Assembly: GCA_020247005.1 (NCBI GenBank)
Contig: JADCJN010000032.1
Span: forward strand, 1 to 32,897
Direction: 5' to 3'
DNA from: Silvanigrellales bacterium
GTDB lineage: Bacteria > Bdellovibrionota_B > Oligoflexia > Silvanigrellales > Silvanigrellaceae
DNA length: 32,897 bases
Shown: positions 1 through 32,897 of the stretch, piece by piece
Numbering within the stretch: the first letter of the stretch is position 1
How the letters are laid out: each line of letters opens with the position of its first letter
Program-made: the position numbers and the translations under genes
The notes under the pieces: model-generated
Seen by the model: only the letters and a program-made list of their open reading frames with translations
Told to the model about the DNA's origin: nothing
Databases searched by the model: none

Positions 1-201
1 CGCAGAGGGGCTTTTCTTTTGCCCTGAGCCATCTTTCACCGTTCGGCGCAGATTTGGCGAAATGCGAAAAAATCGCATTTTCCGAATCAAGCCGCTCGGG
101 GGCTCTGGGAGCAAATTACAGAAACGGGGTTACACCAATTCGTTCACACTGGTGGGGCGATAAGGGTGGAGTTGCCCCGTCAATTCCGACCACCCCAAAA
201 T
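1..201. other. IS-derived non-coding end, no gene seen
   Basis: I see no credible gene in this stretch. It lies just downstream of the transposase relic that ends at base 202, so it probably holds the terminal part of that IS. A perfect 8-bp hairpin (60-67 with 73-80, AAATGCGA/TCGCATTT, five-A loop) is present, but it lacks a proper T run. A G-rich block followed by a C-rich block at about 150-196 contains short complementary arms (GGGTGG/CCACCC and GGGGC/GCCCC), as is common near IS termini. I could not identify the terminal inverted repeat or a target-site duplication. Confidence 0.4.
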
Positions 202-305
202 TTAGTTTAGGTTTGCCTGCCTGAATTCAGACGGACTCATCATTTTGAGCGCCTTATGAGGGTGATGTTCATTGAAAAGAGTGCTTCTCACTTCGCCGAA
301 AGTGC
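202..305 (-). pseudogene. IS3-type transposase, C-terminal relic
   Basis: Read on the minus strand, this frame encodes about 33 codons ending in a TAA at 202-204. The peptide has the C-terminal signature of IS3-family OrfB integrases: a leucine and asparagine followed by the H-P-H-K-A-L block (usually R-P-H-x-A-L), then S-P-S-E-F-R (usually T-P-x-E-F). The catalytic DDE core is missing, so the copy is dead. The frame runs into the 3' end of the lysozyme gene at about 290-305, which suggests the breakpoint lies there. The IS481 family shares this ending, so the exact family is uncertain. Confidence 0.65.
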
Positions 306-710
306 CACCATGGTGCTCTTCTTGAGCCGAAAAACTTTGCAGGCATCTTGTTTATAGCGGTAGCCGTACCACGCCCAATATCCGCTTTCTTGAAACACCT
401 TCCGCGCGCACGCCACATTCACCTTCGGGTTGAGCAGCTGCTTGCGAGTGACACCGCACTCGGAAAGCCAAATATCATTAATCTGAAAGAGCCCGGTGTC
501 GTGTGATCCGTTGCTGTTTACGTTCTTTGCCTTTGGGTTGTAAAGCGACTCGTACTTCGCGGTGCAAACCATTTTAGGAATCGCGTGCGCTGGGAATCCA
601 GCGTCCTTCAGAAGAAAAGCGACATCCTTGGGCGCGAGCTTGACCTGCGCGAAAGACGCTTGTGGGAAGGCACAAATGCAGAATGCGAGCAACGCCGCTA
701 CGGAGCGCAT
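288..710 (-). CDS. secreted c-type lysozyme-like protein
   Basis: This 140-residue exported protein probably cleaves peptidoglycan between N-acetylmuramic acid and N-acetylglucosamine. Residues 1-21 form a signal peptide ending S-F-A before Q22. The core aligns by eye, without gaps, with the catalytic region of animal c-type lysozymes. Glu54 sits in C-T-A-K-Y-E-S, and Asp71 in G-S-H-D-T-G-L-F-Q-I-N; they are 17 residues apart, as are Glu35 and Asp52 of hen lysozyme. Cys49, Cys85, Cys101 and Cys124 match hen Cys30, Cys76, Cys94 and Cys115, which form two of its four disulfides. The segment E-C-G-V followed later by C-A-R-K-V and G-Y-W-A-W resembles insect lysozymes. The start is firm: GGAGGTGAT lies six bases before the ATG. 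The closest bacterial alternative is an IagB/VirB1-type lytic transglycosylase, which shares the G-S-x-D-x-G-L-x-Q-I-N motif but not the cysteine pattern. The last few codons abut an IS relic. Confidence 0.8.
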   Translation of the reverse strand: MRSVAALLAFCICAFPQASFAQVKLAPKDVAFLLKDAGFPAHAIPKMVCTAKYESLYNPKAKNVNSNGSHDTGLFQINDIWLSECGVTRKQLLNPKVNVACARKVFQESGYWAWYGYRYKQDACKVFRLKKSTMVALSAK

Positions 711-1084
711 CCATCACCTCCTCAACAAGGGGACTCTTTGGGCTGTCGTGGCAGACGAAAGCAAACTCGCCCATGGGGTTCACTCGTTAAGCAGGAATCA
801 TGCCTCTCAGGAACAGAATCTAGCCCCAGTCAATGGCCTTTTTTCCCTCTGATATTAAAATGTTCATTCTAAAAAAAGCGCTCAGAAACTAAAGCCCCTC
901 GGTGCCACTGTCGACGACCTCGACAGTGGCTGTTTCTTTAGTCACACAAGCCAGACGTTTCCTTGCTGAATTTTACAATCGCATTAACTTGGCAAACAGC
1001 GCTCCGCAGAGGCGGACGTTTGCTCATTGCCTGCGGACGCGGGCGGGACTGTGCCGGAGAATCGTGTCGCAAGGAGGAACTGCA
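711..1084. other. 374-base divergent intergenic region
   Basis: This region separates the divergent lysozyme and OmpA-like genes. Its main content is the palindrome at 888-942, annotated separately. An A/T-rich patch at about 850-880 includes a run of seven A (T on the minus strand). Frames open on both strands between about 560 and 870 only mirror the lysozyme gene. I found no convincing -35/-10 pair; TTGCTG near 962 with TAACTT near 985 is a weak possibility for the OmpA-like gene. Confidence 0.4.
888..942. repeat. nested intergenic hairpin
   Basis: A perfect 11-bp stem (904-914 GCCACTGTCGA with 920-930 TCGACAGTGGC, loop CGACC) is enclosed by an outer 7-bp stem (888-894 ACTAAAG with 936-942 CTTTAGT). 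A T-rich stretch (TGTTTCTTT) follows the inner stem on the plus strand. It could be a terminator, but no plus-strand gene precedes it, and the minus-strand lysozyme is transcribed away from it. An RNA structure in the OmpA-like leader or a protein-binding palindrome is also possible. Confidence 0.6.
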
Positions 1085-1777
1085 ATGGAACCCATGGACA
1101 AAACAACGAAGGACACCTCATACGCTCCGCTGGAAGAGTCACGTCGGTGGCGCGTGGGCGCCATTTCCGGCTGGATCACCGCGGGTGTCCTCGCACTCGC
1201 ACTCATTCCCGCCACCTGCACGCGCGACAGAGTGGGAGACGAGTCCGCGGCTGTTACGGGCACCACGTCGGTCATTGCGCCTGTGGAAAGCATGGCAAAC
1301 CGCGATATCGATTTCTTTCGAGAGCGCGCGAAGGGCTTTATTGACCAGGGCAACGTTGAAGTCGTCGGCTCTGAAGGGCGCACAAGCATCCGTTTCCGGA
1401 GCGTCTCCTTTTTCGAGCCTGGCCAAGCGGTCCTCACGTCGGCAGGGGCCTCTGCACTCACCAACCTCATGAGCTCATTAGGCGATCTTGGGGGACGTGT
1501 GGTGTACTTCGAGGGACACGCAGACGACAGCTCCTCCTCAGGCACGTCCTACGCCTCGAATTGGGAGCTCGCGGCGGCTCGCGCAGCATCAGTGGCAAAA
1601 CTTGCCATTGAGGCTGGGCTCCAACCCAAGCAGGCCGTTGTCGTGAGCTACGGCGACACACGCCCTGCCGTGAGCTCGAGCGACGCCTCCGCGGAAGCAC
1701 TCGCACAAAACCGTAGTGTGAGTCTCTCTATAATGCCCCTATCAGGGGCCCAAGCAGACAGGTTCAGCCAACGCTAA
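1085..1777 (+). CDS. OmpA/MotB-like membrane-anchored protein
   Basis: The protein has 230 residues. A short cytoplasmic N-terminus is followed by one hydrophobic segment (about residues 21-37), which looks like an uncleaved inner-membrane anchor, and then by an OmpA-like peptidoglycan-binding domain (about 95-225). Recognisable parts are F-x-x-G-Q-A-V-L-T, the V-Y-F-E-G-H-A-D-D strand (usually E-G-H-T-D), S-N-W-E-L-A-A-A-R-A, and the Y-G-D-T-R-P ... A-Q-N-R-S-V block that contacts diaminopimelate in this family. The single anchor recalls MotB, but no MotA-like partner is nearby and the MotB plug and channel Asp are not evident. The ATG at 1085 is chosen because AAGGAGG lies a few bases upstream; the frame stays open further upstream without a good site. 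Its stop is 3 bases from that of convergent yebC. Confidence 0.75.
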   Translation: MEPMDKTTKDTSYAPLEESRRWRVGAISGWITAGVLALALIPATCTRDRVGDESAAVTGTTSVIAPVESMANRDIDFFRERAKGFIDQGNVEVVGSEGRTSIRFRSVSFFEPGQAVLTSAGASALTNLMSSLGDLGGRVVYFEGHADDSSSSGTSYASNWELAAARAASVAKLAIEAGLQPKQAVVVSYGDTRPAVSSSDASAEALAQNRSVSLSIMPLSGAQADRFSQR

Positions 1778-1780
1778 AGC

Positions 1781-2524
1781 TCAAAGCCCAAGCTTGGCGA
1801 GTTCAGCCTCAGAAATATCGAAATTGTGGAAAACGCGCTGCACATCATCGAGCTCTTCGAGCTTTTCAACGAGGTCGAGCGCTTGTTTCGCAGTGTCACC
1901 TGAAAGCGGAACGAGTGTGTCGGGGATCATTTCCAGACCCGCACGTTCGAATGTCACACCACCCGCGAGCAAGGCGTCACGCACCGAAGAAAAATCCGTG
2001 ACCTCCGTGGTGATGGAAGCGAGGCCATCTTCCACACCGACGTCTTCCGCGCCCGACTCGAGGGCAATTTCCATCAGGCGATCTTCTGTTGTTTTCGCGT
2101 TTGCAAGGTTGACGTCAATGATGCCCTTTTTCTTGAACATCCAGGCCACTGAGCCCATTTCGCCCATGTTGCCACCGCCTTTTTGAAACGCACGGCGCAC
2201 TTCAGGGTTTGTCCGGTTGCGGTTGTCAGTGAGGCACTCCACCAGAATGGCCGAGCCCGATGGACCATAGCCCTCGTACATGATTTCTTCGTAGGCCTGC
2301 CCACCCAGTTCTCCCGCGCCTTTTTTAATGGCCCGCTCGATGTTGTCTTTTGGCATGTTGTTGTCGCGTGCGCGTTCTATGGCGAGACGCAACCGGGAAT
2401 TCGAAGCAGGGTCGCTTCCGGAGCGGGCCGAAACCATAATCTCGCGTGCAAGCTTGGTGAAAATGCGCCCGCGGGCAGCGGCGCTGCTCGCCTGGCGTCC
2501 GGCAACGGTAGCGTGACGACCCAT
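1781..2524 (-). CDS. yebC: YebC/PmpR (TACO1) family regulator
   Basis: This 247-residue protein matches the usual length of the YebC/PmpR/TACO1 family. Members bind DNA or act on ribosomes to help translate difficult peptide motifs. The N-terminus M-G-R-H, the block A-R-x-G-R-I-F-T-K-L-x-R-E-I, the P-K-D-N-I-E-R-A-I-K-K-G motif, E-x-x-Y-E-G-Y-G-P-x-G, T-D-N-R-N-R-T and the G-x-M-G-E-x-G-S-V-A-W-M-F motif are all diagnostic. The start at 2524 is preferred over one six codons upstream because AAGGGAG precedes it at proper spacing. It is transcribed in the same direction as the upstream GST-like gene, 96 bases away. Confidence 0.93.
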   Translation of the reverse strand: MGRHATVAGRQASSAAARGRIFTKLAREIMVSARSGSDPASNSRLRLAIERARDNNMPKDNIERAIKKGAGELGGQAYEEIMYEGYGPSGSAILVECLTDNRNRTNPEVRRAFQKGGGNMGEMGSVAWMFKKKGIIDVNLANAKTTEDRLMEIALESGAEDVGVEDGLASITTEVTDFSSVRDALLAGGVTFERAGLEMIPDTLVPLSGDTAKQALDLVEKLEELDDVQRVFHNFDISEAELAKLGL

Positions 2525-2620
2525 ACTGTAGTCTCCCTTCATCTCTCGAGAACGCCTGTTCCTAAGCCACCTCCAGGCCCGCGCGCAAGTCAGGTTGGGC
2601 CCCTGAGGGAACCTGCGGCT

Positions 2621-3268
2621 TTAGGCCAGCCGGTTCGCGAGCGTGACGTACGCAGGGCGATCGAGACAGGCAGACAGCCAGCGTTCAACAGCCGGGTGCT
2701 TGGCACGGGGGCCGTCGAGCCTGGCAAGCATGGCCAGAATGTGTGCAGGGCCGACATCCGCGAAAGTGAAGGAGTCGGACGCCAGAAAGGTGTGAGCGCC
2801 CAAAGCTTCGGCAAGCCTGGCTTCGGTCGCTTCGAACGTTGTGCGGGCCTTTGCCAAAACGGCCTCATCGCGCGTCCCCGCGCCAAGAAAGGTCGTGTTG
2901 CGAAGCCAGGGCGAAAGCACATTGGCACCCAGAGTGATGTCGCCAATGCGATCCCATTGCATGATGCGTGCGCGTTCCTTCGGCGCCTTGGGAAGGAATG
3001 CGGAATTATGGCCGCGGGCATCGGCCATGTAAAAAACAATGGCGGAGCTTTCGCTCAACACAAAGTCACCGTCCACCAGCGTCGGAAGAGTCGCGTGCGC
3101 CCCGCAACGCTCTTTCATGGCCCGCACGGCCTCTTTCATGGCGTCGCCTTCCGCGGGCACCAGCGTTGTTTCCAAAGGTGTGGTGGGGCTATGGGCAATG
3201 CCCATTTCCGCAAAAGCCCAGTCGACCTTGCGGCACCAAGGAGAACGAGGGTGAGTGTAAAGGTGCAT
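2621..3268 (-). CDS. glutathione S-transferase-like protein
   Basis: This 215-residue cytosolic protein has a GST layout. An N-terminal thioredoxin-like domain (about 1-80) opens with L-Y-T-H-P-R-S-P-W-C-R-K-V and includes the glutathione-binding E-S-S-A-I turn near residue 65. An all-helical C-terminal domain (about 90-215) carries the N-capping F-T-F-A-D-V motif. The S-P-W-C start places Ser or Cys where the activating residue lies in beta/omega-like classes. A longer frame starts 13 codons earlier, but the ATG at 3268 has GGGAGG directly upstream. Substrate unknown; detoxification or thiol transfer is the general family role. Confidence 0.85.
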   Translation of the reverse strand: MHLYTHPRSPWCRKVDWAFAEMGIAHSPTTPLETTLVPAEGDAMKEAVRAMKERCGAHATLPTLVDGDFVLSESSAIVFYMADARGHNSAFLPKAPKERARIMQWDRIGDITLGANVLSPWLRNTTFLGAGTRDEAVLAKARTTFEATEARLAEALGAHTFLASDSFTFADVGPAHILAMLARLDGPRAKHPAVERWLSACLDRPAYVTLANRLA

Positions 3269-3446
3269 GGCAGCCTCCCAATATTGAAAACACGGTCGAT
3301 GCGTCACGATGACGAAGGGGTTCGCGCGGCAGAGTATCCGAAACGGGCGCCTTCTGCTAAAGTTGCACGTCGATGCTCACGTTTTAAGCATGAATTTTGG
3401 ACATGTGACTTTCATCTGTCTGCAGGCGGAAAAGGGGACAATTCAA

Positions 3447-4841
3447 ATGGGACTCCGCAAACCGAAGGCCAATGGCCCTGGGCGAAAGAGTGAACACGCG
3501 CAGGAAACCGGATCCGGAAATGAAGGCGCTTCACTCTCTCCAACCAACGAACGTGTCGCCGTATGCGGCGCAGTCAGAACACCCTTCGTGAAGTCGTTCG
3601 GCGTCTTCGAAACCGAAACACCGCTTTCTTTGAGCCTTCGGGTGGCCACCGAACTTCTTGCACGCACGGGCGTGAATCCGGAACACGTCAATGAAGTCGT
3701 TTGGGCCGCCACCGTGCCGCAAACGAAAAATCCAAACATCGCGCGCGACCTCATTCTTTTCTCTGGGTTGCCTCGCACGACGCCGGGCTACACGCTCAAC
3801 AAGGCCTGCGCAGGGTCGCTTCAATCGGTGACCTCGGCGGCCGACTCCATTCGCCTTGGACGCGCACAGCTCGTTCTGGCAGGGGGCGTCGAAGTGCTTT
3901 CCGACGTTCCCATCACCTACTCCGACGAGGCAAGGCGTTTCCTCACCCGAATGTCGCGTGCCAAAAGCCTGAAGGAAAAAGTGGGGTTCTTGAAGGACTT
4001 CAATCCGAAGGCCTTTCTTCCGAAACCGCCTGCGCTTGCCGAACCCTTCACGGGCCTCACCATGGGTGAGCATGGTGAAATCATGGCAGTGAAAAACGAC
4101 ATTTCCCGCGAGCGCCAAGACGAATTCGCACTCATGACACACAAACGCGCGGCCGACGCCATCGCACGTGGAGACCTGAAACCCGAAATCGTTCCCGTGT
4201 GGACGGGCCGCGATAAAAGCGTCTTCGTTGACACCGACAACATTGTGCGAGGCGACACCACTCTCGACTCTCTTGCAAAAATAAAACCTGCTTTCGACAA
4301 ACGGAATGGCACCATCACTGCGGGGAACGCGAGCGCGCTCACCGACGGCGCTTCAGCGGTTCTCCTGGCCTCCGAAGGCTATGCGAAAAAAAATGGGCTC
4401 CCCATTCTTGGCTACGTGGTGGACAGCCACACAGTGGCGGTCGACCCACGCGACCAACTTCTTATTGGGCCTTCCATCGCCGTGCCACAATTGCTCGCTC
4501 GTCATGGCCTGGGTCTCGACGACGTAGGCGTTTATGAAATTCATGAAGCCTTCGCGGCTCAGGTGCTCAGTTGCCTCGACGCCATGGCGAACGAAACATT
4601 CTGCCGGGAGCGGGCTGGGCTCGACGCGGCCTTTGGCCGCATTCCCTTCGAGAAGCTGAATCTTGACGGAGGTTCCCTTGCCTATGGTCACCCTTTCGGA
4701 GCCACCGGTGGTCGCATTGTCGGACGCGCTTTGCGAATAGCGCACAAGAAGAAAAGTCGGTACGCGGTGATTGGCATCTGCGCGGCCGGTGGCATGGGCC
4801 AAGCCATGCTCCTCGAAACGACGGGCTCGGCACAGGAATAG
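3447..4841 (+). CDS. fadI: acetyl-CoA acyltransferase FadI (thiolase)
   Basis: This enzyme performs the last step of fatty-acid beta-oxidation, cleaving 3-ketoacyl-CoA with CoA to acetyl-CoA and a shortened acyl-CoA. The 464-residue protein is a full-length thiolase with a 30-residue polar N-terminal extension. Cys121 (N-K-A-C-A-G-S) is the acyl-forming nucleophile. His366 in H-E-A-F-A-A-Q, His415 in G-H-P-F-G-A-T-G and Cys445 in C-A-A-G-G-M-G complete the active site. H-E-A-F and L-L-I-G-P-S are typical of the FadI/trifunctional-beta branch. The start at 3447 is chosen for AAAGGGG upstream and the point where homology begins. It lies 15 bases before fadJ, its expected complex partner, so the two are probably co-translated and form the alpha2beta2 complex. 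Confidence 0.93.
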   Translation: MGLRKPKANGPGRKSEHAQETGSGNEGASLSPTNERVAVCGAVRTPFVKSFGVFETETPLSLSLRVATELLARTGVNPEHVNEVVWAATVPQTKNPNIARDLILFSGLPRTTPGYTLNKACAGSLQSVTSAADSIRLGRAQLVLAGGVEVLSDVPITYSDEARRFLTRMSRAKSLKEKVGFLKDFNPKAFLPKPPALAEPFTGLTMGEHGEIMAVKNDISRERQDEFALMTHKRAADAIARGDLKPEIVPVWTGRDKSVFVDTDNIVRGDTTLDSLAKIKPAFDKRNGTITAGNASALTDGASAVLLASEGYAKKNGLPILGYVVDSHTVAVDPRDQLLIGPSIAVPQLLARHGLGLDDVGVYEIHEAFAAQVLSCLDAMANETFCRERAGLDAAFGRIPFEKLNLDGGSLAYGHPFGATGGRIVGRALRIAHKKKSRYAVIGICAAGGMGQAMLLETTGSAQE

Positions 4842-4856
4842 GAAGGGTTCGACACT

Positions 4857-7070
4857 ATGAATGCCATCGAAAACATCAAGTCTACCACAGGCACGTTGCG
4901 CTTCTCTTGGGAAAACGACGTGTGCATCATCGACTTCCACGACGAGTCGAAGTCGATGAACAGCTTCTCGCAAGAGATTCTCAAAGATCTCGATGCGGCA
5001 CTCGACGCCATTTTTGCACGGCCAAGCCTGGCGGGCGTCGTCTTCACGTCCACGAAACCCGGCGTGTTCGCTGCGGGCGTCGACGTCGGTATCTTCGACA
5101 CCCTCCGCACGAAAGAAGACGGAGCCGACGCCGCTCGCTCGTTGCAACGCCTGGGAGCCCGCTTCGCGGCTGCGCCCGTGCCCACAGTGGCAGCCATCAA
5201 TGGAACCTGCTTGGGCGGTGCGCTCGAACTTTCCCTGGCCATGCAACACCGCGTGTGTTCGACCCACCCCTCCACCCAGCTGGGGCTTCCTGAAGTGCAG
5301 TTGGGCATTTTGCCTGGCGGCGGCGGAACACAGCGCCTTCCTCGCCTCATTGGCATCGCGCCTGCCCTCGACCTCATTCTCACCGGTAAAAAAGTAGACG
5401 CGCGCAAGGCGCTCAAGCTTGGAATCGTCGAAGAAGCGGTTCCTGAAAATCAGCTCATTGCGCGTGCGGTAAAAATCGCGAAGGCCACAAAACCAGCGGC
5501 GAAAAAGAGCGGCGTGAAAATGTCGCTTGTAGGCCATTCCATGCACATGTTCTCGAGCTTTGAAAAGGGCCTCGCCGACGTCGACATCACGAAGTTCGCT
5601 CTCGAAAGTAACATGATTGGACGCTCGCTCATTGAAAAGAAGTCGCTGGAGCAAATAGAGAAAAGCACAAAGGGCTTTTATCCCGCTCCCAAAAAAGCGC
5701 TTGAAGCTGTGATGAGAGGCATTTCAAAGTCGTTGGAAGAGGGACTCGAAATCGAGGCGAAGCTGTTTGGCGAGCTCGTTGCGAGCCCCGAAAGCCGGGC
5801 GCTCGTCCACATTTTTCGCATCATGACGTCGGCCAAAAAGAACCCCTACGGCAAAGAGGCACAAGGCCAGGCGCGCAAGTTGGTCATGGAACCGCTTCTT
5901 TCCGGACGCTCTCCGGTGGGTATTCTGGGTGCGGGCCTCATGGGAAGTGGCATCGCCACGGTGCTCGCCGACAAGGGCATGCGAAGCGTCCTGCTCGACC
6001 GCGAACCCTCAGGCGTTCAACGAGGACTCAAAGGCGTTTCGAGTTACTTCGAGGACAAGGTCCGGAAGCGTCGGCTCAAGCGATTTGAGGCCCTTGCGGC
6101 TGCCTCTCGCGTGATGCCTGCGCTCGAATACAAGAGCTTGCGTGGCACCCCCATCGTCATTGAAGCCGTGTTCGAAGACGTGAAAGTGAAACACGATGTG
6201 TTGAGGCAGTGCGAAGAGTCGTTGGCCGGTGAACCTTTTATTTTCGCCACCAACACCTCCTCGCTCCCCATCGCAGACATCGCCGCGGGTGCGAAGGCGC
6301 CTTGGAACGTTGTCGGCATGCACTTCTTCTCGCCCGTGCCCAAAATGCCCCTGGTGGAAATCATCACCACAGAAAAAACCACCGACATTGCCGCTTCTGC
6401 CGTGTTTGAACTCGCATCTAAAATGGGCAAAAACATTGTCGTGGTGAAAGACGGCCCCGGCTTTTACACCACGCGCATTCTTGCGTTCCTTATTGGCGAG
6501 GCCATGAGCATCCTGGCCGAGGGAGCGAGCATTGAAGACATCGACGGCGCCCTGGAAAAGTTCGGCATGCCTGTTGGGCCCATCACTCTCCTCGACGAAG
6601 TGGGAATCGATGTCGGCAACCACATTATCTCAGTGCTTTCGAAGCCCTTTGGCGAGCGCCTAGTCATTCCTAAGGAACTCGAGGCCATTGTCGGTGAAGA
6701 CCGTCGCGGCCGGAAAAACAGCTTCGGCTTCTACACCTATTTGGAAGGCAAAAAAGACAAACCCGACAAAACCATTTACAGGCACCTGAAACATGGTCAG
6801 GAGCGGAAGCCATTCGACCGGCAGGAAATCGTCGATCGCTGCGTGTTCGCCTTCATGAACGAAGCTGCCCGATGCCTCGACGAGGGCATCATACGCTCTG
6901 CGGACGATGGTGATTTGGGCGCCGTCTTTGGTCTCGGCTTCCCACCCTTCCTCGGAGGTCCCTTCTTCTATGGGAACACGTTGGGCAGGGCTCATGTGAA
7001 AGACCGCCTCGAAACCCTCGCAAAGAAGTATGGCCCTCGGTTTGCGCCCGCAGCCTGGTGGTCGAAGTGA
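4857..7070 (+). CDS. fadJ: multifunctional beta-oxidation enzyme FadJ
   Basis: This 737-residue bifunctional protein combines enoyl-CoA hydratase and L-3-hydroxyacyl-CoA dehydrogenase, the middle two steps of beta-oxidation. The crotonase domain spans about 12-205, with catalytic Glu124 (G-A-L-E-L) and Glu146 (G-L-P-E-V-Q-L-G), and an oxyanion-hole G-V-D-V segment near 75. After a linker helix region, a Rossmann NAD-binding site starts at residue 354 (G358-A-G360-L-M-G363). N-T-S-S-L-P-I and H-F-F-S-P-V follow, the latter carrying the catalytic His. The C-terminal dehydrogenase domain is complete. GGAAGG lies before the ATG. Its stop overlaps the next start by 4 bases (GTGA). FadJ is favoured over FadB by the gene order with a FadI-type thiolase, but the distinction is by resemblance only. 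Confidence 0.93.
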   Translation: MNAIENIKSTTGTLRFSWENDVCIIDFHDESKSMNSFSQEILKDLDAALDAIFARPSLAGVVFTSTKPGVFAAGVDVGIFDTLRTKEDGADAARSLQRLGARFAAAPVPTVAAINGTCLGGALELSLAMQHRVCSTHPSTQLGLPEVQLGILPGGGGTQRLPRLIGIAPALDLILTGKKVDARKALKLGIVEEAVPENQLIARAVKIAKATKPAAKKSGVKMSLVGHSMHMFSSFEKGLADVDITKFALESNMIGRSLIEKKSLEQIEKSTKGFYPAPKKALEAVMRGISKSLEEGLEIEAKLFGELVASPESRALVHIFRIMTSAKKNPYGKEAQGQARKLVMEPLLSGRSPVGILGAGLMGSGIATVLADKGMRSVLLDREPSGVQRGLKGVSSYFEDKVRKRRLKRFEALAAASRVMPALEYKSLRGTPIVIEAVFEDVKVKHDVLRQCEESLAGEPFIFATNTSSLPIADIAAGAKAPWNVVGMHFFSPVPKMPLVEIITTEKTTDIAASAVFELASKMGKNIVVVKDGPGFYTTRILAFLIGEAMSILAEGASIEDIDGALEKFGMPVGPITLLDEVGIDVGNHIISVLSKPFGERLVIPKELEAIVGEDRRGRKNSFGFYTYLEGKKDKPDKTIYRHLKHGQERKPFDRQEIVDRCVFAFMNEAARCLDEGIIRSADDGDLGAVFGLGFPPFLGGPFFYGNTLGRAHVKDRLETLAKKYGPRFAPAAWWSK

Positions 7071-8005
7071 CGTCCCAGTCTCACGTCCAAGCGCTGGGCC
7101 CTCAGGAAGTCCTTGAGGGCCCGCTTTTCATTCTCTCTGACATCGACGGAACACTGGTTCCTCACCCCTATTTCTCGGGCATGGCGAGCTCTCAAAGGGC
7201 CCGTTATGTGGAACGCGTCGCCTCGCTTTTTTCAGATGAACGTTTCGGGCTCCTGACCGGCAGAGGTCTCACGAGTTTCGAACGTCTTCTGAGTGACGCG
7301 AACCTTTCTCGTGCGCTTCGCCCGCATTTTCTTGGTCTCGAGTTCGGTGCTCACCTTTACGCAGGCCAAGCAAACCTTTTCCAAAGCCCTGTAGCCTCAG
7401 GGGTTCATGCCGTTTTGAATGCCATTGGCGAAGCCTTTGGCCAAATGGCGTTGAAAAATCCAAACCTGGCTCCGAAGGACGATCTCTTGACGCGCATGGC
7501 TCAAGGCCGCATGGAAGGGTTCGTACTTGAACCGAAGGCTTTGATTGGGCAAGTGGAGTGGTTTTACCCTGACGCCCTCACCCAAGAGGCCTTTGGGCAC
7601 TTCCTTTCGGAGGTCGTCAACCCACTCGTTTTGAATCAACCTGATGTCGCGTTGCAGGTGTTTCCTTCTCGCATCGATGTCTTGCAGCGTGGATTTGTTC
7701 CCAAAGCGGGATTTTTGGAACGACTCCCTTCTCCCCTGCTGGGGAACGGGCTCGCCCCTCACGTCATCGCCCTGGGCGACGAACTTTACGACTCCTACAT
7801 GTTCCGTTACTTGCGCGAGGTTCACGCCCAGGGGCTTTCAGAAACAACCGCTGGGGTGCCACGAAAGTCACCGGGAAAGTCGCCGTTCGCCTCTGTTCGG
7901 TGCTATTCTGTGGGCCGTGAACTCGCCTTCACGGATGGCCGATTCGCTTCCATCGAGGAAGCCCTCACGCAGGTGGAGACATGGCTCGACGCCGACGCAC
8001 CCTGA
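7067..8005 (+). CDS. HAD-superfamily phosphatase (OtsB/Cof-like)
   Basis: The protein has 312 residues and looks like a cytosolic haloacid dehalogenase-type phosphatase. Motif I is D25-x-D27-G-T, giving the nucleophile and general acid. Motif II is probably the T of L-L-T-G-R-G. Motif III is G-D-E-L-Y-D, the metal-binding acids, with a cap domain between them. The G-L-E-F-G-A-H-L-Y strand and the layout resemble class IIB enzymes such as trehalose-6-phosphate phosphatase, mannosyl-3-phosphoglycerate phosphatase or Cof. Trehalose phosphatases normally read G-D-D-x-T-D-E at motif III, so the substrate is open. I chose GTG at 7067 because it gives a 4-base GTGA overlap with the fadJ stop; a GTG at 7058 is also possible. 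The C-terminus overlaps the next gene by 25 bases. Confidence 0.75.
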   Translation: MTSQSHVQALGPQEVLEGPLFILSDIDGTLVPHPYFSGMASSQRARYVERVASLFSDERFGLLTGRGLTSFERLLSDANLSRALRPHFLGLEFGAHLYAGQANLFQSPVASGVHAVLNAIGEAFGQMALKNPNLAPKDDLLTRMAQGRMEGFVLEPKALIGQVEWFYPDALTQEAFGHFLSEVVNPLVLNQPDVALQVFPSRIDVLQRGFVPKAGFLERLPSPLLGNGLAPHVIALGDELYDSYMFRYLREVHAQGLSETTAGVPRKSPGKSPFASVRCYSVGRELAFTDGRFASIEEALTQVETWLDADAP

Positions 8006-9540
8006 CCCGCACTCTTCTGACGTTGCTGAGCACAGCGACAGTGGCGTGCGTTTCGTCCCCGTCGGGGCGTGAAGGCGCTCCGCAAAACAAGGCCCTCATC
8101 GCACCCGTGGCTTCGGGCAACCTTGCTGCGGCGAGCGAATTGCAAACACACCTCACTTCGGGTGTGGTCGGTTTGTCGCTCACCGTCCAACGGCCATCGC
8201 CCACCCAAAGCTCGTTTCTCGATGTGGTGTTCCGCAATGCCGAAGGCACTGAGCAGGCGTTCACGCACGCGTTTGCGGAAACGACCCTCCCCTCCCAGGC
8301 AACGGCACTTGTGTTTCCGCTGGCGCCCGGGCTTTGGACGCTCGAAAAAACCGTACTGGGCATTGGAAATTCACGAGTGCCTTTTTCCCTGCTCACGCCT
8401 TCAGAGGGTCTTCTGACCTTCGAATCGAAAAAAGGCGGCTTGCTCCACCTTGGGGAATTGAAAATCGCGATGTCCGCTCCGCAATCGGCTGAATCGAATG
8501 CGCACACCGACGTGCGAACAACCTATCTTCCCTTCACACCCCCGCGAGCAAGCGTTTGGAAGGCGTTCCTAGAGGCTTTGGAATCGCTGGCTCTCGAGCG
8601 ACTGGCTTCTGACCCAGACAACTCCACTGACTCTGAAACGGACACTGATACAGACTCCGAATCGAAAAAAAGCTTACGCGTTGTGCAGGTTTCGACGCCG
8701 CTTCTTTTTGAAGAAGGCGAGGATGCGGAAAAAAAGGCCTTCGATCTGCAGAGCCGTTACGTTGGTCTTCTTTCGAATGCACCAGGCTACGCGTTTTTCG
8801 AGTCGGAAACGGGGCGCGTGACTCGGGTAAAATCGACGCCCGTCGGCGGCCTTCCGGATCTCCACATCTTCACGCATCAAGTGCTCGACGCCAAACACAT
8901 TGCATTCAAAGGAGGGTGCCTTCCTCTAGACGCCGCCCGTTTCCTGCCCGACTGCCCTCTGGCAACGCTCCTTCCCGACCTCTCGGCGCCGCGCACCGTT
9001 GAACCCCTGTTGCAAGGAACTTTTCGATACCTTGGATTCCTGGATGTCGTCGCCTCCACGAAAACATTTTCCTTACGTCACGAGTGGCCGGAGGCCGTGC
9101 GAGTCCCTGTGGCCGCATGGCTAGGCAAAGTCGTTCCGACCTCTTTCGTCTTGGGCGAAAGACTCCGCACCAAGCCTCCGGGCTCGTGGGACTTTGTGGA
9201 CGCGAATGGGGCCACGCTGCAAGGAATTCCTCCTGGCGAAAAATCGCTTTTCGAAAGGCTTCAGTCCGACATCCATGCCTGTGCACAGGATCTTTGGCGT
9301 GCAGATCCTTTGGCTCCCACGGAATTCCTGCTCTGGATCCAGCCCCCTTCCGACGGTAAGATTTCTGTCAGTGCGGCCCGAAGCCATGGATTCGCAGGTC
9401 CAGGTTTGCGCCATCTCGAAGCCTGCCTGGCTTCGAAGGCGGCTGCGTTGGACGCGTCCAAAATCTCACCACTTTCCGCTTTTTCGCCACCCTCGCCACC
9501 CTCGCATTTTGGGCAGGGAATCGGCGCCCGCTTCCATTGA
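7981..9540 (+). CDS. lipoprotein of unknown function, 519 aa
   Basis: An Arg-rich N-terminus and a hydrophobic stretch end in the lipobox T-V-A-C (Cys23), predicting a secreted, lipid-anchored protein. No family is recognised. The mature part is serine- and proline-containing and probably globular. It is broken by an acidic low-complexity linker of alternating Asp, Ser, Thr and Glu encoded at about 8617-8668. Near the C-terminus, an I-H-A-C-A-Q-D-L-W segment and a cysteine in L-E-A-C-L-A could form a disulfide. The start is supported by GGTGGAG just upstream and by the 25-base overlap with the HAD gene, which implies translational coupling. The gene is the fourth of a plus-strand run led by fadI. 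Confidence 0.7.
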   Translation: MARRRRTLTRTLLTLLSTATVACVSSPSGREGAPQNKALIAPVASGNLAAASELQTHLTSGVVGLSLTVQRPSPTQSSFLDVVFRNAEGTEQAFTHAFAETTLPSQATALVFPLAPGLWTLEKTVLGIGNSRVPFSLLTPSEGLLTFESKKGGLLHLGELKIAMSAPQSAESNAHTDVRTTYLPFTPPRASVWKAFLEALESLALERLASDPDNSTDSETDTDTDSESKKSLRVVQVSTPLLFEEGEDAEKKAFDLQSRYVGLLSNAPGYAFFESETGRVTRVKSTPVGGLPDLHIFTHQVLDAKHIAFKGGCLPLDAARFLPDCPLATLLPDLSAPRTVEPLLQGTFRYLGFLDVVASTKTFSLRHEWPEAVRVPVAAWLGKVVPTSFVLGERLRTKPPGSWDFVDANGATLQGIPPGEKSLFERLQSDIHACAQDLWRADPLAPTEFLLWIQPPSDGKISVSAARSHGFAGPGLRHLEACLASKAAALDASKISPLSAFSPPSPPSHFGQGIGARFH

Positions 9541-9590
9541 CAGGTGCCTCAGTTCAGGCTCAACGCGCAGTGAAGGGAGGATTTTTCACA

Positions 9591-10472
9591 ATGGAATTCC
9601 GTTCGAAATACGAACAGAAGCCAAATGAAAAGACTCTCTTCATGGGCATCGCTCTCGGGGGACTGTTTTTAAGCGGAACCTTGTTTGCGTGTGAACCGAG
9701 CGACGCTCTTCGCTCTCGTCTGGAGGCCCGTTTTGGGGCACCTCCTGTCGAAGCCGCGATATGGAAAGTCGAGGGGACGAAAGACGAAGGAGCAAAAAAA
9801 GAAGGAACGAAAAACGAAGAAGCGAAAGGCCAGGAAACCACAGACGACTCCGAACGTGCGTCAGGCCCCAACCAAACGCGTGCGGGAGCCGACGCACTCG
9901 ACGTGGCCGGCGGACCTCGTACGGGTGCTGTCTCGTTCCAAGAGGGCAACCGTTCCAATTGGTATCGCCTCGTGCTGCCCGATGCGGGCGTCTACCGAAT
10001 CGAGTTCGCAGCGCACGAAGACGCCGTGGGGCTTGATGCAGAGATTTTTGAAGACGGTCTTCCTCGCCCTTTGGGTTCCAGCGAAACGTTGGAGGCTCTG
10101 CGGCCGCGTGACCTCTACGTGCGCGTCGCTGCGCCCGAGCCACGCGCGCGCGGCTCCTACCGTTTGTCGGTCGCTCCCACGTCTCAACCTCTCGTGGAAA
10201 ACGTGAAAGGGCATGTTCTGCGGTTCAATGGCACCCACGCAACGCTCGATTTGGGTGCAGAAGACGGCATGAAAGTCGGCCTGCGGGGGCTCATTCTCCG
10301 ACCCAATGCCTCCTCGGTCGAGTTCGTTGTCAAAAAGGTGCTGACGCGTTCGAGCAGCGTTGAAGCACGCACGGAGCTCAAATTGGCCGACGTGGGTGCG
10401 CGGGCCCGCGTCACAGGAACACAGGAAACCTTCACGCCGAGTCACAGAGAAACACGCACGACGCGAGAATAG
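9591..10472 (+). CDS. lipoprotein with PPC-like domain, 293 aa
   Basis: A 34-residue leader ends in L-F-A-C, a plausible lipobox. The mature protein has a charged, repetitive linker (Lys-Glu-Gly-Thr-rich units such as K-N-E-E-A-K, about 60-85). A beta-rich segment follows at about 120-200, with W-Y-R-L-V-L-P-D-A-G-V-Y-R-I-E-F, which resembles bacterial pre-peptidase C-terminal (PPC) domains. The last 90 residues (L-D-L-G-A-E-D-G-M-K-V-G and V-E-F-V-V-K-K-V-L) look like a small beta-barrel of the kind that ends FlgT-like envelope proteins. These domain links are impressions, not established. The start at 9591 is chosen over a longer TTG frame because GGGAGG precedes it. Role unknown; likely co-transcribed with its neighbours. 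Confidence 0.7.
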   Translation: MEFRSKYEQKPNEKTLFMGIALGGLFLSGTLFACEPSDALRSRLEARFGAPPVEAAIWKVEGTKDEGAKKEGTKNEEAKGQETTDDSERASGPNQTRAGADALDVAGGPRTGAVSFQEGNRSNWYRLVLPDAGVYRIEFAAHEDAVGLDAEIFEDGLPRPLGSSETLEALRPRDLYVRVAAPEPRARGSYRLSVAPTSQPLVENVKGHVLRFNGTHATLDLGAEDGMKVGLRGLILRPNASSVEFVVKKVLTRSSSVEARTELKLADVGARARVTGTQETFTPSHRETRTTRE

Positions 10473-10514
10473 TTCGCCCGCGTTTTGCTCTCTCTTTTAT
10501 TGCCAGGAGACTCC

Positions 10515-11471
10515 TTGCACCCTTTGCACCGAAGATTTCTGTTTCTTCTTGGAATGGCCATGCACGCCCTTTTGGGTGCCGCCCTGCTGTCGTGCAAAAA
10601 AACGCCGAACGCCCGTGATGGCAACGTGAAGGCCCTGGAGTCTTCGAATGGAACATCCCTCCTCTTTGCTCTGACCCTTGCCGACGAAACTGACGTCAAT
10701 GAGCTCCGCACCCGCATGAATGCGACATCGGCAGAGTTTGGACTCCCGCAGCGCTCTTTGCCGGTGTGTTTCTTTCGCGCCTCGGAACTTTCGCCCGAAG
10801 AGCGCGCCGCGTTCGGCACGCACATGGGCTCTTTTTCTTCGCTTCCACGCCCTCTTCTTGCAACCAAAGTTCAGGCGTTGCGCGCCAACGCCTTGGACTT
10901 TTCGCAGGCAAACACCCTTGTCGACTCCCTTGCGACAGCGGAAGGCTTGTCTGCCGAAGCTGTGCAGGCTTTGTTCTCGCAGGAAATCGTCGCAGCCTCC
11001 GCTGTGGGTGTTGACGACGCCAAGCTCACGCGCTTTGCCGAAGGACTTGCCACTCGGCCCGTGGAGTCCCCTCTTGTCGACTTTGGCGACGTGTCGTGCG
11101 CCATGAGCGACATTGTCGCTGTGCTCGATGGAACTCCCCTTCCGGATCAAGCGGCGCAGAATACGGTGACAACCTCTCAAAACGGCGGCGTCACCTTACG
11201 GACTTCCGGAGCATCCGACGCCAGTGCGACCTCGCCAACCTTGGGCCTGGTGAACTACACGCCACTTCAGCGCAAGGGCATCAACATCCTTCTGCCCATG
11301 TTCATTTGGGCAACCAATTCGCTGAGCTTCGAAAATCCCCTCATTTTTGGAACTCAGAAGGGGAATTTCTACAACCGAGAAAGAGCGGGACAAATCTCGA
11401 GAACAAGCGAACGCATCGGATTCGCGAGTCGCGCGAAGTTCATACCCCCCTTGCGCGGTCGGCCCCGCTAA
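10515..11471 (+). CDS. lipoprotein of unknown function, 318 aa
   Basis: The leader ends L-L-S-C (Cys27), a good lipobox. The mature protein contains a helical stretch (about 110-190) rich in Ala, Glu and Leu, with F-S-Q-A-N-T-L-V-D-S-L and a repeat-like F-S-Q-E-I-V. Beyond that it is Thr/Ser-rich, with a basic tail. I recognise no family. The TTG at 10515 is chosen because CCAGGAGA lies five bases upstream; an earlier TTG lacks a ribosome site and an ATG 36 bases on would shorten the leader. It is the last gene of the plus-strand run. Its stop overlaps that of convergent fbpC by 4 bases, so no separate terminator fits between them. Confidence 0.65.
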   Translation: MHPLHRRFLFLLGMAMHALLGAALLSCKKTPNARDGNVKALESSNGTSLLFALTLADETDVNELRTRMNATSAEFGLPQRSLPVCFFRASELSPEERAAFGTHMGSFSSLPRPLLATKVQALRANALDFSQANTLVDSLATAEGLSAEAVQALFSQEIVAASAVGVDDAKLTRFAEGLATRPVESPLVDFGDVSCAMSDIVAVLDGTPLPDQAAQNTVTTSQNGGVTLRTSGASDASATSPTLGLVNYTPLQRKGINILLPMFIWATNSLSFENPLIFGTQKGNFYNRERAGQISRTSERIGFASRAKFIPPLRGRPR

Positions 11472-12709
11472 ACCTCCGCGAGCGCGCTTGCGAACACATG
11501 CACAGCACCCGGCTCGAAACGAACTTGCACGGGCACAGGAAGCGACTGCAGCCCTTCGCTCCACTTGGGAAACAGCTGACGCCAATGGGAGCCTGCCACG
11601 CGCGCGGTCAGGGGCCGAGACAGGCCGCCCAAGGGATCTAACGTCACGAGCACTTCATGCCCAAGCCACCGCGCGCTGCGTGCCTGCGCCAAAAATCGAC
11701 CCTGGCTCGGGGCTTTTGAAAAGAGGCCTTCTGGCGGTTGAGGCTCCAAAAGAACGCCTTCCGGACGCACGATCACGTCGAGACGTGCTCCCGCACCCAG
11801 AGACTCAGCAACACGCGAGGCATCCAAGAGAAATGAAAAATTCCCCACGCGGGCGCGCACCGAATCGTCTCCCGCAGAGGGACTCCGCTCCAGGTGGGCT
11901 TCAAAAACATTGAGGGCACCTAAGAAACGAGCCGCAAAAGCCGTCCGTGGGGAAAAGTAGAGTGACGTTGGCGTGCCATCGTGTTCAACTTTGCCTTCGT
12001 TCAAAACGACGACTCGGTCGGCGATGGCCATGGCCTCTTCCGGGTCGTGCGTCACGATGATGGCGGCGCAGCCACTTTCCCGCAAGACTTCGAGAGTTTC
12101 GCTGCGCACGCTTTCGCGCAGGGCGCTGTCGAGACCCGAAAACGGCTCGTCGAGGAGCAACAGCCGAGGCTCTGGAGCCAATGCCCGCGCCAATGCGACG
12201 CGTTGCTGCTGGCCGCCCGAAAGGGCATGTGCGGGGCTTTCTGCTCGACTTTCCAGCCCCACCCGCGCCAGAAGCGCCATGGCCCGTTCCCGTGCCGACT
12301 TCGAAACCGGAGCGCCAAGCCACCGAAAGGCGTGGGCGCGCGTCTCGAGCCCAAAAAGAACATTTTCCAAGACACTCAAGTGAGGAAAAAGAGCGAAGTC
12401 TTGAAACACGAGACCAACGCCGCGTTGTTCGGGCGGAAGCGTAAATTTTCGACTGGAAACAACACTTCCCTCGAGCGCAATTTCACCTTCATGTACGGGC
12501 TCGAGACCACAAACAAGACGCAACAGCGTGCTTTTCCCGCACCCCGAAGGGCCCAGAAGAGCCACGACTTCGCCTTGTGCAACATGAAGAGAAACGCCAG
12601 AAAGGGTGCGCACGTCACCGTAGGCGTGTGAAACGCCAGACACGTTGAGAGGAAGGCGTCCTGGCGCGCCAGGAGAGTGCGCATGAAGGGAAGGGAGAGA
12701 TTGAGTCAA
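11468..12709 (-). CDS. fbpC: ferric-iron ABC transporter ATPase FbpC
   Basis: This 413-residue protein is the cytoplasmic ATPase that powers Fe(III) import from the periplasm. It has Walker A (G-P-S-G-C-G-K-S-T), the Q-loop (V-F-Q-D-F-A-L-F-P-H), the signature L-S-G-G-Q-Q-Q-R, Walker B (L-L-L-L-D-E-P-F-S-G-L-D) and the H-loop (I-V-T-H-D). A TOBE-like C-terminal domain of about 130 residues follows, as in FbpC/AfuC and polyamine-type ATPases. A loop of about 12 residues after F-G-L-E (A-F-R-W-L-G-A-P) is longer than usual. The TTG start at 12709 has AAGGAAGG upstream, lying inside the end of fbpB, so the two are translationally linked. Iron specificity comes from the context of fbpA and the Fur box. 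Confidence 0.9.
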   Translation of the reverse strand: MTQSLPSLHAHSPGAPGRLPLNVSGVSHAYGDVRTLSGVSLHVAQGEVVALLGPSGCGKSTLLRLVCGLEPVHEGEIALEGSVVSSRKFTLPPEQRGVGLVFQDFALFPHLSVLENVLFGLETRAHAFRWLGAPVSKSARERAMALLARVGLESRAESPAHALSGGQQQRVALARALAPEPRLLLLDEPFSGLDSALRESVRSETLEVLRESGCAAIIVTHDPEEAMAIADRVVVLNEGKVEHDGTPTSLYFSPRTAFAARFLGALNVFEAHLERSPSAGDDSVRARVGNFSFLLDASRVAESLGAGARLDVIVRPEGVLLEPQPPEGLFSKAPSQGRFLAQARSARWLGHEVLVTLDPLGGLSRPLTARVAGSHWRQLFPKWSEGLQSLPVPVQVRFEPGAVHVFASALAEV

Positions 12710-12713
12710 GACT

Positions 12714-14261
12714 TCAATTCCTTCCTTGTGAGAGCTTTTGAAGGACGATGACAGGCAAAATGCCCACCACCATAATGAGCAGGGCCGCAGGCGAAGCCGC
12801 TGTCAGTCGCTCGTCGGAGGCCAAGTGGTAGGTGTGCACCGCCAGTGTGTCGAAGTCGAAGGGGCGCAACAGAAGTGTGGCCGGAAGTTCCTTCACCACG
12901 TCCACGAACACAAGAACAAGAGCCGCTGCCGCGCTCGCCCGGGTCAGCGGCAGGTGAACTCGAAGGAAGGTGCGTAAGGGGGTTGCCCCCAGCACCCGCG
13001 CCGTGCCTTCCAAGGAGGGTGTCACTCGGCCCAATGCGGCCTGAAAACTTTGGAGGGGAATGGCGCCAAAACGCACAGCATAGGCATACACGAGGCCTCC
13101 GGCGGTGCCGCTGAGCAGGAGCCCAGGGTCGACCCCTGTCACCGCTTGCCACGCATCGCCCACCAGCGCATCGGCGGCTCCCAACGGAAACAGCACGCCC
13201 ACGGCGAGAACGGCGCCCGGCATCGCGTAACCCAGCGACGCGGCGTTCACGCCGGCACGCGCCAAAAAACCGCGCGCGTTACGGGAGCTCCAAGCAAGAA
13301 GTGCCCCAGCGCCACAACACACGCAACCGGCCACGAGGGCCAGCGAAAAGCTTCGCAACGCCATGGTTCCAAACGAAGCATCGACGGCACGCCAACCTTC
13401 TGTTGCGACACGAAAGGAAAGGAGAGCCGTGGGAAGGGCGAAACCAAAGACAACAGGCAATGCGCAAAATGCCGTTGCGAGCCAGCCCTTCGTTCCCGAA
13501 AGCTTTGTGCGTTCGCTTCGAGCCGTCGCATGCCCGCCCTGAAAGTAACGCGCACGCCGTCTTGCGGCTTTTTCGATGCCCAGAAGAACGAACGCACATG
13601 CGAGCAAAATGAGCGCAAGCCTTGCGGCGCCTGCCTTGCTGCCAAGCGCAAACCAGGTGCGATAGACCCCGGTGCTCATGGTGTCGATGGCGAAATATTC
13701 GACCGTTCCAAAGTCGGCGACCACTTCCATGGTGGCCATGGCTGCACCTGCAACGAGCGAAGGACGCGCAAGCGGCAACGCGACGCGAAAAAAAGCCGCG
13801 AGCGACGAACACCCCAGCACGCGTGCGGCATCCACCAAGCGGCTCGACTGCTCAAGAAAAGTCGCCCGCGCAAGCAGATAAACATAGGGCGACAGCACAA
13901 CCGCAAACAGCGCAGCAGCCACTGGCAAGCTGCGGATGTCGGGAAACACACCTTGAAAGGCATCCGTATACACGTAGGCCAAAATGTAAGGCGGCGAGGC
14001 AAAAGGGAGCAGCAGCATCCACGACAAACTCTTGCGCAGAGGAAAGTCGTGACGGGCCACGAGCCAGGCGCTCACGCTTCCCAACACCAGCACGCCCGGA
14101 AGAACGAGGGCAACAAGCGAAAGAGTGGACGCAACGTAACCTCCAAGCACCGTGTTCCACAGGTGCGTGAAGGTGTCGTCGGGCAGGGCAAACCCCTGAA
14201 CAAAGAGCGAACCCACGGGCACGAGAAACAACAAAAGGAGCAAGACAGGGACGAGCGTCAC
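12714..14261 (-). CDS. fbpB: ferric-iron ABC transporter permease FbpB
   Basis: This inner-membrane permease of about 515 residues is made of two homologous halves, each with roughly six hydrophobic segments, as in FbpB/HitB/SfuB. Two EAA-type coupling loops are visible: D-A-A-R-V-L-G-C then R-V-A-L-P-L in the first half, and G-T-A-R-V-L-G-A then R-V-H-L-P-L in the second. They would dock on FbpC. The frame stays open to an ATG at 14378, overlapping fbpA by 95 bases. I prefer the GTG at 14261, 22 bases after the fbpA stop, because it directly precedes the first membrane span; its ribosome site (GGGG) is weak, so the start is uncertain. The stop lies 4 bases from the fbpC start. Confidence 0.87.
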   Translation of the reverse strand: MTLVPVLLLLLFLVPVGSLFVQGFALPDDTFTHLWNTVLGGYVASTLSLVALVLPGVLVLGSVSAWLVARHDFPLRKSLSWMLLLPFASPPYILAYVYTDAFQGVFPDIRSLPVAAALFAVVLSPYVYLLARATFLEQSSRLVDAARVLGCSSLAAFFRVALPLARPSLVAGAAMATMEVVADFGTVEYFAIDTMSTGVYRTWFALGSKAGAARLALILLACAFVLLGIEKAARRRARYFQGGHATARSERTKLSGTKGWLATAFCALPVVFGFALPTALLSFRVATEGWRAVDASFGTMALRSFSLALVAGCVCCGAGALLAWSSRNARGFLARAGVNAASLGYAMPGAVLAVGVLFPLGAADALVGDAWQAVTGVDPGLLLSGTAGGLVYAYAVRFGAIPLQSFQAALGRVTPSLEGTARVLGATPLRTFLRVHLPLTRASAAAALVLVFVDVVKELPATLLLRPFDFDTLAVHTYHLASDERLTAASPAALLIMVVGILPVIVLQKLSQGRN

Positions 14262-14283
14262 TTGGGAACCCCGGAAACGAGCC

Positions 14284-15390
14284 TTATCTCCAGCCGGCCT
14301 TGTCGAGGATACGGATGGCAGTAGGAGAATTTGCCGCGACCTTCGAAAGGGGAACCGTATCGAATTTCGGGCTCCCAAAAGCCTTTACCACGGGTGCCGG
14401 TTCCACGCCCACAACGGCAGGAAATTCAAACATCGCGTTGGCTATTTTCGACTGCGACTCCTTGGAAAGCCAAAAATCGATGTACTTGCGGGCCGCCGCT
14501 GCGTGGGGAGCGTTCTTCACAAGGCCCACACCACTCACATTCACGTGGGTGCCCCGGTCGCCCTGATTGGGAAAAAGCAGAGCGATGTTTTGCATGGTCT
14601 TCTTGTCTTCGTCGGTGTTCGACGCAAGCAAGCGTCCCGCGTAGTAGCTGTTCACCACGGCGATTTGGCCACGGCCCGCGGCAATGGCTTTCAGTTGGTC
14701 GGTGTCGCCACCTTCCGGTTTTCGGGCAAGGTTTTGCGTCACACCTCTGGCCCAGCTTTCTGTCTTTTCTTCACCGAGTGCGGTGACCAGGGACGCTGCG
14801 AGGCTCTGGTTGTACACGTGGTTGGAGCTCCGAACCAAAACACGGCCCTTCCATTTTGGATCCGCAAGATCTTCGTAGGAAGTGATTTCTCCTTCCTTGA
14901 TCTTCGACTTGTCGTACGCAATGACGCGGGCGCGGAACGACACAGCTGTCCACTCGTCGTCACTGTCGCGCAGGTGCGCAGGCACCCCATCCGTGACTGT
15001 TGACGACTTCAGTTTACCGAAAAGCCCCGCGGATTTCGCAACCTGAAGGTTGCCCACATCCACAGTCATGAGGACATCGGCAGGGCTCCGCTTGCCTTCG
15101 GCCTTCATGCGCTCAACGAGCTGCGCGGCTTCCTTCACCGACACCACGTTCACCCGAATGCCCGTGGCTTTTGTAAAGGCATCATTGATTTCCTTGTCCA
15201 CATCGTAGTGGCGCGAGCTGTAGACGTTCACAACGGCGCTCTCAGACGCCTGCCCGCCCGCAGCCTGCGTCTGGCCATAGGCACCCGAGCTGAAGGGCAG
15301 GAGCGCGGAAACCACCGCGCCCAAAAAAACGGAGGGAAGGGCGCGGGAAAGAACAGCAAAAAGGCGACGATGCGTAGGGTTCTGTTGCAC
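14284..15390 (-). CDS. fbpA: ferric-iron binding periplasmic protein FbpA
   Basis: This 368-residue periplasmic solute-binding protein captures Fe(III) for FbpBC. The signal peptide runs to about residue 39 (ending G-A-Y-G). The mature domain opens with V-N-V-Y-S-S-R-H-Y-D, whose His61/Tyr62 is a usual iron-site segment. It contains the paired Tyr249-Tyr250 in V-V-N-S-Y-Y-A-G-R, the hallmark iron ligands of the FbpA/FutA/HitA class. An ATG 69 bases upstream is open, but it lies inside the Fur box. I therefore take the GTG at 15390, which has AAGGGA six bases upstream and leaves a normal leader. This is the first gene of fbpABC. Repression by Fur-Fe2+ is predicted from the operator. Confidence 0.9.
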   Translation of the reverse strand: MQQNPTHRRLFAVLSRALPSVFLGAVVSALLPFSSGAYGQTQAAGGQASESAVVNVYSSRHYDVDKEINDAFTKATGIRVNVVSVKEAAQLVERMKAEGKRSPADVLMTVDVGNLQVAKSAGLFGKLKSSTVTDGVPAHLRDSDDEWTAVSFRARVIAYDKSKIKEGEITSYEDLADPKWKGRVLVRSSNHVYNQSLAASLVTALGEEKTESWARGVTQNLARKPEGGDTDQLKAIAAGRGQIAVVNSYYAGRLLASNTDEDKKTMQNIALLFPNQGDRGTHVNVSGVGLVKNAPHAAAARKYIDFWLSKESQSKIANAMFEFPAVVGVEPAPVVKAFGSPKFDTVPLSKVAANSPTAIRILDKAGWR

Positions 15391-15442
15391 GAAGGATCCC
15401 TTTCTGAGCGAGGAAAACGACTCTTCGCCGACCTTAACGACA

Positions 15443-15459
15443 TTGAGAATCATTTTCAA
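15443..15459 (-). promoter_or_regulatory. Fur box controlling fbpABC
   Basis: The bases TTGAGAATCATTTTCAA form an 8-1-8 inverted repeat with one mismatch. They match the Fur 7-1-7 consensus (TGATAAT-N-ATTATCA) at 12 of 14 positions. The site lies about 55 bases upstream of the chosen fbpA start. On the minus strand the same bases begin with TTGAAA, a plausible -35 element, so bound Fur would block RNA polymerase. The match is seen directly; control by Fur is inferred. Confidence 0.8.
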
Positions 15460-15475
15460 GTACAGTCCGCGCTCT

Positions 15476-15498
15476 GGCCGGGACTTTGGATCCCGGCC
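15476..15498 (-). other. GC-rich hairpin between ppi and fbpA
   Basis: A perfect 8-bp stem (GGCCGGGA at 15476-15483 and TCCCGGCC at 15491-15498, 7-base loop) lies between the ppi stop at 15513 and the Fur box. It stands where a terminator for ppi would be expected. No T run follows on either strand, so intrinsic termination is not established; it may instead pause polymerase or stabilise an mRNA end. Confidence 0.45.
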
Positions 15499-15512
15499 CG
15501 CCCCACAGGGCG

Positions 15513-16316
15513 TTATTTGTCGAGCGTGAAGGCCTCAATCACAACGGGAGTCACAGGCACGTCGGAGTGCATGCCCTGGTTTCCTGTGCGCACTTTCGCA
15601 ATTTTGTCGACGATGTCCATACCTTCGCTCACCTTACCCACCACGGTGTAGCCGGGGTTGCCAGGCGACGCGTTCAAGAAAGCGTTGTCTTTCAGGTTGA
15701 TGAAAAATTGAGTGGTTGCCGAGTTCGGGTCGCTCGTTCGCGCCATGGCCATGGTGCCACGGTCATTCTTCAGGCCGTTGCCCGATTCGATTTTCGCCGC
15801 CTTAAAGCCTGCGTCTTCGCGGTTCGACATTTTCGCGTCCATTCCGCCCTGTATCATGAAGCCATCAATAACACGGTGAAAAATGCGGTCTTTGTAGAAG
15901 CCCTGCTCCATCGCCTTGATGATGTTTTTGAGGTTCGCGTTGCCGGTTCCCGCCTCCTCAAGGTCTTTGGCGGTTTCGCCTGCAATGGGCGTGGTGCGCC
16001 AATAGAGGTCGAGCTTTATAGTGCCCTGGTTCGTTTTCAGGGTGGCTTTCTTCACTTCAAATTCGACGTCGCCAATTTTCATCGTTTTCTTTCCTTTTGC
16101 AGGGCTTGTTTTTTTCGAAGGAGTTTCTGTTTTTTTCTTCTCAAGCGGCTTTGCGGCAGGAGCCGCTTTGCCGTCAGACTTCACCTCGGGGACTTTCGCC
16201 TCCTGCGACAGTGCGGCGGGCGAGAAGACGCCCATGGAAAGGCCCACCATGGCCACAAGGCTCACACGGCGGGCTACTTTGGAAGTAGAAAAAAAACAAG
16301 GGGAAGCATTGCGCAT
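15513..16316 (-). CDS. exported cyclophilin peptidyl-prolyl isomerase
   Basis: This 267-residue cyclophilin-type isomerase catalyses cis-trans isomerisation of Xaa-Pro bonds and should act in the periplasm. A signal peptide covers about residues 1-37 (ending A-A-L-S). A Lys/Ala/Pro-rich linker follows to about 78. The cyclophilin domain spans 85-267, with F-Y-K-D-R-I-F-H-R-V-I-D-G-F-M-I-Q-G-G holding the catalytic Arg and the Phe/Met/Gln pocket, and Q-F-F-I-N-L further on. The K-N-I-I-K-A-M insertion before this motif is slightly longer than in E. coli PpiA. AAGGAG lies before the ATG. The start is 27 bases after the thrS stop, so the two are probably one transcript. Confidence 0.9.
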   Translation of the reverse strand: MRNASPCFFSTSKVARRVSLVAMVGLSMGVFSPAALSQEAKVPEVKSDGKAAPAAKPLEKKKTETPSKKTSPAKGKKTMKIGDVEFEVKKATLKTNQGTIKLDLYWRTTPIAGETAKDLEEAGTGNANLKNIIKAMEQGFYKDRIFHRVIDGFMIQGGMDAKMSNREDAGFKAAKIESGNGLKNDRGTMAMARTSDPNSATTQFFINLKDNAFLNASPGNPGYTVVGKVSEGMDIVDKIAKVRTGNQGMHSDVPVTPVVIEAFTLDK

Positions 16317-16343
16317 GAAAGGGCTCCTTCGGGTGTGGGGACT

Positions 16344-18353
16344 CTAGACCTGATTGACGTCAAGACCCCAGAAGACACCCGACTCTTCGCGAATCAGAGC
16401 GGCGAACGCATCGGGCGACATGGGCTCGCGGTTCGTGCCGTCGCGCATGCGTGGCGTCAAAGTCCCCTGTTCCATTTCCTTGTCGCCGACAACGAGCATG
16501 AAGGGGATCTTTTTCAACTGGGCCTCACGGATCTTGTACGAGAGTTTATCGTTTCCGAGGTCGGTTTCAACCCGCACGCCTTTCGACAAGAGGAACGCTT
16601 CCACTTTTCGAACATAGTCGTTCTGATTTTCCGTAACGCTCACGAGCCGAGCTTGCACGGGCGCAAGACCGATAGGAAAATGGCCTGCGCAGTGCTCGAT
16701 AAACACGCCCATGAAACGCTCCACGCTGCCAAGCACCGCACGGTGGATCATGACGGGATTCTCAGGACTGTTTTCGGGCGTCACGTAGGTGGCTCCCAAG
16801 CGGCCCGGCGTTTGAAAATCGAGCTGAATGGTGGCGCACTGGTGCCACCGGCCAATGGCGTCGCGCACTTTGATGTCGATTTTCGGACCATAAAACGCGC
16901 CATCGCCTGGGTTTACCAAGTAGTCGATTTCCACCGCCCGCAGCGACGATTCGAGTGCGCGCTCCGCCCTGTCCCAAGTGTCGTCAGAGCCCACGCGCTT
17001 TTCAGGACGTGTGGAAAGATAGAACTTCACTTCGCTAAAACCAAGGTCCGCGTAAGCTTCCTTCACGAAAGTCAGAGCGCCTTCCATTTCCTTTTGCACC
17101 TGCTCAATGGTGCAGAAAATGTGACCATCGTCCTGCGTGATGCGGCGCACGCGAGTGAGTCCGTGCACCGTTCCGCTGAGTTCATGCCGGTGAACGACAC
17201 CAAACTCAGAATAGCGCATAGGGAGGTCGCGGTAGCTACGCTGACCCGACTGAAACACCTTCACGTGCGCCGGGCAGCTCATGGGTTTTATTGCATACTC
17301 CTGCTCGTCGACCTGCACGAAGTACATGTTCTCGCGGTAGTTGTCGTAGTGCCCCGATTTCTTCCAGAGGTCGACGTTCATGACCTGGGGTGTCAGAATC
17401 TCTTTGAAGCCGAACTGCACCTGCTTTTTTCGAATGTAGTTTTGCAGCAGGACAAAAAGCTTTGCCCCATTCGGAAGGAAAAAGGGCGCACCCACAGTTG
17501 TTTCCGGAAGAAGCGTGAAGAGCTCCAACTGTCGGCCCAGCAACACATGGTCTCGTTTTTTCGCTTCCTCGAGCATGTGCAAGTAGGCGTCGAGTTCTTT
17601 TTTCGTCGCCCAGGCGGTGCCGTACACTCTCACAAGCTGAGCATTGTCTTTGTTCGCGCGCCAATAGGCACCCGCAATGCTCATGAGCTTGAAGGCGGGC
17701 ATTTTACCTGTGCTGGGAACATGGGGCCCCCTGCACAAGTCTCCCCACCCGCCCATATCGTAAATTTTAATGTCTTCGCCGGCGGGGAGGCCTTCAATGA
17801 TTTCGACTTTGAAGGTTTCGCCAAGGCCCGAAAAGTGAGCAATGGCTTCGTCGCGCGTCACCACTCGACGCTGCACGGGCAGGTCTTTCGCCACGATTTC
17901 AGCCATGCGTTTTTCGATGGTCTCGAAGTCTGCTGGACTGATTTTCACGCCTTCGGGCGGCTTAATGTCGTAATAAAAACCGTTGTCAACGACAGGCCCA
18001 ATGGTCACCTGGGTGCCTGGGAAAACATCTTGGAGTGCCATAGCCATGAGGTGCGCGCAGGAGTGCCGCAGCACTTCAAGGCCATTGGCATGCGTGGGCG
18101 TGACGATTTCGACCTTCGCGCCCTCCACAAGGGGCGCATCGAGGTCGACCAAAGTCCCATTGATTTTTCCCGCAATGGCGCTTTTCGCAAGCCCAGGGCC
18201 AATGCTGCGAGCGAGGTCGAGCACCGTCGGACCCACGGAGGAAGGCGACAACGGCGTTGGAGTCGCCAAGCCAGCTTTCCCATCGGCATCGGCTCTGCGT
18301 TCAACTTGACGTTGCGAGCCATCGGACAAAAAGACATTCACGGCGGTGCTCAA
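16344..18353 (-). CDS. thrS: threonyl-tRNA synthetase
   Basis: ThrS charges tRNA-Thr with threonine in the cytoplasm. The 669-residue protein has all the usual parts: a TGS-like domain (about 1-85, lengthened by a Ser/Pro-rich insert near residues 20-42), the editing domain with the zinc-type motif H97-S-C-A-H101 and C-R-G-P-H further on, then the class II catalytic core with R-Y-S-E-F-G-V-V-H-R-H-E and the D-D-G-H-I-F-C strand, and a C-terminal anticodon-binding domain. The start is TTG at 18353, preceded by GGAGGG at seven bases; no ATG fits the N-terminus. A TTG start may lower expression. It lies downstream of the NUDIX gene and upstream of ppi on the same strand. Confidence 0.96.
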   Translation of the reverse strand: MSTAVNVFLSDGSQRQVERRADADGKAGLATPTPLSPSSVGPTVLDLARSIGPGLAKSAIAGKINGTLVDLDAPLVEGAKVEIVTPTHANGLEVLRHSCAHLMAMALQDVFPGTQVTIGPVVDNGFYYDIKPPEGVKISPADFETIEKRMAEIVAKDLPVQRRVVTRDEAIAHFSGLGETFKVEIIEGLPAGEDIKIYDMGGWGDLCRGPHVPSTGKMPAFKLMSIAGAYWRANKDNAQLVRVYGTAWATKKELDAYLHMLEEAKKRDHVLLGRQLELFTLLPETTVGAPFFLPNGAKLFVLLQNYIRKKQVQFGFKEILTPQVMNVDLWKKSGHYDNYRENMYFVQVDEQEYAIKPMSCPAHVKVFQSGQRSYRDLPMRYSEFGVVHRHELSGTVHGLTRVRRITQDDGHIFCTIEQVQKEMEGALTFVKEAYADLGFSEVKFYLSTRPEKRVGSDDTWDRAERALESSLRAVEIDYLVNPGDGAFYGPKIDIKVRDAIGRWHQCATIQLDFQTPGRLGATYVTPENSPENPVMIHRAVLGSVERFMGVFIEHCAGHFPIGLAPVQARLVSVTENQNDYVRKVEAFLLSKGVRVETDLGNDKLSYKIREAQLKKIPFMLVVGDKEMEQGTLTPRMRDGTNREPMSPDAFAALIREESGVFWGLDVNQV

Positions 18354-18434
18354 GGGAAAACCCTCCAGGAAAGAAACGACGGGGCGAAAACAAGGACGGC
18401 AATACGAGCCATCACACGGCCAACCCTCTTCGGT

Positions 18435-18896
18435 TTACGCACGCCCGACAGCAGGCGCAAGGAGCTCAAGCAAGAGGCCTCGGTGCCTGTCCAGGAGGCC
18501 TTCGAGTGTCGCGATGTCGTGTGCATCGCACCACCGAGCGCTTTTCACCTCCGATGCCTGGAGCTTGAGGCTCGACGTGCACTTGGGAGCAAGCCGAGGG
18601 CCATGCTCATAAACCGCTTCTATTAGTGGCAATTTCTCGGAACGGAGGAGCTTCAGAAGGCGAAAGTCAGACGCCTGCAATGCGAGACCCACCTCTTCGC
18701 GAAACTCGCGGACGAGCCCTGCCTCTGGCGACTCAGGCCACGCCACAAATCCACCCGGCAAACCCCAAGGTTTTTCGCGCCAACGGTGTTCTAAAAGGAG
18801 GACTTTTCCTCTTTCGTCGCGCACAACGCCAAGAGCACCCACCGTCCATTTCGGCGAAAATCGCCTCACGAACCATCGGGCCAAGCTTGATTTCAC
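18435..18896 (-). CDS. NUDIX hydrolase
   Basis: This 153-residue protein has a perfect NUDIX box: G-G-F, then E at the spaced position, then R-E-F-R-E-E-V-G-L. The acidic residues bind Mg2+ for hydrolysis of a nucleoside diphosphate linked to another group. The fold surrounds it, from about residue 20 (G-A-L-G-V-V-R-D-E-R-G-K) to 140. The substrate is not evident; the W-G-L-P-G-G context is common among ADP-ribose and mutT-like enzymes. The GTG at 18896 is preferred to an ATG 90 bases upstream because AGGAGGGAGG precedes it. The gene diverges from fabD, 83 bases away, and could be the first gene of a NUDIX-thrS-ppi transcript. Confidence 0.88.
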   Translation of the reverse strand: MKSSLARWFVRRFSPKWTVGALGVVRDERGKVLLLEHRWREKPWGLPGGFVAWPESPEAGLVREFREEVGLALQASDFRLLKLLRSEKLPLIEAVYEHGPRLAPKCTSSLKLQASEVKSARWCDAHDIATLEGLLDRHRGLLLELLAPAVGRA

Positions 18897-18979
18897 GAGC
18901 GCCTCCCTCCTAATGTCCGGCCTGCGGAAACGCCCCAAAACGACGTGGCCGCCACAATCATCCGAGGCGAGAGGTCCCC

Positions 18980-19951
18980 ATGGCAAGCCAAAAGAGTCTC
19001 CTTTTCATGTTCCCAGGGCAAGGCAGCCAGAGCGTCGGCATGGGCAAAGAGCTTGCCGCGAATTTTGAAGAATTCCGCCTCACACTGGAAGAAGCGTCAG
19101 ACGCCCTCGGGTATTCCATGGAACGCCTGTGCTTCGAAGACCCCGAACAACAACTTTCCCTGACGGAATTCACCCAACCTTCCATTTTGGCCGTGAGTGT
19201 GGGCACCGCCCGCGTGTTGGCAAAAAGAGCGGGTCTCGTGCCAACATCCGTGGCGGGGCACTCGCTCGGCGAATATTCGGCGCTCGTTGTTGCGGGCGCT
19301 CTCGACTTTCATGACGCGCTGCGCGCAGTGCGGTTTCGGGGCCAAGCCATGCAACGCGCGGTGCCTGTGGGCGTAGGCGGCATGGCCGCCTACATCGGCG
19401 CGCAAGCCGCGCGGGTGGTCGACCTTTGCACGCAAGCATCACGTCCCGAGTCCGCAGTTGAGGTTGTGAATTTCAATTCCCGGTCGCAGCTCGTTCTGTC
19501 GGGCCACAAAGGGGCCGTCGACACGCTGTGTGCGCTCATTGGCGCCGAAAAACTCGGCCGAGCCATTCCCCTTGCCGTCAGCGCTCCTTTCCATTCTTCC
19601 CTCATGAAACCCGCTGCGGAAGAGATGGAGAGATACCTGGAAGGCGTCGCACTGGCGCCTTTGCGGGTGCCACTTTTTGCCAACGTCGATGCCTCGCTCT
19701 ACACGGCCGACACCTACAAAAAGCCAATGCTCGTGCGTCAAATCGCCAGCGCAGTGCTGTGGACGCAAATTCTCGACGCAGCCAAAGCACACGCTGACGC
19801 CACCTCCGAGCCCTCGACGCGCACTTGGCTTGAAGTGGGGCCGGGCAATGTTCTGCAAGGCCTCTTGCGAAAAACCCTGGAAGGCGAGTCGTCAACCGGC
19901 ACCGCCGACTTTGAAGCCGTCAAGGCGGCTTTGGCCGCGACCGGAGCCTAA
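18980..19951 (+). CDS. fabD: malonyl-CoA:ACP transacylase FabD
   Basis: FabD transfers the malonyl group from CoA to acyl carrier protein to feed fatty-acid elongation in the cytoplasm. The 323-residue protein opens with the F-P-G-Q-G-S-Q motif. Ser95 in G-H-S-L-G-E-Y-S is the nucleophile, His205 in S-A-P-F-H-S-S-L-M-K-P-A the catalytic base, and Arg120 in F-R-G-Q-A-M-Q binds the malonyl carboxylate. Length and layout are normal. The usual fab neighbours (fabG, fabF, acpP, fabH) are absent here; instead map follows after 5 bases, so the two are probably an operon. The ATG has GAGAGG upstream. Confidence 0.95.
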   Translation: MASQKSLLFMFPGQGSQSVGMGKELAANFEEFRLTLEEASDALGYSMERLCFEDPEQQLSLTEFTQPSILAVSVGTARVLAKRAGLVPTSVAGHSLGEYSALVVAGALDFHDALRAVRFRGQAMQRAVPVGVGGMAAYIGAQAARVVDLCTQASRPESAVEVVNFNSRSQLVLSGHKGAVDTLCALIGAEKLGRAIPLAVSAPFHSSLMKPAAEEMERYLEGVALAPLRVPLFANVDASLYTADTYKKPMLVRQIASAVLWTQILDAAKAHADATSEPSTRTWLEVGPGNVLQGLLRKTLEGESSTGTADFEAVKAALAATGA

Positions 19952-19956
19952 CGCAC

Positions 19957-20781
19957 ATGCCGAAACTCAAAAACCAGCAAGACATTCTTAAACTTCGGGA
20001 AGCGGGACGCCTCGCGGCCCTGACGCTACGCCACGTCGAACCGCATGTGCTGCCCGGCGCATCGACAGAAGACATCAACCGCTTAGTGCACGACTTCATC
20101 GTCGCCCACGGTGCGTATCCGAGCCCCCTGAATTACAAAGGCTTCCCGAAGTCGGTGTGCACGTCCGTGAACGAAGTCATTTGTCATGGCATTCCGTCGT
20201 CAGAGCAGATTCTGAAAGAAGGTGACATCATCAACGTGGACGTCACTGTCACGCTCGATGGGTACTTTGGCGACACTTCAAAAACGTTTTTCGTGGGCGG
20301 ACCTGAAACCATCTCCGACGAGCGACTCAAGGTCACAGAAGTGAGCGCAGAGGGTTTGGCCAGGGCTCTTGCCGTGGTGAAGCATGGAGCGCGGCTAGGC
20401 GACATCGGGCATGCCATTCAGTCGTATGCCGAAAGCCAAGGTGTGTCGGTGGTGCGCGACTTCGTGGGGCACGGCATCGGCCGCGTGTTTCACGAGGAAC
20501 CCGCCGTCGCGCATTACGGAAAGGCCGGCACGGGCGAAAAAATTGTCCGCGGAATGGTGTTCACCATCGAGCCCATGATCAATTTCGGCGACTGGCGATC
20601 GAAAATGCTCAAGGATGGTTGGACGGCCGTCACACCCGATGGCAAACCATCGGCACAATTTGAACACCAATTGGCCGTTGTGGGGGAAGGCATTGAAATC
20701 CTCACCGCCCTTCCCGACGACGCCATCGCTCTCCGTGCCAAAGAACTCGGCGCCCACATTCTGTGGCCCTCGGGCTTCTGA
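19957..20781 (+). CDS. map: methionine aminopeptidase type I
   Basis: Map removes the initiator methionine from new proteins in the cytoplasm. The 274-residue protein has the five metal ligands of the family: Asp95 and Asp106 (I-N-V-D-V ... F-G-D-T-S), His172 (G-H-G-I-G), Glu205 (T-I-E-P) and Glu236 (E-H-Q-L). The substrate-positioning His78 (C-H-G-I-P) is also present. There is no N-terminal zinc-finger extension, so it is the plain bacterial form. It starts 5 bases after the fabD stop. The next plus-strand gene is 140 bases on, and I see no strong terminator between. Confidence 0.95.
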   Translation: MPKLKNQQDILKLREAGRLAALTLRHVEPHVLPGASTEDINRLVHDFIVAHGAYPSPLNYKGFPKSVCTSVNEVICHGIPSSEQILKEGDIINVDVTVTLDGYFGDTSKTFFVGGPETISDERLKVTEVSAEGLARALAVVKHGARLGDIGHAIQSYAESQGVSVVRDFVGHGIGRVFHEEPAVAHYGKAGTGEKIVRGMVFTIEPMINFGDWRSKMLKDGWTAVTPDGKPSAQFEHQLAVVGEGIEILTALPDDAIALRAKELGAHILWPSGF

Positions 20782-20921
20782 AGTGCAATGTCAACGTGGT
20801 TGAAAGATAATCTTAACAAACTGTAACCATTTCATTTTGTACATGGCCTAAAGGTTACCCCCAGTCCGACCGATACCTCTGCATGAATTTCATTCACGCA
20901 ATCGTCGTTCCGGGGTGAAGC

Positions 20922-21881
20922 ATGCTCATTCGTCTTTTCACGTTTCCCGCTCTTCTCCTCCTTGCGGGGGCTTGCGCGCAAAAGGAAGCCGGTTCGAGTT
21001 CCCAAGCGTTTAAAGATCGGACGGGGCAGTGCGACACCCTCGCACCGCGCGTGGTTTCGCAGTGCCAGAAATGCCTTGTTCCCATGACCGCGGGCGTTTG
21101 CCCCGATGGCAAAAGGCACGCGTGGCTCGAAATGTTTCCCACGGAAGCCGAATTTAATGCGGCCATGCGCATCGACAGCATTTGCGAAAACAATCCTTAT
21201 TTAGCGACACGATCGAGTCTTCCCTCGCTTGGCCAGGTTCTTGTCGAGCCCTCAACCGGGCGGCCCTACCAGGGCTCGGCGGACAAGGGATTCAATGCCC
21301 CAGGCCTCAACGTGTGTGCAGACACTGCTCGCTTAAAAACAGAGGCGGATTACCGGGCCATGACACCTGGCACCGCACCGACGACGACAACGGCACAGGT
21401 TCCTGGGGCACCCACAACGACCACAACAACCACTGTCGTAACAACAGGAGGCACGGCACCCCAAACCGCGCAGCCTCCGCAAACCATGCCCCCCCAAACC
21501 GCGCAGCCTCCGCAAACCATGCCGGGTCAAACATCAACGACCACGCAGGGAACGCAGCCCGCTGCGGCACCCGCTCCCGTGCCTCCGGTTTCAACAATTC
21601 GTGCTTTCACAGTCGGCCCTAGCCCAGGCTATACGCACATCAAGTCATCCTTTAAACGACAAGCGGCGGAACTCTTGGAAAATGAGAAGTGCAAGCTCCC
21701 GGCGGGTGCGAAGGTTCCTGTAACAAAATACTCGGTCCGCACTGGTAGCAAGGGACACTTCGTAGCCACGATTGCGGCACCGATGTGCGACATTCCTGCA
21801 GGCAGCACGATGTACTTCTTTGCTGACCACTTCAGTGACGTTCCGCAAGAGTTGCTTGACCAAGTCAAAGCTCTTTGGTGA
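20922..21881 (+). CDS. lipoprotein A of a three-gene family
   Basis: This 319-residue protein has a short leader and lipobox L-A-G-A-C (Cys18). A cysteine-rich N-terminal region (about 40-140) includes C-Q-K-C-L-V-P and several further Cys. A Pro/Thr/Gln linker at about 145-230 contains two copies of an 11-residue unit (P-Q-T-A-Q-P-P-Q-T-M-P). The C-terminal domain (about 233-319) has two cysteines, in E-K-C-K-L-P and P-M-C-D-I-P, and resembles those of the next two genes, although it continues 15 residues past the usual end. The shape (K-x-S then L then C-x-L-x-x-G-x-K) recalls a small SH3-like domain found after T-x-D-T-x-L-K in some wall-active enzymes; that is a guess. Function unknown. 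Confidence 0.75.
   Translation: MLIRLFTFPALLLLAGACAQKEAGSSSQAFKDRTGQCDTLAPRVVSQCQKCLVPMTAGVCPDGKRHAWLEMFPTEAEFNAAMRIDSICENNPYLATRSSLPSLGQVLVEPSTGRPYQGSADKGFNAPGLNVCADTARLKTEADYRAMTPGTAPTTTTAQVPGAPTTTTTTTVVTTGGTAPQTAQPPQTMPPQTAQPPQTMPGQTSTTTQGTQPAAAPAPVPPVSTIRAFTVGPSPGYTHIKSSFKRQAAELLENEKCKLPAGAKVPVTKYSVRTGSKGHFVATIAAPMCDIPAGSTMYFFADHFSDVPQELLDQVKALW
21459..21523 (+). repeat. tandem 33-bp repeat, two copies
   Basis: The 32 bases at 21459-21490 recur identically at 21492-21523, a period of 33 bases or 11 codons. The unit encodes part of the Pro/Gln/Thr linker of lipoprotein A. Identity at the base level points to a recent duplication, and copy number could vary among strains. Confidence 0.9.
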
Positions 21882-21895
21882 ATGGACGCACACCG

Positions 21896-22474
21896 ATGAA
21901 ACACCGCCGCCAAAACCTGAACGAAACACCCTTTCCAGGGCCGCTTGATGCGCGCCTCTGGCGTGTCGCCTTCTTTCTGAGTGCGGCTTTGTTTTCCGGA
22001 TGCCATTCCGATGGCACCCCAAACCGAGCGCCCACAACAGCACCGTCCGGCCCTCCTGCACGCCCCTCTGCCGAAACGCGAGACGAAGATGTGCGAGACG
22101 ACGGAACGCGCGACGACGACACGGCTTCACGCGCAAAGGCGGGCGACACGTCTGCAACGCCCCTTGTGAAAACGTCGTTGGAGGGAAGCCCTCTCGACAC
22201 GAAGCCTTTGGCGGTCGAAGCAAACGCCGTTGCCCCGCGCGTCCTGCGCATTGTCACCGCCACACAACCCAGTTTTACCCAAGGCGTGGATGATCAAAGC
22301 ACTCTGTCGTGTTCCCTTGCTCAAGGAACCAAAGTGGAAGTCACAAGCGAACCCGCAGCAGAGACCTCAACCTCCGAATCCGCGCCTGACGCCGTGGTAG
22401 TGACTTTTGTCGCCCCACCGGGGTGCCCTCTCACCCGTGGCCTTTTCATTCGTTCGCACTGGTCTGGTTTCTAA
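21896..22474 (+). CDS. lipoprotein B of a three-gene family
   Basis: This 192-residue protein has a long charged n-region and lipobox L-F-S-G-C (Cys36). A disordered linker rich in Arg, Asp, Thr and Pro covers about 40-110. The C-terminal domain (116-192) is close to that of lipoprotein C: C139 in L-S-C-S-L-A-Q-G-T-K-V, C177 in P-G-C-P-L, and the ending S-H-W-S-G-F. The two cysteines probably pair. The start at 21896, 14 bases after gene A, has only a weak ribosome site (GGTGA); an in-frame start 21 bases upstream is possible. No enzymatic residues are obvious, so a binding or structural role is more likely. Function unknown. Confidence 0.75.
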   Translation: MKHRRQNLNETPFPGPLDARLWRVAFFLSAALFSGCHSDGTPNRAPTTAPSGPPARPSAETRDEDVRDDGTRDDDTASRAKAGDTSATPLVKTSLEGSPLDTKPLAVEANAVAPRVLRIVTATQPSFTQGVDDQSTLSCSLAQGTKVEVTSEPAAETSTSESAPDAVVVTFVAPPGCPLTRGLFIRSHWSGF

Positions 22475-22497
22475 ACATCACGCAACCGAGGTCACCC

Positions 22498-23337
22498 ATG
22501 ACAGCCAAGATCCCTTTTCTGCTTCCCTGCGTGTTTGCCGCCAATGCTCTTATGGTGGTTGCCTGCGCAAAAGCCCCCTCGTCGCGCAAAACAGGCCCCG
22601 TGCCAACGCCCACGACGGCAGTGAAGCCGAACAACGACGACTCATCGCGGGTGGTGACTTCGACAACACCGACCCTGAAGCTCTTCTCGAATGTCGAGGT
22701 CGAGAAGGGCACAGGAAAACTCTACCGGTGCGTGGAGTTCAAATCACAATCAACAGAAGCACAGGAAAAACAACTTCGCTCACGCAGCGTCGACAGCCCA
22801 GAATCTGTTGAATTTTCGAGCCCCGACGCCGCGTGCCCCACAGAAGGCATCAAGGCGGTTTGCCTCACAGAAATTCAGGGCGTCCCAGGGGCCTATGTGA
22901 AAGTGAACCATGGCCTCAATGTCGACACGCCCGCTAAACTTGCCGATATGAAGGAACGCTGCGAATTAAATCAGAGCAAATGGAGTGAAACGACGGCGGC
23001 CACGGACGACCCGGCCACTGAGCCGGCAGACCCCAAAACCGACATGACGGCTCCGCCTGGAGCAAACCCCACGGCACCCGCGCAAGCGAATCCGGCTCAA
23101 ACTGCCGCACCTGCCACCCAGAAAATCATCACGTCCCTGTTCAACACGTTCATTTCAGGCGTGGGTGCTCAATCGGGCTTTCTGTGTCAGCTTGCCAAGG
23201 GAACAAAAATCACCGTAACGGGAGCGCCCACCCCAAGCAACTCCGCCATAGGCCAGGTGGAAGCGAACATGGTGAAAACCGACGCGTGCCTACTCGAGAA
23301 GGCCACGTTCGTGACGTCGGACTGGAGCGGTTGGTAA
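22498..23337 (+). CDS. lipoprotein C of a three-gene family
   Basis: This 279-residue protein has lipobox V-V-A-C (Cys23). A middle region (about 60-165) contains several cysteines (Y-R-C-V-E, A-A-C-P-T, A-V-C-L-T, E-R-C-E-L) and may be a separate disulfide-bonded domain. A Pro/Ala/Thr linker leads to the C-terminal domain (about 209-279): C230 in L-C-Q-L-A-K-G-T-K-I, C264 in D-A-C-L-L, ending S-D-W-S-G-W. The start at 22498 is chosen because GAGGT precedes it and the leader begins there. The 3' end overlaps convergent ung by 48 bases. Genes A, B and C are spaced 14 and 23 bases apart and are probably one operon. Function unknown. Confidence 0.75.
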   Translation: MTAKIPFLLPCVFAANALMVVACAKAPSSRKTGPVPTPTTAVKPNNDDSSRVVTSTTPTLKLFSNVEVEKGTGKLYRCVEFKSQSTEAQEKQLRSRSVDSPESVEFSSPDAACPTEGIKAVCLTEIQGVPGAYVKVNHGLNVDTPAKLADMKERCELNQSKWSETTAATDDPATEPADPKTDMTAPPGANPTAPAQANPAQTAAPATQKIITSLFNTFISGVGAQSGFLCQLAKGTKITVTGAPTPSNSAIGQVEANMVKTDACLLEKATFVTSDWSGW

Positions 23338-24048
23338 CCTCACGTCCGTGAGGCTCTGCGTGAAGCTCTGCGTGCGGCTCCAGTCGATGGCAGGTTGTCC
23401 AACGCCTGTGAGAAAGGCGTTTGCTTTCGAAAAATGACGACAGCCCAAAAAGCCTCGGTGCGCCGACAAAGGCGACGGATGAGGTGCCTTGAGAATGCAG
23501 TGCGCAGCGTTCGAAATGAGCGATGCCTTCGCCTGCGCGGGCGCCCCCCACAAGAGAAAAACCAGGGGCTCCGGGCGCGCACCGAGAGCCTCGATGATTC
23601 GGTTCGTGAGAGTCTCCCAGCCTCGGTTGCGGTGCGAAAAGGCTTCACCGGCGCGAACGGTGAGCACCGAATTCAGAAGCAAAACACCCTGCTCGACCCA
23701 CCCCGAAAGACACGTGTGGCGTGGCTCAGGGGTCGCAAGGTCGGTGGCCACTTCCTTGAAAATGTTTTTGAGCGAAGGAGGTGTCGGCACACCGTTGGGA
23801 ACTGCGAAACTCAGGCCGATAGCCTGGTGCGGGCCATGGTAGGGGTCTTGGCCAAGAATGACGACCCGAACCTGGGAAAAGTCGACAGCGCTCAAAGCTG
23901 CGAAAATACGGTCTTTGGGTGGATACACCTGTGCGCCTGCACGGTATTCGTCGCGCAGGAAAACGCGGAGCGCGTCGAGGTAGGGCTCATCGAACTCGCG
24001 GCCAATTTGGGCTCTCCAACCCGGGGCAAGAAAACTCAAATCGCGCAT
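23290..24048 (-). CDS. ung: uracil-DNA glycosylase (family 1)
   Basis: Ung removes uracil from DNA to start base-excision repair. The 252-residue protein has Asp68 in G-Q-D-P-Y-H-G (the catalytic water-activating motif), the L-L-L-N segment that recognises uracil, and the His190 H-P-S-P-L-S leucine-intercalation loop. The family normally ends soon after P-x-I-D-W. Here about 25 further residues follow, encoded where the gene overlaps lipoprotein C, so they may be a recent extension after loss of the old stop. The ATG at 24048 fits the family N-terminus and has AAGGGAG 11 bases upstream; a start 39 bases earlier is also open. Confidence 0.95.
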   Translation of the reverse strand: MRDLSFLAPGWRAQIGREFDEPYLDALRVFLRDEYRAGAQVYPPKDRIFAALSAVDFSQVRVVILGQDPYHGPHQAIGLSFAVPNGVPTPPSLKNIFKEVATDLATPEPRHTCLSGWVEQGVLLLNSVLTVRAGEAFSHRNRGWETLTNRIIEALGARPEPLVFLLWGAPAQAKASLISNAAHCILKAPHPSPLSAHRGFLGCRHFSKANAFLTGVGQPAIDWSRTQSFTQSLTDVRLPTAPVRRHERGLLE

Positions 24049-24139
24049 GCCGCGTGTTTCTCCCTTTGTCACTGAAACGCATCTCACATCGTCTCAATTC
24101 ACCTCAGGTGTAGGCAAGGGAGCCCGCGATGTCAAAACC

Positions 24140-24997
24140 TCAAAGCGAAAGGACGGTGTTGTCTTTGATCCAGGTGAAAAGCGAGTCGATGTAGCGCGAA
24201 AGATCCTCGGGCTTCATGGCGTCCTCAAATTTTTCGAGTTTTACTGCCGAAGCGCCGTACACGAGCCATCCCTTGACGTGGGGGAACATTTTGAGGTGGA
24301 TCTTCAAACCACCCGACTTGATGACTGTCCCAACGATGGGGGCGCGAACATCTTTGACGTTGGTGACGTCAACCTGAATTTCGCCGTTGCGGTTGTAGAT
24401 AACAATAGACGAAGGGACATTCACGGAACCAATCGGAGTGTTCGTTTGAAGCGCCAAGGTGCCAAAGTGGGTTTCGCCGTTGGGGCTCGCTTCGCCATCG
24501 CTCCAGTCGTCTATCTTCGAGCCGCTCTCGGTGGTCGTGTAGGAATCCGAGAAAATGGTTTTTCCTGAAACATCCTTGATGTTCTTCCACGTGCTCAAAC
24601 GCTCGAAGTTCCAAATGAGGCGGTTTTGAAAACCTCTTGAGGTTACGAAGCCCAGGTTCATGTAACCTTTGATTTCTGCACCTGCATTGAATACGCCGTA
24701 TTCAGACTTGAACTTTTCCGGAGCATTTGTCGCGTTGTAAATGAATTTCAAAGGTGCTTTTGATTCGGGGAAGGTCTTTCCTCCCACGACTTTCGTAGCC
24801 GTCGAGTAAACAGAGTCGATTTCTGCTTGGGTAAAGCGCTCAGATTGCGGCTGTGTTTTCCATTCTTCCAATGCCGATTCTGCGCCTTGTGAAAGGCCAG
24901 AGCTGTTTTCGACGCCGCAGGATGCGACGATAAGAAGGGGCAACGCGACAACCGCGGCGACAAGAGACCTCGGGCACGCTCGTTTTACGAAACTCAT
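24140..24997 (-). CDS. lipoprotein of unknown function, 285 aa
   Basis: The leader ends I-V-A-S-C, a good lipobox, and the mature protein begins with a Ser/Gly-rich tether. The body is beta-rich (alternating polar and hydrophobic residues such as K-F-I-Y-N-A-T, G-Y-M-N-L-G-F and I-V-I-Y-N-R-N-G-E-I-Q-V-D-V) and ends in an amphipathic helix (Y-I-D-S-L-F-T-W-I). I recognise no family. The ATG at 24997 is favoured because AAGGAAG lies eight bases upstream; the one at 25003 would be too close to it. It is transcribed toward ung, 91 bases away, and divergently from the barrel protein gene. Confidence 0.7.
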   Translation of the reverse strand: MSFVKRACPRSLVAAVVALPLLIVASCGVENSSGLSQGAESALEEWKTQPQSERFTQAEIDSVYSTATKVVGGKTFPESKAPLKFIYNATNAPEKFKSEYGVFNAGAEIKGYMNLGFVTSRGFQNRLIWNFERLSTWKNIKDVSGKTIFSDSYTTTESGSKIDDWSDGEASPNGETHFGTLALQTNTPIGSVNVPSSIVIYNRNGEIQVDVTNVKDVRAPIVGTVIKSGGLKIHLKMFPHVKGWLVYGASAVKLEKFEDAMKPEDLSRYIDSLFTWIKDNTVLSL

Positions 24998-25301
24998 CTG
25001 CATCACTTCCTTTCGTGAAGAAAATAGGAAAAAAATTCCCCAGAATCATTCATATGATTAGAGGAGAACGAAACAAGAATATGTCCTGCCTGGCGTTCAT
25101 TGCGAGTGTGTCGAACGGCGGGGCGCATGGCAACGAAGAGGTGTCAAAGGCGGCGGTTTCAAAATTTCCGGGAACTGTGCATAAGCGAAAGCAAGCTCGC
25201 GAATGACTTGATATAAAGTAACATTGCCGGTACCTTGCTGTAGTGAATTACAAAAACAAGATTCCCCCTTGCTTCCTCCACACTCTTCGAAAGGAACGAA
25301 A
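24998..25301. other. 304-base divergent intergenic region
   Basis: The region lies between a lipoprotein gene (minus) and a barrel-protein gene (plus). It is more A/T-rich than its flanks. A short inverted repeat AATCAT-N4-ATGATT (25044-25059) could be an operator or chance. On the plus strand TTGATA (25208-25213) and TACCTT (25231-25236) are 17 bases apart and could form a weak promoter. A 63-codon frame at 25015-25206 has no ribosome site or recognisable content and is probably not a gene. Confidence 0.35.
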
Positions 25302-26120
25302 ATGCCGACGTCCTTGAGTTCATCGTTGACCGTTATTGCCTGCGTGAGCCTTGCAACCCTGTCTCAGGTGATGGCTCCCACTCTGGCGCTCGCACAGGAA
25401 ACCCCCACCCCTTCGAGTGGGACATCCGCCACCCCCGCCAACCCAGAAAATGAAGCAAGCAAGGACGCGACCCAACCTGGCGTCGACAGCGCATCGGTTG
25501 TGGTGGACGACGAAATTGATACGGAAGGACATGGGCTCCTCGGCCCCATTCGCGTCGGCGCCATGGTTTCTGGGGGCATTCCTGCGCTGGTCCACTACTC
25601 TCTCGAATCGCGTCTTTACCGCATTGCCGGACTCGGAGTGGGTTTTGGCGGCCTTGGAACCAAGCAAAGCGACATTGAGCTCAAGGTGTCGCATTGGGAC
25701 ATCCGGGCCCGGTGGTTTCCGTTTGAAGGCAGCTTGTTCCTCGGCGCGGGGTATGGAGCTTCGAAATATGACGCCACACTCAAGAAGACTCTTGAACTCG
25801 AGGCGGGGGGTGTCAAAAAGAAAGTGCCCACCACATTCAAGGCCGAAGTCGAACGAAACGAGCTCACGCCCATGCTGGGTTGGCAATGGATCTTTGGACC
25901 CGGATTCACCATGGGCCTCGACTTTGGCTGGCAGGTTGCCATGGGGTCTTCCTCCAACCTCACCATTTCGCCAGAAGGCCTCACTCCAGCGGAAAAAGCG
26001 CTACTTGAGGAACAAAAAGACTACAAAGACAACTTGAAGAAAGTGAAAGACGACTTCTTAGACAAGTACAAAGGAAAAGGCCTTCCTCATGTTTCGTTAG
26101 GCTTCGGCTGGATGATCTGA
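25302..26120 (+). CDS. outer-membrane beta-barrel candidate, 272 aa
   Basis: A signal peptide covers about residues 1-33 (ending A-L-A before Q34). A Thr/Pro/Glu-rich linker follows. From about residue 80, alternating glycine and aromatic strands appear: V-G-F-G-G-L-G, L-F-L-G-A-G-Y-G-A, M-G-L-D-F-G-W-Q-V, and a final H-V-S-L-G-F-G-W-M-I. These suggest a small beta-barrel. The last residue is Ile rather than the usual Phe, which weakens the outer-membrane insertion signal. An insert of Lys/Glu-rich helix (about 235-260) lies before the final strand. The start at 25302 is chosen for AAAGGAA upstream and the leader. No specific family recognised. Confidence 0.65.
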   Translation: MPTSLSSSLTVIACVSLATLSQVMAPTLALAQETPTPSSGTSATPANPENEASKDATQPGVDSASVVVDDEIDTEGHGLLGPIRVGAMVSGGIPALVHYSLESRLYRIAGLGVGFGGLGTKQSDIELKVSHWDIRARWFPFEGSLFLGAGYGASKYDATLKKTLELEAGGVKKKVPTTFKAEVERNELTPMLGWQWIFGPGFTMGLDFGWQVAMGSSSNLTISPEGLTPAEKALLEEQKDYKDNLKKVKDDFLDKYKGKGLPHVSLGFGWMI

Positions 26121-26192
26121 AGTCCCTTTCTTAAACGCCGCGCCCTGAAACACGCGAGTCGATTTCTCAATTTCCGACCCCGGGCGCCGATA

Positions 26193-26215
26193 CCTCCCCA
26201 AGTGTTCCGGGGAGG
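26193..26215 (+). promoter_or_regulatory. hairpin burying the rlpA ribosome site
   Basis: CCTCCCC (26193-26199) pairs perfectly with GGGGAGG (26209-26215) across a 9-base loop. The right arm is the Shine-Dalgarno sequence of rlpA, whose GTG starts at 26224. In the folded RNA the ribosome site would be hidden, so translation may depend on melting, a protein, or a competing RNA. The pairing is seen directly; the control is inferred. Confidence 0.6.
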
Positions 26216-26223
26216 GCTCGTCC

Positions 26224-26787
26224 GTGTTCCGTTTCGAACGGGCTCGCGCTGTTTCGACCATTTCTGTGTTGGTTCTGCTCTTGCTCGCTGGGTGCAAAAA
26301 CACCCTCGTTGGCACCGTGCCCACAACACCCTCGGCGTCTCCAATGCCTGTGTTCTTGGCTCCCACCCCACCCCTCTCGCCTCCTGTGGCTGCCAGTCCA
26401 CATTCGGCGTGGAACGTCCCAAGTCCGACGGCGGCCCCCTTGTCGCCAAGCCAGTCGCCTTCCGTTCAGGGTAACAACACGCCTGCCCTTGGGAAAAACA
26501 AACAGTGCGGGGAAGCCTCCTATTACGCCGACTCCCTTGCGGGAGGGGCCACGGCCTCGGGGCAGCCCTACCAACCGACAGCACTGACGGCCGCACATTT
26601 GTCGTTGCCTCTTGGAACAAAGGCGACGGTCACGCTTCAAAACAATTCAGCGAAAAAGGTGACGCTCGTTGTGAACGATCGCGGGCCGTACACCCCGGGC
26701 CGCATTCTTGATCTGAGCCGCGCCGCTTTCGAGCGTCTCGGATCCACATCGGCGGGCATTCTTGATGTCTGCATTTACTGGGACTGA
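26224..26787 (+). CDS. rlpA: RlpA-like lipoprotein (double-psi beta-barrel)
   Basis: RlpA proteins act on peptidoglycan, in some species as septal lytic transglycosylases on glycan strands stripped of peptides. This 187-residue form has lipobox L-L-A-G-C (Cys24), a long Pro/Ser linker (30-92) and a C-terminal double-psi beta-barrel (about 95-187). The conserved T-A-A-H125-L-S-L-P-L-G-T and the V-N-D152-R-G-P-Y motif, whose Asp is catalytic in active members, are both present. R-I-L-D-L-S follows. A C-terminal SPOR domain, common in enterobacterial RlpA, is missing. Cys95 and Cys183 could pair. The GTG has GGGGAGGG upstream, buried in a hairpin. Its 3' end overlaps convergent mltA by 13 bases. 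Confidence 0.87.
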   Translation: MFRFERARAVSTISVLVLLLLAGCKNTLVGTVPTTPSASPMPVFLAPTPPLSPPVAASPHSAWNVPSPTAAPLSPSQSPSVQGNNTPALGKNKQCGEASYYADSLAGGATASGQPYQPTALTAAHLSLPLGTKATVTLQNNSAKKVTLVVNDRGPYTPGRILDLSRAAFERLGSTSAGILDVCIYWD

Positions 26788-28022
26788 GAAAGAGACAGCG
26801 GAGCAGAAGGCGACTCTTTGGGAAGAAGGAGATAATAGTCTCCGGGATGTTGCATGAGCCCTGCTTTTTCAAACGCGACCTTGCCCTGCCCCCAAAAAAA
26901 GTCCGTGCGCGCGAGCCCGCGGATGGCCCCACCGGTATCGTGATTCACCACGAAGCGAGCAAATGCCCCCTTCGACGCAATGTTTCCCTGGGAGTCGAGC
27001 GTCGGGTGTTCCGTTTTCAGGAGGGCGGCAGCGCCCGCAGGGAACTTGCGCATGTCCACGGCGACAGATCGTTCCGGGGTGAGCGAAAATCCCAGGCTTC
27101 CCTTTGCTCCACCTTCCGACACGCGAAAAAATACGAAGCTGGGATTGCTGTCAAGAACACGCCTCGCTTCGGCAGGATTCTGCTCGAGGTAGGCGCCAAT
27201 GGCCTGCATCGACATTTGCTCCTTTGGAATCTTTTTCTCGTCGAGCAAAAGCTTCCCCACCGCACGATACCCCTGCCCGTTTTGGTCCGCATAGCCGAGC
27301 ATCTTTTCTCCTCCATCGGGGAGCTTCAAGACTCCACTGCCCTGCACTTCCATGACGAACGCATCCCACTCGCTCCGTGCCCAGGCAACCACCGGAGCAC
27401 GCCCCGCCAAGACTTGCGACTCTCGAATCTCATTGCGCGTAAAATAAGGGACGAGCTTGTCTTTCACGCGACGACCGCGCACGAGCTTTCCTTTCAGCTC
27501 GGGAATAAAATCACCTAATGGAACACTCACAAGGTCGGTGGGAACCCCGTAAACGGGGACAGGAAACTCGGGTGCCGGAAGAAGGCTTCCTTCCAATTCA
27601 GGCACATAATAACCCGTTACCAGCATGCGTTTGCTTTCAGGTGCCACAGCCCTCCAGGGCACGAATCGCTCTTTCGTAAGCGCGGCAAAGCTCGCAGCGT
27701 CTGGTGCCGATGCCGCCAGGGCGACGAGGCCTTCCAGCGCGGATCGCACGCGTGCGATCGAGATTTTGCCTGGCCCGAACGAAAGCTCCTTTTCCTGTGG
27801 TTGCGCCCTTGCCCACGCGGCACTCGCTTCCAACGCACGCCGGTACGCAGGATAGTCACCATCGTCGGTGAAAGGGCCCACGTCCTCCCACGTCACCGCC
27901 GTGAATCCTTCGGGCGGATGAATGGGGGCTTCGGGTGAACGAGTTGCGCAACCTGGCGCCATCAGAAAACCCAGAACATTGACAAAAATGAGTCCTGGCC
28001 GGGTGGAAGTCGTCCAATCCAT
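26775..28022 (-). CDS. mltA: MltA-type lytic transglycosylase
   Basis: This 415-residue protein belongs to the GH102 lytic transglycosylases, which cleave glycan strands and leave anhydro-muramic ends. The leader ends A-P-G-C (Cys25); the Pro at -2 makes the lipobox unusual, so lipidation is likely but not certain. The V-T-G-Y-Y-V-P motif, the E-V-Q-G-S-G block (family signature) and the C-terminal 3D domain (N-H-D-T-G-G-A-I-R-G and the R-T-D-F-F-W-G-Q-G motif) are clear; the Asp of this last motif matches the catalytic Asp of MltA. The start at 28022 is set by AGGA upstream and the leader; the frame is open for 37 more codons. It converges on rlpA, another peptidoglycan enzyme. Confidence 0.88.
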   Translation of the reverse strand: MDWTTSTRPGLIFVNVLGFLMAPGCATRSPEAPIHPPEGFTAVTWEDVGPFTDDGDYPAYRRALEASAAWARAQPQEKELSFGPGKISIARVRSALEGLVALAASAPDAASFAALTKERFVPWRAVAPESKRMLVTGYYVPELEGSLLPAPEFPVPVYGVPTDLVSVPLGDFIPELKGKLVRGRRVKDKLVPYFTRNEIRESQVLAGRAPVVAWARSEWDAFVMEVQGSGVLKLPDGGEKMLGYADQNGQGYRAVGKLLLDEKKIPKEQMSMQAIGAYLEQNPAEARRVLDSNPSFVFFRVSEGGAKGSLGFSLTPERSVAVDMRKFPAGAAALLKTEHPTLDSQGNIASKGAFARFVVNHDTGGAIRGLARTDFFWGQGKVAFEKAGLMQHPGDYYLLLPKESPSAPLSLSQSQ

Positions 28023-28137
28023 GAGATCCTGTCCCTTTCTCAAAGAAACCATGTGCGGCTGGCGTGCGAGCGCCATTCGTGCGACGCCTCTTCCTGAACC
28101 CCCTCTCGGGGGCATGCGAAACAAGGAACACAAGACG

Positions 28138-28368
28138 ATGTCAACGAAGTCTTCCCCTTCTTCCCCTGCGCGAAAAACCTGCCCATGCGGACACGAGAGG
28201 GGCCACTATCTCGTCACTCCCGAAGGGAAATACACACTCACCGGATGGTTTTGGGTCACGGTGATAGGCGTCACCACTCGCCCACTCAAAGTGTCGTATC
28301 GGTGCCGTCAGTGCGGTGAAACATTCGACGAAAGCACGGAGCCCGAGGACCTCGACAAACTCGCCTGA
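28138..28368 (+). CDS. small zinc-ribbon-like protein, 76 aa
   Basis: A Ser/Pro-rich N-terminus precedes C-P-C-G-H (about 15-19), and a later Y-R-C-R-Q-C-G-E-T-F-D (about 51-61) gives a second knuckle. The four cysteines could bind one zinc ion. Between them the chain is hydrophobic and aromatic (G-W-F-W-V-T-V-I-G-V). There is no signal peptide, so it is probably cytosolic. I recognise no family. The ATG at 28138 has AAGGA 12 bases upstream. It diverges from mltA and overlaps the convergent lipoprotein by 61 bases, so the coding call rests mostly on the ribbon motif. Confidence 0.6.
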   Translation: MSTKSSPSSPARKTCPCGHERGHYLVTPEGKYTLTGWFWVTVIGVTTRPLKVSYRCRQCGETFDESTEPEDLDKLA

Positions 28369-29204
28369 CGGTGCGTGCGGCTGAGCTCCTCAAAGTCGGC
28401 CCGCCAGGCCTGAACTTCTTTCAGGAAGTGGGCTTTTTGCTCAGGAGTGGCACTGGCGGCAAGCTCCACGAACAGATCGCGCAAAGAGGCCTGATGCGGA
28501 TTCTTTTCGGGTGAAAAGGACGACATTCCCGCCAGCAAAGCAGCGCGCACGGCTCCACGTGTTGCGCCTTCGCGGAGGGCAGTGGCCAGACGGCTTTGGC
28601 TCAACTTCGTGGCCGCGAAACGTTGTTGATCCGCAGCAAGGCGGCTTCGAGCATGGCGAACAATGAGTTCGCGTTGGTTCTCGCTCAGCGAGCCCATCCA
28701 GGTCTTCACATTTTTGGCGATGGCATCGGAACGGTGCTCAATGTAGTCGACCTCATTCTTGGCCAGAACTTTCTCTCGTTTTGCATTCCTCTTGGCATTG
28801 GCCTCTTCCATTTCGGCAACTTGTTGAGGGCTCACAGTGCCCAAAAAGGTGAGGGCATCGTCAAGCACACGCGCTGTGAGACGTTCCCGTGCAGACTCGA
28901 CTCGTTCATACACCCAGTCGACATCAGCACGGTCGAGTCCGTCGGCTGCGCGGTTTTCGATGCCGCGAAGGTCCTCTACATAACGCGGAAGCTCTTGGGT
29001 GGCATGCCAGGCATGCACCTCCTCGAGTTTCGCTTGCAGAAAGGACTTTTGTTTCCCGTCCACATCGAAGTAACCGTCGATGCTTCGATAAACAAGAGTA
29101 TCGAGGAAGCCATAAACCATCTTGCGGGCCACACACCCACTCGCAAGCGACAGAAGCACCGCCAACAAAGAGAAGGCGAAAATTTTTCGAGCAAAGGTGA
29201 GCAT
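28308..29204 (-). CDS. DUF6279-like lipoprotein
   Basis: This 298-residue protein has lipobox L-A-S-G-C (Cys24). The mature part is almost wholly helical and charged. It starts with Y-G-F-L-D-T-L-V-Y-R-S-I and contains F-L-Q-A-K-L-E-E-V-H-A-W-H and E-L-P-R-Y, the pattern of the DUF6279 family of Gram-negative lipoproteins of unknown role. Further on, long helices carry coiled-coil-like heptads (A-K-R-N-A-K-R-E-K). The start at 29204 is set by GGAGAA upstream and the leader; the frame is open for 60 more codons. It diverges from the transglutaminase-like gene by 78 bases. Confidence 0.75.
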   Translation of the reverse strand: MLTFARKIFAFSLLAVLLSLASGCVARKMVYGFLDTLVYRSIDGYFDVDGKQKSFLQAKLEEVHAWHATQELPRYVEDLRGIENRAADGLDRADVDWVYERVESARERLTARVLDDALTFLGTVSPQQVAEMEEANAKRNAKREKVLAKNEVDYIEHRSDAIAKNVKTWMGSLSENQRELIVRHARSRLAADQQRFAATKLSQSRLATALREGATRGAVRAALLAGMSSFSPEKNPHQASLRDLFVELAASATPEQKAHFLKEVQAWRADFEELSRTHRQASLSRSSGSVLSSNVSPH

Positions 29205-29282
29205 GTGTTGTTCTCCATCGAGTCTCTGTTGCGGCTTTGAGGATCGCTGTTTTAGGGTCGCGCCACCTTCGGAGGTGAACCC

Positions 29283-30413
29283 ATGGCCCACCGCACGGCA
29301 TCCCGCATTCCCTTCGCATTCGTCATCGTCCTCACCTCTTGTGGAGCTCAGCCACCGCCTGATGCGCCGCTTTCCAGGGTCCACGAAGCGTGGGATGCGG
29401 CAAACGCCCCCGCGCGCCTCGAATGGAAAGTGGAACGATCGTTTTCAAAGTTACCTCTCACTGCAAAAACTTCGGTGACCCCTTGGGCAGACTCCTATTG
29501 GCCAACCTACCGCGGCGGACTCGCATGGCGTTGGCAGGCCACGGGCGACACCACCTCGTTTGGCTACAACCTCTACACCCGTGAGCAGGCGAAAAGTCTC
29601 AGCCCCTCTCAGCTTACGTCGCTTTCGCCGGCAGAGAAATACGACATCCTGCAAGGACGCTTCGATTACCCCCTTGTGACGGCGGAGAGGCGGCGCACGA
29701 AACCCGATGCCGAAGCCTGGGAAGGACTTTGCCACGGCTGGGCTTTTGCCGCAGTCAACTTCCCCGAACCAAAACCGCTCGTTGCACGCAGCGTGGACGG
29801 CATCGAAATTCCTTTTGGTTCCAGCGACATCAAGGCACTCCTGACATTCTACCAAGGAGAGACCTTTACACCCGCTCCTGCGCGACGCTTTCTTGGTTTG
29901 CGATGCAATGTCGACCTTGCCGAAAACCCTTCGGCGGCAACGTCTCGCGCTTGCCGAGACACGAACGCAGGTTCGTTTCACCTCTTGCTCGCCAACAGCC
30001 TCGGGCGGCTCGACCGCCCCCTTATTGCCGACATCACGCGCGACTACGAAGTCTGGAATCATCCCCTCTTCGCCTTCCGCACCCAAGTTCTCGGATCGCA
30101 GCCTCCCTCCGAAGGCGCCTCGCCTCGCGCGGTGCGCGAGGTGAGGGTCAGCACCCGCATTGAGTACGTCCGAGAGGGCAACCCGCGCTGGGAAACGAGC
30201 ATCGGCACTCCCTTCAACTACACCGGCTCTGACGTGTTCCTTTATCGGCTCGAACTCGACGCCGACGATGCCGTGGTGGGAGGAGAATGGGAAAGCGATG
30301 CGCGGCCCGACTTCTTGTGGGTCCACGAACGACCCAAATTCACGAATTACTACGCCAAGCTTGGCGAACTTCTTGAAGCCTCGACCCGCTCGGAAGGGAG
30401 CCGCCCCGAATGA
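29283..30413 (+). CDS. transglutaminase-elicitor-like lipoprotein
   Basis: This 376-residue protein matches the transglutaminase elicitor family (type protein GP42 of Phytophthora), whose members form isopeptide cross-links between Gln and Lys. The leader ends L-T-S-C (Cys20), so it is lipid-anchored. The family core is plain: Cys150 in W-E-G-L-C-H-G-W-A (nucleophile), D-I-K-A-L-L-T, the C-R-D-T-N-A-G-S-F-H233 segment (His of the triad) and Y-E-V-W-N-H-P, which should carry the third residue nearby. Three other cysteines at about 208-224 may pair. GGAGGTGA lies just before the ATG. The stop overlaps the LRR gene start (ATGA). Substrate and whether it cross-links its own envelope or a foreign surface are unknown. 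Confidence 0.83.
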   Translation: MAHRTASRIPFAFVIVLTSCGAQPPPDAPLSRVHEAWDAANAPARLEWKVERSFSKLPLTAKTSVTPWADSYWPTYRGGLAWRWQATGDTTSFGYNLYTREQAKSLSPSQLTSLSPAEKYDILQGRFDYPLVTAERRRTKPDAEAWEGLCHGWAFAAVNFPEPKPLVARSVDGIEIPFGSSDIKALLTFYQGETFTPAPARRFLGLRCNVDLAENPSAATSRACRDTNAGSFHLLLANSLGRLDRPLIADITRDYEVWNHPLFAFRTQVLGSQPPSEGASPRAVREVRVSTRIEYVREGNPRWETSIGTPFNYTGSDVFLYRLELDADDAVVGGEWESDARPDFLWVHERPKFTNYYAKLGELLEASTRSEGSRPE

Positions 30414-31789
30414 AAACCAGCCGCCCGAGCCTCCCGCTCATGTGTCAATATCCTTCTTCTCTCGTGTTCCCTTTCGTCTTGGCTTTCCTGGGAGCCTTCA
30501 CTCTTCTTTCCGGATGCGATAAAGCGTCCGGAACTCCTTCGAGCGAACGAAACACCGATGTCTTTCCCCCTCGTGCGCCCGAGCAATCGAACGACACAGG
30601 TTCTGGCAGAAGCGTTGGCAAAGGCCGTGGCCAAGGCGTCATTGCGCAACGGACACCAGAACTTCTGTCCACTGTGCGCCCGGCTCCTTTGGCGCCGACA
30701 CCGGAACCGGAACCCGTCGTTGTGCTCCCTTCTCCGGCTCCCTTGCCAGTGGGAGAACCCGAGGTACGCACCCCCTCCGAGGCACTTGTGGCGTCCTACA
30801 CTCGCACGTGCGAATCGGCGCGCCAGAAAGCTGCTGCCGCCCGTTCCACCAACCAACCGCCATCCTTTGACGCCGACGAACAGACAGCCTTCGTTCTTTA
30901 CGAGCTTGCCCTGGTGCGCGGGTGCAACGATGTTGCCGCGGCGCTTGCGCCAAAGGAATGGATCGATCTTACTGGCAAGCAACTCCGCACGACGTCCTTC
31001 TTCGAACTCCTCGTGAACGCGCGCACGCTGCTTTTGCAACGCAATCTTCTTTCGACACAAGCCTCCCTTGAAGGCCTCAAGGCTCTGCGCACTCTCCGTT
31101 CCCTTTCGCTGTCGGGAAATCCGCTTGAAGACGCCGAGGCCTTCATGGCTCTGTCCGGGCTTTCGTGGCTCAAGACATTGGCCCTGTCCGACACCTCTCT
31201 TCCAGTGGACGCCCTCGGCACATTGGCGTCTTTCGGGGCACTGGAAAGTCTTCACCTTCGGAATGTCCGCCTTTCACAAAAGGATGTCCGCAGCGTTGGC
31301 GCGCTGTCTCGTCTCAAGGTCCTCGACGTTTCTGGAAGCCTTGTGACTCGCCTGCCCACATCAGCTCGTGCCGCCGAACGCGAGCCACTCTCACTTCTTG
31401 GGAATCTCGTTCGTCTCCGAGAGGTCGACCTCACGTCGACGGGGGCCACCCACCTCGACTTCCTGACGCGGGCAACCCGCGCCGTCGAAATCCGAGCGAG
31501 TGGAAACGCCATCACAGCGTTGCCCGAAAAGCCCCAATGGACTTCTCTTCAAGCCCTCGTTTTGGCCGAAAATCCTCTCTCGAGCCTTGCGCCACTGGCA
31601 CCTGCACCCGGCCGCTCTGCGAACCGCGTGCCTGCGCTGCGCACGCTCATCCTCGAAGGCACGGGGTTCGACGATGTCGTGACCGCCTCACGCCTCACGT
31701 CTCTGAGTTATTTTAACTACAAAAAAACACCGGCGGCAGCGGCACAACGAAAATGCCCCCTGGAAGACTGGGATGCTTGCGAAAGCTGA
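30410..31789 (+). CDS. leucine-rich-repeat lipoprotein
   Basis: This 459-residue protein has lipobox L-L-S-G-C (Cys36). A Pro/Glu/Thr linker follows (about 40-125), then a small helical region with two cysteines (about 128-185). From about 190 to 430 there are roughly eight leucine-rich repeats of 22-26 residues, for example L-R-S-L-S-L-S-G-N-P-L, L-K-T-L-A-L-S-D-T-S-L, L-K-V-L-D-V-S-G-S and L-Q-A-L-V-L-A-E-N-P-L. The C-terminus has C-P-L-E-D-W-D-A-C, which may close a disulfide cap. LRR surfaces bind proteins or glycans. The ATGA overlap means its translation is coupled to the transglutaminase-like gene, so they probably work together. Alanine-rich variant repeats make exact boundaries uncertain. 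Confidence 0.82.
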   Translation: MKTSRPSLPLMCQYPSSLVFPFVLAFLGAFTLLSGCDKASGTPSSERNTDVFPPRAPEQSNDTGSGRSVGKGRGQGVIAQRTPELLSTVRPAPLAPTPEPEPVVVLPSPAPLPVGEPEVRTPSEALVASYTRTCESARQKAAAARSTNQPPSFDADEQTAFVLYELALVRGCNDVAAALAPKEWIDLTGKQLRTTSFFELLVNARTLLLQRNLLSTQASLEGLKALRTLRSLSLSGNPLEDAEAFMALSGLSWLKTLALSDTSLPVDALGTLASFGALESLHLRNVRLSQKDVRSVGALSRLKVLDVSGSLVTRLPTSARAAEREPLSLLGNLVRLREVDLTSTGATHLDFLTRATRAVEIRASGNAITALPEKPQWTSLQALVLAENPLSSLAPLAPAPGRSANRVPALRTLILEGTGFDDVVTASRLTSLSYFNYKKTPAAAAQRKCPLEDWDACES

Positions 31790-31896
31790 GAGCCATCACT
31801 GACGTCATGCAAGTGCTGAGGCAAGATCCGCTTCAAAAGAAGTCCAGCAAAGAGTGCGGTGGACATAGTTTCGTGGACCGGTCACTTGCCGAAGTC

Positions 31897-32531
31897 CTAG
31901 GCTACGCCGCATTCAAACTCGTCAAGGCTTTGGTACCCAAGAGATGAAGCAGCCTTCTTCGATTATAGAACGCCTCGATGTATTCAAAAACGACACTCTC
32001 TGTTTCCTGAAACGACGAAAATTGACACTTTTCGATCTTGCTATTTAAGGTTCCAAAGCAGCTTTCCGCCGTCGCATTGTCGTAGCAGTTTCCTGCGAAA
32101 GTCATGCTTTGCCGCATACGATGATGAGCCAACAGACTGCGGACTGCATTGCTTCTGTATTGGAATCCAAAGTCACTGTAAAATATTGTCCCGTCCACGT
32201 TTCTGCGGATTTTAATAACAGAGAGAAGCGCATTGCTATTTTCGAGCTTCGGATTTGGAATTGTGGTGATTCGAAATTTTCGAGGTGACTTTCCGCGGAT
32301 CCCACGAAGAGTCATCAGCCGTCCAATTCGATTCGCGGAGGATCGGATTCCTTTCTTCAGCAAGGCGCTTTTGATTCGCCGATGTCCTTATTTGCCGCGA
32401 TAATTTCCATGTTCTTCCTGCACCAGTTCACTCAATTTCTGATCCTCTTTGACTTTCTTGGATGGCGGTCGCCGCTTCCATGCGAAGTAGCTACTTTTGG
32501 AGACCCGGAAGGTGTCAATGATTTGAGACAT
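31897..32531 (-). pseudogene. IS3-family transposase OrfB, degraded
   Basis: The minus-strand reading begins M-S-Q-I-I-D-T-F-R-V-S-K-S-S-Y-F-A-W, typical of OrfB N-termini. It continues through an HTH_21-like segment (H-R-R-I-K-S, G-R-L-M). The central catalytic part keeps Y-S-D-F-G-F-Q-Y and G-N-C-Y-D-N-A-T-A-E-S, the second Asp and the Glu of DDE, but the first Asp region is deleted. Three lesions make it dead: an in-frame TAA at 32388-32390, the internal deletion, and a one-base loss near 31944-31950 after which the tail L-G-Y-Q-S-L-D-E-F-E continues in another frame to a TAG at 31897-31899. An intact copy would be about 850 bases long. Confidence 0.85.
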
Positions 32532-32549
32532 CGCCGGTCGAAGTTTAAC

Positions 32550-32780
32550 TTAACCTACCATGGCTTCCTCCTGCCCTTTGGGCTTGTTGATGCAAACTGC
32601 ATATGGAGCCGAACTCGCAGTCGGCGTTCCCTTTACGAAACGGCCTGGATGCCTTGAATACGCTTCCAAAAGTGCCGCGTCGCGTGTCTTTTTCTTCTCT
32701 ACGTGGGCGCCAGTAAGAACGTCGTTGGGGGTATAATATTCAAGTCCCGAGTGCCGATGCTCGGTGTTGTACCACTTTAC
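32550..32780 (-). pseudogene. second IS3-type transposase, C-terminal relic
   Basis: An open minus-strand stretch of 76 codons ends at a TAA (32550-32552). It starts V-K-W-Y-N-T-E-H-R-H-S-G-L, the standard C-terminal block of another group of IS3-family integrases, and continues with T-P-N-D-V-L and R-F-V-K-G-T-P-T-A. The 5' part is cut off at about 32781, next to a palindrome. Its stop lies 18 bases from the start of the other relic and in the same frame, so two different elements are joined almost seamlessly. Confidence 0.8.
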
Positions 32781-32785
32781 AACTC

Positions 32786-32854
32786 ACGAGTCCCGCGTTT
32801 CTCCCCGTCCCGGTGCGGCAAGCCGCCCCGAGCCGGGTCAAACGCGCGACTCGT
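32786..32854. repeat. 69-base nested palindrome
   Basis: Outer arms ACGAGTCCCGCGTTT (32786-32800) and AAACGCGCGACTCGT (32840-32854) pair at 14 of 15 positions. Inside lie CCCGG/CCGGG (32809-32813 with 32833-32837) and GCGGC/GCCGC (32815-32819 with 32822-32826). The element sits where a transposase relic is broken off. I do not recognise it as attC, a group II intron domain or a known IS end. It could be a REP-like or miniature element, or the end of an element continuing past the window. Confidence 0.7.
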
Positions 32855-32897
32855 TTCGTTACAGAAAGCGTCAGCCTGACGCGAATTTGATGCGTTC

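Follow-up and report, generated by a model that had tools for sequence, protein, structure and literature searches.

Among the closest known relatives of the gene analysed here are the animal c-type lysozymes (GH22, PF00062), such as those of Bombyx, Musca, trout and hen. The gene lies in a 32,897-nucleotide stretch of DNA from a member of the Silvanigrellaceae (Bdellovibrionota in NCBI terms), referred to here as the window, and its product shares with these enzymes the fold, the spacing of the catalytic Glu and Asp, and the positions of hen Asn46, Gln57, Asn59, Trp108, Cys30/115 and Cys76/94. In contrast to the animal enzymes, to which it is about 30% identical, the window protein lacks equivalents of Cys6-127 and Cys64-80, has a shortened or missing 61-75 hairpin (carrying Trp62 and Trp63), and starts with a signal sequence of bacterial kind, its gene likewise having a bacterial ribosome site. 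A 2019 review already lists GH22 enzymes for the bacterial genera Labilithrix, Frankia and Enterococcus (PMC6403190); the available part of that review names genera only and mentions neither Silvanigrellaceae members, phage copies nor M23 fusions. Homologues from Labilithrix share all invariant residues of the window protein.

Three bacterial or phage groups resemble the window protein in part. IagB/EtgA/VirB1-type transglycosylases (SLT, PF01464) have the same Glu-Asp spacing and the same NGS.D.GL.QIN strip, but they lack the c-type cysteines, differ in the second half of the domain and score higher with the SLT than with the Lys profile. SLT_3 domains (PF18896) of phages and actinobacteria share the Glu and Asp, the AGFPE helix and the motif DP..N...A..Y...G..AW, but have no cysteines at the four places, score lower with Lys than with SLT_3 and stand separate in the tree. 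The DslA lysozymes of Bdellovibrio belong to the lysozyme superfamily and come from the same phylum (in the NCBI sense) as the window genome; unlike the window protein, they are described as nearest to GH23, use a Glu-Glu pair and prefer deacetylated wall (PMC7511926). Work on lysozyme exchange between animals and bacteria has centred on the goose type and on myxobacteria (PMC11576321), and the origin of animal lysozyme has been called elusive in a study in which exchange likewise concerns the goose type (PMC12855814). A literature search that covered few subscription journals returned no description of a Silvanigrellaceae or phage branch, or of a degenerate M23 fusion beside TrbI.

The window gene and its surroundings

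The open reading frame that the initial annotation had placed at 288-710 is real and has exactly these ends; it runs on the minus strand, which had been left unstated (Table 1). Its contig (C218) is part of a 4.28 Mb draft genome that is 92% complete. The signal peptide and Shine-Dalgarno site of the initial annotation could likewise be read in the sequence. Cleavage would fall after SFA and before Gln22, giving a mature protein of ~119 residues with a pI of 9.7, a charge of about +11 and exactly four cysteines instead of the eight of hen lysozyme. The third-position GC of the gene is close to that of neighbouring genes. Since the contig ends 287 bases past the lysozyme stop, neighbours are visible on the other side only; they encode an OmpA family protein, YebC, a thiolase and fatty-acid oxidation functions, and include no secretion genes.

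Table 1 Features of the window and of related loci, with the basis of each assignment.
Feature	Position	Strand	Basis or remark
c-type (GH22) lysozyme-like gene, 140 aa, predicted exported	288..710	minus	ATG at 710, TGA 290..288; Pfam Lys
Predicted Sec signal sequence, residues 1-21, MRSVAALLAFCICAFPQASFA/Q	648..710	minus	Read off the translation; low-confidence part of the model
Shine-Dalgarno GAGGAGGTGATGG directly before ATG	711..723	minus	Read in the sequence; near-perfect
Lysozyme domain, residues 38-119	354..599	minus	Pfam Lys match
Glu54 (hen Glu35), general acid/base	549..551	minus	Alignment; invariant in 18 bacterial members
Asp71 (hen Asp52), nucleophile	498..500	minus	Alignment; invariant in 18 bacterial members
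Span of Cys49, Cys85, Cys101 and Cys124	339..566	minus	All four invariant in 18 members; absent from IagB-like rows
Putative IS3-type transposase C-terminus remnant (GGTFGEVRSTLFNEHHPHKALKMMSPSEFRQANLN)	205..309	minus	Its end weakly matches a 304-aa frame on contig C26 of the same genome
End of repeated element at contig edge	1..139	none	Complete or partial copies of the 139 bases at 36 further places in the assembly
Degenerate M23 and c-type lysozyme fusion, Pigmentibacter	L035:5512-6300		TrbI and TraD-like genes at the locus
Degenerate M23 and c-type lysozyme fusion, genome G004	L040:6805-7560		TrbI gene at the locus
Four-cysteine c-type-like lysozyme, viral contig	L070:3953-4273
Four-cysteine c-type-like lysozyme, viral contig	L071:3971-4291
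Four-cysteine c-type-like lysozyme, viral contig	L069:2177-2587

A transposase remnant, which we take to be of IS3 type from the ends of IS3 OrfB proteins, overlaps the last lysozyme codons in a different frame and thus belongs to the flank, outside the enzyme. The final residues of the window lysozyme may derive from this old insertion. The contig breaks at the window edge because positions 1-139 are the end of a repeated element, many copies of which sit at contig ends. Eukaryotic contamination was considered and rejected: the contig carries bacterial genes, its end repeat recurs at 36 other places, and the same genome holds a second lysozyme copy on another contig (C106), which has an added C-terminal part and is 51% identical over the domain.

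Family assignment, active site and fold

The window protein matched Pfam Lys with 48.5 bits (E = 1.2e-12, cut-off 27), a likeness that is therefore not due to chance. SLT_3 was not the best Pfam match, and its 40.7 bits, above its own cut-off of 27, lay just 8 bits under Lys, so that the border to the SLT_3 family is soft. SLT reached 24.8 bits, and the IagB model of NCBIfam (25.1 bits against a cut-off of 208, E 1e-5) and the VirB1 model (11.5 bits against 212) fell far short of their cut-offs. The c-type identity given in the initial annotation thus held, and a search for a better match among IagB, VirB1 and SLT families found none. In the reciprocal test, plasmid IagB-like enzymes gave 71-80 bits with SLT and at most 22 bits, below the cut-off, with Lys.

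Comparing profiles with each other, the bacterial set aligned to the animal lysozymes over 95 columns (E 4e-30) and to IagB over 83 columns (1e-19), and the animals aligned to IagB over 43 columns (1.5e-12). Searches of the PDB with the bacterial-set profile put animal c-type lysozymes (insect, fish and others) at the top, and the best single matches of the window protein itself were insect lysozymes; the IagB profile returned EtgA first. In every test run, the window protein stood closer to the c-type (GH22) lysozymes, with the IagB/VirB1 and SLT transglycosylases further away.

Alignment to hen lysozyme bore out the gapless correspondence previously proposed by eye, with window Cys49-Asn78 lying on hen Cys30-Asn59 and 17 residues between Glu54 and Asp71. 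This spacing had been offered as a mark of the c-type family; it is present, but it is not exclusive, as 9/9 IagB-like plasmid transglycosylases have it too (alignment A4). It is therefore weaker proof alone, and the family is better recognised by the four cysteines and by the second half of the domain. As the initial annotation had held, Cys49, Cys85, Cys101 and Cys124 match hen Cys30, Cys76, Cys94 and Cys115, with a small gap for the last, and the IagB-like rows have no cysteine at any of these places. Asn65, Gln76, Asn78 and Trp114 match hen Asn46, Gln57, Asn59 and Trp108. All of these residues, together with the catalytic pair, are invariant in 18 bacterial members (the window protein and 17 others). 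The hairpin that hen lysozyme forms at residues 61-75 is shortened, and the remaining four hen cysteines have no counterpart. Judged from its sequence, the window protein is a four-cysteine variant of the c-type family and not a c-type lysozyme of the animal form.

The AlphaFold model of the window protein had a pLDDT of 91.6. In a Foldseek search, all of the 50 matches listed were c-type lysozyme chains or a c-type lysozyme-like protein, the closest solved folds being the Musca and Bombyx lysozymes (rmsd 1.5-3.2 A), with moderate TM-scores of 0.62-0.71 by query length. The predicted fold would hold two of the four hen disulfides.

Relatives in bacteria, phages and secretion-like operons

Four-cysteine lysozymes were found in about 18 bacterial members from two phyla and in phages. 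In the phylum of the window genome, 11/58 genomes carry members, and nine of these 11 belong to the same family; Fluviispira multicolorata, a relative of the window bacterium, carries a match. Among Myxococcota, 4/379 genomes had a match at E 0.001, one of these SLT_3-like, and the members there come from Labilithrix-like and other Myxococcales. None of the 14 control genomes had a match. Two proteins were not counted as family members, namely the SLT_3-like match in genome G363 (L066) and a myxococcotal paralogue that has lost its Asp (L068). This paralogue (L068:1348-2211, genome G412) keeps the Glu, and reads NVKRGLFQI where the catalytic Asp would lie. The three viral loci (L069, L070 and L071) also carry phage primase, polymerase or exonuclease genes, and the viral collection additionally holds cysteine-free SLT_3 forms, located in long open reading frames.

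Three bacterial relatives have a long N-terminal part (Pigmentibacter L035, G004 L007 and G013 L011). Both of the long relatives that were scanned contain an M23 domain and adjoin TrbI-like genes in type IV secretion-like operons. In Pigmentibacter ruber (plasmid AP029160), M23 precedes the lysozyme domain within the fusion, whose gene follows a TrbI-like gene, and the third gene past the fusion encodes a TrwB/TraD coupling protein; G004 shows matching gene order with related proteins. By eye, the M23 part of the fusions is missing the usual metal-binding histidines and may be a non-catalytic domain. Judging from this arrangement, some members may take the place of the VirB1-type enzyme in conjugation machines.

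Origin and likely function

Trees were built with IagB and SLT_3 as outgroups. Of the animal rows, those of trout and insects were taken from PDB alignments and joined by hen and human sequences, the hen row scoring 166 bits on Pfam Lys. The signal comes from about 110 informative columns, so that deep branches are weak. The bacterial four-cysteine forms, the animal enzymes and three phage forms grouped in one clade (90/81 to 96/98; 99/97 in another tree), the animal lysozymes formed one clade within it (100/99), and IagB was kept apart at 100/99. In the best trees, the animals branched from inside the set of bacterial and phage forms, at support values that were weak to moderate. Masking the cysteines left this picture unchanged.

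The initial annotation had proposed either a transfer from a eukaryote or a little-known bacterial branch. The branch is borne out by the bacterial and phage members described above, whereas a recent transfer of an insect-like animal gene into the bacterium is so improbable that we give it hardly any weight: insect lysozymes are indeed the best single PDB matches, but the domain of the window protein shares about 30% identity with insects versus 51% with a Myxococcales protein, it lacks the additional disulfides of the animal enzymes, the composition of the gene matches that of its neighbours, and, with the animals in one firm clade, placing the bacterial set with insects inside the animals was rejected in the AU test (p 0.013). 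Alternatively, an early animal could have passed the gene to bacteria long ago, after which two disulfides and the hairpin would have been lost and the gene would have spread through bacteria and phages. This would fit the patchy occurrence in the two phyla and a single bacterial (and phage) clade beside the animals, a topology that the AU test did not reject (p 0.16-0.44). Such an old transfer appears unlikely, given the nesting of the animals in the best trees and the fact that SLT_3, the profile of the phage domains without cysteines, also matches the bacterial set, as expected of forms intermediate between these domains and the animal enzymes. For the opposite direction the case is evenly balanced: animal c-type lysozymes may descend from a bacterial or phage four-cysteine lysozyme, which in turn would have arisen from SLT_3-like domains of phages and bacteria that have no cysteines, with the animals then gaining two disulfides and the Trp62/63 hairpin.

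As to function, we are confident, short of certainty, that the window gene encodes a small, basic, Sec-exported lysozyme of c-type fold, which most likely cleaves the MurNAc-GlcNAc bond of peptidoglycan. The Sec system would export the protein and disulfides would form in the periplasm; Glu54 would then act as acid/base and Asp71 as nucleophile in hydrolysis by the retaining mechanism of c-type enzymes. IagB-like transglycosylases have this Asp as well, so that sequence does not by itself tell hydrolysis from transglycosylation. The window protein could be read as a lytic transglycosylase of the IagB/VirB1 type (GH23/SLT) whose c-type features arose by convergence and whose task is to open the wall where a secretion or conjugation machine is to pass, as its strip ES..A.N.N.NGS.D.GL.QIN and the next segment are IagB-like, the IagB model matches at E 1e-5, and M23-fused relatives lie beside TrbI-like genes. 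We regard this reading as improbable, because the IagB score is far below its cut-off, the four cysteines are missing from IagB-like rows and the visible neighbours include no secretion genes; membership in IagB/VirB1 was rejected by the reciprocal Pfam scores, which split both sets cleanly, and by the trees. The c-type lysozyme would more likely attack other cells' walls, or free fragments of wall, than work at a secretion machine, a target favoured because the protein is single-domain and strongly basic and has no machine genes beside it; that foreign wall material is its target is about an even call. A lysozyme serving only the cell's own wall, in remodelling during growth, division or local opening, is nearly as probable, at somewhat less than even odds: the translation has a Sec signal and no visible outer-membrane export signal, and relatives are tied to type IV secretion-like operons, but the single-domain, strongly basic form with no wall-machine neighbours in view speaks against it, and its patchy presence argues against a housekeeping role. 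No MliC-type lysozyme inhibitor for self-protection was found in the 92% complete genome.

The scattered bacterial and phage branch may show the source of the animal enzyme. Bacterial and phage c-type lysozymes provide a close outgroup for the chicken-type family. Real proteins can thus be used to test where the family came from, which of its disulfides appeared first and how hydrolases and transglycosylases parted.
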